A stretch of DNA of 64,000 bases from Hyphomonadaceae bacterium. GTDB lineage: Bacteria > Pseudomonadota > Alphaproteobacteria > Caulobacterales > Aquidulcibacteraceae. Position numbers and translations under genes: made by a program. Below, piece after piece: positions 1 through 64,000 of this stretch; within the stretch, counting starts at the first letter, position 1; each line of letters opens with the position of its first letter. Below the pieces are notes generated by a model, which ran no database searches, was not told the origin of the DNA, and saw nothing but the letters and a program-made list of their open reading frames with translations. The DNA is taken from NCBI GenBank assembly GCA_016791365.1, contig JAEUMT010000042.1, positions 1-64,000 of the forward strand, written 5' to 3'.

Positions 1-196
1 GCCACATCCGGTACGATGCAAACGCAATCGCGAACGCGCGCCCGTCAAACGTCGTCGCCAACGTGTCCGAAGGCTTCGACGCATCAATCACCGCAACAGA
101 CAAGCCGGCCTGATCCAACGCCAACGCCAGCGTCTGCCCCACCAGGCCGCCGCCGGAGAGGATCACGTCAGCGTCAAAACCGCGTCCATTGCTCAT
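1..196 (-). CDS. UbiH/UbiF/COQ6-family FAD hydroxylase, 5' part
   Basis: Only the first 65 codons are in the window; the gene runs off the left edge. The N-terminus has the dinucleotide-binding signature of the family (ILSGGGLVGQTLALALDQAG, then SVAVID), followed by DGRAFAIAFAS, which matches the DGR-x-x-A-L-x-x-x-S segment typical of ubiquinone-biosynthesis hydroxylases. These flavoproteins hydroxylate the ring of ubiquinone precursors using NAD(P)H and O2 at the inner membrane. The start ATG is at 196-194 and is divergent from amt. Which ring position it modifies cannot be told from this fragment, so no symbol is given. Confidence 0.85.
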   Translation of the reverse strand, partial: MSNGRGFDADVILSGGGLVGQTLALALDQAGLSVAVIDASKPSDTLATTFDGRAFAIAFASYRMW

Positions 197-376
197 GCCG
201 AACGATACCCCTGGGTCATGGGAAGCGTCGATGCGGCGCCGGCGCGCAAGCTTGAGGCACGGCGCCGCTTTTTTGAGCGAAGCCGCTGCAGTGCACAAAG
301 ACGCGGCCCCATTAACTTGCCGGATCGCGCGGCGCCTCGACCAATCCCCGCATCGAACTCTCGAGGGAGCGGGGCA

Positions 377-1897
377 ATGACAATATCCAAGGGCCTTTGG
401 CGTTCGCTGCGCATTGCAGCGTTGGCGCTGGTAGGCGCAGCAGCGCTCAGCGCGATGACGCCGGAACTTTCATTCGCGCAAGAGACGAGCGCCGCCGTCG
501 AAACGGTCGCGGCGGAGGAAGGCGCGGGCGAGATCATCGCTGTCGAAGACACAGCCGACGCCGTCCCGCCAACATCGCCGATCGTCGATAAAGGCGACAC
601 CGGCTGGATGCTCGTCTCCACGGTTCTCGTGCTGCTGATGATCATCCCGGGCCTCGCCCTCTTCTATGGCGGCCTGGTGCGCGCGAAGAACATGGTCTCG
701 ATTTTGAGCCAGGTCTTCGTCGTGACCGGCATTGGCATGGTGATGTGGCTGCTCGTCGGCTACTCGCTCGCCTTCACCGATGGCGGCGGCTTAGATCGCT
801 TTGTCGGCGGCCTCAGCAAAGCCTTCCTCGCAGGCGTCGATACGACCACGCTCGTCGAGACCTTCTCTGTCGGAATTTCCATACCAGAGCTGGTTTTCGT
901 GGCTTTTCAGATGACGTTCGCCTGCATCACGGCCGCCCTCGTGCTTGGCGGCGTTGCCGAGCGCGTGAAGTTCAGCACCGTTGTCGTCTTCGCGATCGTC
1001 TGGCCCGTGCTCGTCTATTATCCGATGGCGCACATGGTCTGGTGGTGGGGCGGCCCGATCATGGCCTCCGATCCCGCCAACGCCGACGCGCTCGCCGCGG
1101 GCGCCGGTCTCATCTGGAATTTCGGCGCGCTTGATTTTGCCGGCGGCACTGTCGTCCACATCAACTCCGGCGTCGCCGCGCTTGTCGGCGCGCTGCTGCT
1201 CGGCGCGCGCACCGGCTATCGCAAAGAACCGATGCCGCCGCACAACCTCACTTTCACGGTGATCGGCGCGGGTTTGCTGTGGGTCGGCTGGATCGGCTTC
1301 AACGCCGGCTCGAACCTTGAGTCGAACGCCTACGCCGCGCTCGCGCTCATCAACACGTTCGTCGCGCCCGCCGGCGCCGCGCTCTCATGGACGCTCACCG
1401 AGTGGCTCACGAAGGGCAAGCCAAGCCTGCTTGGCCTTGCCTCCGGCGCAGTCGCCGGCCTCGTGGCCGTCACGCCGGCTGCCGGTTTTGCGGGCCCTGT
1501 CGGCGCGCTCGTGCTTGGCCTCGTCGTCGGCCCGATCTGCTTGTTCGCCTGCTCGGCGCTGAAATCCTGGCTCAAATACGATGACAGCCTCGACGTTTTC
1601 GGCATCCACGGCATTGGCGGCATCGTCGGCGCCATCGGCACCGGCATCGTCGTCAATCCCGAGTTCGGCGGCGCCGGCATCGTCAATTACGTGACGGGCG
1701 CCGCAGAGTATCCAGGGATCGTTGCGCAAGTGACCAAACAAGCGCTCGGCGTCGCGGTAACACTTGCCTGGTCGGGCGTCGGCTCACTCATCGCTTGGGT
1801 GATCGCACGCGGACTCACAGGCGGGCGCGTCAGCAAAGAAGTTGAAGCGGAAGGCGTCGACTACGCCGAACACGGCGAGGTCGCCTACCACAACTAA
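377..1897 (+). CDS. amt: Ammonium transporter, Amt/MEP/Rh family
   Basis: A 506-residue inner-membrane ammonium channel. I chose ATG 377 because a purine-rich GGGAGCGGGG lies just upstream and it gives a clean signal-peptide-like start (MTISKGLWRSLRIAALAL); longer in-frame starts only add arginine-rich sequence. After an acidic periplasmic stretch come about 11 membrane segments. Family hallmarks are DFAGGTVVHINSG (Asp253 and pore His261), GWIGFNAGSNL, and DVFGIHGIGG with the second pore histidine at 411. The C-terminal tail EAEGVDYAEHGEVAY is the cytosolic segment that contacts PII proteins in this family. No glnK (PII) gene is adjacent, although glnK-amt pairing is common. A strong terminator follows, so it is probably transcribed alone. 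Confidence 0.96.
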   Translation: MTISKGLWRSLRIAALALVGAAALSAMTPELSFAQETSAAVETVAAEEGAGEIIAVEDTADAVPPTSPIVDKGDTGWMLVSTVLVLLMIIPGLALFYGGLVRAKNMVSILSQVFVVTGIGMVMWLLVGYSLAFTDGGGLDRFVGGLSKAFLAGVDTTTLVETFSVGISIPELVFVAFQMTFACITAALVLGGVAERVKFSTVVVFAIVWPVLVYYPMAHMVWWWGGPIMASDPANADALAAGAGLIWNFGALDFAGGTVVHINSGVAALVGALLLGARTGYRKEPMPPHNLTFTVIGAGLLWVGWIGFNAGSNLESNAYAALALINTFVAPAGAALSWTLTEWLTKGKPSLLGLASGAVAGLVAVTPAAGFAGPVGALVLGLVVGPICLFACSALKSWLKYDDSLDVFGIHGIGGIVGAIGTGIVVNPEFGGAGIVNYVTGAAEYPGIVAQVTKQALGVAVTLAWSGVGSLIAWVIARGLTGGRVSKEVEAEGVDYAEHGEVAYHN

Positions 1898-1923
1898 CTC
1901 CGGCGCCTCTCTCCCAGCCTTCG

Positions 1924-1960
1924 GAGCGCGGATCATTTCGATCCGCGCTCTTTCTTTTTT
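1924..1960 (+). terminator. Intrinsic terminator after amt
   Basis: An 11-bp perfect stem (GAGCGCGGATC / GATCCGCGCTC) with a 5-base loop is followed by TTTCTTTTTT. It lies 27 bases after the amt stop and points rightward. Confidence 0.92.
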
Positions 1961-2098
1961 ACCAACATTAATCGGAGCTTCCGCGAGAGAGATGAATGCG
2001 CCGGTAACCCCGTTCGCATCCGAATCTTCATTGGTCGTTTACCGGGAGAGCCAACATTCCACCTTCAAATTCGGCGCCTTAGCGAGCGAACAAAGTTA

Positions 2099-4504
2099 AT
2101 GACCGACGACGCCTACACTGAACGGGGAAGAATCCCCGCCGCGACCACTTCCGCCGCCGCGCGCCTCGCCTTGAAGCGAGCTACGCTCGCCATCGGCTGC
2201 GGCGTCATCGGCGCATATGGGCTTGGCGCCGTGCTGACCTATTCGCCGGAAGATCCGAGCCTCAACACCGCTGCTGACGGCGTGCCGCACAACCTCTTCG
2301 GCGGCCCCGGCGCGATGCTCGCTGATCTCGCCATCCAAGCGCTTGGCGCCGCGGCGCCTTTGCTGTTCGCTGCGATGCTTGCGGCTGGCGTGATGCGCGT
2401 CATGCGCCGCCAACTCGTCGCCCGCATCGACAAGCGCCGCATCGGCGCGGCCGTCGGCGGCGTCATGCTGCTCGCCGCCGCCGCGACCACGGTTCCAACG
2501 CCGGAAGGCTGGCCGCTCGCGACCGGTTTCGGCGGCATGTTCGGCGACGCGATCGCCAGCATCATCTCTGGCCTTGCCTCCATGCCAGGCCTGCCGTTCC
2601 CACAAGTGCTGACCGGCATCGTCTGCGCCGTCGCCGGACTTCTGTTCGTCGGCTGGTCGTTCCAAATCCGCCCCGAAGACGTGCGTAACGCCGGCCAGGT
2701 CATGCGCCGCACCGTGCAGGGCAGCGCCAACGCCACACAACGCGCCATCGGCTACGTCTCGGAGAAGACGCGCCGTGAGCCCGATCCCGAGGAAACGCCG
2801 TACCGCCGCGCCGCCAACGCGGCCGCTGCACGCGACGATGAAGACGCGCCGCGCCCGCGCGCCCCGCGCCCCGCGCAACGCCCCGCGCCGCAACAACGCG
2901 AGCCGGCCGAAGCGCGCCAACGCGCGCCGGAGCAGCAGCGTCCGAAGCCCGCCAAGCGCGAGCGCCAGCACGCGTCGATGGCGTTCGGCCGCGACTTCGA
3001 CCTGCCGGACACCGATCTCCTCGCCACGCCAAAGCAACGCGTCACCCAAACCGACGCGCAAACGCTGCACAATATGAGCCGCCAGCTCGAAGGCGTGCTC
3101 GCGGACTTCGGCGTGCAAGGCGAGGTGCTCTCCGCTCGCCCCGGCCCCGTCGTCACCCTGTTCGAGTTCGAACCCGCCGCCGGCGTGAAATCCTCACGCG
3201 TCATCGGCCTTTCCGACGACATCGCCCGCTCCATGTCCGCCACCGCCTGCCGCGTCGCCGTCATTCCCGGCCGCAACGCCATCGGCATCGAACTGCCGAA
3301 CACCAAGCGCGAAACCGTTTTCCTGCGCTCGCTGCTCAACAGCTCATCCTTCGCCGGCACGCAAGGCGATCTCCCGCTCGCGCTCGGCGAGACCATCGAG
3401 GGCGACCCGTTCGCCGCCGACCTCACCAAGATGCCTCACCTGCTGATCGCCGGCACCACCGGCTCGGGCAAATCGGTCGGCATCAACGCGATGATCCTGT
3501 CGCTCCTCTACAAGCACACGCCGGACGAGTGCCGCTTCATCATGATCGACCCGAAGATGCTGGAGCTCAGCGTCTACGAAGGCATCCCGCACCTCTTGCA
3601 CCCCGTCGTTACCGATCCGAAGAAAGCCGTCGTCGCGCTCAAATGGACCGTGCGCGAGATGGAAGATCGCTATCGCCGCATGGCCAAGCTCGGCGTGCGC
3701 AACATCACCGGCTACAACGAGCGCGTCCGCGACGCGATGGAGCGCGGCGAGCGTCTCGAGCGCACCGTGCATGCGGGCTTCGACCCGACCAGCGGCGAGC
3801 CGATCTACGAAACGCGCGAGCTGCCGCTCGAGCCGATGCCGTACATCGTAGTCGTCATCGACGAAATGGCCGACCTGATGATCACGGCCGGCAAGGAAAT
3901 CGAAGCGGCGGTGCAGCGTCTCGCGCAAATGGCGCGCGCCGCCGGCATCCACGTCATCATGGCGACGCAACGCCCCTCGGTCGACGTCATCACCGGCACC
4001 ATCAAAGCCAACTTCCCGACCCGTATCTCCTATCAGGTCACCAGCAAGATCGACTCGCGCACCATCCTTGGCGAACAAGGCGCCGAACAACTCCTCGGCC
4101 AAGGCGACTTGCTGTTCATGGCCGGCGGCGGCCGCATCCGCCGTCTGCACGGACCGTTCGTCACCGACGCTGAAGTCGAGCGCGTCGTCGCCATGCTGAA
4201 AGAGCAAGGCGCGCCGCAATATCGCCAGGACGTCACCGAAGAGCCGAACGAAAACGCCGGCGCCGAAGACAATCCCGAACTCTTCGCCGACGGCGACGGC
4301 GGCGGCGACGAACTCTTCGACCGCGCCGTCGAGATCGTGCAACGCGACCGCAAAGCCAGCACGTCCTACCTGCAGCGCCGCCTCCAAATCGGCTACAACC
4401 GCGCCGCCACGCTCATCGAAAAGATGGAAAAAGCCGGCATCATCTCGGAAGCCAACGCCGCCGGTAAACGCGACATCCTGGTGGACGTGATCGACGAGGA
4501 TTAG
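2099..4504 (+). CDS. ftsK: DNA translocase FtsK
   Basis: An 801-residue septal DNA pump. It has about four N-terminal membrane segments (residues ~25-195), a Pro/Arg/Ala/Gln-rich linker (~220-300), and the RecA-like motor with Walker A GTTGSGKS at 452-459 and Walker [10 protein letters not shown] (Asp588). The C-terminal winged-helix gamma domain (from about [17 protein letters not shown] to the end) reads KOPS polarity in this family. FtsK links chromosome dimer resolution and segregation to cell division. The linker is short compared with E. coli FtsK, which is usual for alphaproteobacteria. The start ATG 2099 has only a weak ribosome site. The stop overlaps the stop of the convergent small membrane gene by four bases. 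lolA and xthA, its usual next neighbours, are displaced about 3.6 kb downstream. Confidence 0.97.
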
Positions 4505-4740
4505 CGGCGTTCAAGCACACGATGGCGACCCTGGATCGCGAGCGCGATGCCAAGCGCAATCAGCCAGCACACAACACCGAACGCAAACATACCGTAATAC
4601 AGCCCTTCCGGTCCGGGCAAATCCGATCCCGGCCGTCGGAAAAAATAGAGCGAGCTAAACGCCTCATAACTCCACCACGCCACAAAGCCAGTAGCGCCAA
4701 GGCGCAGCGTGTAGGCGAGAAGGAGCCGAACCAAGCGCAT
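4501..4740 (-). CDS. Small two-segment membrane protein, unknown
   Basis: A 79-residue protein with two clear hydrophobic segments (residues ~7-32 and ~49-68) joined by an aromatic/Pro-Gly loop, and a basic C-terminus ([10 protein letters not shown]). I recognise no family. Its stop codon overlaps the ftsK stop (TTAG read from both strands). Its start is 5 bases after the stop of the 20-codon mini-ORF, so it could be the last member of a leftward run of small envelope genes (6154 to 4501). No strong Shine-Dalgarno is visible. It is likely coding because of the coherent membrane topology, but this is an inference. Confidence 0.55.
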
Positions 4741-4745
4741 GGCGG

Positions 4746-4808
4746 CTAGAACTGCGGCTGCGCGAGCCGACAGGCACCCGCCCGGATCAAAGCCAACAGA
4801 AGGCGCAT
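4746..4808 (-). CDS. 20-residue mini-ORF, relic of the secreted-protein family
   Basis: The complete translation is MRLLLALIRAGACRLAQPQF, preceded by a good ribosome site (GGAGAGACTC before the ATG). Its last 12 residues match the C-terminus of the next upstream gene (RPGVCRRLTQQF) at R, G, C, R, Q and F, and its first residues resemble the beginning of a signal peptide. It looks like a paralogue that lost its whole middle, or a functional micro-protein. It is too short for ordinary gene finders. Confidence 0.35.
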   Translation of the reverse strand: MRLLLALIRAGACRLAQPQF

Positions 4809-4864
4809 GAGTCTCTCCGTATCTCCAAGGGCCACGACCAAATCCTAGCGCCCGGACGTTGTGC

Positions 4865-5257
4865 TCAGAATTGCTGCGTTAGGCGTCTGCACACGCCTGG
4901 ACGGAAGGCCCGGGCGTCACCATTTCCGTAGCTCATTTCGTAGGCGCCGGAGTATCGATTGATCCTCCTGGTGGGCACGCCGCGCATCCCGCACGAAATG
5001 AGTTCAGCCGTGATCTCACACGGAACGCCTTGCGCATCGGGAAACATCGCCGCGGCGTCGGTGACGCTCAACGTCCGCGCCTCCATGTCGACACGCACGA
5101 TTTCGCTGTCGCGAGCCCATTGCCAACCGGGCTCCCCTACCACGGTGAACTCGATTTGGCATTCGAGGAGAAGCGTCTCGGCTGCGGCGTCTCTCGGTGA
5201 GAACAGCAGAGCAGCCGCGAGGGCCAGCCCGAGCGCTCGGAATATCGCGATCCTCAT
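4865..5257 (-). CDS. Small secreted protein, paralogue of 5753-6154
   Basis: A 130-residue exported protein. ATG 5257 was chosen over a longer reading frame because GGAGGAG precedes it and it starts a signal peptide (MRIAIFRALGLALAAALLF, cleavage near DAAAE). The mature part shares with the gene at 5753-6154 an RVD-x5-TL strand, the motif C-x-IT-x3-[IL]-ISCG, an RI[ND]RYSGA[YF] segment and a C-terminal G-x-CR...QF. Four mature cysteines are probably two disulfides. The function is unknown. It sits 17 bases after the stop of the Cys-rich gene at 5275-5652, so the two are probably co-transcribed. Confidence 0.75.
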   Translation of the reverse strand: MRIAIFRALGLALAAALLFSPRDAAAETLLLECQIEFTVVGEPGWQWARDSEIVRVDMEARTLSVTDAAAMFPDAQGVPCEITAELISCGMRGVPTRRINRYSGAYEMSYGNGDARAFRPGVCRRLTQQF

Positions 5258-5274
5258 GGCGGCGAACTCCTCCT

Positions 5275-5652
5275 CTAACTGGGGGTGCACGTCACAGTAT
5301 GAGAGAACGTGGAGACATGTGACGGCGGCGCGAACTGTCGTTCGCAAGCTGCGCGCTGCTCCTCGTAGGTCTGCCCAGCGGAGCCGACGCACACGCCATC
5401 ATTGTAGAGCATGCCCCCAGCCGTCGTGGCCTCCATGCGGCAGTAAAAGGAACGTGCGGGCAAGGAGCCCGTGCAGCGTTGCGAGCAACTCCTGGCCTCG
5501 ATCGCACAGCTCTCATTGTATTGCCCGCCCGAGCAAACGCGCATTTGTTCGAGACAGGCGCTTACACAGACATTTTGATCCTGCGCCATGCTGTTTCCGA
5601 TTGCCAGCAGCATCGCTGCCGCGATCGCCGCGCCAATGATGAGTGCACGCAT
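5275..5652 (-). CDS. Cysteine-rich exported protein, unknown
   Basis: A 125-residue protein with a signal peptide (MRALIIGAAIAAAMLLAIG, cleavage near NSMAQD) and about ten cysteines in the mature part, including CVSACLEQMRVC and SCSQRC. GAGGAG stands 8 bases before the ATG. I recognise no family. The cysteine spacing suggests a disulfide-stabilised periplasmic protein. It lies between two members of a paralogous secreted family but does not itself show the RYSGA motif. The same CxxxC start recurs in the unrelated small gene at 11925-12317 (QCYNDC). Confidence 0.7.
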   Translation of the reverse strand: MRALIIGAAIAAAMLLAIGNSMAQDQNVCVSACLEQMRVCSGGQYNESCAIEARSCSQRCTGSLPARSFYCRMEATTAGGMLYNDGVCVGSAGQTYEEQRAACERQFAPPSHVSTFSHTVTCTPS

Positions 5653-5752
5653 GAGCTGACTCCTCTTCAGCTAGACCAGCAAGAGCCTAGATCGCCCCCC
5701 AGACATCTCCTTGCGCTGGATCAATGGCGCCGTACATCCTTCGGACTGCCGG

Positions 5753-6154
5753 TCAGAATTGACGTTCCTGCACCGCGCGGCACGAAGCGCCCGCCTCCAA
5801 TACGAATGGCGCGCCGGAATAGCCTTGGAACTGCAACCCAAAGGCGCCCGAATAGCGGTCGATGGTCCGATTGGGCCATGTGCCACAGCTAATCGATCTC
5901 TCGGTGATAGTGCATGAGTCTTGTCGCTCGTGGTCACCGTTGGGCCAAGTGTGCGTGAGCGTTGCAGCGTCGAGATCGACTCGAATGGTCTCACGATAGG
6001 GCGCCGGACTCGAACAGCGGCCATCGCCACAGAACCGTCGCGCACCCTCGCACACAAGCGTAATTGAATCTGCCGACGCCGTGGTCGCCATCGATGCGAC
6101 GACACAGAAGATGGCGGCAAACGTCTTCCTTCGATTTTTCCAGCCGCCAGCCAT
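5753..6154 (-). CDS. Small secreted protein, paralogue of 4865-5257
   Basis: A 133-residue exported protein. The start at 6154 follows GGAGG with 6-base spacing and gives a basic-hydrophobic signal (KNRRKTFAAIFCVVASMA, cleavage near ASA-DS). Shared family features are IRVDLDAATLTHT, CTITERSISCG, TIDRYSGAF and a C-terminal CRAVQERQF. An extra Cys-rich insert (RRFCGDGRC) is absent from the paralogue. The function is unknown; an envelope or periplasmic role is inferred only from the signal peptide and cysteines. It is first in a leftward series of small genes and 98 bases from the next. Confidence 0.72.
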   Translation of the reverse strand: MAGGWKNRRKTFAAIFCVVASMATTASADSITLVCEGARRFCGDGRCSSPAPYRETIRVDLDAATLTHTWPNGDHERQDSCTITERSISCGTWPNRTIDRYSGAFGLQFQGYSGAPFVLEAGASCRAVQERQF

Positions 6155-6362
6155 TGCGCGCCTCCGAGAATTACCGCTCACCAGCCCGACGACAGGCGAA
6201 ACTGCGCATGTACGTCTCCAGAGGCGCACGCGCACCAAGACCAGTCGAAGGCTCATTGCTTCTGTTGCGCGAGATCAACGACGTGCTTCTGCTATGGCTC
6301 GCGATCTAGCGAAAAAATCTATCCGCCCCCTCCAGCACCGGCCGTATCATCACGCCGGTCCC

Positions 6363-7142
6363 ATGAACGCTACCGATCCATCATCACCGATCCAACCTGC
6401 CGGCCATAGCTGCAAAGCAGCGACGGCCGGGACGGCGCCGCCCCTTTGGGTGCGTTTGCGCGCCCTGTTTGGCCGCGTCATCGCGGTGATCGGTGCGCCC
6501 GCGATGATCGCGGCGCTGACGCTTGCGCCGCGCCTACGCACCAGCATCGTCCGCCAAATCGCGCTCATCGAAATTCTGGCGCGCAAACTCCTGCTGGCCG
6601 AAGCGGCGTTGGTCGCAACCGCGCCGGCGCCGCAGAGAGCTCCGCAGCTCACCGAAGCCCGCCTGCGCGCCACGGGTCTCTACACGCTGCCGCAACCGTC
6701 TCGCCAAAGGCGCGCGCCTTCGGCGCCGCGCATCATCGATCTCGCCAATCCCGAAACCTGGCCGGCGCGTTTCGCGCTCGCCATTCCGCGCGATCCGCGC
6801 GGGGTTGCGGATCGCTACGCGCCGCGAATCCGCGCGCTTTGGGGCGATTACCATGAACCGGCGCCCGCAATCGAACGCACGCCGCCGCGGCGCAACTCCG
6901 ATGCATTTTTGGTCGCCCGCCGCGCCGAAGCGTTGCGCCGCGTGCTGCACGATCCGACGCCGCACGTCACACGCCTCACGCGCGCCCGCCGCATCAGAGT
7001 CGCGCGATCATATCAAGCCATCCGGCGCTACACCTTCAGAGCGCCGCGCCGTTTCGTTGGCGACCGCTACGACCCCCGGCTTACGCTCGACATTTTCACA
7101 GCCGCGCGGTGTGGGCACGACCTGCTCGTCAACACCAGCTGA
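6363..7142 (+). CDS. Hypothetical basic protein with N-terminal hydrophobic segment
   Basis: A 259-residue protein of unrecognised family. Residues ~30-60 contain a hydrophobic stretch (FGRVIAVIGAPAMIAALTL), and the rest is Arg/Ala/Pro-rich with an ANPETWPARFALAIPRDP-like central segment. ATG 6363 was chosen because upstream codons read as low-complexity sequence overlapping the divergent secreted gene; there is no convincing ribosome site. It lies inside the ftsK-lolA insertion. It could be a membrane-anchored protein of lineage-restricted distribution. Coding is supported mainly by length and the lack of a better gene on the other strand. Confidence 0.55.
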   Translation: MNATDPSSPIQPAGHSCKAATAGTAPPLWVRLRALFGRVIAVIGAPAMIAALTLAPRLRTSIVRQIALIEILARKLLLAEAALVATAPAPQRAPQLTEARLRATGLYTLPQPSRQRRAPSAPRIIDLANPETWPARFALAIPRDPRGVADRYAPRIRALWGDYHEPAPAIERTPPRRNSDAFLVARRAEALRRVLHDPTPHVTRLTRARRIRVARSYQAIRRYTFRAPRRFVGDRYDPRLTLDIFTAARCGHDLLVNTS

Positions 7143-7206
7143 GCCGGAGCGCCGGCGCCCCCGCCGGCATGCCTCACGCACAATTTCAAACCTCAAGCGC
7201 AATCAC

Positions 7207-7228
7207 GCTGAACCGGCCCCGGTTCAGC
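7207..7228. terminator. Hairpin between convergent genes
   Basis: Perfect 10-base arms (GCTGAACCGG / CCGGTTCAGC) around a CC centre lie between two converging stop codons. There is no T-run on either side, so termination by it would be inefficient or Rho-assisted. Confidence 0.35.
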
Positions 7229-7234
7229 GCGCGA

Positions 7235-7912
7235 TCACTCGATCTCCCAATCGATCTCACCGCGAATCTCCGGCGGGATTTCTTCACACAGCGAAGCCGT
7301 GAGTTGTTTTTGAGTTTTGTTGCGCGGCGCGCGGACGACGTAAGTGAGGCGGCTTTTTGAAAAACCCTTGTCCTCGCTGATGACCGTGCAGCCGAGCTGC
7401 GTCAGCAGATTGCGATAGGCTTCCGCCGCCTCCTTCACTTTGCCCTTCGGAATTTCGTGCACCTGCAATTCGCAAACCGGATGGCCGTCGAACACATAGA
7501 TGAGCAGCCAGGCAAATGCCGTCGAGATCACGGCGAAATGCGGAAGGTTCAAACCCGCGATCAAGCCAACAAGCGTCACCATGATGAGCCGCCCGGTATC
7601 ACGCGTCGACGCCGCATCGGTGCGGAAACGCATGAGCCCGCCAAGGCCGAAAATGACGAAGCCGACGACCATGCCGTATTCGAGTACGATCTCGCCCACT
7701 ACAGCGCCGACAAGCGCATACATGATCAGCACTTTAGGAAGCTCGGCTTCCGCGCGGGTATCGACAGTGCGGGCGGTCGTGGGATGAAAAGCGATCACGG
7801 CGCCGAGGAAGGTTGCGAGGATGAGCGCCAAAAACGATTGCGTGAGCGCTTCGGTATCGAGGAAACCAGCCCAGCCGATCGACGGCAGCTCCCGCGTCAT
7901 GTCGCTGAACAT
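7235..7912 (-). CDS. Integral membrane protein, DUF4956/MgtC-like, with soluble C-domain
   Basis: A 225-residue protein. Four or five membrane segments (residues ~15-145) contain GLMRFRTDAASTRDTGRLI, resembling the R[FY]RT-x-x-x-x-RD signature of DUF4956 and MgtC/SapB-type proteins. It is followed by a roughly 75-residue soluble domain with alternating strands and helices (CELQVHEIP...CTVISEDKG...LTYVVRAP) that looks like a ferredoxin-like fold. The family assignment is from motif similarity only. ATG 7912 is taken because the extra upstream codons have no membrane character; a second ATG four codons later is possible. The role is unknown. Confidence 0.65.
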   Translation of the reverse strand: MFSDMTRELPSIGWAGFLDTEALTQSFLALILATFLGAVIAFHPTTARTVDTRAEAELPKVLIMYALVGAVVGEIVLEYGMVVGFVIFGLGGLMRFRTDAASTRDTGRLIMVTLVGLIAGLNLPHFAVISTAFAWLLIYVFDGHPVCELQVHEIPKGKVKEAAEAYRNLLTQLGCTVISEDKGFSKSRLTYVVRAPRNKTQKQLTASLCEEIPPEIRGEIDWEIE

Positions 7913-8060
7913 TGGTCTCGCCCCCTGCGAATCACTAGGCCGATCAAAAGCTTGCCTGGGAAGGATGCCTAGCGCCCTCGCCCACGAAGATGAACCCAAG
8001 CTGAGCCGAAAAGACCATTTCTAGCCCCCGCGTTCGCGGAACGCGGAGAATCTTCAATTG

Positions 8061-8109
8061 TGGCGCGCCCCTGGCACGAAACCGCCTCACACTTTCGTTG
8101 GGCGCGCCA
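8061..8109. repeat. Nested inverted repeat upstream of lolA
   Basis: Ten-base perfect arms (TGGCGCGCCC / GGGCGCGCCA) enclose a second 6-bp pair (ACGAAA / TTTCGT). A seven-T run starts 10 bases further on. It lies 37 bases before the lolA start and could be a leader hairpin or an operator. A separate 7-bp hairpin (CCGCGTT / AACGCGG) stands at 8028-8046. Confidence 0.45.
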
Positions 8110-8145
8110 TTGCGAACCCTTTTTTTCGCCATGCGTTTTAGGCAC

Positions 8146-8787
8146 ATGACACACATGAACAGACGTTTCGCCCTTTTGGGTTTGTCCGCCCTCGTGCTTG
8201 CGCCGGCGGCCCATGCCCAGCAAACCACGCCCACCGTGCTCGAAGGCGCTGCGCGCGCCGAGGGCCTGGCGCTCGCCAACCGCTCCTTGAACGCCGTGCA
8301 ACGTCTGCAAGGGCGCTTCCTGCAACAATCGCCCGGCGGCGCCCGCGCCAGCGGCATGTTCTATCTACAGCGGCCGGGACGGCTCAGGTTTGAGTACGAT
8401 CCGCCGGCAACGATGCTGATCGTCGCCGACGGAAGCGTCGTCGCGATGCGCGATACCGAGCTGCGGACCACGGAACGCACGCCCATTCGCTCCACGCCGC
8501 TCAACATTATTCTCGGCCAAACCATCAATCTGGAGCGCGATGCGCGGGTTCTGCGCGTTTCACGCGCCGGCCAATGGCTGATGGTCACGGCGCGTGATCG
8601 CGGCGGCCAAACCGATGGCCAGATCACGCTCCAGTTCTTCGGGCCCAACGCCGAACTCCGCTCCTGGGACGTCATCGACGCGACGGGCGCACGGACGCGC
8701 ATCTCGCTTTCGAACATCACGCAGCCGGCAAGCTTCGACCGCGGCCTCTTCCGCTTGGAAGACATGCTTTCCAACCGCCGCCGCTAG
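8146..8787 (+). CDS. lolA: Outer-membrane lipoprotein carrier LolA family
   Basis: A 213-residue periplasmic protein. It has a signal peptide (RRFALLGLSALVLAPAAHAQ) and then the LolA fold: LNAVQRLQGRFLQQSPGG, SGMFYLQRPGRLRFEYDPP and a late-strand segment. LolA shuttles lipoproteins from the LolCDE complex to the outer membrane. Position supports it: ftsK-lolA-xthA is a common alphaproteobacterial order and xthA is next. Two closely spaced ATGs (8146 and 8155) are possible starts; TAGG precedes the first with short spacing. There is no LolB nearby, as usual in this class. Confidence 0.88.
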   Translation: MTHMNRRFALLGLSALVLAPAAHAQQTTPTVLEGAARAEGLALANRSLNAVQRLQGRFLQQSPGGARASGMFYLQRPGRLRFEYDPPATMLIVADGSVVAMRDTELRTTERTPIRSTPLNIILGQTINLERDARVLRVSRAGQWLMVTARDRGGQTDGQITLQFFGPNAELRSWDVIDATGARTRISLSNITQPASFDRGLFRLEDMLSNRRR

Positions 8788-8980
8788 CGTGAAATGAGGC
8801 AAACAAAGGCAAGGGCTTTCACTAGCGAAACCTTGATTTTTTGCCGGCCGTGTCGTATGTGCAACATGAGCCGCCGCTCATCCCCCTGGATGGCGTCGTC
8901 CCCCCCGCTGACGGATTCAGCGCGGCGGCTTTTGCCGGATCCCCTGCCGGCGAGAATGCGCCCCCTCAAGGCGCGACATG

Positions 8981-9020
8981 GAGGCCCGGTCGCGGACTGC
9001 GAACGGGCCTCTTTGTATTT
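8981..9020 (+). terminator. Intrinsic terminator between lolA and xthA
   Basis: Outer arms GAGGCCCG / CGGGCCTC and inner arms TCGC / GCGA (loop GGACT) are followed by TTTGTATTT. It ends the lolA transcript, or a possible short transcript starting near 8870 (TTGATT-17-TATGTG is upstream). Confidence 0.75.
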
Positions 9021-9049
9021 GTGAGCCGAAGACGGCAGACACCTCATCG

Positions 9050-9841
9050 ATGCTGAAAATCGCCAGTTGGAACATCAACTCCGTGCGCCTGCGGATTGGG
9101 ATGGTTTGCCGCTTCCTGGCGGAAGCGAAGCCTGACGTCCTGTGCTTGCAGGAAATCAAATGCCGCGACGGCGAGTTCCCGTCGAAGGCGTTCAAGGAAG
9201 CCGGCTACAAACACATCCATGTCGTCGGCCAGAAAGGCTGGCACGGCGTTGCGATTGTTTCACGTGTGAAGCTTGAGCCGGTCGAAGCCCCGGCGATCTG
9301 TCCGAAGAAAGAAGCGCGCATCGCGGCGGCGCTGATCGACGGCGTCGAAGTGCACAATCTCTATGTGCCCGCGGGCGCGGATGTGCCCGAGCTGACGAAC
9401 CCGAAGTTCGTCCATAAGCTCAACGTGCTCGATAAAATGAAGACGCTCTACAAAAAGCGCAAAGGCCAAACGCCGACTGTGCTTGTCGGCGATCTCAACG
9501 TCGCGCCGGGCGAGTTCGATGTTTGGAGCCACAAGCAATTGCTCAACGTCGTCTCGCACACGCCTGGCGAGACGGACCGTTTGAACGCGGTGCGCGATCT
9601 TGGCGGCTTTGTTGACCTAGCGCGCACGCACAAGCCTGATCCGGAAAAGCTCTTCACCTGGTGGAGCTATCGCAGCCCGGATTGGACAAAGAACAATCGC
9701 GGCCGCAGGCTGGATCATATCTGGGCGACGACCGATGTGGCTGTGACCTCACAAGCCGAGGCCTTTCATATTCACGTGCCGGTTCGCTCATGGGAACGGC
9801 CGAGCGATCATGTTCCCGTGGTCGCGGGCTTCAAACTCTAG
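9050..9841 (+). CDS. xthA: Exodeoxyribonuclease III
   Basis: A 263-residue Mg2+-dependent AP endonuclease and 3'-5' exonuclease for base-excision repair. It has the EEP-superfamily motifs in order: SWNINSVRLR, LQEIKC (metal Glu), GVAIVSR, VGDLNVAP (Asp-x-Asn), RRLDHIWAT and the terminal ERPSDHVPV (Asp-His pair). The length is normal. ATG 9050 begins right at the conserved LKIASWN strand, and longer frames read through the preceding terminator hairpin. Confidence 0.95.
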   Translation: MLKIASWNINSVRLRIGMVCRFLAEAKPDVLCLQEIKCRDGEFPSKAFKEAGYKHIHVVGQKGWHGVAIVSRVKLEPVEAPAICPKKEARIAAALIDGVEVHNLYVPAGADVPELTNPKFVHKLNVLDKMKTLYKKRKGQTPTVLVGDLNVAPGEFDVWSHKQLLNVVSHTPGETDRLNAVRDLGGFVDLARTHKPDPEKLFTWWSYRSPDWTKNNRGRRLDHIWATTDVAVTSQAEAFHIHVPVRSWERPSDHVPVVAGFKL

Positions 9842-9914
9842 AGATTCCGTCACGCGCCGATTGAGACGCCCGATTGCGCCGCTACAGTGCGGGCAAGCAA
9901 TACGGGGTTCCATC

Positions 9915-11765
9915 ATGCATTTCTCACGGCGCATCGTTCTTGGCGCAGGCGCGGCAAGCGCTGCTGTATTGGCCGGCTGCGCGTCGGGCGGCGCAACAAG
10001 CGTGAGCGCCGGCGCCGATCCCAGCGTGCGCATGAACGAAGTGCTCGATCGCGCCGTCGCAAATTCGCTGCGGCGTTCGCCGGAGCGCTGCACAAGCTTG
10101 GGCCTCACCGAGGAGCGCGCCGGCTATCGCTTCGTCGACAAGGTGAGCGACGCCTCAAAGCAAGCGGCGCGCGAGGCCCGCGAGCAGACCCGGGCCTCGT
10201 TGAGCGAACTTCGCGCGATCAATCGCGACTCACTGCCAGCGCGCGATAAAGTGACATACGACGTCGTCTCCACCGCGTGGTCGAACAATCTGGCAAGCGC
10301 CGAGTTTGAAGTCGGCGGCGGCGCAGGCGCACCCTACGTTGTGACGCAGCTGACGGGCGCGTATCGCTCGATGCCGAACTTCCTGAACGAACAGCACCCG
10401 CTGCGGACGGCTGACGAGGCCGAAGGCTACGTGGCGCGGGTCAACGGCTTTGTCAGCCAGCTCGATGCGGAAACGGCAATCATCGCGGAAGATGCGGGCG
10501 CGGGCGTTATTCCGCCGGATTTCGTGATCGACAAAGCAATCGGGCAATTGACGCGCTTTGCCGAGGGCGGCGCAAACCAGAATTTGCTGGTGCAGTCCTT
10601 GGTCCGGCGTTTGCCGGAGGCTCAGGCGATTCCGGAAGCTTCGCGCGCCGGATACATCAGCCGCGCAGAAGCGGCGGTGCGCGATGGCGTTATCCCGGCG
10701 GTGCGCCGCCAGATCGAGGCGCTGCAACGCATTCGCCCGCGGGCGACGCATGACGCCGGCATTTGGCGGTTGCCGCGGGGCGCCGAGATGTATTCGGCAG
10801 CGCTCGTCTCGCGCACGACGACGACAATGTCGCCGGATGAAATCCACAATATCGGCGTTGAGCTGATCGCGCAGCTCAATGGCGAGATGGATGCGATCCT
10901 GCGCGCGGAAGATTTGACGCGCGGGACGGTGGCTGAGCGCGTGCAGGAAATTTCGCGACGGCCGGATCAGCTTTATCCGAACACCGACGCGGGGCGTGAG
11001 CAGATCCTCGCCGACCTGAATGCGCAGACACATGAGATCGTCGCGATGATGCCGCGGGCGTTCAACACCTTGGCGCAGGCGCAGCTCGAAATTCGCCGCG
11101 TGCCGCCGTTCACGGAAGCAGGCGCGCCAGGCGGCTATTACCAGCGCGCGGCGCTCGATGGCTCACGGCCAGGCGCCTACTTCATCAATCTTCGCGACAC
11201 AGCCGAGTGGCCACGCTTCACGCTGCCGACGCTGAACTATCACGAGGGCGTGCCGGGGCATCACTGGCAGATTTCGATCCAACAGGAATCCGGCTCTATC
11301 CCCTTCATTCGCAGCGCCATGCTTGGCTTCAGCGCTTTTAGCGAAGGCTGGGGCCTGTATGCGGAACAGCTCGCGGACGAACTGGGCATCTATCAGAACA
11401 ATCGCTTGGGCCGACTAGGCTACCTGCAATCGGCGACCTTCCGCGCATCGCGTCTGGTTTGCGATACGGGATTGCATGCGAAGCGCTGGACGCGTGAGCA
11501 GGCAATTCAATCGATGATGCAGGCGACAGGCGATCTGGAATCATCGGTGACGACGGAGATCGAGCGCTATTGCGTGCAGCCGGGACAAGCGTGCGCATAC
11601 ATGATCGGTCGCCAGGCGATCAATCGCATCCGGCAACAGAGTACGGCCACGCTCGGCGCGCGCTTCGACCTCAAGGCCTTCCACGACACCATGCTCGCGA
11701 ATGGCGCGGTGCCGCTTTCCGTGTTGGATCGCGTGCTGGCGGATTGGGCGGCGGCGCAGGGTTAA
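9915..11765 (+). CDS. DUF885 zinc-hydrolase-like lipoprotein, Tat signal
   Basis: A 616-residue protein. The N-terminus carries a twin-arginine signal ending in a lipobox (SRRIVLGAGAASAAVLAGC), so it is probably exported folded and lipidated. The DUF885 signature HEGVPGHHW (His443-Glu444...His449) is a gluzincin-like metal site. Family members are thought to be metallopeptidases, but the substrate is unknown. ATG 9915 follows GGGG and matches the signal start. An intrinsic terminator lies 120 bases beyond the stop. Confidence 0.88.
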   Translation: MHFSRRIVLGAGAASAAVLAGCASGGATSVSAGADPSVRMNEVLDRAVANSLRRSPERCTSLGLTEERAGYRFVDKVSDASKQAAREAREQTRASLSELRAINRDSLPARDKVTYDVVSTAWSNNLASAEFEVGGGAGAPYVVTQLTGAYRSMPNFLNEQHPLRTADEAEGYVARVNGFVSQLDAETAIIAEDAGAGVIPPDFVIDKAIGQLTRFAEGGANQNLLVQSLVRRLPEAQAIPEASRAGYISRAEAAVRDGVIPAVRRQIEALQRIRPRATHDAGIWRLPRGAEMYSAALVSRTTTTMSPDEIHNIGVELIAQLNGEMDAILRAEDLTRGTVAERVQEISRRPDQLYPNTDAGREQILADLNAQTHEIVAMMPRAFNTLAQAQLEIRRVPPFTEAGAPGGYYQRAALDGSRPGAYFINLRDTAEWPRFTLPTLNYHEGVPGHHWQISIQQESGSIPFIRSAMLGFSAFSEGWGLYAEQLADELGIYQNNRLGRLGYLQSATFRASRLVCDTGLHAKRWTREQAIQSMMQATGDLESSVTTEIERYCVQPGQACAYMIGRQAINRIRQQSTATLGARFDLKAFHDTMLANGAVPLSVLDRVLADWAAAQG

Positions 11766-11883
11766 CCACGCGCACTGTTTGGCACCTGTCTCAGTTTGAA
11801 ATCAGAATGAGCGCATAGCTCGGCTGCAGATGGGCCAGGAAGGCCTATGCTTAGCGCTATGGATTGGTCCCAGATCGCCGCAT

Positions 11884-11921
11884 GCGCCCCGCCCGAGCGA
11901 TCGAGCGGGGCGCTTCTGTTT
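11884..11921 (+). terminator. Intrinsic terminator after the DUF885 gene
   Basis: Nine-bp stem GCGCCCCGC / GCGGGGCGC with a 12-base loop, followed by TTCTGTTT. It lies between converging genes; only the rightward side has a T-rich tail. Confidence 0.75.
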
Positions 11922-11924
11922 CAG

Positions 11925-12317
11925 CTAGTTCCGCCGACACCGCAGCGCGCCAGAAACGGACGGAAACGCCTCACATTCTTCACGCGGCGTGACGCGTCGT
12001 TCAAAGGGACGGATAGGACGATCCATTTCTCGCCGGACTGCACGATACGCTTCGCGATGAGGGCGCGGCGCCAAGTAGGGGGCGTATTCGTCAACCGCGC
12101 GAGCCCCACGGTAGATTTGGTCCGTGCGACGGGCATACGCATCCGCCTCTCGCCGTTCTCGCTCCGCGCGTTGCCGGCGTTGCTCAAGGTCGCCACGCCG
12201 GTCATAGCAATCATTATAGCACTGGTTGCGATTTCGCTGGGCCATTGCTGGCGTCGAAACACACACAAACGCTCCGAAGGTGAGCGCCGCTAGAAGTAGG
12301 GTCGAGACTGCTTTCAT
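11925..12317 (-). CDS. Small exported Arg-rich protein, unknown
   Basis: A 130-residue protein. It has a signal peptide (MKAVSTLLLAALTFGAFVC, cleavage near AMA-QR), then NQCYNDCYDRRGD, then a strongly charged helical stretch (LEQRRQRAERERREADAYA) likely to form a coiled coil, and a C-terminal pair of cysteines. AGGAGG stands 10 bases before ATG 12317, which sets the start. I recognise no family. The CxxxC opening resembles the Cys-rich gene at 5275-5652. Confidence 0.68.
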   Translation of the reverse strand: MKAVSTLLLAALTFGAFVCVSTPAMAQRNRNQCYNDCYDRRGDLEQRRQRAERERREADAYARRTDQIYRGARAVDEYAPYLAPRPHREAYRAVRREMDRPIRPFERRVTPREECEAFPSVSGALRCRRN

Positions 12318-12687
12318 CGGTATTGTTCCTCCTGAGGAACCCTCGCTTGTTCCCGAAGCAGCAATGCGCGGTGAGAACCGGAGGTTCCGCACGTTGGGGA
12401 ACAATTTGCAGAACGTTGTCCTTTCACTGGGTAACCCGAGACAAACCGAGTTAACGTTCAGTTTTCAAACTGAAACCGTATTCCACTGTTTCGATCGGCC
12501 GCAGTGGCGAGGGCCGCCAACTGCGCAAAGCTGTCCTTCAACTAGCGTTGCTACCGGTGTCATTCGCTTGTGAGTAGGTACGTCACAGTGGCCCCGCGAA
12601 CACGTTTGACTTAAAGACCCCACCCACGACTTTGGGAAGAAGCGCTACTGGAGCGCCGCGGACAGAAGCGGCGCCTGGAGGGATTCC
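12318..12687. other. 370-bp divergent intergenic region before pckG
   Basis: A non-coding control region between the small exported gene (left) and pckG (right). The first part is AT-richer than its surroundings around 12400-12500 and contains the palindrome listed separately. A TTGACT hexamer at about 12607 could be a -35 element, but no convincing -10 follows at the right distance. No small ORF with a ribosome site was seen. Confidence 0.5.
12457..12474. promoter_or_regulatory. Candidate operator palindrome upstream of pckG
   Basis: TTCAGTTTTCAAACTGAA has perfect 8-base arms with a 2-base centre. It stands about 214 bases before the pckG start and 140 bases before the divergent gene start. 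Its size and symmetry fit a dimeric transcription factor site; the factor is unknown. Confidence 0.45.
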
Positions 12688-14586
12688 GTGACTACAGAAA
12701 TCGCCGGCCTGCACCCCGCCCCGACGAAGCATAAGAAACTGATCGCTTGGGTCGAAGAGATCGCGGCGCTGACGAAGCCGGATCGCGTCTATTGGTGCGA
12801 CGGCTCGGAGCTTGAGTGGCATCGTCTGACGAAAGAACTCGTCGCCGCCGGCACGCTGAAGCAGCTGAACCCGGAAGCACGTCCGAACTCATTCTATGCC
12901 GCGTCGGATCCGAAGGACGTCGCGCGCGTCGAGAAGCAGACGTACATCTGTTCGGAAGACAAAGGCGACGCAGGCCCGACGAACAATTGGGTCGCGCCGG
13001 CTGAGATGCGCGCGAAGCTCGCCGGCCTGTTCGATGGCTGCATGCGCGGGCGCACGATGTACGTGGTGCCGTTCTGCATGGGCCCGTTGGGTTCGAAGAT
13101 TTCACAGCTGGGCGTTGAGATCACGGATTCCGGTTACGTCGCCGCTTCTATGCGCATCATGACGCGTATGGGCAAAGGCGCGCTGGATGAGCTTGGCGAA
13201 GACGGTTTCTTCGTTCCCGCCGTTCACACGCTCGGCGCGCCGCTGGCCGCCGGCCAGAAGGACGTGGCCTGGCCGTGCAACGAAGATAAGTGGATCGTGC
13301 ACTATCCGGAAACGCGCGAAATCTGGAGCTTCGGGTCGGGCTACGGCGGCAACGCGCTGCTCGGCAAGAAGTGCTTTGCGCTGCGTATCGCTTCGGTGAT
13401 GGCGCGCGATGAGGGTTGGCTCGCCGAGCACATGCTCATCCTCAAGCTGACAAACCCGAAGGGCGACGTGAAGTATGTCGCCGCGGCGTTCCCGTCTGCG
13501 TGCGGCAAGACCAATCTGGCGATGCTTCAACCGACGATCCCCGGCTGGAAGGCCGAGACGATCGGCGACGACATTTGCTGGATGCGTTTTGGCGACGATG
13601 GCCGCCTCTACGCGATCAATCCGGAAGCGGGCTTCTTCGGCGTTGCGCCGGGCACCGGTTCGAAGACCAACAAGAGCGCGCTCGACACGCTTCACTCCAA
13701 CACGGTGTTCACCAACGTCGCGCTCACCAAGGACGGCGACGTCTGGTGGGAGGGCCTGACGAAAGAACCGCCGGCTGGTCTCACCGATTGGCAAGGCAAT
13801 GCCTGGCTGCCGGATTCCAAATTCCCGGCCGCGCACCCGAACTCACGCTTTGCTGTGCCTGCCGGCCAATGCCCGGTGATCGCGGCCGAATGGGAAGATC
13901 CGGCCGGCGTGCCGATCGATGCGATCCTGTTCGGCGGCCGCCGCGCCAGTGCGGTGCCGCTTGTGACGGAAGCGTTCGATTGGGCGCACGGCGTGTTCCT
14001 CGCGTCGAACGTCGCCTCGGAAGGCACGGCGGCGGCCGAGAATAAGGTCGGCGAACTGCGTTACGATCCGTTCGCGATGCTGCCCTTCTGCGGCTATCAC
14101 ATGGGCGACTACTTCTCGCACTGGCTGAAGGTGGGCGAGCGTCAGGGCGCGCAGCTGCCGAAGATTTTCTTCGTCAACTGGTTCCGCAAAGACCAAGACG
14201 GCAAGTTCATCTGGCCGGGATTCGGCGACAACAGCCGCGTGCTGAAATGGGTGAGCGATCGGCTCGATGGCACGGCGGAAGCGCACGAAACCGCGATCGG
14301 TCTCGTTCCGGCGAAAGGCGCGATCGACGTCAGCGGCCTCACCATCAGCGATGAAGCGATGCACACGCTCACGAACGTCGATCTCGACGTGTGGGGCGAG
14401 GAAGCTGATCTCATCCCGGCGCACTACGAAAAATTCGGCGATCGCCTCCCGCAGCGTCTATGGGATGAGTACGCCGCGCTAATCGAGCGTCTCGGCGAAG
14501 CCCGTTCAGGCAAGCCGATCAAGGCTGCAGCGGCACGCGCCGCGGCCGCGCCGCGCCAGGTATCGGATCGTCCGGCCGCTTCGTAA
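12688..14586 (+). CDS. pckG: Phosphoenolpyruvate carboxykinase (GTP)
   Basis: A 632-residue gluconeogenic enzyme: oxaloacetate + GTP to PEP + GDP + CO2. The GTP-class signatures are clear: PFCMGPLGS, the kinase-1 loop FPSACGKTN at 268-276 with the reactive Cys272, and FGGRR. The length matches the GTP family and exceeds the ATP-dependent PckA type (~530). It starts with GTG 12688 preceded by GGAGGGATTCC. Rhizobia typically use the ATP enzyme, so the type is of taxonomic note. The C-terminus ends in an Ala-rich tail. An excellent terminator follows. Confidence 0.97.
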
Positions 14587-14608
14587 GCGCCGGAACTTGA
14601 GTTGAATG

Positions 14609-14640
14609 CGGCCGCTGGCGAAAGCCGGCGGCCGTTTTTC
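14609..14640 (+). terminator. Intrinsic terminator after pckG
   Basis: An 11-bp stem (CGGCCGC + TGGC / GCCG + GCGGCCG, one T-G pair) is capped by a GAAA tetraloop and followed by TTTTTC. Confidence 0.92.
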
Positions 14641-14694
14641 TTTGCTGACCACGTGGGCGCATGTGCGCTAGTCACGCGCTGACAAGGAGATGTC

Positions 14695-15309
14695 GTGTCG
14701 GACGACTACGAGTTCACGAACGACTGGTTTGCGGTCAACGCGCCGATCTGGCGCAAGATGGTGACGGAGACCACACCGCGCCGTTTCCTGGAGATTGGCA
14801 CGTTCGAGGGCCAGTCGGCGGTGTTCATGATTGAGACCTGCGCGCCGAACGGCGCCTTCGAACTCACCTGCATCGATACCTGGGCCGGCGGCATCGAGCA
14901 CAATCCGGCGGCCATGGGAGAAGTCGAAGCGCGCTTCGACCGCAATATCGCGCGAGCCAAAACCAAGCATGCGTTCACGCTGCGCAAGATAAAATCCGAC
15001 TCGACGCTGGCGATGGCGCAACTCCTGGCGGAAGGCGCCGCCAACAGTTTTGACATTTCCTATGTCGACGCATCGCACCAAGCGCCGGATGTGCTCGCGG
15101 ATGCGATCTTGGCGTTCAAGCTGACGCGTATCGGCGGCATCATGGTCTTTGACGATTATTTGTGGCGAATGGCCGGGCCCGGAGGGCACGATTTTCTCAA
15201 CCTGCCGAAGGGCGGCATCGACGCGTTCGTGAACACATACTTCCGTAAGCTCAACATCGTGACGGGCACGCCGCTGCGACAGCTCTACGTGCAGAAGACG
15301 TCCGACTAG
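14695..15309 (+). CDS. Class I SAM-dependent methyltransferase
   Basis: A 204-residue enzyme of the Methyltransf_24 / CmcI-like type. The motif-I strand and loop RRFLEIGTFEGQSA begins near residue 29; an acidic strand CIDTWAGG and the post-II segment FDISYVDASHQ follow, and the late strand is GGIMVFDDYLW. The substrate is unknown. The start is GTG 14695 with AAGGAG upstream; the nearby ATG at 14690 is out of frame. Its stop is 20 bases from the stop of the convergent polysaccharide flippase, so a role in modifying a surface glycan precursor is possible but unproven. Confidence 0.82.
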   Translation: MSDDYEFTNDWFAVNAPIWRKMVTETTPRRFLEIGTFEGQSAVFMIETCAPNGAFELTCIDTWAGGIEHNPAAMGEVEARFDRNIARAKTKHAFTLRKIKSDSTLAMAQLLAEGAANSFDISYVDASHQAPDVLADAILAFKLTRIGGIMVFDDYLWRMAGPGGHDFLNLPKGGIDAFVNTYFRKLNIVTGTPLRQLYVQKTSD

Positions 15310-15329
15310 GCGACGCGCGCCCGCGAGGC

Positions 15330-16856
15330 CTATCCGGTCGCCGAAGAGGACATTTGCTTACGCCGCCGCAAGAAGCGCGGGATCTCCGTTTGTAGCAGGC
15401 GGATGCTGTCCGCCATCGTCGCGCGGCCACGTTTGAACAACGCCGCGACGCCCCAGGCGACGAGGTACGCCAGGCTGGCGCTAAGCGCGAGTTGGACGAA
15501 GGCGTTCGGAAACGCCAGCACCTGAAGCGCCGTAACGACCGCAAACGCCGCGACCGCGCCCGCTGCGAAAGGCGCGGCGCTGACATAGAGATCGCTCATG
15601 CGAATCGGGCCGCGCCGCGTCACCCACCACCACAAAGCTGGCATGCGGATCAGTAAGTCACTTAGCGCAAAAGCGGCCGCGACGCCGATCGCGCCCCAAC
15701 GCAGGCCGATAACGAACGAAATGAGGCTGGTGACGGTGCTGAACGCGCTCCAGATCAGATAGTCGCGCGTGCGCGCCTGGCTGATGAACAGGAGATCCAT
15801 GGTCATGCTTACAGGGCGATGGAGCGCGGCAAGCGTGAGCCAGGCGAATATCGGCGCCGCTGGCGCCCACTGATCACCAATGACAAACGGCACAAGCACA
15901 GGCGCTGTGGCGCCAACGGCGACGACGCCTGGGGTTATGAACAGCATAAGCTGACGGATGACGCGCAAATAGGCGAAGCGATACCGCTCACCCTCCGCAT
16001 TGAGGCGCGATAGGATCGGCAACAGCAATTGCTGCAGCACCGTGTTGATGCGCTGAACCGGGACGATGGCGAGCTTGTTGCCGCGATCATAATGGCCGAG
16101 CGGCACAGCGCCGACAAAGCGGCCGAGCAGAATGCTGTCGGCGTCGCGAGACATGACTGTTGCGGCGTCGGCCAGCATGATCGGGCCGCCAAATTTATAG
16201 AAGGACGATAGGCCGCGAAATTGTGGGCTCTCGCGCGGAATCCAACCGACGCCGAGCCAAGCGCCGAGCAAGCTGACCACTTGCTGCACAGCGAACCCCA
16301 GAACAAGTGACCAATAGCCGGCGCCGAGCAACGCCGCGACAAGACTCGCGACAAAGCCCAGCGCCATGCTGACAGCGCTGATCATCGCCACCCAGCCGAA
16401 CTTCATCTGCCGGTTGAGCAATGCTTCGTGGATGTTGGTGAGGCCCGTAAGGATAAGAAACGAGGACGCGGTCGCCGCGACCCAGCCGGCGCGCGGATCG
16501 TTGTAAAAATCCGCCACGAAAGGTGAAGCCGCCAGCATAATCAGCGCAGCGACGCAACTGGCGACAATGGTGATCCAGAAGAGGCCGGCCACCTGCTCAC
16601 GCCGGAGCCCCGGCGCTTGAATGACGGCTTGGCTGATGCCGAAATTGAGGATGAGCGCGGAGATCGAGACCAACGGATCGATCATCGCGTAGATGCCGTA
16701 GTCGATCGGCTGCAGCAGGCGCGGCAACACCAGCAATGATGCGGCTTGGAATGGCAGCTTCAACAGCTGGGCGATGCCGATGGCGAGAGCGCCGTTCACG
16801 GCATGGGTCTGCATCGACCCTGCCCTTGCCTCGAAAATCGGATCGCCGCCGCTCAT
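15330..16856 (-). CDS. Polysaccharide flippase, Wzx/MOP superfamily
   Basis: A 508-residue integral membrane protein with about 12-14 hydrophobic segments and the oligosaccharide-flippase layout: an early LPFQAASLLVLPRLLQPIDYG, a central RDADSILLGRFVGAVPLGHYDRG segment, and a basic C-terminal tail (RFLRRRKQ). Proteins of this type flip lipid-linked glycans across the inner membrane. The middle motif (SILLGRFVG...LGHYDRGNKL) is typical of the WcaM/Wzx-like group used for exopolysaccharide or LPS. No glycosyltransferase cluster adjoins it; only the convergent methyltransferase does. Start ATG 16856. Confidence 0.87.
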   Translation of the reverse strand: MSGGDPIFEARAGSMQTHAVNGALAIGIAQLLKLPFQAASLLVLPRLLQPIDYGIYAMIDPLVSISALILNFGISQAVIQAPGLRREQVAGLFWITIVASCVAALIMLAASPFVADFYNDPRAGWVAATASSFLILTGLTNIHEALLNRQMKFGWVAMISAVSMALGFVASLVAALLGAGYWSLVLGFAVQQVVSLLGAWLGVGWIPRESPQFRGLSSFYKFGGPIMLADAATVMSRDADSILLGRFVGAVPLGHYDRGNKLAIVPVQRINTVLQQLLLPILSRLNAEGERYRFAYLRVIRQLMLFITPGVVAVGATAPVLVPFVIGDQWAPAAPIFAWLTLAALHRPVSMTMDLLFISQARTRDYLIWSAFSTVTSLISFVIGLRWGAIGVAAAFALSDLLIRMPALWWWVTRRGPIRMSDLYVSAAPFAAGAVAAFAVVTALQVLAFPNAFVQLALSASLAYLVAWGVAALFKRGRATMADSIRLLQTEIPRFLRRRKQMSSSATG

Positions 16857-17111
16857 GCGCGCGCACTATAGCGCAGTGAGCTCAGCCGGTGATGTAGCCG
16901 CAAGCGTCGGGCGACAGCGGCAAAACGACAGCGCTTGCGCGGTGTGACCGCGGACACGCTGGTTCGCCGGGCGGGCGCCCACTTGATCGTCATCGGAAGG
17001 CGAAGCGGCCCACAACCAGTTCCAAGACAGTCCGCTTCGTTGCAGTGATTTCCCGCTCTGGCGGGTCAGCTGGTTTTTCAACCGCGCAAAGGCTGGCTTG
17101 CAGAATCCATC
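16857..17111. other. Intergenic stretch, nothing convincing
   Basis: Non-coding DNA between the flippase start and the terminator at 17112-17145. Leftward reading frames here are Arg/Trp/Ser-rich and have no ribosome site. No RNA gene or promoter could be supported. Confidence 0.4.
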
Positions 17112-17145
17112 GGAAATCAAAAAGGCCCGGAGCGATCCGGGCCTT
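17112..17145 (-). terminator. Intrinsic terminator after leader-like ORF
   Basis: A nine-bp perfect stem AAGGCCCGG / CCGGGCCTT with a 6-base loop is followed, reading leftward, by TTTGATTT. It lies 64 bases after the 35-codon ORF and about 255 bases before the flippase gene, so it could act as an attenuator for the latter. Confidence 0.8.
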
Positions 17146-17159
17146 GCTTTTCGAGGTCG

Positions 17160-17196
17160 CCACCAGCGGCAACGGTTGCTGCGGCGCCGCTGGTGG
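17160..17196 (-). repeat. 11-bp hairpin between leader ORF and terminator
   Basis: CCACCAGCGGC / GCCGCTGGTGG with a 15-base loop that itself contains GCAAC/GTTGC. Together with the ORF and terminator it gives an attenuator-like arrangement. Confidence 0.6.
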
Positions 17197-17208
17197 CTAA
17201 AGCCGCGC

Positions 17209-17316
17209 TCAGAGAGCACGCAGGGGGCGGACACTCTTTGCAGGCAGCTCTGTCACCAAAATTAGGTGCGAGGCCCGAACGCACAACGCGCAACAACAGC
17301 GCAGCGAAAGCGTCAT
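17209..17316 (-). CDS. 35-residue Cys-rich leader-like peptide
   Basis: The short ORF begins MTLSLRCCCALCVRASHL and ends at 17209 (TGA). AGAGGCGG precedes the ATG at 17316 with good spacing. It has a run of three Cys codons plus a fourth, and then LILV. A strong hairpin and an intrinsic terminator follow within 100 bases on the same strand. This is the layout of a translated leader controlling transcription attenuation; the next leftward gene is the flippase at 16856. A role in cysteine or branched-chain amino-acid sensing is speculation. It could also be a stand-alone small protein. Confidence 0.45.
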   Translation of the reverse strand: MTLSLRCCCALCVRASHLILVTELPAKSVRPLRAL

Positions 17317-17398
17317 GTTGCCGCCTCTTTCAATGACGCCTGGTAGGCGAATTGCAGCACTCAATGCGCGACCGGGATTCGAACCGGCCTGCGCGGGC

Positions 17399-18310
17399 CT
17401 ATTGCTGGGGTGGGCTCGCGCCATCCTCATAGTACCAAGGCGTAGTGCCGGAATTTATTTCGGGCATGGCGTAGAGCCAACGCAGAGCATCGAGAGCCGC
17501 GGCGTGGTAGATGGTGGCGTGGGTTTCGGTGGCGCTGCGGTCGCTGTAACGCCAGGTGACGCTGCCACGCGGCGCGGCTTCGAGCAGGCCCAAGAACCGG
17601 TTCATCCCGGCCTGCGTCGCGGCGCCTTCGTTGGCGATGGCGAGATAGAGGCGCCGGTTGGATGCGGCGCGGCCTTCGAGATCGTGGCCGCCGTGGCGGG
17701 CGAAGTGCTGATCGTCCCACCAGAGGCTGGGGCTGATAGCGATATAGTCGCGGAAGAGTTCGGGGCGATGCAGGAAGGTATCGACCACGAACAGGCCGGC
17801 AAGCGACTCGCCCATCAGCGCGCAGCCCTCGCCGGTGCGATAACGCGCTTCGACAAAGGGGATGACTTCGTTGCCGAGGAAATCCTGGAAGCGGCGAGCG
17901 CCGCCGGCTTGCGGGAATTCGGCGACGTGGCGCGCATCGTGCGGCCGGCGCGTGAGTTCAGCGCGGCGATCTTTGGTTTGAACTCCAACGATGATGAGCG
18001 GCTCGTAGGTCCAGCTTAGCGCGCCGAGTTGGCCGAGGCCCGCGATGTGCTGGAAATCCTGATCGAGCGCGCCGTCCAGAACATAGAGCACGTTATAGCG
18101 GCGGTTGGCGTTTTCGGCGGCGTCATAATCGGCTGGAGTCCAGACGTTGATCTGGCGATCGTCGCTGAGCGTGATGGAGTGCAGCGTGTAGCTCGTGCCG
18201 ATGGTGATCGGCGTGCCTTCTGCTTGCGCTGCGCTGGATTGCTGCGCTTCCGAAGTCGTTGTCGCGCACGCGCCGAGAAGCGCGCACAAACCAATCAGCC
18301 AGTTTTTCAT
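17399..18310 (-). CDS. Esterase D/IroE-type alpha/beta hydrolase, lipoprotein
   Basis: A 303-residue putative lipoprotein. The signal ends in a lipobox (MKNWLIGLCALLGAC). The alpha/beta-hydrolase core of the esterase (PF00756) family shows YNVLYVLDG, a nucleophile elbow GESLAG and DYIAISPSLWWDD. Family members hydrolyse acyl or siderophore esters; the substrate here is unknown. ATG 18310 is 5 bases after the stop of the response-regulator gene, so the two form one transcript. The C-terminus is rich in Pro and Gln. Confidence 0.85.
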   Translation of the reverse strand: MKNWLIGLCALLGACATTTSEAQQSSAAQAEGTPITIGTSYTLHSITLSDDRQINVWTPADYDAAENANRRYNVLYVLDGALDQDFQHIAGLGQLGALSWTYEPLIIVGVQTKDRRAELTRRPHDARHVAEFPQAGGARRFQDFLGNEVIPFVEARYRTGEGCALMGESLAGLFVVDTFLHRPELFRDYIAISPSLWWDDQHFARHGGHDLEGRAASNRRLYLAIANEGAATQAGMNRFLGLLEAAPRGSVTWRYSDRSATETHATIYHAAALDALRWLYAMPEINSGTTPWYYEDGASPPQQ

Positions 18311-18315
18311 TGAGC

Positions 18316-19005
18316 TCACACCTGCAGGCGGTATCCGCCCGTCTCCGTGATGAGAAGCTTGGGGCTTTGTGCGTCCGGCTCGATTTTTTGCCGGAGGCGA
18401 TAGATGTGCGTCTCGAGCGTGTGCGTTGTGACGTTGGCGTTGTAGCCCCACACTTCACGCAACAGCTCCTCGCGGCCGACGGGCTTCTCGCCGGAGCGAT
18501 AGAGGTAGCGCAGGATCGACGCTTCCTTGTCGGTGAGGCGAACCTTCCTTTGCGCCGGATCGATCAAGAGACGCATCGCGGGGCGGAATTCGTAGGGACC
18601 GATGCGATAGACGGCGTCTTCGCTAGCTTCATGGCTCCTGAGGTGCGCGCGGATGCGGGCGAGCAGCACGGAGAACTTGAACGGCTTGAGCACATAGTCG
18701 TTGGCGCCCGCGTCCAGGCCCTGGACTTGCTGCTCTTCTTCCTGGGCGGCGCCCGTCAACATGATGATCGGAGCTTTGACGCCCTGGTCACGGAGCTGCT
18801 TGCAGGCGGAAAAGCCGTCCATGTCGGGGAGGCTCACGTCCAGCACAACGGCTGCCGGCTTGTGCTCAGCTGCAGCGCCAAAGCCCTCGGCGGCGGTGGC
18901 GGCGCCGACAGCGCCAAAGCCCTCCTCCAGCTCAAACTGCTCGATCAGCGCCTGACGGAGGTCGGCGTCGTCGTCGATCACCAGGATGGTCGTTTCGCGT
19001 GACAT
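18316..19005 (-). CDS. Two-component response regulator, OmpR/PhoB family
   Basis: A 229-residue protein. The receiver domain (residues 1-125) has acidic Asp11-Asp12, phospho-acceptor Asp56 (VVLDVSLPD), MLTGA and LKPF. The winged-helix DNA-binding domain (~135-229) ends with THTLETHIYRLRQKI and the wing TETGGYRLQV. No histidine kinase gene adjoins it, so the sensor is unlinked. It is followed at 5 bases by the lipoprotein esterase, a plausible co-regulated partner. Start ATG 19005. Confidence 0.93.
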   Translation of the reverse strand: MSRETTILVIDDDADLRQALIEQFELEEGFGAVGAATAAEGFGAAAEHKPAAVVLDVSLPDMDGFSACKQLRDQGVKAPIIMLTGAAQEEEQQVQGLDAGANDYVLKPFKFSVLLARIRAHLRSHEASEDAVYRIGPYEFRPAMRLLIDPAQRKVRLTDKEASILRYLYRSGEKPVGREELLREVWGYNANVTTHTLETHIYRLRQKIEPDAQSPKLLITETGGYRLQV

Positions 19006-19116
19006 CGTGCCCCGAGTGTTGGGCTTAAAGCCTACTCAATTGGAAAAGACCACGGCAGATCACGCATTTGCAACCTCAGACGCCCGTGCTCAGGGCCTAA
19101 GGATATCACAGGTTGG

Positions 19117-19791
19117 TCAGCCACGGGCCCCGAATAGGGCTGAGCCCACCCTGACGTGCGTGGCGCCGAAGCGAATGGCGGTTTCGAAATCGTCGCTCAT
19201 ACCCATGCTTAGGATCGGCAGGCCGTTGCGGGCGGCGATTTTGGCGAGCAGCGCGAAATGCATCGCCGGCTCCTCGTCGACCGGCGGGATGCACATGAGG
19301 CCACGAACCGGGAGCCCGTAGGTCCCGCGGGCGGCTTCGATGAAGGCGTCGGCTTCAAGCGGGGCGACGCCAGCTTTTTGCGGCTCTTCGCCAGTGTTCA
19401 CCTGGATCAGAATATCGGGGCTCCTGCCCTGCTTCTGCGCGGCATCGGCAAGCGCCGCGGCGAGCTTGGGACGATCCAGGCTCTCGATAGCGTCAAAGAG
19501 CGCGACCGCATCGGCGGCTTTGTTGGATTGCAGCGGGCCGATCAGGCGGAGTTGGAGATCGGGGAAGCGCGCGCGGCGCTCGCCCCAGCGCGCTTGGGCT
19601 TCCTGCACGCGGTTTTCGCCGAAGATGCGTTGACCCGTGGCGAGCATAGCCTCGACACGATCGTCAGGCTGTAGTTTGGAAACGGCGGTGAGCGTGACGC
19701 TTTCGGGCGCGCGGCCCGATGCGGCCGCTGCTTGCGCGATGCGGTCAAGAACAGCGGCGCGGGCCGCGGCGATGCCGGAAGGAACGCTCAT
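19117..19791 (-). CDS. yggS: PLP homeostasis protein YggS family
   Basis: A 224-residue pyridoxal-phosphate-binding protein of the YggS/PROSC family, which buffers PLP and affects amino-acid balance. Features are the PLP-lysine strand LTAVSKLQP, FGENRVQEA, LIGPLQSNKAAD, QVNTGEEPQKAG and the phosphate loop MGMSDDFETAIRFGATHVRVG. ATG 19791 aligns with the family N-terminus. It overlaps the start codon of the divergent thiE-like gene (CATG shared). Confidence 0.93.
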   Translation of the reverse strand: MSVPSGIAAARAAVLDRIAQAAAASGRAPESVTLTAVSKLQPDDRVEAMLATGQRIFGENRVQEAQARWGERRARFPDLQLRLIGPLQSNKAADAVALFDAIESLDRPKLAAALADAAQKQGRSPDILIQVNTGEEPQKAGVAPLEADAFIEAARGTYGLPVRGLMCIPPVDEEPAMHFALLAKIAARNGLPILSMGMSDDFETAIRFGATHVRVGSALFGARG

Positions 19792-20389
19792 GCGATCGGT
19801 CCATGGACTAGCGGCGATAGCGGCGCGGCTCAACCGCGATGCGGGCGCGCCAGCTATTCCGTCGCTCTATTTCTTCACGGATCCGGCGCGGACGGCTGAT
19901 CCGGTGGGGAGCGCGCGTCGGCTGCCGCGCGGCACAGCCTTGGTTTATCGGCATTTTGGCGCGGAAGATCGTGTTCGGGTGGCGCGGCAACTGGCGGCGC
20001 TAAAGCGGTCGCGCGGGCTGGTGCTGCTCATCGGCGCGGATGCGGAGCTTGCGGAGGAATGCGGCGCTGACGGCGTGCATTGGCCGGAGCGCTTGATGCC
20101 GCGCGAACGCGGGAGTGCGTTTCGAGTTGTCACGACGGCGGCGCATGATGCGAAGGCTGTCGCGCGTGCGGCCGCCGCGGGGCTGGATGCGTGTGTGCTG
20201 AGCCCGATCTTTCCGAGTGCGAGCGCCTCGGCGCGAAACGAGCTTGGATTGTTCAGCGCGAGCCAGATCGCGCGCACCAGCGCAATTCCGGTGATTGCGT
20301 TAGGCGGCGTGACAGGGCGCAACGCGACGCGCCTATGCGGACGCGGCTTTGCCGGCGTCGCTGCGGTGGATGCGTTTCTGGAAGCTTAG
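19790..20389 (+). CDS. thiE: Thiamine phosphate synthase / TenI-like protein
   Basis: A 199-residue TIM-barrel protein. Motifs are SLYFFTDP, GADGVHWPE (ThiE GADGVHLGQ), SPIFPSAS and PVIALGGV. ThiE couples HMP-PP and thiazole phosphate to thiamine phosphate. Several ThiE substrate residues look TenI-like here, so the exact reaction is uncertain. The first in-frame ATG (19790) overlaps the yggS start on the other strand, leaving no room for separate promoters. The stop shares TTAG with the convergent ntrZ. No TPP riboswitch fits upstream. Confidence 0.75.
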   Translation: MRSVHGLAAIAARLNRDAGAPAIPSLYFFTDPARTADPVGSARRLPRGTALVYRHFGAEDRVRVARQLAALKRSRGLVLLIGADAELAEECGADGVHWPERLMPRERGSAFRVVTTAAHDAKAVARAAAAGLDACVLSPIFPSASASARNELGLFSASQIARTSAIPVIALGGVTGRNATRLCGRGFAGVAAVDAFLEA

Positions 20390-20844
20390 AAGCGGAACGC
20401 CGACTCGATCCGCACGTCCGCGCGCGGCTCATCTTCGTTGGCGCGAGCGACTGGCGCCGCACCCGGCGCTGGCGTGGTCTCGACGTTGAGCTGACCGCCA
20501 AGGCTAATATTCGGCGTGAACTGATAGTATGCGCCGAGCGAGGTCTGATCGCCGTGGCCGCCATCGGGGGCGCGCTCGATACGCTGAGCTTCACGGACAT
20601 CGACCGTGACGCCCCAACGCTGGTTCAACGTCCAGGCTGGCGCCAGGGTGACATCGGCCTCGGCGCTGCCGGCGATCGATTCAGTGACGCCGTTCGAAGC
20701 GGTAAAGCGCTGGTACCAGGGTACCGCAGCATCAGCCGATTCGGCAGCCGTGACCGGAGCAACGACGCGCTCCTGGGCCTGCGCGACGCCGGCAGTCGCC
20801 AAGACGGCGGCTCCCGCGATCAAGAATGCAGACGCCCGAGACAC
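20386..20844 (-). CDS. ntrZ: NtrZ-family periplasmic regulatory protein
   Basis: A 152-residue protein with a signal peptide (ASAFLIAGAAVLATAGVAQA). The mature part has WYQRFTASNGVTESI, RWGVTVDVREAQR, TSLGAYYQFTP and a C-terminal DVRIESAFRF, in line with the NtrZ family described in Caulobacter, where NtrZ modulates the NtrY kinase/phosphatase. Location close to leuS/parB also matches. The start is GTG 20844 after GAGG; no in-frame ATG gives a signal peptide. The family call is from memory of its sequence and neighbourhood. Confidence 0.75.
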   Translation of the reverse strand: MSRASAFLIAGAAVLATAGVAQAQERVVAPVTAAESADAAVPWYQRFTASNGVTESIAGSAEADVTLAPAWTLNQRWGVTVDVREAQRIERAPDGGHGDQTSLGAYYQFTPNISLGGQLNVETTPAPGAAPVARANEDEPRADVRIESAFRF

Positions 20845-20963
20845 GATTCCAAACCCCTCAGCACCAGCTGTAGCTGACCTATATAGCGCAAACCGAACTG
20901 ATTTGCCGTGAACTTTAGGACACAGCTCCCCGCTAAATTTGAGGCGAAACGTAGGCGCGAACC

Positions 20964-20972
20964 TGTGGATAA
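20964..20972 (-). promoter_or_regulatory. Perfect DnaA box upstream of ntrZ
   Basis: TGTGGATAA is the exact complement of the consensus TTATCCACA. It lies in the 258-bp divergent region between ntrZ and the DUF3576 gene, about 120 bases before the ntrZ start. Two small hairpins follow (21017-21034 GGACCCC/GGGGTCC and 21039-21053 CCCAT/ATGGG). Confidence 0.6.
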
Positions 20973-21102
20973 ACCAATAAGGAGAGCCCCCGCCACAACA
21001 TAGCCGGCTTCGCAGTGGACCCCTGGCGGGGTCCGAAGCCCATGATATATGGGCGGGCGCGGCGCGCCGGGGATAGCGCGGACGACGGCGGAGGAATTTC
21101 GA

Positions 21103-21606
21103 ATGATGCAGGCTGGGCGCACACTTCTGAAGGGCGCGATTTTCATGGTCGCGGCCGCAGCGCTGGCTGGCTGCTCGATGTTCCGCGCCGACGATAGCGG
21201 CCAATCGCGCGCTGACGACAACGCCGGACGCGGCGGCGGCGGCCTCTTCGGCGGCGGCGGCGGCAACCGCGCCAGCAGCGAAGATGGCATCGGCGTCAAC
21301 TCCTACCTGTGGCGCGCGTCGCTCGACACGTTGAACTTCATGCCGCTGGCCTCGGCGGATCCGTTCGGCGGCGTCATCATCACGGATTGGTATTCGGCCC
21401 CGACCACGCCGAACGAGCGCTTCAAGGCGACCGTGTACATCCTCGACACGCGTCTGCGCGCCGACGCGCTCAACGTTTCGATTTTCCGTCAGACCAACAA
21501 CAATGGTTCGTGGACCGATGCGTCGGTCGATCCGGACACCGAAATCCAGATCGAAAACTCGATCCTGCAGCGCGCGCGCGAGCTGCGACTTAGCAACGTC
21601 CGCTAG
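21103..21606 (+). CDS. DUF3576 domain lipoprotein
   Basis: A 167-residue putative lipoprotein: signal and lipobox (FMVAAAALAGC), a Gly-rich linker (GRGGGGLFGGGGGN), then the conserved domain VNSYLWRASLDTLNFMPL, DPFGGVIITDWY and FKATVYILD. DUF3576 proteins are conserved in alphaproteobacteria next to leuS and lptE, and their function is unknown; an envelope role is inferred. GGAGG with good spacing precedes ATG 21103; a second ATG follows directly. Confidence 0.9.
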   Translation: MMQAGRTLLKGAIFMVAAAALAGCSMFRADDSGQSRADDNAGRGGGGLFGGGGGNRASSEDGIGVNSYLWRASLDTLNFMPLASADPFGGVIITDWYSAPTTPNERFKATVYILDTRLRADALNVSIFRQTNNNGSWTDASVDPDTEIQIENSILQRARELRLSNVR

Positions 21607-21661
21607 ACACAACGAGCGTTTGCAGTCTTAACAACGCTCTTAACAAAGGGCGTGGGTAGGC

Positions 21662-24304
21662 ATGTCGTCCAGGTACAATCACCGCGAAGTTGAGCCGAAG
21701 TGGCGCGAGCGTTGGGCCGCCGCCGGTGTCGATCGCGCGCTTTCGCCGGACGAAGCTAGAGGCAAGAACAAGGCCTACGTGCTCGAGATGTTTCCGTACC
21801 CGTCCGGGCGGATTCACGTCGGGCACTCGCGCAACTACGCGATGGGCGATGTCATCGCCCGCTTCCGCCGCTCCAACGGTTACAACGTGCTGCATCCGAT
21901 GGGCTGGGACGCGTTCGGCCTGCCGGCGGAAAACGCCGCCATGGAGCGTGGCATCCATCCGAAGGGCTGGACTTACGACAACATCGCCGCGATGCGCGAG
22001 CAGCTGAAATTGCTGGGCCTCGCGATCGATTGGTCGCGCGAACTCGCGACATGCGATGTCGAATATTACAAGCACCAGCAGGCGATGTTCCTGGCGTTCT
22101 GGAAGAACGGCCTCGTCTATCGCAAGAAGCAGAAAGTGAATTGGGACCCGGTCGACAACACCGTGCTCGCCAATGAGCAGGTGGTCGACGGCAAAGGTTG
22201 GCGCTCGGGCGCACCGGTGGAGACGCGTGAGCTTGAGCAATGGATGTTCAAGGTCACGGCGTACGCGGACGATCTGCTGAGCGCCATCGGCGGCTTGGAT
22301 AAGTGGCCGGACAAAGTGCGGCTGATGCAGTCGAACTGGATCGGCAAGAGCCAGGGCGCGAAGATCTGGTGGCCGATCGCGGAAGCGCCCTCGTTCCTCA
22401 CGCAAACGCCGGCAGGTGAGCCCTGCCACGCGCGCGATCCTGTCGAAGTTTACACCACGCGCCCGGATACGCTGTTCGGCGCGAGCTTCCTGGCGCTGGC
22501 GCCGGATCATCCGCTGACCAAGGCGATCGCGGAGCACAATCCCGATGTCGCCAAATTCATCGAACAATGCGCGCATCTCGGCACGTCCGAGGCCGACATT
22601 GAAAAAGCGCCGAAATTCGGCGTCGATTTGGGTGTTCGCGTGCGTCACCCGTTCGATCCGGATTGGATTTTGCCGGTGTGGGGCGCGAATTTCGTGCTCT
22701 CAACTTACGGCACAGGCGCGATCTTCGGCTCGCCCGCCGGCGATCAACGCGATTTGGATTTTGCGAACAAGTACAAGCTGCCGTTCAAGCCGGTGGTGCT
22801 GCCGCCTGGTGCGGACGCGGCGACTTATTCGGTCGACAAAGAAGCGTTCACCGACGACGGCACGATCTACAATTCGAAATTCCTCGACGGTCTGAGCACA
22901 CGCGCCGCGATCACGCGCGCAATTCAAGAGCTTGTGAAGCTGGAGCTTGGCGAAGCGACGACGCAATGGCGCCTGCGCGATTGGGGCGTTTCGCGTCAGC
23001 GTTATTGGGGCTGCCCTATTCCGGCGATCCACTGCGCCAAGTGCGGTGTCGTGCCGGCGCCGGCTGAGAGCTTGCCGATCGCGCTGCCGGAAGACGTGAC
23101 GTTCGACAAAGACAAGCCGGGCAATCCACTGGATCGGCACCCAACGTGGAAGCACGTGAAGTGCCCGACCTGCAGCGGCGATGCGCAGCGCGAAACGGAT
23201 ACGCTCGATACATTCGTGGATTCGAGCTGGTATTTCGCGCGCTTCACCGATCCGAAAAACGCAGACGCGCCATTCGACAAGAAGCTGGCGAGCTATTGGC
23301 TGCCGGTGGATCAATATGTCGGCGGCGTTGAGCACGCGGTGCTGCACTTGCTCTACGCACGCTTCTTTACGCGCGGCATGCGTGATTGCGGGTTTCTGGA
23401 CGGGCCGGCGAATGGCGAACCGTTCGCGAGCTTGTTCACGCAAGGGATGGTCGTCCACGAGACGTATAAGTCTCAGTCCGGCGCTTGGTTGTTGCCGGAA
23501 GAGACGGACGTCACTGACGGTAAGCGCATCGAACTCAAAACCGGCGCGCCAGTCGAAACCGGCGACATCGAAAAGATGTCAAAGTCGAAGAAGAACGTTG
23601 TCGATCTCGACGCGTTTGTCACCGATTACGGCGCTGACGTTGCGCGTTGGTTCGTGCTGTCGGACTCACCGCCGGAGCGCGATGTCGAGTGGACGGCTTC
23701 GGGCGTCAAAGGCGCCTGGGCTTACGTGCAACGCGTTTGGGCGCAGACTTCGGCGCACGGCAAGCCCGCGCCGAAGACGGGCGATGCTGCGCCGGCGTCA
23801 GCGAACGAAGGCGAAGCACTGGCGTTGCGCCAGCTCGCACACCGCGCCATCCAAAGCGTCACCGACGACATCGAGAACTTTCGCTTCAACGTTGCGGTCG
23901 CGCGCTGCTACGAGATGGTCAACGCCGTCGCCAAGCTGAAAGGCGACGACGAGGGCTCGGTGTTTGCGCGCGGCGAGGCGTTGCGCATTCTCTCGCAGCT
24001 GATCTCCCCTTTCATGCCGCATCTGGCGGAAGAGTGCTGGGAGACGCTGGGCGGCGAGGGCTTTGTCGCGACCGCGCCGTGGCCCGTGGCGGACCCTGCT
24101 CTGGCGGCGCGCAACACGGTTACGCTGCCGATCCAAGTGAACGGCAAGAAACGTGCGGAAATCGAAGCGCCGAAAGGCGCGCCCGAAGCCGATTTGCGTG
24201 AGTTGGCGCTGCAACATGCGGCGGTGAAGCCGTTTCTTGACGGCGTTACCGTCCGCAAGGTGATTGTGGTCCCCGACAGGATCGTCAATATCGTCGCGAA
24301 TTAG
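21662..24304 (+). CDS. leuS: Leucine--tRNA ligase
   Basis: An 880-residue class I synthetase charging tRNA-Leu. The nucleotide-binding signature is the HVGH variant at 52-55 ([15 protein letters not shown]). The CP1 editing domain sits in the middle ([15 protein letters not shown]). Two Cys-x-x-Cys pairs (CAKC, CPTC, ~460-505) form the zinc ribbon found in many bacterial LeuRS. KMSKS is at 638-642. The length is normal. Together with lptE and holA it forms a rightward operon with gaps of 6-18 bases. Confidence 0.98.
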
Positions 24305-24322
24305 CGGCGGGAGAAACCCCAG

Positions 24323-24805
24323 ATGCGCGTATTGCTCGCCAGTCTTACCCTTTTGCTCGCGGCGTGCGGCTTCCAGCCCATGTACGCGCCGGGCGGCGGC
24401 GCCAATGCGATTGGTCCGGTGCAGATCACCGAGATCGAGGGCAAGGCCGGTCACGTGTTGCGCACCGAGTTGACGCGGATCCTAGCGGTCGAGAACGATG
24501 GCTCGCCGCCGGCCAACCTTGAGATCACGCTGACTGAGCAAGTCACGCCGCTCGGTCTGCGCGTCGACGAATCCGCGACGCGCGCGGAATTGCGGCTGAC
24601 GGCCAATTACATCCTGACGCCGGCGCAGACAGGCGCGCGCGTGATGCGCGGCTCGGTGTTTACGATCGTGAACTATGACATCCCGACCGCTGCGTTCGGC
24701 GAAATCGCCGCGCAGGACGATGCCCGCGAACGCGCCGCCGAAACGATGGCGCAGCGCTTCCGCGCCGAACTCGCGCTCCGCATCGCACAAGCGCGCGAGG
24801 GATAA
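24323..24805 (+). CDS. lptE: LPS assembly lipoprotein LptE
   Basis: A 160-residue outer-membrane lipoprotein: signal and lipobox (LASLTLLLAACGFQPMY). The CGFQPMY start is typical of alphaproteobacterial LptE, the plug partner of LptD in LPS export. The rest is a two-layer alpha/beta domain (LEITLTEQVTP...SVFTIVNYDIPT). The position between leuS and holA is the standard arrangement. Confidence 0.93.
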   Translation: MRVLLASLTLLLAACGFQPMYAPGGGANAIGPVQITEIEGKAGHVLRTELTRILAVENDGSPPANLEITLTEQVTPLGLRVDESATRAELRLTANYILTPAQTGARVMRGSVFTIVNYDIPTAAFGEIAAQDDARERAAETMAQRFRAELALRIAQAREG

Positions 24806-24811
24806 GGACCG

Positions 24812-25837
24812 GTGCAGATCAAAGGCGTCTCTATTCGGCGCTTCCTCGATAAGCCGGACAAGAACATCGGCGCTGTACTGCTTTACGGCCCGAACGAGAG
24901 TTTCACGCACGAAGCAGCGCAAAAGCTTGCGGCGTGGGCGCTCGGAAAATCCGACGACCCTTACGCAATCACAAAGCTCGGCGAAGATGAGATCAAGCGT
25001 GACAACGCCAAGCTGGGCGATGCCCTGGCGGCGCAATCGCTCTTGGGCGGGCCGACGATTGTGTGGGCGCGGATCAATGGCAAAAGCGCTGACGATTCGA
25101 TCCTGGACGCGCTGGCCGCGATCGAGCGCGGCGATCCGAGCGGCTATCTCATCATTGAGGCCGGCGACATCGGCGGCAGCGGCGAGATCGTCAAGAAGTT
25201 TGGCGCGGCCAAAAACGCAGCTGTCATCGCGTTTTACGAAGAAACCGACGCCGAGCGCGCGGTTTACGCCAAGGCCTTGGCGAAAGAGCTTGGCATCACG
25301 TTCGATCGCGACGCGGAAGATTATTTCCTGACGGCCCTGCCCCCGGATCGCGGCTTGGCGCGAAAGGAAATCGAGAAGCTCGCGCTCTATGCCCATGACC
25401 TGGGTCGTCCCGTGAACATCGAAGACCTTGAGGCCCTGATGGCGTCAGAGGCCGAGAGCGCGCTCGATGCGGCGAGCCTGGCGGCGGCGCAGGGCAAAGC
25501 GGCGCAAGCGGTTGAATCGCTGGCGCGGATTGATGCGCTTTCAGGCGTGTCGGCGCTGCGGGCGCTGTTGCGGCGGCTGCATCAGCTTCGCGATGCGCGG
25601 ATCATGATCGACGGCGGGATGAATTCGGAAGAGGCGATCGCGAAGCTGCGCCCGCCGGTGTTCTGGAAAGAGCGCGACGCCGTGGCGGCGCAGGCGCGGC
25701 TTTGGACAACGAAGAAGCTCAATGCCGCTTACGACGTCTTGTGGACGGCGGAAATGCGCAGCAAGACCGCGGGCGCGCCGCAAGAACTGATCGCCGCGGA
25801 CGCCTACCGCAACGTCGCCAGGCTGGTGGGAAACTAA
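24812..25837 (+). CDS. holA: DNA polymerase III subunit delta
   Basis: A 341-residue clamp-loader subunit that opens the beta clamp. The sequence fits HolA throughout: VLLYGPNESFTHEAAQKLA at the start, LLGGPTIVWARI, DAASLAAAQGKAAQAVESLARI and LLRRLHQLRDA. The start is GTG 24812, 6 bases after lptE with AAGGA upstream. It is the last gene of the leuS operon; a 7-bp hairpin (CCCGCTA/TAGCGGG) follows at 25862-25880 without a T-run. Confidence 0.95.
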   Translation: MQIKGVSIRRFLDKPDKNIGAVLLYGPNESFTHEAAQKLAAWALGKSDDPYAITKLGEDEIKRDNAKLGDALAAQSLLGGPTIVWARINGKSADDSILDALAAIERGDPSGYLIIEAGDIGGSGEIVKKFGAAKNAAVIAFYEETDAERAVYAKALAKELGITFDRDAEDYFLTALPPDRGLARKEIEKLALYAHDLGRPVNIEDLEALMASEAESALDAASLAAAQGKAAQAVESLARIDALSGVSALRALLRRLHQLRDARIMIDGGMNSEEAIAKLRPPVFWKERDAVAAQARLWTTKKLNAAYDVLWTAEMRSKTAGAPQELIAADAYRNVARLVGN

Positions 25838-25890
25838 GCTCTGGTTGCGAACACGCGCAGTCCCGCTAGGCTTTAGCGGGAGGCGGACAG

Positions 25891-27570
25891 ATGAAGTTCA
25901 ATCGCAGATTGGTCTTGGGCGCGGGCGCGGCAGCGATCGCGACCATGGGCGCGGCGTCGGCGGCAACACGCAACACGGGCGGCGGGCGCGCCCATCGCAC
26001 CGCCCTCTCCGCCCTTTCGCGTTACGCCGACCAGCATGTGCGCGATTGGGGTTTGCCGGGGATGACGATTTGCGTCGTCGACCGCGACGGCTATGCCGGG
26101 TTCATCACGACAGGCTTTGCCGACATCGATCAGCGGACACCGGTCGGTCCGGACCATCTTTTTCAGATCGGCTCAATCAGCAAGGTGTTCACCGCGCTGA
26201 CTCTTTATTCAATGTATCAAGAAGGCTCGCTCGCGCCCGCGGCGCGGATACGCAGCGAACTGCCGGACATCCGAATCGCCAATGCCGAAGCCGTAACGCT
26301 GCAGCATCTTCTCGATCACACTTCCGGATTGCCGGGCAATGCACCCGCCGTACCCGATGGCGGCTTGTGGAGCGGGTTCACGCCCGGCCAACACTGGCAC
26401 TACAGCAACACCGGATATGAATTACTCTCGCGCGTTGCCGCCAAGACAGACGGAAAGCAATTTCACGATGCCGTTGAAGCGCGGGTGCTTGGCCCGCTCG
26501 GGATGCGCAATTCACACGCCGGCATTCGTAGCGGCGATCGCGATCGCTACGCGCAAGGCTATGAAACGCTTTACGCTGACCGGCCATCGTTCCGGCCAGG
26601 ACCGCGCGCGCCGGCGCCGTGGGTGAACGTCGAGAGCGGCGCCGGATCGGTTGCGGCGACGTCAGGCGACATGTCGATCTTCCTGCGCTTCTTGCTGGAC
26701 CTGGCGCAGGGACGCGGGGCGCCGGTGCTGTCAGATGCGACAGCACGCGCATTTTTGGCGAATCCGGCCAATGCGCCGGGTTGGTCAGAAACGGCCAAAT
26801 ACGGAAACGGCCTCGCGCGGCCTACGATCAATGAGCGCCAATACCTGCACCACACAGGCGGCATGGTGTCGTTCTCGTCCTCGATGCACGTCGATCCGGA
26901 GGCGGGCGTCGCGGCGTTCGCCTCGAGCAATATCGGCGTCAGTCTCAACTACCGGCCCCGCGACGTCACACTGTACGCGTGCCAATTGTTTAGGACCGCG
27001 CGCGAAGGCATTGATGCGCCCGAGCCAGCGCCGACACAGACAACCGCGGGCGACCCTGCGAAGTTCGCAGGCGTTTACACGAGCGCACCGGGCGAGGCAT
27101 TTGAAATTCGCGGCGCGGGCGGCGGCCAAATCTCAATGCGCCGCAACGGCGTGGACAGCCGCATGCAGAGTTTGGCCGGCGCATTCTTTGTCAGCGCGGA
27201 CGAGCGGTTTGCCAGCACCGGCTTGCTGTTTGAAGCCGACGGCGAAGACATCGCGCGCGCGTGGGCGAACGACGTCGAGTTCGCGCGTGGGCCGGTGCGG
27301 ACGTACCAACAACCGCCGCCTGCGGATGTGCAGCGCCTCGCGGGCATCTATGACAGCGATGATCGCTGGTCGGGGCCGCTTTGGATTATCGCGCGTTCGG
27401 GCAAGTTGTGGCTCAACAATGCTGAACCGCTCACTTTGCTCGACGACGGGTCGTGGCGGCCGGGAACGGACGAGTGGATACCAGAACGCATCCGGTTCGA
27501 CGGCTTCATCGAAGGCCGCCCTACCCGGCTGCTGTTTTCGGGTGCGCCGTTCGTGCGGCGGTTCAGCTAG
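25891..27570 (+). CDS. Serine hydrolase, beta-lactamase class C family, Tat-exported
   Basis: A 559-residue protein. A twin-arginine signal (NRRLVLGAGAAAIATMG) starts it. The catalytic domain has SISK (Ser95, Lys98), YSN at 171-173 and HTGG at 321-324, the three class-C/DD-peptidase motifs. The C-terminal 190 residues are strand-rich and resemble the extra domain found in many esterase/D-aminopeptidase-type members. The substrate is not predictable. GGAGGCGG precedes the start. Its TAG stop shares CTAG with the convergent symporter. Confidence 0.9.
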   Translation: MKFNRRLVLGAGAAAIATMGAASAATRNTGGGRAHRTALSALSRYADQHVRDWGLPGMTICVVDRDGYAGFITTGFADIDQRTPVGPDHLFQIGSISKVFTALTLYSMYQEGSLAPAARIRSELPDIRIANAEAVTLQHLLDHTSGLPGNAPAVPDGGLWSGFTPGQHWHYSNTGYELLSRVAAKTDGKQFHDAVEARVLGPLGMRNSHAGIRSGDRDRYAQGYETLYADRPSFRPGPRAPAPWVNVESGAGSVAATSGDMSIFLRFLLDLAQGRGAPVLSDATARAFLANPANAPGWSETAKYGNGLARPTINERQYLHHTGGMVSFSSSMHVDPEAGVAAFASSNIGVSLNYRPRDVTLYACQLFRTAREGIDAPEPAPTQTTAGDPAKFAGVYTSAPGEAFEIRGAGGGQISMRRNGVDSRMQSLAGAFFVSADERFASTGLLFEADGEDIARAWANDVEFARGPVRTYQQPPPADVQRLAGIYDSDDRWSGPLWIIARSGKLWLNNAEPLTLLDDGSWRPGTDEWIPERIRFDGFIEGRPTRLLFSGAPFVRRFS

Positions 27571-28859
27571 CGGCCGATTTCGGTATCGCCCTGGTCTTCC
27601 AGTGGCGGCGCCGTTGCAGCCGGCGCGGTCACGTCCGTTTGCTCGGGACCAAGTTCCTTTTCCCACTTGGCGACAACGGCGGTGGCGACAGAGTTGCCGA
27701 CGACATTGGTTGCGCTGCGGCCCATGTCGAGGAAGTGGTCGACGCCAAGGATGAGCAGAAGCCCCGCTTCGGGCATGCCGAATTGGGTGAGCGTTGCGGC
27801 GATGACGACGAGCGAGGCGCGCGGCACGCCTGCCATGCCTTTCGAGGTCACCATCAACAGCAACAGCATCGTGACCTGCTGCGCGACGGTGAGGTCGATG
27901 CCGTACACCTGCGCGATGAAGAGCACGGCGAAGGTGCAATACATCATCGAGCCGTCGAGGTTGAACGAATAGCCGAGCGGCAGAACAAAGCCGGCGATGC
28001 GCTTGGAGACCCCGAACTTTTGCAGCGCTTCGAAGGTCCGCGGATAGGCGGCTTCGGAGCTGGCGGTCGAGAATGCGAGAACGATGGGATCGCGGATGAG
28101 GCCAAGCATGCGCAGGATGCGCGGGCCGACAATCAGCAAGCCGGCAACAATCAACAGCGCCCAAAGGATGACAAGGCCCAGATAGAAGCCGCCGATAAAC
28201 TTGCCGTAAGTGACAAGAATATCGAGGCCGTTCTCGGTGACGGTCGCGGCGATCGCCGCGAAAACGGCCAGTGGCGCGAAATTCATCACGTAGCCGGTCA
28301 CACGCAACATCACATGTGAAACGCGTTCGGCCATGTCGACGACAGGCTTGACTTGTTCACCTAAGGCCGCGAGCGCAACGCCGAAAAACAGCGAAAAGAC
28401 AACGATCTGGAGGATCGAGTTCGACGCCATGGCGTCGAAGATAGACGTCGGAACAAGGTGGGTGACAAAGTCGCGGAGGTTAAGCGCCGAGGCCTGCGGA
28501 GCATTGCCCTCCTCCGGGATCGGCAGCTGCAGGCCGATGCCAGGCTGCAGGATATGAACGATCACGAGGCCCAGAACGAGCGAGAAGATCGAAGCGGTGA
28601 TGAACCACAGCAACGTGCGCACGCCGACGCGGCCAAGCGAACCCGTGTCGCCCATGTGCGCGATGCCGACGACGAGGGTCGAGAGCACGAGTGGGGCGAT
28701 GATCATCTTGATCAGCCGCAGGAAGACGTCGGTGATGAGCTTGAAGTTGGCGGCAAGTTCCGGCCACGCTTCCGACGGCTGATTTTGATGCAGGTAATAG
28801 CCGACAGCGACGCCAAGGATGAGGCCGACAAGGACGAAGAGCGTGAGGTAACGTTGCAT
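27567..28859 (-). CDS. Dicarboxylate/amino acid:cation symporter (DAACS)
   Basis: A 430-residue GltP/DctA-type carrier with eight membrane helices and two re-entrant hairpins. Signatures are STASSEAAYPRTFEAL (hairpin 1), PLGYSFNLDGSMMY (NMDG-type motif in TM7, here NLDG) and VVGNSVATAVVAKWE (TM8). It imports acidic amino acids or C4-dicarboxylates with H+ or Na+. ATG 28859 fits the family N-terminus (MQRYLTLFVLVGLILG); an in-frame GTG at 28886 is an alternative. The specificity cannot be assigned. Confidence 0.92.
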   Translation of the reverse strand: MQRYLTLFVLVGLILGVAVGYYLHQNQPSEAWPELAANFKLITDVFLRLIKMIIAPLVLSTLVVGIAHMGDTGSLGRVGVRTLLWFITASIFSLVLGLVIVHILQPGIGLQLPIPEEGNAPQASALNLRDFVTHLVPTSIFDAMASNSILQIVVFSLFFGVALAALGEQVKPVVDMAERVSHVMLRVTGYVMNFAPLAVFAAIAATVTENGLDILVTYGKFIGGFYLGLVILWALLIVAGLLIVGPRILRMLGLIRDPIVLAFSTASSEAAYPRTFEALQKFGVSKRIAGFVLPLGYSFNLDGSMMYCTFAVLFIAQVYGIDLTVAQQVTMLLLLMVTSKGMAGVPRASLVVIAATLTQFGMPEAGLLLILGVDHFLDMGRSATNVVGNSVATAVVAKWEKELGPEQTDVTAPAATAPPLEDQGDTEIGR

Positions 28860-28967
28860 GACTGATCGCTTAGCGGCCTTACTCACGCACCGGAAGCTAA
28901 AATCGTGTCAGTGCCGGAAACGTGGATTGCGGGCGCTACATGTTGCGCTGCGAAGCGATGACGTGCG

Positions 28968-30116
28968 CTAGGCGAGTGCGCGTTTGGCGCGGGCGAGCGC
29001 TTCGGCGCCGCGATCAAGCGTGGCATCGCGCTTGGCGAAGCAGAGACGCACGAGCGCTGGTGCGCCAGGGTTTGCATAGAAAGCCGAGAATGGGATGGTC
29101 GCCACGCCATGATCGACGGCGTGGCGCGCGAAGGCCTCATCGCTCATGTCGATCCCGGACGCGGCGAGATCGATGCTGAGGAAGTAGGCGCCGCGCGCGG
29201 GCAGGGTGACGAACCCCTCCCCTTCGAGCGCGGATTTCAGGCGATCGCGCGAACGTTGGAAGGCGGCGCACATGTCGGTGAAATAGGAGGCAGGCTTGCT
29301 GAGACCGTAAGCGACGCCGCGCTGGAGGTTTGGCGGCGTCACGAAGGTTAGGAATTGATGGGCTTTGGCGAAGAGTTCAGTGAGCGGCGGCGCCCCACAG
29401 GCAAAGCCGACTTTCCAACCGGTGAGCGAGAACATCTTGCCGGCGGAGCCGATCTTCAATGAGCGATCGCGGAGGAGGTTAAGCATCGAGACGTGCTCGG
29501 CGTCATCGAAAAGCAGATGCTCCCAGACTTCGTCGCTGACGCAGATAGCGTCATGCTTGCGGCAGAGATCGGCAATGAGTCCAAGTTCGGCGCGGTTCAT
29601 GACGCTGGCGCTGGGATTGAGCGGCGTGTTGATGACGACGACACGGGTCTTGTCGGAGAAGGCGGCAGCAACGGTTTCGCGCTCAAAGCGCCAATGCGGC
29701 GGCTGGAGGCGGACGATGCGAGGGATGCCGCCTGCCCTTTTCACCATCGGCAGGTACGCGTCGTAGAGCGGCTCGAAGAGGACAACTTCGTCGCCTGGCT
29801 CTATGAAGGCGAGCAAAGCAGCCGCGATCGCTTCAGTGGCGCCGCTGGTGATGGTGACTTCGCTGGCCCAATCGAGATCGAGCGTATGGTGCGCGTTGTA
29901 GTGCGCGGCGACGGCTTCGCGTAGCGCCGGCAGGCCGCGCATTGAAGGATATTGGTTCGGACCTTCAAGGGTGGCGCGGGCCGCAGCTTCGAGAATGTCG
30001 CGCGGACCGTCGTCTTCGGGGAAGCCCTGCCCCAGGTTGACCGCGCCCTTCTCGGCGGCGAGGCGCGACATGGTTTCGAACACCGTCGTGCCGAGCGAGG
30101 CATAAAGGCTGTTCAT
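28968..30116 (-). CDS. PLP-dependent aminotransferase, class I/II
   Basis: A 382-residue fold-type I enzyme similar to the YbdL/kynurenine-methionine aminotransferase group. It has VNLGQGFPEDDGP (family LGQGFPD), NQYPSMRGLPALREAVA, TSGATEAI, INTPLNPSAS and the PLP lysine in SAGKMFSLTGWKVG. The start is ATG 30116 with GGAGAGAAAG upstream; longer frames lack a ribosome site. It is divergent from the TraB-like gene across a 76-bp promoter gap. Confidence 0.92.
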   Translation of the reverse strand: MNSLYASLGTTVFETMSRLAAEKGAVNLGQGFPEDDGPRDILEAAARATLEGPNQYPSMRGLPALREAVAAHYNAHHTLDLDWASEVTITSGATEAIAAALLAFIEPGDEVVLFEPLYDAYLPMVKRAGGIPRIVRLQPPHWRFERETVAAAFSDKTRVVVINTPLNPSASVMNRAELGLIADLCRKHDAICVSDEVWEHLLFDDAEHVSMLNLLRDRSLKIGSAGKMFSLTGWKVGFACGAPPLTELFAKAHQFLTFVTPPNLQRGVAYGLSKPASYFTDMCAAFQRSRDRLKSALEGEGFVTLPARGAYFLSIDLAASGIDMSDEAFARHAVDHGVATIPFSAFYANPGAPALVRLCFAKRDATLDRGAEALARAKRALA

Positions 30117-30192
30117 CGCTTTCTCTCCGTCGGCGGCGGCGGTTTGCATCCAAAGCGGGCGCGCGGTGCGTCCTCCCATGCGGAGGACTTGG

Positions 30193-31284
30193 ATGAAACA
30201 CCTTATTCTGGCGGCGGCAGCGATGCTGGCCGTTGCCGCGCCTGCCGCGGCGCAAGACCGGGCGTTCGATCCGCGCGACTATCAAGGGCGGCATGTTGGT
30301 CAGCCGACGCAGATCCTGGTTATCGGCACGCCGCACTTGAACGGAACGCCGGACAATTTCGATCCGGCGGTGCTTGAGCCCTTGTTGGTGCGACTGCAGG
30401 CCTTTCGCCCTGACGCCATCGCCATCGAAGCGCTGCCAGGCCGATCGATCGATCAGATGTGGACGTGGCGGGAGAGCTACCCGGGCGCGGCGCAATCATA
30501 TGGCGGGCGTCCAATGGCTCTGTCTGGCATCTCGCGCGGACTGATTGGCATGGACATGCCGCAGGCGGACGCCGAAATTCGGCGCGTGCTCGCTGATTGG
30601 CCGGCGTCTCCGACGCCCGCACAACGACGCCGGCTTGCCGCGTTGTTCGCGGCCGCGGGTGAGCCCTCTTCCGCTATCGTGCAATGGTGGCGGCTCGACG
30701 AAAGCGAGCGCATCGCCGACGACAATGTCTCGCGCCTGCTCGCCGAGCAATTGAACACCTATTCAACGCCGGCGCGGCGAAATGAGAATGAACTGATCGC
30801 GGCGCGCCTTGCTGTGCGACTTGGGCAAGAGCGTGTTTATGCGATGGACGATCAGTCGGACGACGTCGTGCCGAACTTCGAAGCAGACATGACCGCATTC
30901 ATGGAAGAGCCGTGGATGGCGCAACTGATGGCCGACCCCGCCTTCACGCCTTTGCGCGAAGCCGGTCAGCATTTGACGACGCCGGATGAAGCGCTCGCGG
31001 CCTATCGCTTCGTGAACTCCCGGCGCGCGGGCCGCACAGATGCCAACGGCCAATGGCTCAACATGATCAACCGCGCCAGCCAGAACAATGTCGGTCGCGC
31101 GCGCGTTGCAGCGTGGGAGGTTCGCAACCTGCGGCAGGTCGCGAATATTCGCGAGGTGTCCGCCAGACATCCCGGCGGGCGCATCCTCGTCATCGTGGGA
31201 TCGGCGCATAAACCTTGGTTTGACGCGTATTTATCAATGATGAGCGACGTCGAGGTCGTCGATGCCACGCGTGTACTGCGTTAG
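30193..31284 (+). CDS. Exported DUF5694 (TraB/PrgY-like) protein
   Basis: A 363-residue protein. It has a signal peptide (MKHLILAAAAMLAVAAPAAA), then ILVIGTPHLNG at the start of the domain and IAIEALPG, a central helical region, and a C-terminal ILVIVGSAHKPWFDAYL. The paired G-T-x-H and G-S-x-H motifs are those of the TraB/DUF5694 group, which may be metal-binding hydrolases of unknown substrate. GGAGGACTTGG precedes ATG 30193 and sets the start. Confidence 0.82.
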   Translation: MKHLILAAAAMLAVAAPAAAQDRAFDPRDYQGRHVGQPTQILVIGTPHLNGTPDNFDPAVLEPLLVRLQAFRPDAIAIEALPGRSIDQMWTWRESYPGAAQSYGGRPMALSGISRGLIGMDMPQADAEIRRVLADWPASPTPAQRRRLAALFAAAGEPSSAIVQWWRLDESERIADDNVSRLLAEQLNTYSTPARRNENELIAARLAVRLGQERVYAMDDQSDDVVPNFEADMTAFMEEPWMAQLMADPAFTPLREAGQHLTTPDEALAAYRFVNSRRAGRTDANGQWLNMINRASQNNVGRARVAAWEVRNLRQVANIREVSARHPGGRILVIVGSAHKPWFDAYLSMMSDVEVVDATRVLR

Positions 31285-31327
31285 CGCTACCACTAATGGT
31301 GCGTGGCAGATGGCACACTGTGGAAAT

Positions 31328-31353
31328 CCAATCGTCCGGCTCCGGACGATTGG
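31328..31353. repeat. 12-bp perfect inverted repeat
   Basis: Arms CCAATCGTCCGG / CCGGACGATTGG around CT lie 44 bases after the DUF5694 stop and 80 bases before the intrinsic terminator. There is no T-run. It may be a 3' stabilising hairpin or a protein site. Confidence 0.5.
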
Positions 31354-31433
31354 GCTTCTCGGCCAAGGCTACAGGGCTGTATAGATGGCGACGGTGCCGG
31401 GGGGCACTTCGCTTGGCTAGCACAAGCGCGAAC

Positions 31434-31465
31434 GGCTCTTCCGCAAGGAAGAGCCGTTTTCGTTT
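31434..31465 (+). terminator. Intrinsic terminator between DUF5694 gene and parB
   Basis: Nine-bp stem GGCTCTTCC / GGAAGAGCC with loop GCAA, followed by GTTTTCGTTT, rightward. It ends exactly at the parB stop codon of the opposite strand. Confidence 0.88.
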
Positions 31466-32542
31466 CTAGAAGCCGCCGCGCAGACGGCGGATCACGTCAT
31501 CCAATTGCTCAAGCGTCTTGTAGGAGATCTTCACCTCCCCTGCGCCGGCCTTGTCGTTGATCGTCACATCGAGGCCGAGTGCGTTGGAGAGTGATTGCTC
31601 CAGAGCGCGCGTGTCAGCGCTCTTCGCGTCAGCGGATGAGCCGCCGGGCGTGACGCGCGGGCCGTGCTTTTCATCCTTGGCTTGTTGCGCGAGGCGTTCG
31701 ATGTCGCGAACGTTGAGGCCTTCGCTGATCGCCCGTTGCGCCAGGCCGCGCGGATCCGGCGCGGTGAGAATGGCGCGGGCGTGGCCTGAGCTGAGGCGGC
31801 CATCACGCACCATCTCCTGCAGATCGTCCGGCAGCTGCAGCAGACGCAGCATGTTGGCGATATGCGGACGCGACTTGCCGACGGCGTCAGCGATCTCTTG
31901 TTGCGTACGGCCGAAGCGATCGATCAGCGCTTGGAAACCTTGCGCTTCTTCGATCGGGTTCAGGTCCATGCGCTGAACGTTTTCGACGATCGCGATCTCG
32001 AGCACTTCAACTTCGTTGAGCTCGCGGATCACCGCTGGGATCGAGTGCAGACCAGCGCGCTGTGCGGCGCGCCAACGGCGTTCGCCAGCAACGATCTCAT
32101 ACTTGCCGCCGGCGATGGGCCGGACGAGGATCGGTTGCAGGATGCCGTGCGTTTTGATCGACGATGAGAGATCGTTGAGTTCAGCTTCGTCGAAGTGCTT
32201 ACGCGGCTGTTGCGGATTGCGTTGCACCAGATCGATCGGCACCGAACGTGGGCCGTGATCGCCGGCGGCTTCCACCGGTGCAGACGTCGCAACCTGGGGG
32301 GGCGCGGCAGCCACGGGCGGCGCGACCGGCTCATTGGCTGGGATCGGCGCAGGCGCCGCGGCTTGCGTGATGGGCAGCTCGAAGACATTGCGCGGCGGCT
32401 CAATCGGCGCGCGCGGCGGTTCAGGTTGCGGCGCGGGTTGGCCGAACACATTGTTCGCAGGCTTCGGCGTTTCGGTCTTCACCGGTTCGCCCAGCAGAGC
32501 GGAGAGGCCTCGGCCCAGCCCTCGCGGTCTCATGTCGCTCAT
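31466..32542 (-). CDS. parB: Chromosome partitioning protein ParB
   Basis: A 358-residue CTP-dependent clamp that loads at parS and organises the origin region. It has the ParA-activating N-terminus (RGLGRGLSALLGE), a Pro/Ala linker (~25-115), and the CTP-binding domain with GERRWRAAQRAGL and ENVQRMDLNPIEEA. A helix-turn-helix follows (EIADAVGKSRPHIANMLRL), then a C-terminal dimer domain. ATG 32542 follows GAGGG with 6-base spacing. parA lies 93 bases upstream; both run leftward from rsmG. Confidence 0.97.
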   Translation of the reverse strand: MSDMRPRGLGRGLSALLGEPVKTETPKPANNVFGQPAPQPEPPRAPIEPPRNVFELPITQAAAPAPIPANEPVAPPVAAAPPQVATSAPVEAAGDHGPRSVPIDLVQRNPQQPRKHFDEAELNDLSSSIKTHGILQPILVRPIAGGKYEIVAGERRWRAAQRAGLHSIPAVIRELNEVEVLEIAIVENVQRMDLNPIEEAQGFQALIDRFGRTQQEIADAVGKSRPHIANMLRLLQLPDDLQEMVRDGRLSSGHARAILTAPDPRGLAQRAISEGLNVRDIERLAQQAKDEKHGPRVTPGGSSADAKSADTRALEQSLSNALGLDVTINDKAGAGEVKISYKTLEQLDDVIRRLRGGF

Positions 32543-32635
32543 AACGTGCCCTCGTCTCTCAACCGACCCTGATTCGGTATGCTTAAGAATCTGGTGGGAA
32601 ATCCCTACCCATAGGTAAAAGCTGCCTAGTGCCTG

Positions 32636-33424
32636 CTACGCCGCGTTGAGCATCCGCTCGCGTTCGATCAGCTCTTTGGCAAGCTTGATGTAGGCTTTAC
32701 TGCCGGTGGCGTTCTGATCGTAGATGATCGCGGGCAGGCCGTGCGACGGCGCCTCGCTGATACGAACGTTCCGCGGGATGACGGTCTCATAGACCTTATC
32801 CGGGAAGTGCGCCCTCACCTCTTGCGCCACTTGCTCAGAGAGCGTGGTGCGCTTGTCGTACATGGTGAGCACGACGCCTTGAATTTCGAGCGTCTGATTG
32901 AGGTTCACCTTCACCGCGTTGATGGTCGCGACGAGCTGCGCCAAACCTTCGAGCGCGAAATATTCTGTTTGCAACGGCACGAGCACGCCGTTCGCCGCAG
33001 TGAGCGCGTTCACGGTCAATACGTTCAATGACGGTGGGCAATCGATGAGAATGTAGTCGATACCCAGCGTGGACTCGCCGCGAAACTTTTCGATCGCATT
33101 ACGTAGGAAAAACTGCGGTTGCGCTTCGCCCATCAGTTCGCCTTCAACGCCCGACAAACGCGCGTCGCCAGGCGTGATGTACAAATTGGGGACCTTCGTC
33201 GGCAGCACTGCTTTCGATAGCGGCAGCTGACCAACGAGCACGTCGTAGCTGGTGACGTTGCGATCGTGCGGATGGATATCGAGACCGGTCGAGGCGTTGC
33301 CCTGCGGGTCGGTGTCGAAGATCAAGACGCCCTTGCCGGCAGCCGCGAGCGCGGTGCCGAGATTGATCGCGGTCGTCGTCTTGCCTACGCCACCCTTCTG
33401 GTTGGCGATCGCCAAAGTACGCAT
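32636..33424 (-). CDS. parA: Chromosome partitioning ATPase ParA
   Basis: A 262-residue Walker-type ATPase that with ParB moves the origin to the cell pole. The deviant Walker A is KGGVGKTT at 10-17, Walker A' is DTDPQGNAS, and Walker B is IDYILIDCPP. It is chromosomal type: short, no N-terminal DNA-binding extension. The start lies 24 bases after the rsmG stop, consistent with one mnmE-mnmG-rsmG-parA-parB transcript. Confidence 0.97.
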   Translation of the reverse strand: MRTLAIANQKGGVGKTTTAINLGTALAAAGKGVLIFDTDPQGNASTGLDIHPHDRNVTSYDVLVGQLPLSKAVLPTKVPNLYITPGDARLSGVEGELMGEAQPQFFLRNAIEKFRGESTLGIDYILIDCPPSLNVLTVNALTAANGVLVPLQTEYFALEGLAQLVATINAVKVNLNQTLEIQGVVLTMYDKRTTLSEQVAQEVRAHFPDKVYETVIPRNVRISEAPSHGLPAIIYDQNATGSKAYIKLAKELIERERMLNAA

Positions 33425-33448
33425 GGTCCCCGTCTCCTTATCGGAGGC

Positions 33449-34102
33449 TCAGGAACGCGCGCGCCTTGTTATGCGAACAATGCGGCCGCGCGGATCGCTG
33501 AGGCTCTCCAGCACGTCTGCCCGATATCGGATACCTGACGCCCCACCATTTAGGACGTTGTTCGCGGCGGCCAGCTCGGCGTCTAAGTCAGCGCCTTTAT
33601 GGAAGAGACCTTGCGCGCCGCGATCTAGAATCGGCTTCGCATAGGGTATGAGTCGGTTCAAGGGAGCCAACGCACGGGCGGTAATCACGTCATACGGCCC
33701 TTCGCCGGCCCCAAACTCCTCGATCCGCTGGTTGAAGACCTTGATGGGCAAGCCCGCCTCCTCGCCCACGGCGCGGAGAAAAGCGGCTTTCTTTCCAGTG
33801 GATTCGACCAGATGGACGGCGGTATCGGGTTGATCCGCAATGAAGGCGGCTACCACAAGCGCCGGGAATCCCGCGCCCGAGCCTAGGTCCACCCATCTTT
33901 TCGCCTGTGAGGCGAATTTAATGAGCTGGGCGCTGTCCAGGGCGTGGCGGGACCAGAAAAGGTCCAGCTCCTTGGGCCCGACCAGATTCATCCGCTCCGA
34001 CCACTCCCTGAGCAGCCGATGGTGGGTTTCGAGGCGGGCGATTGTTTCACGGGGAACGATGAAACCCAGGTCGCGCTGGAACTCGTCGGGTCCGTAGGTC
34101 AT
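33449..34102 (-). CDS. rsmG: 16S rRNA (guanine527-N7)-methyltransferase RsmG
   Basis: A 217-residue enzyme (formerly GidB) that makes m7G527 in 16S rRNA; its loss gives low-level streptomycin resistance in other bacteria. It has LREWSERMNLVGPKE, SAM motif I WVDLGSGAGFPALVVA, VESTGKKAAFLR and ITARALAPLNRL. Its place between mnmG and parA is the standard origin-proximal order. A parS-like 16-mer lies inside (34043-34058, 13/16 to consensus). Start ATG 34102. Confidence 0.96.
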   Translation of the reverse strand: MTYGPDEFQRDLGFIVPRETIARLETHHRLLREWSERMNLVGPKELDLFWSRHALDSAQLIKFASQAKRWVDLGSGAGFPALVVAAFIADQPDTAVHLVESTGKKAAFLRAVGEEAGLPIKVFNQRIEEFGAGEGPYDVITARALAPLNRLIPYAKPILDRGAQGLFHKGADLDAELAAANNVLNGGASGIRYRADVLESLSDPRGRIVRITRRARS

Positions 34103-34122
34103 CGGATACCGCCACGGTTGGC

Positions 34123-34179
34123 AGGTTGGAACGCGGGCTTCCAGCCAGCAAGCGCGCTAGGAAGCGCGCGCTCCAACCT
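34123..34179. repeat. Palindromic element between DUF3088 gene and rsmG
   Basis: Twenty-base arms (left 34123-34142, right 34160-34179) match 18/20 as an inverted repeat, beginning AGGTTGGA and ending TCCAACCT, with a 17-base spacer. It fills nearly the whole gap between the two genes. Architecture and size fit a dispersed palindromic element (REP/MITE-like). Confidence 0.7.
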
Positions 34180-34193
34180 ACAACCATCCGGGC

Positions 34194-34544
34194 TCACGGG
34201 TGCGGCCCTGCTCCGCCGTGGGTGGCGGCCAGGTAGCGGGTGATCGGCTTCGGATCGTCGAGAAAATAGCGGCCTTCGAACTGCTTTGCGTCGGGTGGCG
34301 GTGGCGCGCCGTCAGCAAGCACGAGCACCGGCATGGATTGGTTCTCTTCGCCGATCAGATTGATGATCTCGCGGCGCGGGCGCGGAAACTCGTTGCGCTT
34401 CACATCGATGCGATTGGCCCAATGCGGGTTAGCGAGCAGCGCACCCTCCATCGTCGCGCACGCGGTGCAAAACCACGTGCCCTCAAGCTCGCGATCTTCG
34501 AACGGCGCTTTGATGATGAAGAGCGTATCGCGGCTCAAGCTCAT
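34194..34544 (-). CDS. DUF3088 family protein
   Basis: A 116-residue thioredoxin-fold-like protein. It has [13 protein letters not shown] at the start, a CTAC pair ([10 protein letters not shown]), [27 protein letters not shown] and a final helix ([10 protein letters not shown]). The motif [10 protein letters not shown] resembles the cis-Pro region of glutaredoxin/GST N-domains. The function is unknown; CxxC suggests thiol chemistry. The start codon overlaps the mnmG stop (ATGA), so translation is coupled. Confidence 0.82.
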
Positions 34545-36511
34545 GCACGTTTCCTTTGTTCGCGCTTCACATGCGCCAGCAATGCGGTGAGCGCGCCTGG
34601 CGTGACGCCTTCAATGCGCGAGGCCTGGCCGAGCGTGACCGGTCGCGCATTGGTGAGCTTCTCGCGCACTTCGTTCGAGAGACCGCCGACGACGGCGTAA
34701 TCGAGATCGGGCGAGATGCGGAGATCCTCGTCGCGCTTGAAGGCTTCGACGTCGAGCGCCTGGCGTTCGAGATAGCCCGAATACATGGCGTCGATCTCAA
34801 GCTGCTCACGCGCTTGGCGGCTGAGTGCGTTGAGCTCAGGCCAGATGCCGGCAAGCTGATCGAAGCTGATCGAGGGATACGCCAGCAGCGCCAGCACATC
34901 GCGGCGCACGCCATCCTGATTGACCTTGAGGCCCTGCGCTTGCGCCTGCGCGGGTGTCAATTCGAGGGCGTGCGCCAGTTCGCGCGCCGCTTCGATTTCC
35001 CGCATTTTATCGGCGAATTTGCGCGTGCGCTCCGAACTCACGCAACCAAGCTCGACGCCCTTTGGCGTGAGGCGTTGATCGGCGTTATCGGCGCGGAGGC
35101 TTAACCGGTACTCGGCGCGAGACGTGAACATGCGATAGGGCTCGGTGACGCCGCGCGTGACGAGATCATCGATCATGACGCCGATGTAGCCCTCGGCGCG
35201 CGTCACCTCGAACGGCCCTGCTCCAGACGCGGCGCGTGCGGCGTTGAGGCCAGCGACCAGGCCCTGCGCGGCGGCTTCCTCGTAGCCGGTGGTGCCGTTG
35301 ATCTGGCCGGCGAGGTAGAGGCCGCGAATGCGCTTGGTCTCCAGCGTCGGCATCAGCTCGCGCGGATCGACGTAGTCGTACTCGATCGCATAGGCGTGGC
35401 GTTTGATGACGACGTTCTCGAGTCCCGGGATCGTGCGGATGAAGCGCTCCTGCACATCCTCCGGCAGCGAGGTGCTGATGCCGTTTGGATAGACCGTGTC
35501 GTCGTCCAAGCCTTCAGGTTCGAGGAAGATCTGGTGCGCGGACTTGTCGGCGAAGCGCACGACCTTGTCCTCGATCGACGGGCAATAGCGTGGCCCCCGC
35601 CCGCTGATCGCGCCCGAGTACACCGCGCTCTTCGAAAGCGACTCTTCGATGATCTTGTGGGTCTCCGCCGTCGTGTAAGTGACGCCGCAGGCGACCTGCG
35701 GGTTGGTGATCTTCTCGGTCAGGAACGAGAACGGCGACGGCTCATCGTCGCCCAGCTGCTTCTCCAGTGAAGCCCAATCGATGGAGCTGGATTGGAGCCG
35801 CGCCGGCGTGCCGGTCTTGAGGCGCCCCATCGCGAAACCCGCGCCGTACAAGCGATCCGAGAGCCCGATCGCCGGCGCCTCGCCGTGACGGCCGGCGGGG
35901 ATGCGCTTGTCGCCAATATGGATGACGCCCTTCAGGAACGTGCCGGTGGTGAGGACGATGCGGGGGGCAAGGTATTTTCGACCATCTTGAGTGCGGACAC
36001 CGACCACAACCTGCGCCGCGTAGCCCTTCGACAAGCTCAGGGTGACGCTACTGAGCTCACCTTCGTCTGGACCACCCTCCGGCGTCAGGCTGAGCCTGTC
36101 GAAGCCGGCGGGAACGCGCTCGATGATCAAGTCCTCAACCGCGGCCGCCTCGATCGTCAGCCCCACCTGCCCGCCCAGCGCGGCCTGCATGGCCTCGCGA
36201 TAGAGCTTGCGGTCGGACTGGGCGCGGGGGCCGCGGACGGCGGGGCCTTTGGAGCGGTTGAGCAGCCGGAACTGGATGCCAGCCGCGTCGGCCACCCGGC
36301 CCATGACGCCGTCCAGCGCATCGATCTCGCGGACCAGGTGGCCCTTCCCGAGGCCGCCAATGGCCGGGTTGCAGCTCATCTCGCCGATGGTTTCGAGCTT
36401 GTGAGTCAGCAGCAGCACGCGGGCGCCCAGGCGCGCGGAAGCCGCAGCGGCCTCGCAGCCAGCATGGCCGCCGCCGATGACGATGACGTCGTATGTGCGC
36501 TCAGAACTCAT
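34541..36511 (-). CDS. mnmG: tRNA uridine-5-carboxymethylaminomethyl modification enzyme MnmG
   Basis: A 656-residue FAD enzyme (GidA) that with MnmE builds cmnm5U34 in tRNA wobble positions. It has the FAD motif [12 protein letters not shown] near the N-terminus, [24 protein letters not shown] and the C-terminal helical MnmE-binding domain. It is longer than the E. coli protein (629) because about 27 codons (residues ~136-163) come from a palindromic repeat inserted in frame. I took ATG 36511 ([15 protein letters not shown]); in-frame starts at 36526 and 36550 are possible and none has a strong ribosome site. Confidence 0.96.
36024..36104. repeat. REP-doublet-like palindrome inside mnmG
   Basis: Two inverted copies of a ~24-base unit containing CTTCGACARGCTCAG...TGACGC (36024-36048 and 36082-36104) are separated by 33 bases. 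Total length is 81 bases (27 codons), so the reading frame is kept. The encoded segment reads [11 protein letters not shown]...VTLSLSKGY, absent from typical MnmG. Confidence 0.88.
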
Positions 36512-36579
36512 GTGTTGGGGCTTCATATAGGAGCGGGTTTGCCGCGTCACTGGCTCACTACCGCCGGTGCATCGCGCCG

Positions 36580-36656
36580 CCCTTCGACAGGCTCAGGGTG
36601 ACGCGATTGTTGGCACGTGCAGTGTTGGAATTGGCGTCATGCTGAGCTTGTCGAAG
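36580..36656. repeat. REP-doublet-like palindrome between mnmG and mnmE
   Basis: The same two units as in mnmG, in the same inverted order (36580-36604 and 36634-36656, 29-base spacer). It lies in the 242-bp gap between mnmE stop and mnmG start. The rest of that gap holds two parS-like 16-mers. Confidence 0.88.
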
Positions 36657-36674
36657 CAGGACGCCACGCACGGT

Positions 36675-36690
36675 CGCTTCACGTGCAACC
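36675..36690. promoter_or_regulatory. parS-like site
   Basis: CGCTTCACGTGCAACC matches 12 of 16 positions of TGTTTCACGTGAAACA, including the central TTCACGTG. It is in non-coding DNA about 3 kb from parA. Confidence 0.35.
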
Positions 36691-36708
36691 CGCTAATTTC
36701 AATTCACC

Positions 36709-36724
36709 AGTTTCGCGTGAAACC
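36709..36724. promoter_or_regulatory. parS-like site
   Basis: AGTTTCGCGTGAAACC matches 13 of 16 positions of the parS consensus and is nearly palindromic (GTTTC...GAAAC). It is 18 bases from the other candidate and 30 bases after the mnmE stop. Confidence 0.4.
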
Positions 36725-36753
36725 GCGCATTCCATGCGGGTTTTCGCGCGATT

Positions 36754-38103
36754 TCATTTGCCGATGCAGAAGCTCGAAAAAATCTCGCCGAGCAAATCTT
36801 CGACGTCGATGCGCCCTGTCAGGCGCCCGATCTGATCGGCCGCAACGCGCACATCTTCGGCCGCCAATTCGGGGCCAACATCGAGCGCCGGGATTGCGCG
36901 CGAAAGCGCTGTCCGCGCCTCTTCCACCAGCCGCCGATGCCGCGCCCGCGTCAGCACTGGCGCCTCTTCGCGGCCGAGAGCTTCGGTGACCTTTGCAGCG
37001 ATCAACACTTCGAGTTCGCGCAGACCTTCGCCAGTCGTGGCGCTGATATGGAGCGCCGGCGTCTCGCCGGCATTCATCGGAGCCGGCCGGCGGGACGCCG
37101 GCGGTCCATAGAGATCGAGTTTGGACCGGACGAGCAGGTCAGCGGGTCCAAGGACTGACCTGACAGAGCCAGGAACGTCGGCCCTCGCTTCCACCACGCC
37201 GATCCTCAGATCGGCCCCCTCGGCCCGTTCCAGCGCCCTACGCACGCCCTCAGCCTCGATAGCGTCGGCGGCTTCGCGGAGACCGGCCGTGTCGGCGATC
37301 CAGACTGGGAAGCCGGCGAACACCAGGCGCACCTCAACCACGTCACGGGTGGTGCCGGGGATGTCGCTGACGATCGCGGCTTCGCGCTGAGCCAGCGCGT
37401 TCAGCAGGCTCGACTTGCCAGCGTTGGGTGGGCCGATGATGGCGATGCGGAAGCCGTCGCGGATGCGCTCGCCGCGATGGGCGTCGTCCAGGTGGTGGCC
37501 CATGTCGTCGGCCAGGGATTGCAGGATCGGCCCGGCTCGCTGCGCCAGGGCGCCAGGCAGGTCCTCGTCAGGAAAATCGATCTCGGCTTCGATCAGAGCC
37601 GCCGCCTCGATCAGGCGGCCCCGCCAGCCCTCATAAACCGCGCTCAGAGCCCCACGCCGCTGGCGCAGCGCTTGGCGGCGTTGGCCTTCGGTTTCGGCGT
37701 CCACGAGGTCCGCCAGGCCCTCGGCTTCGGCCAGGTCGAGTTTGCCGTTCTCGAAGGCGCGGCGGGTGTATTCGCCGGGCTCGGCTGGCCGGACGCCGGC
37801 CTGGCTCAGGGCCGCGTCCACCACCGCCGCGATGACCGCCGGGCCGCAATGGATGTGGAGTTCGACGACGTCTTCACCGGTGAAGCTGTGCGGTCCGGGA
37901 AACCAGAGCGCCAGGCCATCATCGAGCGAAACGCCGGTGCGCGGATCGCAGAACGCTTCGCGCGTGGCCATGCGCGGCTTGGGCAGATCGCGGGCCGTCA
38001 GCGCGCTCAGAGTAGCGCCCGCCGCGGGCCCAGACAGCCGGATCACTGCGACGCCGGCGCGGCCAGCGCCAGTCGCGAGCGCGACGATGGTGTCCGGTTT
38101 CAT
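36754..38103 (-). CDS. mnmE: tRNA modification GTPase MnmE
   Basis: A 449-residue partner of MnmG (TrmE). It has the N-terminal folate-binding domain (DTIVALATGAGRAGVAVIRLSG), a helical domain, and an embedded G domain with GPPNAGKSSLLNALA (G1), DIPGTTRD (G2), DTAGLRE (G3) and a SKLD variant of NKxD (G4). The C-terminus is the catalytic CIGK. About 20 residues between G4 and the SATTGEG loop (residues ~333-352, PPASRRPAPMNAGETPAL) come from a palindromic repeat. Start ATG 38103. Confidence 0.96.
   Translation of the reverse strand: MKPDTIVALATGAGRAGVAVIRLSGPAAGATLSALTARDLPKPRMATREAFCDPRTGVSLDDGLALWFPGPHSFTGEDVVELHIHCGPAVIAAVVDAALSQAGVRPAEPGEYTRRAFENGKLDLAEAEGLADLVDAETEGQRRQALRQRRGALSAVYEGWRGRLIEAAALIEAEIDFPDEDLPGALAQRAGPILQSLADDMGHHLDDAHRGERIRDGFRIAIIGPPNAGKSSLLNALAQREAAIVSDIPGTTRDVVEVRLVFAGFPVWIADTAGLREAADAIEAEGVRRALERAEGADLRIGVVEARADVPGSVRSVLGPADLLVRSKLDLYGPPASRRPAPMNAGETPALHISATTGEGLRELEVLIAAKVTEALGREEAPVLTRARHRRLVEEARTALSRAIPALDVGPELAAEDVRVAADQIGRLTGRIDVEDLLGEIFSSFCIGK
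37050..37107. repeat. Palindromic element inside mnmE
   Basis: Arms of 22 bases (37050-37071 and 37086-37107) match 20/22 as an inverted repeat, core CGCCGGCGT, with a 14-base spacer. It is translated in frame between the G4 and G5 motifs of the GTPase domain. Confidence 0.78.
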
Positions 38104-38124
38104 GTGAAAACAGCTAAGCGGCGA

Positions 38125-38385
38125 TTAGGGCTTTTCACGTGGAGCAGCCGCGCCAGCGGCCATGCTCGCGCCGGACGTCATCAGCTTCACGAAGGCGTCC
38201 TGGGCCTGGGTGCCGACGCTCATCCACGAACTCATCATCGACTCGCCGCTCATCAGCGCGAGGTTCTTCTGCATCCGCGTGGTCATTTCTTCGACCAGCG
38301 CTTCGTTGATTGGCGTGACATCCGGCAGGCCCATGAAGCGGCGGGCTTCCTCGGGGCTGCACTCCACGTTGACGGTGAACTTCAT
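38125..38385 (-). CDS. DUF6489 family protein
   Basis: An 86-residue protein beginning MKFTVNVECSPEEARRFMGL, then NEALVEEMTTRMQKNLALM and an amphipathic C-terminal half. Alphaproteobacterial proteins with this start are annotated DUF6489 or linked to phasin-like small proteins; the function is unknown. AAGGAATTGG precedes ATG 38385. It is upstream of mnmE by 21 bases on the same strand. The 3' end contains a CACGTG core (38131-38146) with 12/16 parS similarity. Confidence 0.78.
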   Translation of the reverse strand: MKFTVNVECSPEEARRFMGLPDVTPINEALVEEMTTRMQKNLALMSGESMMSSWMSVGTQAQDAFVKLMTSGASMAAGAAAPREKP

Positions 38386-38466
38386 TGGTCCAATTCCTTC
38401 GCGCAGTTTGCGCATTGCGGGTCTATACCCCGCCAAAAGGCACAGAGACAGACTTGGGAGCGAGCT

Positions 38467-39156
38467 ATGGGTGAATGGGTTGAAGTCCAGGGTCCGGACG
38501 GGGCGTTCAAGGCATACGTCGCGCGGCCCTCAGGAACGCCCAAGGGCGCGGTCGTGGCGATCCAGGAAATCTTCGGCGTCAACGCGGTGATGCGCGGCAA
38601 GGCAGATTGGCTGGCGCGCGAGGGCTACCTGGCGGTGTCGCCGGATCTCTTCTGGCGGATCAAGCCGGGCATCGCTCTGACGGACCAGAGCGAAGCTGAG
38701 TGGAAGCAGGCGCTCGACTACATGAACCAGCTCGACAAGAACGCGAGCGTCAAAGACGTGCAGGCGACGCTTGCCTGGGCGCGCGGCCAGGGCGTCATCA
38801 AAGCCGGCGCGCTGGGCTATTGCATGGGCGGCTACATCGCCTTCCTGGCGGCCTGCCGGACGGATACGGATGCGACGGTCTGCTACCATGGCGGCGGCAT
38901 CCACACCGCGCTCAGCGAAGCCAGCGGCATCAAGAAGCCGGTGATGCTCCACAACCCGATGAAGGACGGCTTCATCCCGATGGAAGCACTCAACACAATC
39001 CGTGAGACGCTTGCGAGCAATCCGCTCGTCACCGTGTGTGAGTACGCCGAGCAGGATCACGCGTTCACGCGCGAAGGCGGCGCGCACTACGATGAAGCCG
39101 CGAAGCAACTCGCCGACGGGCGTACGATCGAGTTCTTGAACCGGGCGTTCGCATGA
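38467..39156 (+). CDS. Dienelactone hydrolase family protein
   Basis: A 229-residue alpha/beta hydrolase with a cysteine nucleophile: GYCMGGY (Cys119), the helper acid IQEIFGV (Glu34), and the catalytic His in EQDHAFT near the C-terminus. Family members open dienelactones in aromatic degradation, but most genomic copies have other, unknown ester substrates. ATG 38467 starts the typical N-terminus. Its stop overlaps the next gene's start (ATGA). Confidence 0.92.
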   Translation: MGEWVEVQGPDGAFKAYVARPSGTPKGAVVAIQEIFGVNAVMRGKADWLAREGYLAVSPDLFWRIKPGIALTDQSEAEWKQALDYMNQLDKNASVKDVQATLAWARGQGVIKAGALGYCMGGYIAFLAACRTDTDATVCYHGGGIHTALSEASGIKKPVMLHNPMKDGFIPMEALNTIRETLASNPLVTVCEYAEQDHAFTREGGAHYDEAAKQLADGRTIEFLNRAFA

Positions 39157-40064
39157 GACTCTCGATGTTCGCCGCCATACTCGCGCTTGCGGCCTGCGAT
39201 GCACAGGTCGGCGACTACGACCCCAGCATCGGCTCGGCGCAATCGAGCGAGGTTGCCGCCGTACCGTCGAACTTGCCCGCGTACTTCGATTGCCTGCGAG
39301 ATCGTGGCTTCACGGCTGTGTCCGCGCATCGCGGCGGGCCTGCTCCAGGCTTTGCGGAGAATGCGATCCCGACGCTCGAGAATACGCTGCGCACCGCGCC
39401 AGGCGCGTTCCTCGAAGTCGATATCTCACAGACCGCAGACGGCGTGCTGGTGTTGATGCACGACGATCGCGCCGATCGCACGACAACCGGCACGGGCGCT
39501 ATTTCTGATCTCGACATGGCGGAGCTGCTGACGTTTCAGCTTGAAGACGATAACGGCCAGCGCGTCGACGCGCGCGTGCCGACATTGGCGGAGGCGCTTG
39601 AGTGGGCCGGCGACAAGACCGTGCTTGAACTCGATATCAAGCGCGGCGTCCGGTACGAGGACGTGATCGGCGCTGTGAGCGCGGCAAACGCCATGAGCCG
39701 CGTCGTGTTCGTGACTTACAGCGTCGATGGCGCCGCGCGTCTCGCGCGCCTGGCGCCGCAGGCGATGATCTACACCACGATCTCCAATGTGCGCGAACTA
39801 GATACGCTGGATCGGCGCGGTGTCGATCTTACGCGCATCGTAGCGTGGGTCGGCACGGATGCGCCGCCGGCGGCGCTGGTGCAGGCGCTCGCGTCGCGTG
39901 GGGTTGAGGCGCGGTTCGGCATGTTCGGAGAAGGTCGCAACTATAGCGACGCTGCCCGCGCTCATGCACAGATCGTTGCCGTCGAGGATGCCGAAGAGGC
40001 GGTCCGTGATCTCGACGCTCTCGACGGCGAAGAGGGCTACGCGGCGCTCCAGTGCGCAAACTGA
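39153..40064 (+). CDS. Glycerophosphodiester phosphodiesterase family lipoprotein
   Basis: A 303-residue TIM-barrel hydrolase. Signal and lipobox (LSMFAAILALAAC), then AHRGG, FAENAIPTLENTL and EVDISQTADGVLVLMHD, the metal and catalytic residues of the GDPD family, and later LELDIKRG. It would release glycerol-3-phosphate from deacylated phospholipids at the envelope. It is translationally coupled (4-base overlap) to the dienelactone hydrolase. Confidence 0.9.
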   Translation: MRLSMFAAILALAACDAQVGDYDPSIGSAQSSEVAAVPSNLPAYFDCLRDRGFTAVSAHRGGPAPGFAENAIPTLENTLRTAPGAFLEVDISQTADGVLVLMHDDRADRTTTGTGAISDLDMAELLTFQLEDDNGQRVDARVPTLAEALEWAGDKTVLELDIKRGVRYEDVIGAVSAANAMSRVVFVTYSVDGAARLARLAPQAMIYTTISNVRELDTLDRRGVDLTRIVAWVGTDAPPAALVQALASRGVEARFGMFGEGRNYSDAARAHAQIVAVEDAEEAVRDLDALDGEEGYAALQCAN

Positions 40065-40107
40065 CGGACCGCCGGCGCAACCTTATGTGGGCGAGAGAGG
40101 TGAACCC

Positions 40108-41076
40108 ATGAAAGCGATACGTCTCGAACAGACCGGCGGACCGGATGTCCTCGCCCTTGCGGACATTCCGACGCGCGAGCCTGGCGCCGACGAAGTGCGC
40201 GTGAAGCATCATGCGATCGGCGTGAACTTCATCGACACGTATCAGCGATCGGGGCTTTACAAGATTGCGTTGCCGAATGGCTTGGGTTTGGAAGCGGCCG
40301 GTGTTGTCGAAGCAGTCGGCGGCGGGGTGACGCGTTTTAAAGTTGGCGATCGCATCGTCTATGCGAGCGGTCCGATCGGCGCGTATGCGGAATCGAACGT
40401 CGTGAAAGCAGCGCAAGCAGTGAAGCTGCCCGATGCAATTTCGTTCGACATAGCCGCCGCCTCTTTGCTCAAAGGCATGACCGCGCGTTTCCTTTTGCGT
40501 AAGACGTTTCGCGTGGAACGCGGCCATGACGTCGTGATCCACGCCGCCGCCGGCGGCGTTGGTCAGATCGCGGTGCAATGGACAAAGCATCTCGGCGCGA
40601 ATGTCATCGCTGTTGTTGGAAGCGATGCGAAAGCAGAGATCGCGAAATCGCTCGGCGCTGATCACACGATCATCACGGCGCGCGACGACATCGCAAAGCG
40701 CGTGCGCGAGATAACCGGCGTTGGCGCGCATGTTGTTTATGATAGCGTTGGCAAAGACACATTCATCGCATCGCTCGATAGTTTGCGTCCGCTTGGGATG
40801 ATGGTGTCGTTCGGCAACGCGTCTGGTCCGCCGCCGGACATCAATCCGCTGGCGTTGGCTCAACGTGGCTCGCTGTTTCTCACGCGGCCAACGATGTTTC
40901 ACTACACCGCGACAGTCGAACAACTGGATGAGACGGCGTCGGACCTGTTCGATGTAATTGCGAAAGGCGCCGTGAAAATCGCGCCGCCGACGCGCTATGC
41001 GCTTGCTGACGCCGCGCAAGCGCATCGCGATTTGGAAGCACGAAAAACGACAGGCAGCTTAGTGCTCATACCGTAG
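40108..41076 (+). CDS. Quinone oxidoreductase (NADPH), zinc-independent MDR family
   Basis: A 322-residue QOR-like reductase. It has the N-terminal GroES-like part (MKAIRLEQTGGPDVL, GVNFIDTYQRSGLY) and the nucleotide-binding loop AAAGGVGQIAVQWTK. There are no zinc-binding cysteines, as usual for the QOR group. GAGAGAGG precedes ATG 40108. Its stop is 8 bases from the convergent JmjC gene. Confidence 0.93.
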   Translation: MKAIRLEQTGGPDVLALADIPTREPGADEVRVKHHAIGVNFIDTYQRSGLYKIALPNGLGLEAAGVVEAVGGGVTRFKVGDRIVYASGPIGAYAESNVVKAAQAVKLPDAISFDIAAASLLKGMTARFLLRKTFRVERGHDVVIHAAAGGVGQIAVQWTKHLGANVIAVVGSDAKAEIAKSLGADHTIITARDDIAKRVREITGVGAHVVYDSVGKDTFIASLDSLRPLGMMVSFGNASGPPPDINPLALAQRGSLFLTRPTMFHYTATVEQLDETASDLFDVIAKGAVKIAPPTRYALADAAQAHRDLEARKTTGSLVLIP

Positions 41077-41084
41077 CGCGCGGA

Positions 41085-42254
41085 TCAGCTCGTCATTGGC
41101 GTTTCGGCAAGAACACCGGCGCTGACAAGAGCGCTTAGCGTTCGTTCGATTTCGGCAGGCTCGGCGCCGGGCAGGCGAGTGAGCGCGTCGTCCAGTGAAA
41201 AGCGTCCCTGCTTCAGCATCCAGTCGACGACGGTGTACACCGAACCGAGCGCAACCTCACCGCCCTTGAACGCAGCGACGTAGCTACTGTCGCGGCGCAG
41301 GATGCGCGCCGGCGCGGTTACGGTGAACCAGCGTGAAGAAGGGCGCTCGGGAAAAGCGTACTCAGCGGCGAAGTTGCCGAGATTGCGTTGATGATTGAGC
41401 ACATCGAGTTCAAACGCCGGAGAGGCCATGACCGCGCTGATGCGGGCAGAGAGCTGGCTCAAATGTCGGCGCAAGCTTTGTGGATCGCGCGCGTCGGGCA
41501 AATAGGCGCGGAAAGCGCTTTCGGTCGACAGAGTGGTTTCGAGCAGCTTGAAGAGTGAGACGCCACTTGCCGGGGAAACGCCGAACGTCACGTGCAGCGA
41601 AGTCTCGGCCTGCGTGATGGCGTCATGATATTGGCCGCGCGGCAGATAGAGGACATCCCCTGGCTGCATGACGATTTCGAATAACACGCGGCCGCGATTT
41701 TCGATCAGCCACTTTTCACCTTCTTCGCCCGACGGAAGCGGCGTCGTCGGATTGTCCGCCCGCGCTTCATACACGCGCCACAATTTTTCGCCCTCGGCTT
41801 GATAGGCGAAGACGTCGTGCAGATCGTAGTGTGTTTGGAACGCCTGTACGTCTCGGAAAGAGCAATAGGCGTTGGCGGCGACGTGCGCCGCGAACTCTCT
41901 TTCGAGCATGTGCACGACTGCATCTATGGAAGGGCAGACGCGATGAACGTAGTTTGTGACAATCGTCGCGCCTAACGCCGCGAGCGCTTTTACTTTTTGT
42001 GGATTGACCGGCGCGCTCCGGCCCGCGCCCGCAACATCGCAATAGCTTTCACGCAAGGACGGCCGATTGCGATAGTAGATTTTCAGCGAGTCCTCGGTCC
42101 AATACGGCGTAACCGCCAGCGCATCGTTCAGACGCGCCCAATCGAAGATGTCGTTTGCCGCGCTTGCACGGCGAATGTGAACCGGACGGCGCCCGAAATA
42201 CTGCTCCCGAAAGGTGGCGGCATCGAAGGGCGCGATGAGATCTTCAAAGCGCAT
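41085..42254 (-). CDS. JmjC/cupin-4 domain protein, ribosomal-oxygenase-like
   Basis: A 389-residue putative Fe(II)/2-oxoglutarate oxygenase. The facial triad is His142-x-Asp144 (THYDLHDVF) and His210 (LPRGQYHDA). The N-terminal FREQYFGRRPVHIRR and the C-terminal winged-helix-like part (VVDWMLKQGRFSLDDAL) fit the YcfD/RoxA and RoxB group, which hydroxylates ribosomal proteins. It is shorter than human RIOX proteins. The target here is unknown. Start ATG 42254. Confidence 0.87.
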   Translation of the reverse strand: MRFEDLIAPFDAATFREQYFGRRPVHIRRASAANDIFDWARLNDALAVTPYWTEDSLKIYYRNRPSLRESYCDVAGAGRSAPVNPQKVKALAALGATIVTNYVHRVCPSIDAVVHMLEREFAAHVAANAYCSFRDVQAFQTHYDLHDVFAYQAEGEKLWRVYEARADNPTTPLPSGEEGEKWLIENRGRVLFEIVMQPGDVLYLPRGQYHDAITQAETSLHVTFGVSPASGVSLFKLLETTLSTESAFRAYLPDARDPQSLRRHLSQLSARISAVMASPAFELDVLNHQRNLGNFAAEYAFPERPSSRWFTVTAPARILRRDSSYVAAFKGGEVALGSVYTVVDWMLKQGRFSLDDALTRLPGAEPAEIERTLSALVSAGVLAETPMTS

Positions 42255-42306
42255 GGAAAAATCTAACTTTGCACGTCGGCGCTGTCGAGGCGGCGGGCGG
42301 CCACGG

Positions 42307-42912
42307 CTACTTCACAGCCGCGGCGCGCTGGAAGGCGGGACGCTGCCATAGGTTCTCAACGTAGGTCTTGATGGTCTCAGGCATCTCGTCGGCAATTCCC
42401 GCGAACTTCGCGCCCGTGGCGATATAGGCGATGGAGATATCCGCCGCCGTGAAGCGATTGGCGGCGACATAGGGTTTACCGGCAAGCCGGTCACCGACGA
42501 AGGCGAGGCGCTTTAGGATGGCGCCCTTGAGATAGCCGGCCGTCCAGTTTTCCTTCTGATCCGCAGGCGCCATGAAGCGCGTGCCGACGAGGGGATTGCC
42601 GTAGGCGGCGAGCCCGGCTTCGCCGAACATGAGATATTGCAGATAGTCGCCGTAGCCCGCCTCTGTCGGCTTCACTTCGAGATCGGTCGGGCCGTGTTTA
42701 GCCATGATGTAAACCATCATCGCCACGGACTCGATCATCGTTACAGCGCCGTCCTGCATCACCGGCACAGTACGCAGCGGGTTGATCGCAATGAACTCTT
42801 CGCTCGGCCTCATGAACGAAGCTTCAGCCGTCTCATACGGAACGCCCATCTCTTCACAGAGCCAAAGCACCCGGAGCGAGCGAGCGCCTTGCGAGTGATA
42901 GATTTTGAGCAT
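42307..42912 (-). CDS. Glutathione S-transferase family protein
   Basis: A 201-residue protein. The thioredoxin-like N-domain (LKIYHSQGARSLRVLWLCEE) has the cis-Pro TVPVMQDG and the ES pair that binds glutathione (MIESVAMMVY). The helical C-domain contains FTAADISIAYIATG. The catalytic residue is probably the Ser/Arg near SQGARS. The substrate is unknown. Start ATG 42912. Confidence 0.9.
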   Translation of the reverse strand: MLKIYHSQGARSLRVLWLCEEMGVPYETAEASFMRPSEEFIAINPLRTVPVMQDGAVTMIESVAMMVYIMAKHGPTDLEVKPTEAGYGDYLQYLMFGEAGLAAYGNPLVGTRFMAPADQKENWTAGYLKGAILKRLAFVGDRLAGKPYVAANRFTAADISIAYIATGAKFAGIADEMPETIKTYVENLWQRPAFQRAAAVK

Positions 42913-42949
42913 GAGCGTCCCTCCGTTGCCGGGACACTAGCGCCATGTG

Positions 42950-42987
42950 TCAAAAACAAAAGAGGCGCAGCCTGCGCCGCGCCTCTT
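42950..42987 (-). terminator. Intrinsic terminator after rho
   Basis: Reading leftward: AAGAGGCGC / GCGCCTCTT (9 bp), then TTGTTTTTG. It lies 24 bases after the rho stop. Confidence 0.88.
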
Positions 42988-43010
42988 GAGCTCACCAATT
43001 GTAGATGACG

Positions 43011-44303
43011 TTACGTATTCATCGACTGGAAGAAGTCGTCGTTGTTCTTCGAGCCTTTGAGCTTATCCAACAAGAACTCGATCGCGTCCTGCGTGCCCAT
43101 CGGCGAGAGGATGCGGCGGAGCACGTACATCTTCTGCAGATGCTCCTTCGGCGTGATGAGTTCGTCTTTCCGCGTGCCGGACTTGAGCACGTCGATGGCC
43201 GGGAAGATGCGGCGGTCAGCGACCTTGCGGTCGAGTTGGAGTTCGCTGTTGCCGGTGCCTTTGAACTCTTCGAAGATGACTTCGTCCATACGGCTGCCGG
43301 TATCGATCAGCGCGGTCGCGAGGATGGTGAGCGAGCCGCCTTCTTCGAGATTGCGCGCCGCGCCGAAGAAGCGCTTCGGACGCTGCAGGGCGTTGGCGTC
43401 GACACCGCCGGTCAGCACTTTGCCGGAAGAGGGCACAGTGGCGTTATAGGCGCGGCCAAGGCGGGTGATGGAGTCGAGCAGGATGACGACGTCCTTGCCG
43501 TGCTCGGCTAGGCGCTTGGCCTTTTCGATGACCATCTCCGCGACCGCAACGTGACGTTCCGCACGCTCGTCGAAGGTCGAGGAGATCACTTCGCCCTTCA
43601 CCGTACGCTGCATGTCGGTGACTTCTTCCGGGCGTTCATCAATCAACAGAACGATCAGGAACACCTCGGGGTGGTTCGCCTCGATCGCTTTGGCAATGTT
43701 CTGAAGGATGACGGTCTTACCCGTTCGCGGCTGTGCAACGATAAGCGAGCGCTGGCCTTTGCCGATCGGCGCAACGAGATCGATGATGCGGCCGGTCTTG
43801 TCTTTGATGGTCGGGTCGTCGAGCTCCATTTTCAGGCGCTCGGTCGGATAGAGCGGCGTCAAATTGTCGAAGTGAACCTTGTGCCGGACTTTGTCCGGAT
43901 CCTCGAAATTCACCGAGTTGACCTTCGTCAGCGCGAAGTAACGCTCGCCATCTTTCGGCGCTTTGATCTGGCCCTCGACCGTGTCGCCGGTGCGCAGACC
44001 GAATTTACGGATCTGCTGCGGCGAGACGTAAATGTCGTCCGGGCCTGAAAGGTAGTTCGATTGCGGCGAACGCAGGAAGCCGAAACCGTCCGGCAGAATT
44101 TCAACGACGCCCGCGCCACCGATCTCGACGCCGCGCTCGGCGACGGATTTCAGGATGGCGAACATCATGTCTTGGCTACGCAGCGTGTTCGCGGCCTCGA
44201 TCTCCAGAGATTCGGCCAGCGCCAACAATTCAGATGGCGGCTTACGCTTGAGCTCTTGCAGCGTAAGGGAAGTGAGCTCTTCGAGTGCTTGTGTTTCAGT
44301 CAT
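43011..44303 (-). CDS. rho: Transcription termination factor Rho
   Basis: A 430-residue hexameric RNA helicase. It has the N-terminal [19 protein letters not shown], the RNA-binding OSB fold (GFGFLRSP...[12 protein letters not shown]), Walker [10 protein letters not shown], Walker [17 protein letters not shown] and the secondary RNA site [14 protein letters not shown] 44303 matches the family N-terminus; the longer frame upstream is Arg-rich non-family sequence. A 202-bp leader separates it from hemJ. Confidence 0.98.
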
Positions 44304-44505
44304 GTATTTCTCGAGGGGATTTCTCGGGGTGTCCCTGGACCCCAGGCGCACGTGTGGCGCGGGGAGGGACTGGAGATGGAAGGAGAACCGGCGGTTAGGA
44401 GAAGTTGGCTTGCGCCGCCGTCGCGAGCATGCCGAAGCACGCAAGGACAGCCACACCACACCGCGCGGGGATGGTCAAGCTGCTGAACGCTTTGGGGCGT
44501 TCGCT
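44304..44505. other. 202-bp gap between hemJ and rho
   Basis: The leader of rho. A small hairpin GAACGC / GCGTTC (about 44487-44504) sits right after the hemJ stop without a T-run. Nothing else is recognisable. Confidence 0.4.
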
Positions 44506-44976
44506 TTAGGGTTCCAGCGTAGCCAAGAGGACGACAGCTATCGCAACGAGGAATGGGACCTCGCTCATGAGCCGCCAGTACCGCTCGGAATGGCGCCGTT
44601 GCCCGGAGGCGAGCCTGCGCCCCTCAGCAGATAGGAAGCCGTGATAGCCCGACAAGGCTAATACAAGAATAAGCTTGCCCCAGAACCAGTGCGGGACGCT
44701 GCCGAGAATTTCAGGGAAGGGGCGCGCCCAATCCGAGACAAGGTAGGTCGCGAACAAGAAGACGCCAAATGCCCAGGCCAGGATGATGCTTGGCGTAAGG
44801 ATGATCATCCGCAGATTGCGCGCTGCCTTTAGCATCGTTTGCTCAAGCTCGCCGCCGGCCTGCGATGAGGTGATGTAAGCGTAGAAGCGCGGCAGCATCA
44901 GCAAGCCGGATACCCACGCGATCACGGCGATGATGTGAAGCCCGCGGGCGAGATCATAGCCGATCATGTGTTCCAT
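44506..44976 (-). CDS. hemJ: Protoporphyrinogen IX oxidase HemJ
   Basis: A 156-residue membrane protein with four helices that oxidises protoporphyrinogen IX, the usual form in alphaproteobacteria lacking HemG/HemY. It has the conserved His in ARGLHIIAVIAWVSGLLML and PRFYAY, and LTPSIILAW and VPHWFWGKL. The ATG at 44976 overlaps the hemH stop by one base (TGATG), with GGGGAGG upstream. Confidence 0.93.
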   Translation of the reverse strand: MEHMIGYDLARGLHIIAVIAWVSGLLMLPRFYAYITSSQAGGELEQTMLKAARNLRMIILTPSIILAWAFGVFLFATYLVSDWARPFPEILGSVPHWFWGKLILVLALSGYHGFLSAEGRRLASGQRRHSERYWRLMSEVPFLVAIAVVLLATLEP

Positions 44977-46076
44977 CAGCGCACCTCCCCATGGCCACAT
45001 AGTCCGTACGTTGCGGGGCAGAGCCGACCGCCAGTTTCTGATTGCACCGTACCCGGAGCGCCAAGCGCGCGCTCGACCAAATCAGCCAGCGCGTCGATGA
45101 AGCGCGGATCTGGCCCTAGGGCGGGTGTGCGAAGATAGAAAGACAGCTGCAGCCTTTTCGCAAGCTGGCCGTATTCGAGATCAAGTTCGACCAAGGTCTC
45201 GACGTGCTCCGACACGAACGCGATGGGTGAAACGATGATCCCGGCGCCGTCCTTCGCCGCACGATGGATTTCTTCTTCTGTTGAAGGTCCGATCCATTTC
45301 AGGGGACCAACGCGCGATTGATAACAGATTCGCATGTCCCAATCAGCGGGGAGAAAACCACGTATGGCAGCGGCGCTTCGTTCGACCTGCCACTGATAAG
45401 GATCGCCGCGATCAACCACCTGTTGCGGCAAACCATGCGCGGAAAAGAGCAGGCGTGGCCGCGTCGGCGAACCTGCATTGCGCCAGGTTTGCAAAATCGC
45501 ATCAGCATGGGCCTGTGCGAATTTTGCGCCCGCAGGATAGCAACAGACAGTGGCGGCCGGAAGCTCCGATGCCTTGCGCCACGCTTCAAGAGAAGAGGCT
45601 GTCGTCGTACTGGAAAACTGCGGATAGAGCGGAAGCAGGATGACATCGGTCGCGCCCCACATCGCCGCCGCTTTCGCCACATCTTTGGTATAGGGATGCC
45701 AATAACGCATCGCCGGAAAGCACTTGAACGTCACATTGGTGATGCGCTGAGAGATCACTTGTTCAAGCGCATCAGCTTGTTTTCGAGTTTCAGGCAGAAT
45801 GGGCGAACCGCCGCCCATCAGCGCGTAATTGGCTTTCGCCAATTTCTCACGCGTGCGCGAAATAAGTTGCGCAATGAGGAAACGGAATGGTTGTGGCGCG
45901 CCAATGATCGCTTTGTCGTTGAAGAGATTGAACAGAAACGGACGAACGGATTCCTGTCGGTCCGGTCCGCCAAGGTTGAAAAGAATGATCGCGACCCTGC
46001 GCGAGGTCATGACGCGCAAACCCGGACCTTTAGCGGTTTCAGGGGAGGGTGTGTCTTTGAAGGAGATGGCGGTCAT
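44976..46076 (-). CDS. hemH: Ferrochelatase HemH
   Basis: A 366-residue enzyme inserting Fe2+ into protoporphyrin IX. It has VAIILFNLGGPD, the catalytic His in LLFSAHGLPQQ, the QSRVGPLKWIGPSTEE segment and Glu in FVSEHVETL. The C-terminal LCPATYGLCGHGEVR carries two cysteines in a Cys-x6-Cys pattern, reminiscent of the 2Fe-2S cluster tail of some bacterial ferrochelatases; cluster binding is not proven here. It overlaps hemE by 4 bases and hemJ by 1. Confidence 0.96.
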   Translation of the reverse strand: MTAISFKDTPSPETAKGPGLRVMTSRRVAIILFNLGGPDRQESVRPFLFNLFNDKAIIGAPQPFRFLIAQLISRTREKLAKANYALMGGGSPILPETRKQADALEQVISQRITNVTFKCFPAMRYWHPYTKDVAKAAAMWGATDVILLPLYPQFSSTTTASSLEAWRKASELPAATVCCYPAGAKFAQAHADAILQTWRNAGSPTRPRLLFSAHGLPQQVVDRGDPYQWQVERSAAAIRGFLPADWDMRICYQSRVGPLKWIGPSTEEEIHRAAKDGAGIIVSPIAFVSEHVETLVELDLEYGQLAKRLQLSFYLRTPALGPDPRFIDALADLVERALGAPGTVQSETGGRLCPATYGLCGHGEVR

Positions 46077-47113
46077 ACGCCAGCCTTCACCACTTTGATC
46101 AATCGCTCGAGATTTTCCGGCGTCGCTTGCGGTGTGATGCCATGTCCAAGATTGAAGATGTGCGGCGCGCTCTTGAAGCTGTGCATCACATCACGTGTGG
46201 CGCGATCAAGTGCTTCACCACCAACGATGAGGACTTGCGGATCCAAATTCCCTTGCAGCGGCATACGCTCCGGCGCGACCTGAATAGCGAATTCAGCCGG
46301 CGTTTGCGTATCAATACCTAACGCGGTGACGCCGGTCTTATGCGCATAGGCGCCCAATTGCGCGCCCGAGCCACGCGGAAAGCCGATGATCGGAACTGAA
46401 ACGCCGAGTTCCCGCAGTCGATTCACAAGCTTGCGTGTCGGCTCCAACACGACACGTTGGAACTGGTGTGGCGTTAGACCCTCGGCCCAGCTCTCGAATA
46501 TTTGCACACAATCGGCGCCTGCGCTCACTTGCGCCGCTAGGTGCTGCGCGCTCATTTCAACGAGCACCGAAAGCAAGTCATCGACCTCTTCAGGGCGTTC
46601 ATAGATCGCGCGGCGAGCGCGGTCTTTCTCGCCGCCTTCGCCCTGGAGCATATAGGTAGCAACTGTCCACGGGCCGCCGCAAAAACCAATTAGCGCGATG
46701 TCGTCAGGGATCGCGGCTCTAATCCTCTCAACCGCCTCATAGACAGGCGCAAGCCGCTGAATTCCGCGGGTCACATCATCGAAGCGCCAGGTCTCCTCCT
46801 CAATTAGAGGACTAAGACGCGGACCTTCGCCTTCAACGAACCAAACTTTCCGGCCAAGCGCATCAGGCACAACCAGGATGTCCGAAAAGAGGATCGCCGC
46901 ATCAAGCGGATAGCGCCGTAAGGGCTGCATCACTGCTTCAGTCGCCAGAGCAGGGGAGTAGCAGAACTCCAGGAAGTTTTTTGAGCGCGTTCGCAATTCT
47001 CTGTACTCAGGCAGATAGCGCCCAGCCTGGCGCATGATCCAAACCGGCGGAGGATCCACTCGCTCTCCGCTTAGAACGCGTAGCAATGCGGGAACTTTTT
47101 TCCGATCCGACAT
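46073..47113 (-). CDS. hemE: Uroporphyrinogen decarboxylase HemE
   Basis: A 346-residue enzyme making coproporphyrinogen III. It has PPVWIMRQAGRYLPEYRELR at the start (catalytic Arg), FSDILVVPDALG (Asp) and IGFCGGPWTVATYMLQG. ATG 47113 follows GGAAGAGAG; a frame extending to 47203 would run into the origin region and is not used. It is first of the hemE-hemH-hemJ operon, transcribed away from the putative replication origin, as in Caulobacter. Confidence 0.97.
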   Translation of the reverse strand: MSDRKKVPALLRVLSGERVDPPPVWIMRQAGRYLPEYRELRTRSKNFLEFCYSPALATEAVMQPLRRYPLDAAILFSDILVVPDALGRKVWFVEGEGPRLSPLIEEETWRFDDVTRGIQRLAPVYEAVERIRAAIPDDIALIGFCGGPWTVATYMLQGEGGEKDRARRAIYERPEEVDDLLSVLVEMSAQHLAAQVSAGADCVQIFESWAEGLTPHQFQRVVLEPTRKLVNRLRELGVSVPIIGFPRGSGAQLGAYAHKTGVTALGIDTQTPAEFAIQVAPERMPLQGNLDPQVLIVGGEALDRATRDVMHSFKSAPHIFNLGHGITPQATPENLERLIKVVKAGV

Positions 47114-47136
47114 TGGCTCTCTTCCAAAATCTAAAT

Positions 47137-47151
47137 TTGAATCCTGATTAA
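47137..47151. promoter_or_regulatory. CtrA-like binding site overlapping a GANTC site
   Basis: TTGA-N7-TTAA, one mismatch from TTAA-N7-TTAA, lies 24 bases upstream of the hemE start within the origin region. GAATC at 47139-47143 overlaps it, so methylation by CcrM could matter. Confidence 0.55.
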
Positions 47152-47195
47152 TGAGGACTCGTTGTTGATGGGACTTATTTTGCGGGACAAGATTC

Positions 47196-47204
47196 TTGTC
47201 CACA
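47196..47204 (+). promoter_or_regulatory. DnaA box
   Basis: TTGTCCACA, 8/9 to TTATCCACA. It is part of a 17-base inverted repeat (GGACAAGA-T-TCTTGTCC, 47185-47201) and is followed by TTATCCCCT. Confidence 0.65.
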
Positions 47205-47296
47205 CCTTATCCCCTGACTTGTCCCTTTCGCGATGCGGCGGAATTGTCTTTGGTCCGAAGGGGTTGAGCGACGCGGTCTGTGGTCGCGATTCCATT

Positions 47297-47305
47297 TCGT
47301 CCACA
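47297..47305 (+). promoter_or_regulatory. Weak DnaA box
   Basis: TCGTCCACA, 7/9 to the consensus, in the middle of the origin region. Confidence 0.45.
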
Positions 47306-47417
47306 ATGCCGCGCTGTGAGCAAGGCTTGGAGGAATCGCCCCGGAGGAGAAGTGAAATCCGCGGAGGGGTGGCTGTTCGTTCTCTTTCATGCGTTTTCCC
47401 GCCTCTCACCCAACAGC

Positions 47418-47426
47418 TTGTCCACA
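47418..47426 (+). promoter_or_regulatory. DnaA box
   Basis: A second exact TTGTCCACA, same orientation, 28 bases before the ppsR start. Confidence 0.6.
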
Positions 47427-47453
47427 ATCCGAACTGGCCTGATATGTGAGCCC

Positions 47454-48284
47454 ATGACGCACGCGCGGCTTGCCATCTATGCCAACTTCCACCTGGTCTC
47501 CGACTCGACGGGGGAAACGTTGGCTGGCGTCCTCCGCGCCACCTGCGCCCAGTTCGATAATATCATGCCGGTGGAGCACTCGTACTTTCTGGTGCGCTCC
47601 GCACGACAACTTGAACGTGTGTTGACGGAAATCGCCGCGGCGCCTGGCGTTGTCATGTTCACGCTCTCGAACCTGGAGCATCGAGCGCTGCTTGAGGATG
47701 CTTGCCGCGAGATGGATATGCCTTGCGTTGCCGTCTTGGATCCGGTGCTCGATACGACCTCACGCTATCTCGGCGTGGAGATGAATCATCGGGTCGGCAA
47801 TCCCCGCAAACTCAACGCGGAATACTTCAAGCGGATCGATGCGCTCGATTTTGCGATGTATCACGACGACGGCCAGCAGCATGTAGATCTGGTGAGTGCG
47901 GACGTAATTTTGGTCGGAGTTAGCAGGACGTCAAAAACGCCTACCTGCGTGTATCTCGCGCACCGTGGCGTGAAAGCCGCGAATGTGCCCATGGTGCCTG
48001 GCGTGCCTTTGCCCCCGGAGCTGTTTACAAAAGAGGGGCCGCTCGTCGTCGGCCTGCTTATCTCCGCTGATCGCCTCATTCACATCAGGCGCAATCGCTT
48101 GGCGTCAATGAAAGAAACGCGCGCCGGCAGCTATACTGATGAGGATGCTGTGCGCCGTGAAGTTATGGATGCGCAGAAATTGTTTGAGCGGGAAGGGTGG
48201 CCGACGATTGATGTTTCACGACGCTCTATCGAAGAAACCGCGGCGGCAGTGCTGAATTTATTGGCGGAGCATCGCGAAGCGTGA
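47454..48284 (+). CDS. ppsR: Pyruvate, water dikinase / PPDK regulatory protein (DUF299)
   Basis: A 276-residue bifunctional ADP-dependent kinase and Pi-dependent pyrophosphorylase that switches PEP synthase or pyruvate-phosphate dikinase. It has FHLVSDSTGETL near the start, the P-loop GVSRTSKTP at 155-163, and NRLASMKETRAGSYTD near the C-terminus. ATG 47454 fits the family; upstream codons belong to the origin region. The target (PPDK or PEP synthase) is not in the window. It is the first gene right of the origin and is coupled to maf by a 4-base overlap. Confidence 0.93.
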   Translation: MTHARLAIYANFHLVSDSTGETLAGVLRATCAQFDNIMPVEHSYFLVRSARQLERVLTEIAAAPGVVMFTLSNLEHRALLEDACREMDMPCVAVLDPVLDTTSRYLGVEMNHRVGNPRKLNAEYFKRIDALDFAMYHDDGQQHVDLVSADVILVGVSRTSKTPTCVYLAHRGVKAANVPMVPGVPLPPELFTKEGPLVVGLLISADRLIHIRRNRLASMKETRAGSYTDEDAVRREVMDAQKLFEREGWPTIDVSRRSIEETAAAVLNLLAEHREA

Positions 48285-48871
48285 GTCTCATTCTTGCTTC
48301 CGGGAGCGCCGCGCGCCGTCAATTGTTGGAGGCTGCGGGCCTTGTATTTGAAGTTGATCCGCCACGTGTCGATGAAGAGGCCGCGAAGGCAAGCCTGCGA
48401 GCGGGCGGTCTGCGGCCGCGTGATCAGGCAGATGCGCTGGCGGAGCTCAAGGCGCTCAGTATTTCACGGACGCGCTCCGGTTTTGTGATTGGCGCTGATC
48501 AGATGTTGGCGCTTGGCGCTGAGGTGTTCGATAAGCCGAAAGATACGAATGAGGCTAAGCAACATTTGCGGCGACTTCGCGGCCAGACGCACGAGCTGAT
48601 TACCGCCGCGGTCGTGGCGCGTGATGGGGCCATCATTTGGCGGCATATCGATACGCCAAAGCTAAAAATGCGAGCGTTTAGCGACGCATTTCTGGACGAC
48701 TATCTGGAGCGGGCAGGGGGAAAGGTGTTGCTCTCTGTTGGCGCATACCAATTGGAGGGGATGGGCGCCCAGTTGTTCGAACGCGTGGAGGGCGACTATT
48801 TCTCGGTGCTCGGGCTGCAATTGCTGCCGCTTCTGGCGTTCTTGCGCGAACACGGACTTGTTCGGGTATGA
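48281..48871 (+). CDS. maf: Maf-like nucleoside triphosphate pyrophosphatase
   Basis: A 196-residue housekeeping NTP pyrophosphatase that cleans modified or canonical nucleotides. It starts LILASGSAARRQLLEAAGL, and has FVIGADQMLALG, FDKPKD, LRRLRGQTHELITA and YQLEGMGAQLFERVEGDYFSVLGL. The start is GTG 48281, overlapping the ppsR stop (GTGA). Confidence 0.93.
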   Translation: MSLILASGSAARRQLLEAAGLVFEVDPPRVDEEAAKASLRAGGLRPRDQADALAELKALSISRTRSGFVIGADQMLALGAEVFDKPKDTNEAKQHLRRLRGQTHELITAAVVARDGAIIWRHIDTPKLKMRAFSDAFLDDYLERAGGKVLLSVGAYQLEGMGAQLFERVEGDYFSVLGLQLLPLLAFLREHGLVRV

Positions 48872-49683
48872 ACATCACGGCCGCGACAAAACTCTACGCA
48901 GTTATCGGCGATCCGGTGGAGCATTCGCTTTCGCCAGTGATGCAGAATGGCTGGATGGCCGATCATGGCTTGGACGCCGTGTATGTCGCGCTGTCGCTCC
49001 GGACCAACGATCCCGTAACAGCGATCGGCGCCCTCAAAGGGTTTGCCGGCCTCAACGTGACCGTGCCGCACAAGGAAGCCGCCGCAAAGGCGGCACTGCG
49101 AACCGAAGGACGAGTGGCGAATGTGTTGCGCAGAGAGGATGACGGATCGTTCAGTGGCTTCAATACCGACGGCCTGGGTTTCCTGGATTCTTTGAGTGAG
49201 TGTGCGCCGGATTGGCGGTCGCGTGTGCGGCGCGCGTTGATTGTTGGCGCGGGCGGCGGCGCGCTTGGCATCGGGCAAGCGCTTTCGCCGTACGTTGACA
49301 CGATCCACTTCGCCAATCGTACGGCGGAGCGCGGCGAACAGACGGCGCAGGCCATTCCAAACGGCCGCACGACGCGATGGGATGACCTTGAACGCGCTTT
49401 TGGTCACGCGGATCTCATTGTCCAAACGACGACGCTCGGGATGGCTGATCAGCCTGAGATGTCATGGCCAGTGTCGTTTTGCCGGCCGAACGCCATAGTG
49501 AGCGACATTGTCTATAGGCCGCTCGAGACGCCGTTATTGCTTGCCGCACGCGAGCGCGGACTCACCGCGATTGATGGCCTGGGCATGCTCATCCATCAGG
49601 GTGCGCGGTCATTCGAGATTTGGTTCGGCATCAAACCCGACGTCAGCAAGGCGCGTCAGCGTCTCATCGCGGCGCTGGCATGA
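48868..49683 (+). CDS. aroE: Shikimate dehydrogenase
   Basis: A 271-residue NADPH enzyme reducing 3-dehydroshikimate. It has [18 protein letters not shown] (shikimate Ser pair), [12 protein letters not shown] (catalytic Lys), GFNTDGLGF and [14 protein letters not shown], a GAGG-type nucleotide loop, and [18 protein letters not shown]. It overlaps maf and coaE by 4 bases each. Confidence 0.96.
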
Positions 49684-50273
49684 TTATCATCGGTCTCACC
49701 GGCTCAATTGGCATGGGCAAGTCGACAGTGGCGTTGATGTTTGCGGAAGAGGGCGTGCCAGTGCTCGATTCCGACGCGACGGTGCATGCGCTTTATGCGC
49801 CCGGCGGAATTGCGGTTGGCCCTGTTGAAGCAGCATTTCCGGGCGTCACAAAGGATGGCGCCATAGATCGCACGGCGCTGTCAGCGCTTGTCGTGGGCAA
49901 TGCCGAGGCGATCAAACGTTTGGAAGGCATCGTGCATCCGCTGGTCCGCCAAGCGCAGGCCGAGTTTCTGCGGCAGCACATTGCCGCCGGCGCGCCTATT
50001 GTGCTGCTGGACATCCCGCTGCTCTTCGAGGGCGCCGGCGCGACGTTCGTTGACAAGACGGTGGTGGTTTCCGCGCCTGCCGAGCTTCAACGCGCACGGG
50101 TGCTCGCGCGCCCAGGGATGACAGCAGCCAAGTTCGAGGCCATCCTGGCGCGTCAAATGCCGGACGCGGAAAAGCGGGCGAGGGCGGATTTCGTTATCGA
50201 TACCGGCCAGTCGCTGGATCAGACGCGTGCTCAAGTGCGGGCGGTGCTGGACGCGCTCCGCGAACAAGATTAG
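49680..50273 (+). CDS. coaE: Dephospho-CoA kinase
   Basis: A 197-residue last enzyme of CoA synthesis. It has the P-loop GSIGMGKST from residue 8, [12 protein letters not shown] (catalytic Asp), and [23 protein letters not shown] 49680 overlaps the aroE stop. Confidence 0.95.
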
Positions 50274-50282
50274 CCGGATTCA

Positions 50283-51023
50283 ATGCGCGAGATCTTGTTC
50301 GACACGGAAACGACGGGCGTTTTTCCTGATCACCAGGATGAAAAGCTGCGTGATCGCATCGTCGAAATCGGCTGCGTGGAGGTGTTCAATCTTGAGCGCA
50401 CCGGCCGTGAATATCACGCCTATTTCAACCCTGATCGCGATGTGCCGGAAGAAGTTGTGCGCGTGCATGGTCTGCGGCTTGAGTTTTTGCGCGGGCACAA
50501 GCGCTTTGGGGAAACAGTCGGGGAACTGATGGAGTTCATCGGCGATGCGCCGTTGGTCGCCCACAATGCATCCTTTGACCAAGGATTCTTGAACGCCGAA
50601 CTTCGCCGCATCGGCATGGCGCCGCTCGGCAACGAGCGTTTCGTCGATACGCTGGCGATCGCGCGAAAGCGCTTTCCGGGCGCTTCGTGCTCTTTGGACT
50701 CCCTGGCAAAGCGCTTTCAGCTCGATCGCTACGGATTCGATCTGGCATCTCGTAAGGGCGCGGGCGGCCACGGGGCGTTGGTCGACTCTCGCATTCTGGC
50801 GGAAGTTTATCTGCAGCTTCGGGGCGGGCGCGAACAAAAACTCTCGTTTGATGCTGGCGATGTCGTGACGACAGACGCTTCGGCGCCGCGTGCGGTTGAG
50901 TTCGTGCGCCGCGCGCCGCGCGCTGTTCCATTGGCGCCGCTGGTCACCGCAGAAGAAGCGGACGAGCACGCGGCGTTCATCCAGAAGCTTGGTCCAAACG
51001 CGCTCTGGCTTAAGGCGGGTTAG
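50283..51023 (+). CDS. dnaQ: DNA polymerase III subunit epsilon
   Basis: A 246-residue proofreading exonuclease of the DEDDh type. ExoI is LFDTETTG (Asp7, Glu9), ExoII is VAHNASFDQGFLNAEL and ExoIII is GHGALVDSRILAEVY (His, Asp). The C-terminal part binds the polymerase subunit. The TAG stop shares TTAG with convergent secB. Start ATG 50283, 9 bases after coaE. Confidence 0.96.
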   Translation: MREILFDTETTGVFPDHQDEKLRDRIVEIGCVEVFNLERTGREYHAYFNPDRDVPEEVVRVHGLRLEFLRGHKRFGETVGELMEFIGDAPLVAHNASFDQGFLNAELRRIGMAPLGNERFVDTLAIARKRFPGASCSLDSLAKRFQLDRYGFDLASRKGAGGHGALVDSRILAEVYLQLRGGREQKLSFDAGDVVTTDASAPRAVEFVRRAPRAVPLAPLVTAEEADEHAAFIQKLGPNALWLKAG

Positions 51024-51514
51024 CCGCCGCTTGCGGCTGCGAGCGGCACATCGCTGCGTTTGTCGCGCTCGCGCAATTCCTGATAGTAGAGCGGCGTGAA
51101 GTCGATCGGATTGATGAGGAGGGGCGGATAGCCCCCTTCGCGTGTGGTCTCAGCTAAGATTTGTCGGCTGAACGGAAACAGCAGGCGTGGACATTCGATC
51201 CAGATCAGCGGTTCGACATCCTCGGGCAGTACGCTCACGAACTGGAATACGCCGGAATAAACGAGGTTCGCCGCGAACATCGGCTGGTCGCCGCGCTTGG
51301 CCTGCACGTTGATGCAAAGATCGACCTCGGTGGCTTCTCCTTGTCCGACCGGCCGCGATTTCACGTCCACGCCCATATCGATGGTCGGCTGCGCCTCGTA
51401 TGCCGAAACCATTCCCCCAAGCGCGTTGTGGAATGACAGCTCCTTCACGTACTGCGCCAAGACGCGCAGGTGGGGGGAATCGGCTGGCGGGGCGCCATCA
51501 TTTTGCGTGTTCAT
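51020..51514 (-). CDS. secB: Protein-export chaperone SecB
   Basis: A 164-residue tetrameric chaperone that keeps preproteins unfolded and hands them to SecA. It has LRVLAQYVKELSFHNA, VDLCINVQAK, MFAANLVYSGVFQF and IECPRLLFPFSRQILAETTREGGYPPLLI (quoted in part: FPFSRQILAETTREGGYPP), INPIDF. ATG 51514 is the usual family start; an ATG five codons upstream is possible. It is divergent from timA. Confidence 0.96.
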   Translation of the reverse strand: MNTQNDGAPPADSPHLRVLAQYVKELSFHNALGGMVSAYEAQPTIDMGVDVKSRPVGQGEATEVDLCINVQAKRGDQPMFAANLVYSGVFQFVSVLPEDVEPLIWIECPRLLFPFSRQILAETTREGGYPPLLINPIDFTPLYYQELRERDKRSDVPLAAASGG

Positions 51515-51671
51515 GCGCCAAAAGCTCATGCGTGGGGGGCGAAAAACGGCGGTCAACATGCTGCGGCAAGGGAGCTAAGGCAACCGCGCTGGCAGAACCC
51601 GCCTGTTGGCATTATCTTAAATCAGCGCATACCATCTCGCACTGTTGGAGCGGCGACCTTTGGACCAAAAT

Positions 51672-52256
51672 ATGATCGAATTCACGGTCTTGGCGTTCAT
51701 CGCCGGCTTCGTGCTGTTCCGCCTCTACACCACGCTCGGCAAGCGCACGGGCGAAGAACGGGTCGAGCCGGCCCCGGCGCCCGCGCAGGGCGAGCTTACG
51801 CGCGCCCCGGTGGACGCGCCGGTTGCGGCGCCGCTTTCGGTTGGTGTGGCAGGTGAGGGTGTCGCTGCGATCGAACGGGCGGACCCCAATTTTGAAGCGA
51901 GTTATTTTCTCCAGGGCGCGCGCTCAGCGTACGAGCTGATCGTCGGCGCCTTCGCCAAGGGTGACCGTGAAACGCTGCGCGGATTGCTGACGCCGCGAGT
52001 TTACGATTCATATGTGGCTTCCATTGATGCGCGTGAAGCGCAGGGTGGGGCAGGCCCGGAAATCGTGCGCTTAAAGTCAGCGGAGATTGCGGACGCTGAA
52101 CTGGTTGGCGATACGGCGCGTGTGATCGTTAAGTTCGAAGCCGAGCTGGCCGAAGGCGCATATGGAGTGCGCGACGCGAAAGAGCGCTGGACGTTTGAGC
52201 GTAACGTGCGCTCATCCGATCCTAATTGGTTGCTGTCACGCGTACAGGCGGCGTGA
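51672..52256 (+). CDS. timA: Tim44/TimA-like putative adaptor protein
   Basis: A 194-residue protein. An N-terminal membrane anchor (MIEFTVLAFIAGFVLFRLY) and a Pro/Ala linker precede a Tim44-like domain (FEASYFLQGARSAYELIVGAFAKGD ... TARVIVKFEAEL). Homologues in alphaproteobacteria are origin-proximal between secB and smr, and are the bacterial relatives of mitochondrial Tim44. ATG 51672 is used because the TTG upstream gives an atypical N-terminus. Its stop overlaps the smr start (GTGA). Confidence 0.9.
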   Translation: MIEFTVLAFIAGFVLFRLYTTLGKRTGEERVEPAPAPAQGELTRAPVDAPVAAPLSVGVAGEGVAAIERADPNFEASYFLQGARSAYELIVGAFAKGDRETLRGLLTPRVYDSYVASIDAREAQGGAGPEIVRLKSAEIADAELVGDTARVIVKFEAELAEGAYGVRDAKERWTFERNVRSSDPNWLLSRVQAA

Positions 52257-52768
52257 CGAAGAAGCAGCGTGACCTCACTACGGACGAGAAAAAGCTCTGG
52301 CGACGTGTCGCCGCGAGTGTGAAGGCGCGCAGGCCGTTGTCGGTCGACACGGACGACGCGGAAGAGCCGCCGCCAGTGAAACGTGTTGCGGCTCGCATCG
52401 GCCCGAAGATTGCTGTGCCGGCGCCAGCTCGGGCGAAGTCCGCACCGCCGCCGCAAGATCGTGGCAACGAGAAGCGTGTTCGCCGCGGCAAGCTCGACAT
52501 TGGCGGCAGCCTTGATCTGCATGGTCATACCCAGGAAAGCGGGCGCGGGGCGCTTTTGCGTTTTCTGCGCTTGGCGCAGGCGCGCGGAGACCGGACGGTC
52601 ATCGTGATCACCGGCGTGGGGCGCGGCGGCGAGGGGGTCCTGAAGCGCCGTTTCCCTGAATGGGTCGCCGAGCGTGACATGAGGGCGTTCGTTTCCGGGT
52701 TCGCGCCGGCGCATCGCGCGCATGGCGGCGCGGGAGCCTTCTACGTGTTTCTAAAGCGCGCGCACTGA
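52253..52768 (+). CDS. Smr/MutS2 domain protein
   Basis: A 171-residue protein. A basic Pro-rich N-half precedes the Smr domain (residues ~85-171) with SLDLHGHTQ (LDxH) and VIVITGVGRGGEGVL (TGxG), the nuclease/RNA-binding signature. The start is GTG 52253, overlapping the timA stop. In many relatives an mltA gene separates timA and smr; it is absent here. Confidence 0.92.
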   Translation: MTKKQRDLTTDEKKLWRRVAASVKARRPLSVDTDDAEEPPPVKRVAARIGPKIAVPAPARAKSAPPPQDRGNEKRVRRGKLDIGGSLDLHGHTQESGRGALLRFLRLAQARGDRTVIVITGVGRGGEGVLKRRFPEWVAERDMRAFVSGFAPAHRAHGGAGAFYVFLKRAH

Positions 52769-52909
52769 AACCTCTGCTTAAGCAAGATCACCGGCGTGTT
52801 GACGAAAAACACGCATAAGCGCGTGTAATTATGAGCATTTTTAGTTCGCGCTAACCAAACATCCGCAAGGCTCTCTCGCGCGCGTGCGGTTTGCACGTCT
52901 GGAGCGGCG
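52769..52909. promoter_or_regulatory. Promoter region of the EAL gene
   Basis: A 141-bp gap. It holds TTGACG (about 52799), a hairpin ACACGC/GCGTGT around 52808-52826, an AT-rich patch, and the symmetric half-sites TTAG-N6-CTAA near 52841-52855, which weakly resemble a CtrA site. No promoter could be assigned with certainty. Confidence 0.3.
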
Positions 52910-55021
52910 ATGAATTTGCGCTTGCCAAAGATTGCGAGCCTCCACGGCCCACGCGGGCTGCGCGCGCGCGCGGTCGCGTTCACGGCCGCGTTGATGGCGC
53001 TGACGGCGGCGGTTTCCGCGGCCATCGTTATCTTTGGCGCCCAAACCGAAGGCGAACGCCAGCAAATCAGCATCGCCAATGACCTAACGGAGCATTTGGC
53101 CTCGCGAGCTGGCGATGTGATGGCGCGGGGAAATACGCGCGTTCTTGAGATGATGATTCAGGGCTCGACCCAGCAGCGCAATGTTCGCAGCATCTCGATC
53201 CGTGACGGGGCAGGGCGCGTATTGGCGCAGGCGGGCGGAAGCGACGCTGACAACGCCATGATGGCGGCGCTGACTGAGCGCGCTATCGCGGGCCGCACAA
53301 CGGTGCATGCGCGCAACGTGGACGGCGTTGTTACAGTCGCTGCGCCTGTTATCCGCGAAGGCCAACTGATTGGCGTTGCGATCCGTATGTGGGAGCGTGA
53401 CGCCTACAAATTCGACGCCGTGCCCTCGCTGGCGCCGTTCCTCCTGATCGTTGCGTGCCTGGCGTTGGCGGCGATACCGCTCACCTCGCACGCCGTTCGC
53501 CGCGCGATTGCGCCGTTGGATGAACTGGCGCGCTATGCGCAAAGGGTCGGCGAGCAAGGGCAGGCGGCGCCCATCACCATCCGCACCGGCGATGAGTTCG
53601 AGACCCTCGCGAATGCGTTCAACGCGATGACCGGACGCCTCGATGCGTCGATGCGACAGGTTCAGGAAATCGCGTTCGTCGATCCGGTGACGCGGTTGCC
53701 GAACCAGGACCGTTTCATCCGCGAAGTCGACTACTTCATTCTGCAAAGTGCGGCGGCGAAGGAAACGGCGGCCGTCATCGTTATCGACCTGACCCGCTTG
53801 CCGCGCCTGTTGCAGACGCTGGACCCGGATGCGGCGCGCGAGTTCTTGCGTGCTGTGGCCGATCGTTTCGTTTCGGCGGTTCGGACGGTCGATCGCGTGG
53901 TGCGCGTTCGCGGGCAGGGTGAGCGCCAGGCGATCCCCGCGCGCCTTGGTCCATCGGAATTCGGCGTGCTTGCGCCGGATCTGGCCTCTGCATCCGATGC
54001 CGCGCGATTCGCTCAACATTTGAACGCTGCCCTGGATCAGCCGTTCGACTGGCGCGGTCATAAGCTGACGCTTGGCGCGTGCTGCGGCGTTGCCCTGGCG
54101 CCGCGCGATGGGAATGACGCTGATGCCGCCATCCGTCATGCGCGCATGGCGACGGTTGCGGCGCATTCGGCGCCGGCGCGGGTCAAGGTCTATACTCAGT
54201 CGCTGGACCGCGAAGCGGTGGCGCGTCTAACGCTGGAGCGTGAAATGCGCGGTGCGTTGGAGCGCAACGAGTTTCGTGCCTATTTCCAACCGAAGATCAA
54301 TCTCCATACCGGCCGCATCGAAGCGTGCGAAGCGCTGGCGCGGTGGATCCGTCCCGACCGCACGATCATTAGCCCCGGCCGTTTTATACCTGTCGCCGAA
54401 GAGAGCGGGCTGATTGGCGCGCTGTCTGACGCCATTATGCGTGAGGCGTGCTGGAAAGCGGCGTCTTGGGCGCGGGCAGGGCAGCCGGTTAAGGTCGCCG
54501 TAAACGTCTCGGCCTTGCAGTTTAAGAGCGACCGGTTTTCGGAGAACGTGTTGCGGGTCGTGGCGCACGCCGGGCTTGCACCGCAGAATCTGGAGCTCGA
54601 GATCACCGAATCCGTAGTGATGGCGGATCCGGATCGGGCGCTGCGAATAATTAAGCCGCTGCGCGATGCGGGCGTTCGCTTGGCGATCGACGACTTTGGC
54701 TGCGGCCATTCCAGTCTCGCGGCGCTTTCAAAACTGCCGTTTGATGTCATCAAGATCGACCAGCAGTTCATCCGCGCGCTCGAGCGGGGCGACAATCAAT
54801 CCGCGGCGATCATTGAAATGATTCTGGCGCTTGCGCGGACGCTCAATATGGAAATTGTCGCCGAAGGCGTCGAGCGGCGTGAAGATATGGAATTCATGGC
54901 GGCGCGTGGGTGCCATTGGATCCAGGGTTTCCTATTCGGCGCGGCGGTTTCAGCGCCCGAATTCGCCGAATTGCTGCGCCGCCAATCCGGCGCCGACGTC
55001 AGCGCCGAAGACGCGGCTTGA
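52910..55021 (+). CDS. c-di-GMP phosphodiesterase: HAMP, degenerate GGDEF, EAL
   Basis: A 703-residue inner-membrane protein. There are two membrane segments (~22-44 and ~175-195) around a periplasmic sensor domain, a HAMP segment (~200-250), a GGDEF domain whose signature is GPSEF at 347-351, so it is probably catalytically dead, and an EAL domain. The EAL residues look intact: Glu474 in EAL, NVSALQF, EITES, Asp594-Asp595 (AIDDFGCG), Lys615 (VIKID) and AEGVE. It should hydrolyse c-di-GMP, possibly with GTP sensing through the GGDEF part. The signal and targets are unknown. Confidence 0.93.
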
Positions 55022-55052
55022 TCGGCGGCTTAAGCTCCGCCACATCAGAGCC

Positions 55053-55598
55053 ATGAGTGATCAGCCAGGGTGGCACGGCACCACCATTGTGTGTGTGCGC
55101 AAAGGCAAGACGGTTGTGATTGCCGGGGACGGGCAGGTCTCGGCCGGGCCCACGATTCTTAAGGGCAATGCACGAAAGGTGCGCCAGCTCGCGAACGGCG
55201 CGGTGATTGTTGGCTTCGCTGGCGCCACGGCGGACGCGTTCGCGTTGTTCGAGCGGCTTGAGCAAAAGCTGGAACGCTTTCCGAGCCAACTTGCGCGCGC
55301 GTGCGTTGAACTGGCCAAGGATTGGCGCACCGACCGCGCACTTCGCCGGCTCGACGCGATGCTGATCGTGGCGGACAAAGACGAGACGTTGCTGCTTACT
55401 GGCGCGGGCGACGTATTGGAGCCTGAGCATCAAGTGATCGCTGTCGGCTCGGGCGGCAATTTCGCCTTCGCGGCGGCGCGCGCCCTGTACGACCATGTCG
55501 ATGATCCCGAGAGTATCGCGCGCAAGGCGATGGAGATCGCGGCGCAGATATGCGTCTATACGAATGGCAATTTGACGGTGGAGAAGCTGGATGGCTGA
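55053..55598 (+). CDS. hslV: ATP-dependent protease peptidase subunit HslV
   Basis: A 181-residue two-ring peptidase partner of HslU. A short propeptide (MSDQPGWHG) is followed by the catalytic Thr10 ([19 protein letters not shown]), typical of alphaproteobacterial HslV. It has LVKDW-like [15 protein letters not shown] and [18 protein letters not shown]. Its 3' end overlaps the next membrane gene by 8 bases. Confidence 0.96.
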
Positions 55599-56778
55599 TC
55601 GCGGCGCATTGGAGGCGGCTGCCGCCGCTGGCGTCATAAATGCTGCGCAGGTTGCGCCGTTGTATGACTTTTTGTCGTCGAGCGCGGCAGGCGTAACGAC
55701 CGCGCCGAGCGGGGAAGAGGATCTTCGCTTCATCCGAAACTTCCACGACGTCTTTCTCGCCATTGGCATCGTGCTGTTGGCTGTGGGTCTCGGGACGGGC
55801 GTTAGCGTTTATGTCGCGACAGCTGGCATTGGCGATGGCGCCGCCAGTGCGATAACGACCGGTGCGCTGTTTGGCGGTTGCGCTGTGATCATGTGGCTGC
55901 TCGGTGAAATCTTCGCGCGCCGCCGCCGTCTCTTTCTGCCAGCAATTGCGATCGTGCTGACGATGACAGTGTTCGCTGTGATCGCGGCCGCGCTGCTTTA
56001 TGTCGGGGTGCTTGTCGGCCGTGGTTTTGACGGCAATGGCTTGGATTTTTCGACGATGCCGCCCGAAGTGCGCGTTGGGATTTTGATCGCCAGCGCCTTT
56101 GGTTTCATTGCGCCGCTTGCGTTTTATGCGCGTTTTCGGCTGCCGTTTTCGCTCGGCTTGGCCGGCGCCGGCGTGGCCGGATTTGTTCTGGTCGCGGCAA
56201 TGACGGCGAACTTCGAGCTCACGATGCAGTATTTGGCGCCGCTGATGCTTGGGCTTGGTCTGTTGCTGTTTCTTGCGGGTGTTGCGTTCGATGCACGCGA
56301 CCCCGCGCGGACGACACGTTACTCAGATAACGGCTTTTGGCTCCATTTCGCGGCGGCGCCGCTCATCCTCAACGGTGCGTTTGGGTTGATTGGCGCGTTG
56401 TTCGGCACGCCTGCGGGCGCGGGGTCGACCGGTGCGTTGGTCATGTCCGCCTCGGGAGATGGGGGCAACGCACCGCTGCACGCAGCAGTCACGCTCGGTG
56501 TCGTCGTCGTGCTTGGCATTGTCTCGCTGCTGATCAATCGGCGGGTGCTTATCGTGTCCACACTGATAACCACCGGCGTCGCGATCGGCATCCTGATGAA
56601 TGCGGTTGGCCTTGGGGCGGGCGCGCTCGCCGCTTCGACATTGATCGCGCTCGGCGCCTTTGTGCTGATTTTGGGTGCGAGCTGGCATCGTGTTCGGCGT
56701 GGCCTGTTGGCTTGGGTGAAGCCGGATGGCGTTTGGGCGCGAATTTTTCCACCCGAGGCGCCGTCCGCAGCGGTCTGA
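55591..56778 (+). CDS. Multi-span membrane protein, DUF2157-like
   Basis: A 395-residue protein: an N-terminal cytosolic segment (residues ~1-50) precedes about ten hydrophobic helices. The opening ([18 protein letters not shown], then [20 protein letters not shown]) resembles DUF2157-type membrane proteins, but I am not certain of the family. It is inserted between hslV and hslU with tight coupling to hslV, which would normally be adjacent. A functional link to the protease is possible and untested. Confidence 0.78.
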
Positions 56779-56867
56779 TCGCAGTCGGCGAGCGCTCCGA
56801 CGAAGTGCGTTGATCGACGAGACGCCGCACTTCACGTTCGGGCTCGTCGCGCCTAGATCAGGCGTGC

Positions 56868-58172
56868 ATGACCCATTTTTCTCCTCGCGAAATCGTCTCA
56901 GAGCTTGATCGCTTCATCGTAGGTCAAAACGACGCCAAGCGGGCGGTGGCGATCGCGCTGCGCAATCGTTGGCGGCGCAAGCAATTGCCTGAAAATCTCC
57001 GCGAGGAGGTGACGCCGAAGAACATTCTGATGATCGGTCCAACGGGCGTTGGCAAAACCGAGATCGCGCGGCGGCTGGCGAAGCTTGCGGGCGCGCCGTT
57101 CCTCAAAGTCGAGGCGACGAAATTCACGGAGGTTGGCTATGTCGGGCGCGACGTTGAGCAGATCATTCGTGATCTAGCCGAAGTGGCGCTGAACATGGCG
57201 CGTGAGCGGCGCCGCCGTGAAGTCCGCGCCCGCGCCGAGTCCGCCGCGGAAGAACGCGTGCTCGACGCGCTAGTGGGGCAGGGTTCAAGCGCGGCGACGA
57301 GAGAGTCCTTCCGCAAGAAACTTCGCAATAGCGAGCTCGGATCCTCCGCCGTCGAAATAGATGTTGAAGATAATGCAGGCCCTATGGGCGGCCTCGATAT
57401 TCCCGGCCAACCGGGCGTCGGCGTCGTCAATATCGGCGAGATTTTCGGCAAGGCATTCGGGAAGCGCACAAAGCGTGTGCGTATGACCGTGGATGAAGCA
57501 TATGAGCCCTTGATCCGGGAAGAGAGCGACAAGCTCATCGATCAGGACACGCTGACGAAGGAAGCGCTCGCGCTTACGGCCGAAGATGGAATCGTCTTTC
57601 TGGATGAGATCGACAAAATCGCGTCGCGATCCGAGCGCGTGGGCGGCGGCGATGTGAGCCGCGAAGGCGTGCAGCGGGATTTGTTGCCCCTGATCGAAGG
57701 CACAATCGTCACGACCAAGCATGGGCCGGTGAAAACGGATCACATCCTCTTCATTGCGTCAGGCGCATTTCACGTTTCGAAGCCCTCCGATCTGCTGCCG
57801 GAATTACAGGGTCGCCTGCCGATCCGCGTCGAACTGCAGGCGCTGACCCGTGATGATTTCCGGCGCATTCTTACCGAGCCCGAAGCCAGTCTCGTCACCC
57901 AGTACAAGGCGCTGATGAAAACCGAAGGCGTAACGCTCGACATTACCGACGAGGCCGTGGAGGCGATTGCCGGCATTGCCGCGGATGTGAACAGCACGGT
58001 CGAAAACATCGGCGCACGCCGTTTACACACGGTGATGGAGCGGATGCTCGATGAGATCAGTTATTCCGCGCCGGATCGAAACGGAGAAACCGTGAAAATC
58101 GACGCCGAGTACGTGCGGACGCATGTCGGCAATCTCGCCAAGAACGCCGATCTGAGCCGCTTCATCCTCTAG
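56868..58172 (+). CDS. hslU: ATP-dependent protease ATPase subunit HslU
   Basis: A 434-residue AAA+ unfoldase. It has Walker A GPTGVGKT at 57-64, the pore loop [10 protein letters not shown], Walker B FLDEID (Asp246), a normal I-domain in between, sensor [18 protein letters not shown] and the HslV-activating C-terminal tail ending SRFIL. Start ATG 56868. The TAG stop shares CTAG with the convergent kinase. Confidence 0.97.
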
Positions 58173-59167
58173 ACTTTGAGGCCGCGCTGTTGTGCCAACT
58201 CGCGGAGGTTGGTCTCCGGACGTGGGCCCATGTGCGAGATCACTTCGGCGGCCGCGAGAGACGCCAGCGCGCCGCATTCCGCGAGGGATAGTTTGCGGGC
58301 GTGGCCGTACAAGAAGCCGGCGGCGTATTGATCGCCGGCGCCCGTTGTATCGACGACTTTTGAAACGGGAAACGCTTTGACTTCGACCGTTTCACTGTCG
58401 GTCGCAATCAGTGAGCCGTGTTCGGAGCGCGTTACCGCGACAAGCGGGCAGGCTTTGCGCGCGGCGGCAAGCGCATCGCCGAGATCTTTGCTCTCGAAGA
58501 GAGAGAGAATTTCTTGCTCATTGCAGAACAGAATGTTGACGTGACCACTTACGAGGTGACGGAAGCTGTCGCGGTGGCGATCAACGCAGAACGTGTCCGA
58601 AAGCGTGAGCGAAACCTTGCGGCCCGCGGCGCGCGCGATTTCCGCGGCGCGGACGAAAGCGGCCTTCGCCTCATCGCGATCGAAGAGATAGCCTTCCAGA
58701 AAGAGCGTTTCGCCGGCTTCGATGAGCTTGGCGTCGAGGTCTGCGGCGCCGAGGAGGGTGGACGCGCCAAGATAGGTGTTCATGGAACGCTGACCGTCCT
58801 CGGTGACGACGATCAGGCTGCGGGCCGTGCCGGGCGGGCCAGACCGCGGGGTAGTATCGAAGGTGACGCCGGCGGCGCGAAATTCTTTCGTGAACTGCGC
58901 GCCAAGCGCGTCGTCTGACACTTTGCCGATGTAGCCGGTCTTGCCGCCGAAACTTGCGATCCCGGTGACGGTGTTGGCGGCTGAACCGCCCGCCGCCACG
59001 ACCGGATCGGTGAGGCGCGACGTCAGGTGTTCGGCGCGCGCTTCGTCGATCAGCGTCATCGCGCCCTTGGTGATGCCTTCTTCGGCCAGAAAGGCGTCCG
59101 AGACAGGCTTCAAGACGTCGATGATGGCGTTGCCGACCGCAACGACGTCGTAGGTCGAGGTTGTCAT
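58169..59167 (-). CDS. PfkB-family kinase, adenosine-kinase-like
   Basis: A 332-residue ribokinase-fold kinase. It has [12 protein letters not shown], the substrate loop [18 protein letters not shown], the lid region and the catalytic [16 protein letters not shown] (PfkB signature 2, Asp base). This group is usually annotated adenosine kinase in alphaproteobacteria; another nucleoside or sugar substrate is possible. ATG 59167 starts the typical N-terminus. Confidence 0.92.
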
Positions 59168-59257
59168 AATGTAATCCTTGGAATTGTGGCGTTTAAGCGC
59201 GCGCAGTCCGCGTGGCAAGCATTGCGGCGAAGCGCTGGCGGCGGCACATTCGCGCGC

Positions 59258-59656
59258 ATGCGATTCATAGCCTCTCTTGCGGCTTTACTGCTGCTCAGCG
59301 CCTGCGCCACCGCGCCGCCTTCGTCTCCGTCATCCGCAGCAACTTCAAGCGCGCCGAGCGCTGCGGCTGCGACTTCCACTCGTCAAGCGCAGCTTCTGCG
59401 TGCGGCCGGCGGTGCCGATGCGCCAACCCAACAAGAGGTCGAGCGTCTATTTGGCGCCGCTGATATTACGCGCCAGGAGGGAGCGGGCGCGGCGCTGACG
59501 TATCGTTTTTCCAACTGCGCGCTGCTGCTCTTGTTTGCCGCGGATGGACGCAACACGATGCGCCTGAGCGAGGCGCATCCAAGCGCGCGACGCGCCGGCG
59601 CGACCACGCCTTCGCTCGATCAATGCGCGGGCGAAGCCGCAACAGCGCGTCGCTGA
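59258..59656 (+). CDS. Small putative lipoprotein, unknown
   Basis: A 132-residue protein. It has signal and lipobox (MRFIASLAALLLLSAC), a Ser/Ala/Pro linker, then a domain with LRAAGGADAPTQQEVERLFGAADITRQEGAG and a final Cys. The repeated LFGAADITRQEGAGAALTY segment suggests a small alpha/beta domain similar to outer-membrane lipoprotein domains of the BamE/SmpA kind, but this is only a resemblance. Its TGA overlaps the next ATG (TGATG). Confidence 0.75.
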   Translation: MRFIASLAALLLLSACATAPPSSPSSAATSSAPSAAAATSTRQAQLLRAAGGADAPTQQEVERLFGAADITRQEGAGAALTYRFSNCALLLLFAADGRNTMRLSEAHPSARRAGATTPSLDQCAGEAATARR

Positions 59657-60537
59657 TGGCTCGCGTCGCGTATCTTACGGGCCGCTCATATCGCGGTAGG
59701 CCTTTAGGGCCTGGTGTGGTCCCGCAGCTTGAAGAAAAGAGTCGTGATCTCATCCTTGCCGCGGGCAAGAGGCGCGGCATTGAGTTTGAAGTGGTGTATT
59801 GGGACGAGATGGATCTGCCCCAACGCGGGTTCGATCTCGCGGTGATCCGCACGACTTGGGATTATACCGAGCGCGCGGAGCAATTCCTGTCGGTGCTTGA
59901 ATTGCATGAGAGCAACGGGCTGCGCGTCTGCAATCCTTCGCAGGTCGTGCGCTGGAATATGCGCAAGACGTATCTGCAAGAGCTCGGGCCGTCGGCTATC
60001 GAAACGGTTTGGACCGACAGGCCGGATGCGCATGCGGTCTCGCAGGCTTTTGATGCGCTGGATGCATCGGAAGTGGTGCTGAAGCCGCAAGTAGGCGCCG
60101 GTTCGGTGCGGACCGTGCGGTTGAAGCGCAATGCGTGGAGCGCGGCGGACTTGATCGATGGTCCGACTGGGCCGGCGATGATCCAGCCGTATCTGCGGGC
60201 GATTGAGACGGAAGGGGAGCGTTCGCTCTTCTGGTTTGGCGGCGCGTATTCTCATGCGGTGCGCAAGGTGCCCGCCGCTGGTGATTGGCTGGCAAATGTT
60301 TCCGGTGCGCGGTTCGTGGCGGAGGCGCCGCCCGCGGCCGCGATTGAAGCGGCTGAGGCGGCGCGCGCGAGAGCGCCAAAGGACTTGCTCTATGTCCGGA
60401 TTGATCTGGTGCTTGGCGACGACGGTGCGTGGCGCGTCATCGAGATCGAGGCGATCGAGCCTTATCTCTTTTTGGATTTTGCACCCGAGGGCGCTGACGT
60501 TTTCGTCGGCGCTATCGCGCGCGTCTTGGGCGTGTAG
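59656..60537 (+). CDS. ATP-grasp family ligase, RimK/glutathione-synthetase-like
   Basis: A 293-residue enzyme. Its layout (MARVAYLTGRSYRG ... LAVIRTTWDYTERAEQFLSVL ... VVLKPQVGAGSVRTVRL ... IEIEAIEPYLFLDFAP) fits the ATP-grasp fold of small ligases such as the cycloserine-pathway DcsG type. The substrate is unknown. The last 76 bases overlap the 3' end of nth on the other strand. Confidence 0.85.
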   Translation: MARVAYLTGRSYRGRPLGPGVVPQLEEKSRDLILAAGKRRGIEFEVVYWDEMDLPQRGFDLAVIRTTWDYTERAEQFLSVLELHESNGLRVCNPSQVVRWNMRKTYLQELGPSAIETVWTDRPDAHAVSQAFDALDASEVVLKPQVGAGSVRTVRLKRNAWSAADLIDGPTGPAMIQPYLRAIETEGERSLFWFGGAYSHAVRKVPAAGDWLANVSGARFVAEAPPAAAIEAAEAARARAPKDLLYVRIDLVLGDDGAWRVIEIEAIEPYLFLDFAPEGADVFVGAIARVLGV

Positions 60538-61160
60538 AGGCAAATATCGGCGATCACGCAGCGCGGGCATTCGGGTTTGCGCGCGAGGCACGTGTAGCGG
60601 CCGTGCAGGATCAGCCAATGATGCGCGCCGTGGAGATACTTCTCCGGCGTGATGCGCATAAGCTGGCTCTCGACTTCGGCGGGCGTTTTGCCATCGGCGA
60701 GTCCGGTGCGGTTGGCGACGCGAAAGACGTGTGTGTCGACGGCGATGGTGCCTTCGCCGAAAATTTCCATCAGAACGACGTTCGCGGTTTTGCGGCCGAC
60801 GCCGGGAAGAGCTTCGAGCGCCTCGCGATCGCGCGGGACCTCGCCGTGGTGCTCGTCGATCAGTGCTTGTGAAAGCGCGATGACGTTTTTGGCTTTGTTG
60901 CGCCAAAGTCCGATGGTCTTGATGTGGTCCGCGACTTTTTCTTCGCCCAGCTTCAGCATTTTCTTCGGCGTGTCGGCGAGTTGAAACAGCGGCCCTGTGG
61001 CGCGGTTGACGCCTTTGTCTGTCGCTTGGGCCGAGAGAACGACGGCCACCAGCAGAGTGTATGGGTTCGTGTACTCCAGTTCCGTCTTCGGATCGGGGCG
61101 GACGTGGGCGAGGCGGGAATAAAGTTCTTCCGCTTTGGCTTTGGTCAGGCGCTTAGCCAC
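60462..61160 (-). CDS. nth: Endonuclease III
   Basis: A 232-residue bifunctional DNA glycosylase/AP lyase for oxidised pyrimidines. It has the helix-hairpin-helix LPGVGRKTANVVL with catalytic Lys124, Asp142 in VDTHVFRV, and the 4Fe-4S motif Cys-x6-Cys-x2-Cys-x5-Cys (CLARKPECPRCVIADIC). The start is GTG 61160 with AAGGGGA upstream; no ATG fits the family N-terminus. The basic tail overlaps the ATP-grasp gene. Confidence 0.95.
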   Translation of the reverse strand: MAKRLTKAKAEELYSRLAHVRPDPKTELEYTNPYTLLVAVVLSAQATDKGVNRATGPLFQLADTPKKMLKLGEEKVADHIKTIGLWRNKAKNVIALSQALIDEHHGEVPRDREALEALPGVGRKTANVVLMEIFGEGTIAVDTHVFRVANRTGLADGKTPAEVESQLMRITPEKYLHGAHHWLILHGRYTCLARKPECPRCVIADICLYTPKTRAIAPTKTSAPSGAKSKKR

Positions 61161-61208
61161 GTGTTGTCGTCCCCTTGGCAGCCGAAGCGGCGGGTCTAAG
61201 CTTAGCGT

Positions 61209-61727
61209 GTGACGCCGCACTGGGAACGCTCGCCCGACGCTCCGGCTCTGGAAGAGCCGCTTTTGATGGACGCTGTGCTGCGTCCACATCGCAGCCTCAG
61301 CCTCAAGGCGTTCAAGTTCATGTTGCTTGCGGTGATCGCGGTGAATGCCGCGGTGGCGATCTTCTTCTGGGTCCAGGGCGCGTTTCCGGTAGCGGGCTTC
61401 CTGGGGCTCGACGTTCTGGCGCTATGGCTGGCGTTTCGGTTGAATTATCGGACGGGGCAGGCGGCCGAGTACGTCCGGATTGCGCCAGGACAGGTCCATG
61501 TGGCGGCCGTTGACCGGAACGGCGTCACGATACATTGGGTGCTCAATCCGATTTGGGCGCGGGTGATCCGTGATGGGCGCGGCGTGCTCATTCGCGAACG
61601 TGAGGGGCAGATGCGGCTCGGTGCGTTCCTGTCGCCGAAGGAGTGCGAGGGGTTTGCGCAGGCGTTGAGCTTGGCGCTGAGCAAGGCGAAACGCGGTTAC
61701 AATCCGAGCACGTCGCGCATCGAGTAG
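61209..61727 (+). CDS. DUF2244 domain membrane protein
   Basis: A 172-residue protein with two central membrane segments (~36-78) and a soluble C-domain. It starts MTPHWERSPDAPALEEP and has LDAVL-type DAVLRPHRSLSLKAF, typical of DUF2244, often found next to nth in alphaproteobacteria. The function is unknown. The start is GTG 61209; the ATG at 61266 is a possible shorter start. The 3' end overlaps dapB by 31 bases. Confidence 0.85.
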   Translation: MTPHWERSPDAPALEEPLLMDAVLRPHRSLSLKAFKFMLLAVIAVNAAVAIFFWVQGAFPVAGFLGLDVLALWLAFRLNYRTGQAAEYVRIAPGQVHVAAVDRNGVTIHWVLNPIWARVIRDGRGVLIREREGQMRLGAFLSPKECEGFAQALSLALSKAKRGYNPSTSRIE

Positions 61728-62503
61728 AGGCCCGGCGGTTTCTTCGCGACCCAGAGCGCGGCAGCGAGCGCGCCGTCAGCGAAAACCGCACGATCTGACG
61801 CGCGATGCGAGAGAGTCACGGTTTCACGTTCTGCGATGAAGCGGACGTCGTGATCGCCCACTATGCCGCCGCCGCGAATGGCGGAAAAGCCGATGCCGCC
61901 TTCTTTGCGCTCGCCGGTGATGCCGTCGTGCGGCTTGAGGCGGGTGTCGGAGAGTTTCACGTTGCGGCCGTGAGCTGCGGCCTCGCCAAGAAGGAGAGCG
62001 GTGCCTGAGGGCGCGTCGACCTTGCGGCGATGATGCGCTTCGGTGATCTCGATGTCCCATTCGGGGCCGAGGCGTTGCGCGGCTTGTTCGACGAGCGCGG
62101 CCAGGAGAGTCACGCCCAGGCTGAAATTGCCGGCGCGGACGATGGCGATACGTTTGGCGTGTTCGGCGATTCTCGTTTCCTGATCCGGGGTGAGGCCGGT
62201 TGTGCCGACGATGGCGGCCTTGACGGGGGTGCCGACGAGCGCGTCGAGCGCTGCTACCGTGCCTTCGGGCGAGGTGAAATCGATCCAGACTTCGGCTTTG
62301 TCGGCGGCGAGGTTCGCGGTCTCGGAAGTGTTCATCATCAAAGGCGCGACGCCGGCCAGTGCGCCCAGATCGATGCCAAGGAATTGGCCGTCGCTGCGCT
62401 CGGTGCCGCCGCAGATTGAAAAGCGCGGATCGCGCGATGCGGCGCGAACCAGCGCGCGACCCATGCGGCCGCCCGCGCCTGCGATAGCGATGGAAAGTGT
62501 CAT
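61697..62503 (-). CDS. dapB: 4-hydroxy-tetrahydrodipicolinate reductase
   Basis: A 268-residue NAD(P)H enzyme of lysine/DAP synthesis. It has the nucleotide loop GAGGRMGRAL (from residue 9), and the catalytic signature EAHHRRKVDAPSGTAL. GAGGAAACCC precedes ATG 62503; two earlier in-frame ATGs (62539, 62515) are less likely. It lies 75 bases after dnaJ. Confidence 0.96.
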   Translation of the reverse strand: MTLSIAIAGAGGRMGRALVRAASRDPRFSICGGTERSDGQFLGIDLGALAGVAPLMMNTSETANLAADKAEVWIDFTSPEGTVAALDALVGTPVKAAIVGTTGLTPDQETRIAEHAKRIAIVRAGNFSLGVTLLAALVEQAAQRLGPEWDIEITEAHHRRKVDAPSGTALLLGEAAAHGRNVKLSDTRLKPHDGITGERKEGGIGFSAIRGGGIVGDHDVRFIAERETVTLSHRASDRAVFADGALAAALWVAKKPPGLYSMRDVLGL

Positions 62504-62578
62504 GGGTTTCCTCATGGACTTTCGCCGCTTCGGCGGCAAGCTCGAGGAGGCGCGTTTGCGTGAGGATGCCCGGCTTTG

Positions 62579-63745
62579 TTAGCGCGTCGGCGGTTCGCTG
62601 TTGGTGTCGAAGAAGCTCTTCACGTTGTCGAAGAAGCTCTGTGTTTGCGGGTGAGCTTCCTCGCCGCAATCCTTGGCGAACTCTTCGAGCAGCTTCTTTT
62701 GCTTCGCGGTGAGATTCACCGGCGTCTCAACCAGCAACTCAACGTGTAGGTCGCCGCGATCCTTGCCGCGCAGATGCGTCATGCCTTTGCCTTTGACGCG
62801 GAAGCGGCGACCGGTTTGTGCGCCGGCGGGGATGGTGATCTTGGCGCGTTCGCCGTCGATGGTGGGGATTTCCATCTCGCCGCCGAGGGCCGCCTTACAC
62901 ATTGGCGCGGGCGCGCGGCAGTAAAGATCGGGGCCGTCGCGTTCGAATAATGCGTGTGGTTTGACCGACAGGAAAAGATAGAGGTCGCCGGGAGGGCCGC
63001 CGCGTACCCCGCTATCGCCTTTGCCGCCAAGGCGCACGCGGGTGCCGTCCTCGACACCCGCGGGTATCTTCACCTCGAGCTTTTCTTCAACGCGGGTCAG
63101 TCCGTGACCACCGCAGGAGCGGCACGGCGTCTTGATCGATTGTCCTCGGCCGTTGCAGGCGGGGCAGGTGCGCACCATGCGGAACATGCCCTGCTGCGTA
63201 CGCACTTGTCCGGCGCCTTGGCAGGTTGAGCACGTATCGAGCGGCGCGTTGCCTTCGGAACCCGAGCCTTTGCACGGTTCGCAGGTTTGCGCGCGCGGGA
63301 CGAGGATCTCGCGCTCATTACCGCGGAAAGCCTGTTCAAGCGTAATCTCGACGTCGTAGCGAAGGTCCGCGCCGCGCGCAGGGCCGTTGCGGGCGCCGCC
63401 ACGTCCGCCGCCACGTGCGAACATTTCCTCGAAGCCGCCGCCGAAGATTTCGTTGAAGAGATCGGAGAAGTCGGCCGCTCCCGCACCATGAAAGCCGCCG
63501 CCGCCCGGGCCGCCGCCTTGGAATGCGGCCTTGCCGTAACGATCATAAGCGGCGCGCTTTTCCGGGTCGGAAAGCACCGCGTACGCTTCGCCCAGCTCTT
63601 TGAATTTTTCCTCGGAGACTTTGCAGCCCGGGTTTTGATCCGGGTGCAGCTTCATCGCGAGCTTGCGGAATGCCGACTTGATCGTGGCGGCGTCAGCGTT
63701 GCGGGCAACGCCAAGCACTTCGTAATAATCGCGGTCCGCACTCAT
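62579..63745 (-). CDS. dnaJ: Chaperone DnaJ
   Basis: A 388-residue Hsp40. It has the J domain with HPD at 34-36, a Gly/Phe-rich region ([14 protein letters not shown]), four zinc-finger repeats ([32 protein letters not shown]) and the C-terminal substrate-binding domains. It stimulates DnaK. ATG 63745 gives the typical start ([13 protein letters not shown]); one ATG lies four codons upstream. Confidence 0.97.
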
Positions 63746-63758
63746 CGTGCAACCCACA

Positions 63759-63797
63759 TGAGAAAGAGGCGGCCCCCTCGCAAGGAGGAGAGCCGCC
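63759..63797 (-). terminator. Terminator between dnaK and dnaJ
   Basis: Reading leftward from dnaK: GGCGGC...GCCGCC outer stem (with a CTCC/GAGG inner part) followed by TCTTTCTC. It may limit dnaJ relative to dnaK. Confidence 0.6.
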
Positions 63798-63854
63798 CGA
63801 TTTCAGTTTGCGAATAGCGCCGCAGCATTAATCGACCTCAATGCCGTTGCAGGC

Positions 63855-64000
63855 TTATGCGCTCTTCTTGCTGTTGCCGTCGACTTCCTCGAAGTCGGCG
63901 TCGACAACACCTTCCTGGCCCTGACCGCCGGCATTGCCGGCCGCGCCGTAAAGCGCCTCGCCGATTTTCATGGAGGCCGTGACGAGCGTTTGAGTCTTCG
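63855..64000 (-). CDS. dnaK: Chaperone DnaK, 3' end only
   Basis: The last 47 codons of DnaK. It reads [16 protein letters not shown], then a Gly/Gln linker and [17 protein letters not shown]. The [10 protein letters not shown] ending is the usual DnaK C-terminus. The rest lies beyond the right edge. dnaK-dnaJ order is standard; dnaA is not in the window. Confidence 0.95.

What the first reader, a model, noticed from the sequence alone, without database searches (positions are those of the whole stretch)
47114..47453. Likely chromosomal origin with CtrA and CcrM features
The hemE / DUF299 gap is the known location of Caulobacter Cori. It has two exact TTGTCCACA nonamers, weaker boxes, an AT-rich stretch next to a TTGA-N7-TTAA CtrA-like site that overlaps a GANTC site, and five GANTC sites in 340 bp. 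parAB lies 14 kb away. Together this suggests cell-cycle-controlled initiation.
Basis: partly seen in the sequence, partly recalled or inferred. Interest (0 to 1): 0.7.

Follow-up and report, generated by a model that had tools for sequence, protein, structure and literature searches.

The report
Chromosome replication origin beside hemE
This 340-base gap between two conserved genes is very probably where the chromosome of this Caulobacter relative starts to replicate, at the place already known from its cousins; it is mostly ordinary, except that the DNA strand-bias signal expected to flip there flips about 38,000 bases away.

Summary
The hemE/ppsR (DUF299) gap holds two exact TTGTCCACA boxes, the only close pair among 21 TTRTCCACA in the genome, five GANTC sites and the window's most AT-rich 60-mer. 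A profile of the gap from 30 congeners hits the genome once (E 4e-65; next E 0.09) and lies upstream of ppsR in 30 of 30 congeners and five genomes of four other genera. CcrM-, GcrA- and CtrA-type genes exist. So: a hemE-type alphaproteobacterial origin, a new member of a known kind. Three GANTC positions are nearly invariant; the CtrA-like site is not (6 of 30 species, no perfect site here), so CtrA control is unproven. The closest complete relative shows the same offset; nine of ten other congeners outside the window's clade flip nearer, with collinear genes where compared. Nothing origin-like was found at 8,967, and in Hyphomonas neptunium skew also failed while read depth peaked at hemE. 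The offset is real and unexplained; a past or second initiation site is not excluded.

The parts
46073..47113 (-). hemE, uroporphyrinogen decarboxylase; left flank of the origin
   Evidence: TIGR01464, 371 bits, cut-off 303
47114..47453 (.). putative chromosomal replication origin (hemE/ppsR intergenic region)
   Evidence: sequence profile R1 of 30 congeners (this one included): one significant hit in the genome, 47126-47454, E 3.9e-65
47122..47181 (.). AT-rich stretch, candidate DNA-unwinding element
   Evidence: 68% AT, highest of any 60-mer in the 64 kb window; alignment columns 1-70 average 61% AT in 30 species against 42% in the rest
47137..47151 (+). TTGA-N7-TTAA, imperfect CtrA-like site overlapping GANTC
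   Evidence: TT[AG]A-N7-TTAA in the first 60 bases of the gap in only 6 of 30 species
47156..47167 (+). conserved block GACTCGTTGTTG with a GANTC site
   Evidence: exact in 26 of 30 species; GANTC kept in 28 of 30 by eye on the alignment
47185..47201 (.). inverted repeat GGACAAG-ATT-CTTGTCC with GANTC at its centre, overlapping DnaA box 1
   Evidence: covariation score above all 500 shuffles, but the number of pairs with two-sided change (3) is not above the shuffle mean (3.4): suggestive only
47196..47204 (+). DnaA box 1, TTGTCCACA
   Evidence: differs from TTGTCCACA in most congeners
47207..47215 (+). weak DnaA-like box TTATCCCCT, in tandem with box 1
   Evidence: majority sequence CTTATCCCCA over 30 species
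47287..47292 (+). conserved CGATTC (GANTC)
   Evidence: GATTC columns invariant in 30 of 30; CGATTC in 26 of 30
47297..47305 (+). weak DnaA-like box TCGTCCACA
   Evidence: not conserved
47332..47338 (+). conserved GGAATCG (GANTC)
   Evidence: columns invariant in 30 of 30
47411..47426 (+). conserved CAACAGCTTGTCCACA containing DnaA box 2 (47418-47426)
   Evidence: CTTGTCCACA exact in 24 of 30, CTTG[TC][CT]CACA in 29 of 30
47454..48284 (+). ppsR (DUF299/COG1806); right flank of the origin
   Evidence: NF003742, 322 bits; found in 60 of 60 family genomes
31466..33424 (-). parB (31466-32542) and parA (32636-33424)
   Evidence: TIGR00180 203 bits; ParA-type hits
8788..9049 (.). gap between a lolA-like gene (named by eye) and xthA where the cumulative GC skew of the contig turns (minimum 8,967); not origin-like

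Best explanation
The gap 47114-47453 is the chromosomal replication origin. Inferred mechanism: DnaA binds the box pair and the tandem weak boxes, opens the AT-rich stretch next to hemE and loads the helicase, so that two forks leave, one through hemE/rho/parAB and one through ppsR/aroE. The conserved GANTC sites would be fully methylated by CcrM before initiation and hemi-methylated after fork passage, which could tie initiation or local transcription to the cell cycle. Shown here: the sequence features, their conservation, uniqueness in the genome, presence of the regulator genes. Inferred: initiation itself, unwinding, methylation effect. CtrA repression here is possible but not supported. 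The GC-skew flip 38 kb away is taken as a clade-specific compositional property of the segment, cause unknown, not as the site of initiation.
For: Synteny hemE-gap-ppsR as in Caulobacter Cori (PMC1914354, passages). Only close pair of strong DnaA boxes in the genome. Profile R1: one significant hit in the genome, next 12.4 bits; 30 of 30 congeners and five genomes of four other genera of the family, immediately upstream of ppsR. The gap ranks first for a combined (arbitrarily weighted) DnaA/GANTC/AT score in 13 of 13 genomes over 65-78 kb each; for boxes alone nothing is better in 12 of 13. Most AT-rich 60-mer of the window. CcrM-type (6pbd, E 1.5e-167), GcrA and CtrA genes present. The six species with ppsR most like this one (91-100% identity, itself included) keep box 2 exactly. 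Genes diverge from the gap: rho, hemJ-like, hemH, hemE leftward; ppsR, aroE and the ORFs between and after them rightward. Hyphomonas neptunium: skew, dnaA and box searches unclear, marker frequency peaked close to hemE (PMC6650430, passages).
Against: GC-skew minimum at 8,967 in the 144 kb of the contig read; in the closest complete relative G032 the minimum of the contiguous 400 kb read is 36 kb from ppsR. With coding orientation modelled, a flip exactly at ppsR start is rejected (2 x delta log-likelihood above 4) in 9 of 13 genomes, including this one (30.2). In 15 orthologs between -39 and -10 kb the skew differs systematically between congeners. No perfect CtrA site. No IHF-like site at one mismatch or fewer. 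In one of 13 genomes (G045) another window has more DnaA boxes. No read depth or experiment available.
Confidence: 0.85

Rival explanations
1. In the window's clade initiation has moved to, or also happens near, the gap upstream of xthA about 38 kb from hemE, and the hemE gap is an older or second origin kept by selection.
For: The cumulative skew turns at the start of xthA in G000, G032 and G045 and about 4 kb beyond it in G046. In 15 orthologs between -39 and -10 kb the 4-fold skew of G000, G032 and G045 exceeds that of five near-flip species by 0.20, 14 of 15 positive, Wilcoxon p 1.8e-4 (the five were chosen, the other five genomes were left out), with gene order collinear in G000, G032 and G052. 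Strand-biased octamers are near zero across -38 to 0 kb in G000, G032, G045 and G046 taken together.
Against: No TTRTCCACA near it; for the combined box/GANTC/AT score the hemE gap is first in all four genomes. The xthA gap carries a block conserved in all 13 genomes, so it is not a clade-specific origin. The hemE gap is conserved in the same species. Best flip positions scatter from -39 to +10 kb, the latter the edge of the grid, rather than falling in two classes. On the tree G046 groups with G050, whose minimum is at -23 kb.
Confidence: 0.1
2. The hemE/ppsR gap is only a conserved regulatory region (hemE and ppsR promoters, perhaps a CcnA-like small RNA) bound by DnaA and methylated by CcrM; the origin lies elsewhere.
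For: Divergent promoters are expected here; a small RNA, CcnA, lies inside Caulobacter Cori (PMC8959179, passages); TGATATG in 22 of 30 gaps; an inverted repeat with some covariation.
Against: DnaA-box pair with the window's most AT-rich 60-mer, unique in the genome, at the location of origins placed experimentally in two related genera. RNAalifold finds no pair with compensation on both sides among its 15 pairs over the gap.
Confidence: 0.04
3. Origin at dnaA.
For: The textbook place in many bacteria.
Against: dnaA is on another contig (C4:343016) and 100 to 228 kb from ppsR in the eight congeners where both lie on one contig (G031, G032, G033, G034, G046, G050, G052, G053; computed, with contig lengths for G052 and G033, taken as circular); no TTRTCCACA on contig C4; the skew minimum of the stretches read is not there in G032 or G052.
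Confidence: 0.01

Closest known systems
Caulobacter crescentus Cori (between hemE CC_3763 and COG1806/DUF299 CC_0001)
   Same: same flanking genes, DnaA boxes, AT-rich stretch, GANTC sites; ctrA, ccrM and gcrA in the genome
   Different: Cori has five CtrA sites centred on TTAA-N7-TTAA (PMC1914354, passages); here none perfect and one imperfect, not conserved in the genus. In C. crescentus dnaA is close to the origin (recalled); here it is far.
Hyphomonas neptunium origin (marker-frequency peak close to hemE, parAB about 7 kb away; PMC6650430, passages)
   Same: origin near hemE with parAB close; GC skew did not give a clear answer
   Different: here the DnaA-box pair is clear, parAB is 14-16 kb away, and the skew flip is sharp but displaced
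hemE-flanked origins of Rickettsia and Wolbachia relatives (PMC1914354, passages)
   Same: hemE as flank, DnaA boxes, few or no CtrA sites in some species
   Different: low-GC intracellular bacteria; IHF sites reported there, none convincing here

Membership tests
hemE/COG1806-flanked alphaproteobacterial origin | lies between hemE and DUF299/COG1806 | tested here: met
hemE/COG1806-flanked alphaproteobacterial origin | cluster of DnaA boxes | tested here: met
   two exact and weaker boxes; only close pair in the genome; 29 of 30 congeners keep CTTG[TC][CT]CACA
hemE/COG1806-flanked alphaproteobacterial origin | AT content above average, AT-rich stretch | tested here: met
   gap 47% AT against 37% window mean; best 60-mer 68%
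hemE/COG1806-flanked alphaproteobacterial origin | no other region of the genome resembles it | tested here: met
   profile search of own genome, second hit E 0.09; box pattern
hemE/COG1806-flanked alphaproteobacterial origin | IHF site | tested here: inconclusive
   four matches at two mismatches in the gap, 158 at two or fewer in the window; none in the gap at one or fewer; consensus recalled
hemE/COG1806-flanked alphaproteobacterial origin | replication starts there | not testable with these tools
   no reads, no experiment
CtrA-gated origin in the strict C. crescentus sense | several TTAA-N7-TTAA sites spread over the origin | tested here: not met
   0 perfect sites in the gap; 7 places in the genome against 10 for the reversed control; imperfect site in 6 of 30 species, a perfect one in 1 of 30 gaps, G036
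CtrA-gated origin in the strict C. crescentus sense | ctrA gene present | tested here: met
   NF045991 426 bits over cut-off 350; 4qpj E 1.3e-57
Origin with CcrM sites | GANTC sites conserved in the origin and ccrM in the genome | tested here: met
   GATTC and GGAATCG invariant in 30 of 30, mean 4.4 GANTC per gap; RAMA domain 69 bits over 35, NF050803 611 bits, below its cut-off of 830, 6pbd E 1.5e-167
Origin placed by GC skew | cumulative GC-skew minimum at the site | tested here: not met
   minimum at 8,967, 38 kb away; displaced in the 12 congeners read too

The most novel reading that the evidence does not exclude
Within one genus, without gene rearrangement, the place where the two replication directions part has moved by up to about 40 kb: in the window's clade the hemE origin is accompanied or replaced by initiation near the RNA-like locus upstream of xthA, leaving a 38-kb zone replicated in both directions and a conserved but secondary hemE origin.
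Probability: 0.1. Interest if true: 0.65.

Novelty: new member of a known kind. Interest (0 to 1): 0.33.

Why it matters
It gives a well-bounded origin, with conserved elements in 30 species, for a genus whose named records here are metagenome assemblies, and shows which elements last: box 2, three GANTC positions and an AT-rich stretch, but not the CtrA site. It also warns that GC skew can misplace an origin by tens of kilobases in this order, and the displaced flip among collinear relatives is a testable case of what sets strand bias near an origin.

Tried and rejected
Origin at dnaA: rejected. Inversion of the 9-47 kb segment as the cause of the skew offset: rejected, gene order and orientation are collinear in G000, G032 and G052 (the other congeners were not compared gene by gene for order). 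A DnaA-box cluster at the skew minimum: not found. Rfam: no family at gathering threshold in the window; 8780-9060 at a relaxed threshold gave only a chance-level mir-128 match, so calling that locus 6S-like is recollection, not a database match. Structured RNA over the whole gap: no compensated pairs. parS: none in the 144 kb of this genome read at two mismatches or fewer to the consensus; a looser core search found one 11.4-12.9 kb on the hemE side in 7 of 13 genomes, not in this one. Recent substitutions were not polarised: I judged the nearest relatives too distant (91-95% identity at ppsR), without a calculation. Paper searches (listings, of which one search listed 10 of 640 and one search listed 12 of 21) showed no description of this genus's origin or of a skew flip moving among collinear congeners; they cover only the held library. 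Limits of the skew analysis: the ortholog table keeps genes found in at least 9 of the 12 other genomes and lying no further than +18 kb (34 rows), with values blank below 25 G+C at 4-fold sites; my simple gene caller left -2.5 to +1.4 kb of this genome empty (hemE, ppsR and neighbours), so the bases nearest the gap rest on whole-sequence skew; the five comparison species were chosen after and five genomes were left out of it; the octamers were trained on G032 arms on the assumption that its origin lies near 2.0 Mb. Names given by eye, not by a call: lolA, DUF4956, maf, coaE, dnaQ, Hda.

Full report
What was checked. The window is the first 64 kb of a 157.6 kb contig of a 3.46 Mb draft genome in 65 contigs. 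Of 17 related named loci, 16 are metagenome-assembled records labelled Hyphomonadaceae, Caulobacteraceae, Caulobacterales, Alphaproteobacteria or Proteobacteria, and one is a distant Burkholderiaceae record. Sixty genomes of the same family, 30 of them of the same genus (this one included), were searched and all have ppsR.

More than chance. TTRTCCACA occurs 21 times in the genome; the two in the gap are 222 bp apart and the next closest pair on one contig is 12.4 kb apart. Five GANTC in 340 bp is the highest count of any such slot in the window and unlikely at the local non-coding rate (P 4.8e-4). The most AT-rich 60-mer of the window lies in the gap, next to hemE. Over 65-78 kb in each of 13 congeners, a combined score of boxes, GANTC and AT puts this gap first in 13 of 13; for boxes alone nothing is better in 12 of 13, the exception being G045; for AT alone the gap is unremarkable in G053 (the weights of the combined score are arbitrary).

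Conservation. I aligned the gap of 30 congeners. Fixed or nearly fixed are GACTCGTTGTTG (26 of 30), GATTC (30 of 30), GGAATCG (30 of 30) and box 2, CTTG[TC][CT]CACA (29 of 30). Box 1 varies but is followed by a weak box whose majority form is TTATCCCCA. The first 70 columns are AT-rich in the genus (61% against 42%). A sequence profile of the alignment has one significant hit in this genome (E 3.9e-65) and next a 12-bit match. In a scan of 299 genomes of the order, 88 had a match at E of 1 or below: all 30 of the genus (which built the profile), five genomes of four other genera of the family lying immediately upstream of ppsR (E 2e-11 to 4e-5), and 53 others, the best E 4.3e-5 (G125), whose position relative to ppsR I did not check; 211 had none (run with stricter filters; positions compared). 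In 20 family genomes outside the genus the same gap carries variable boxes and, in some, perfect CtrA sites.

Regulators. GcrA (PF07750, 175 bits over 27), a CcrM-type methylase (RAMA 69 bits over 35; 6pbd E 1.5e-167) and CtrA (NF045991 426 bits over 350; 4qpj) are encoded. The NCBIfam CcrM and GcrA models score below their curated cut-offs (611 against 830, 205 against 280). The CtrA-like site in the gap is imperfect, its form occurs in 6 of 30 species, and perfect TTAA-N7-TTAA is not enriched in the genome (7 places, control 10). So CcrM control is anatomically plausible; CtrA control is not supported.

The skew problem. It is elsewhere: 8,967. In the closest complete relative, G032, the minimum of the contiguous 400 kb lies 36 kb from ppsR on the same side; 20 further sampled stretches fit one flip near 2.0 Mb, with 8 of 9 negative between 190 and 1,730 kb and 9 of 10 positive from 2,300 kb on. 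In 13 congeners the local minimum lies 6 to 38.5 kb from ppsR, always on the hemE side. After fitting a coding-orientation term at 4-fold sites, the best flip ranges from -39 to +10 kb (the edge of the grid); a flip at the start of ppsR is rejected in 9 of 13 and accepted in 4 (G052, G034, G053, G056). The ftsK-like ortholog at -45 kb is negative in all 13; xthA at -38.5 kb is positive only in G000, G032, G045 and G046. In 15 orthologs between -39 and -10 kb G000, G032 and G045 exceed five near-flip species by 0.20 on average, 14 of 15 positive, p 1.8e-4; right of the gap the difference is smaller but also positive (0.07, 11 of 13, p 0.005); between -10 and 0 kb it is 0.07 on 4 genes. Gene order is collinear in G000, G032 and G052, so inversion does not explain it. 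On a 28-protein tree of the 13, G000, G032 and G045 form one clade, while G046 groups with G050, whose minimum is at -23 kb. A second measure, octamers enriched on the leading strand of distal arms of G032, gives for G000, G032, G045 and G046 together values of -0.03 to 0.13 between -38 and 0 kb, against -0.34 to the left and 0.25-0.37 to the right; in the other nine genomes it climbs from -0.25 and crosses zero between about -16 and 0 kb. In an outgroup genus (G005, 80 kb read) the minimum is 9.8 kb away, again on the hemE side.

Reading. The skew turns sharply at the gap before xthA, but nothing there looks like an origin: no TTRTCCACA, and a block conserved in all 13 genomes that looks to me like a 6S-type RNA gene, which Rfam does not confirm. 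The hemE gap keeps its elements in the same clade. In Hyphomonas neptunium bioinformatic markers including GC skew gave no clear result and marker frequency pointed to hemE (PMC6650430, passages read); GC skew was also reported not predictive in several alphaproteobacteria (PMC1914354, passages). I therefore keep the hemE gap as the origin (0.85) and record the displaced flip as real and unexplained. dnaA lies on another contig, about 131 kb from the gap if the genome is collinear with G032.

Small structural points. GGACAAG-ATT-CTTGTCC at 47185-47201 is an inverted repeat with a GANTC in the middle, overlapping box 1. Its covariation score exceeds all 500 shuffles, but the number of pairs with two-sided change does not exceed the shuffle mean, so it is only suggestive. 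The invariant GATTC and GAATC, 40 bp apart, are complementary, as any such pair of GANTC sites would be. GANTC sites are already reported in the C. crescentus origin and those of close relatives (PMC3973325, passages), and a small RNA gene lies within Cori (PMC8959179, passages).

Verdict. A hemE-type alphaproteobacterial origin: already known as a kind, new as a member. Interest is modest and comes mainly from the displaced skew flip.

Noticed in passing
window 8788-9049: The gap before xthA holds a block conserved in all 13 genomes aligned, with a promoter-like stretch and a terminator-like hairpin; it looks like a 6S-type RNA gene (recollection), but Rfam gives no match.
   Followed up: partly
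window 9000-47113: GC skew of the 9-47 kb segment is positive although it lies left of the presumed origin; in some collinear congeners the same genes have lower or opposite skew.
   Followed up: yes
L017 and window start: Compared with G032, about 56 kb seem to lie between the end of contig C4 (with dnaA) and the start of contig C49, presumably on other contigs.
   Followed up: no
L003 (G000:C4:302918-303256): A second, weak DnaA-domain match (20.7 bits, below the cut-off of 23), perhaps an Hda-like protein.
   Followed up: no
window about 34550-36050: parS-like palindromes lie 11.4-12.9 kb on the hemE side in 7 of 13 congeners, but none was found in this genome, G032 or G045: the clade may have a diverged parS.
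   Followed up: partly
window 4505-7230: Between ftsK and the next conserved gene lie about 2.7 kb of short ORFs; those of at least 150 codons gave no tblastn row at E 1e-30 in the G032 or G052 stretches.
   Followed up: no
window 25891-27570: A gene of the class C beta-lactamase/AmpH fold, scoring far below the curated cut-offs in the 25 best families shown; probably not a resistance gene.
   Followed up: no
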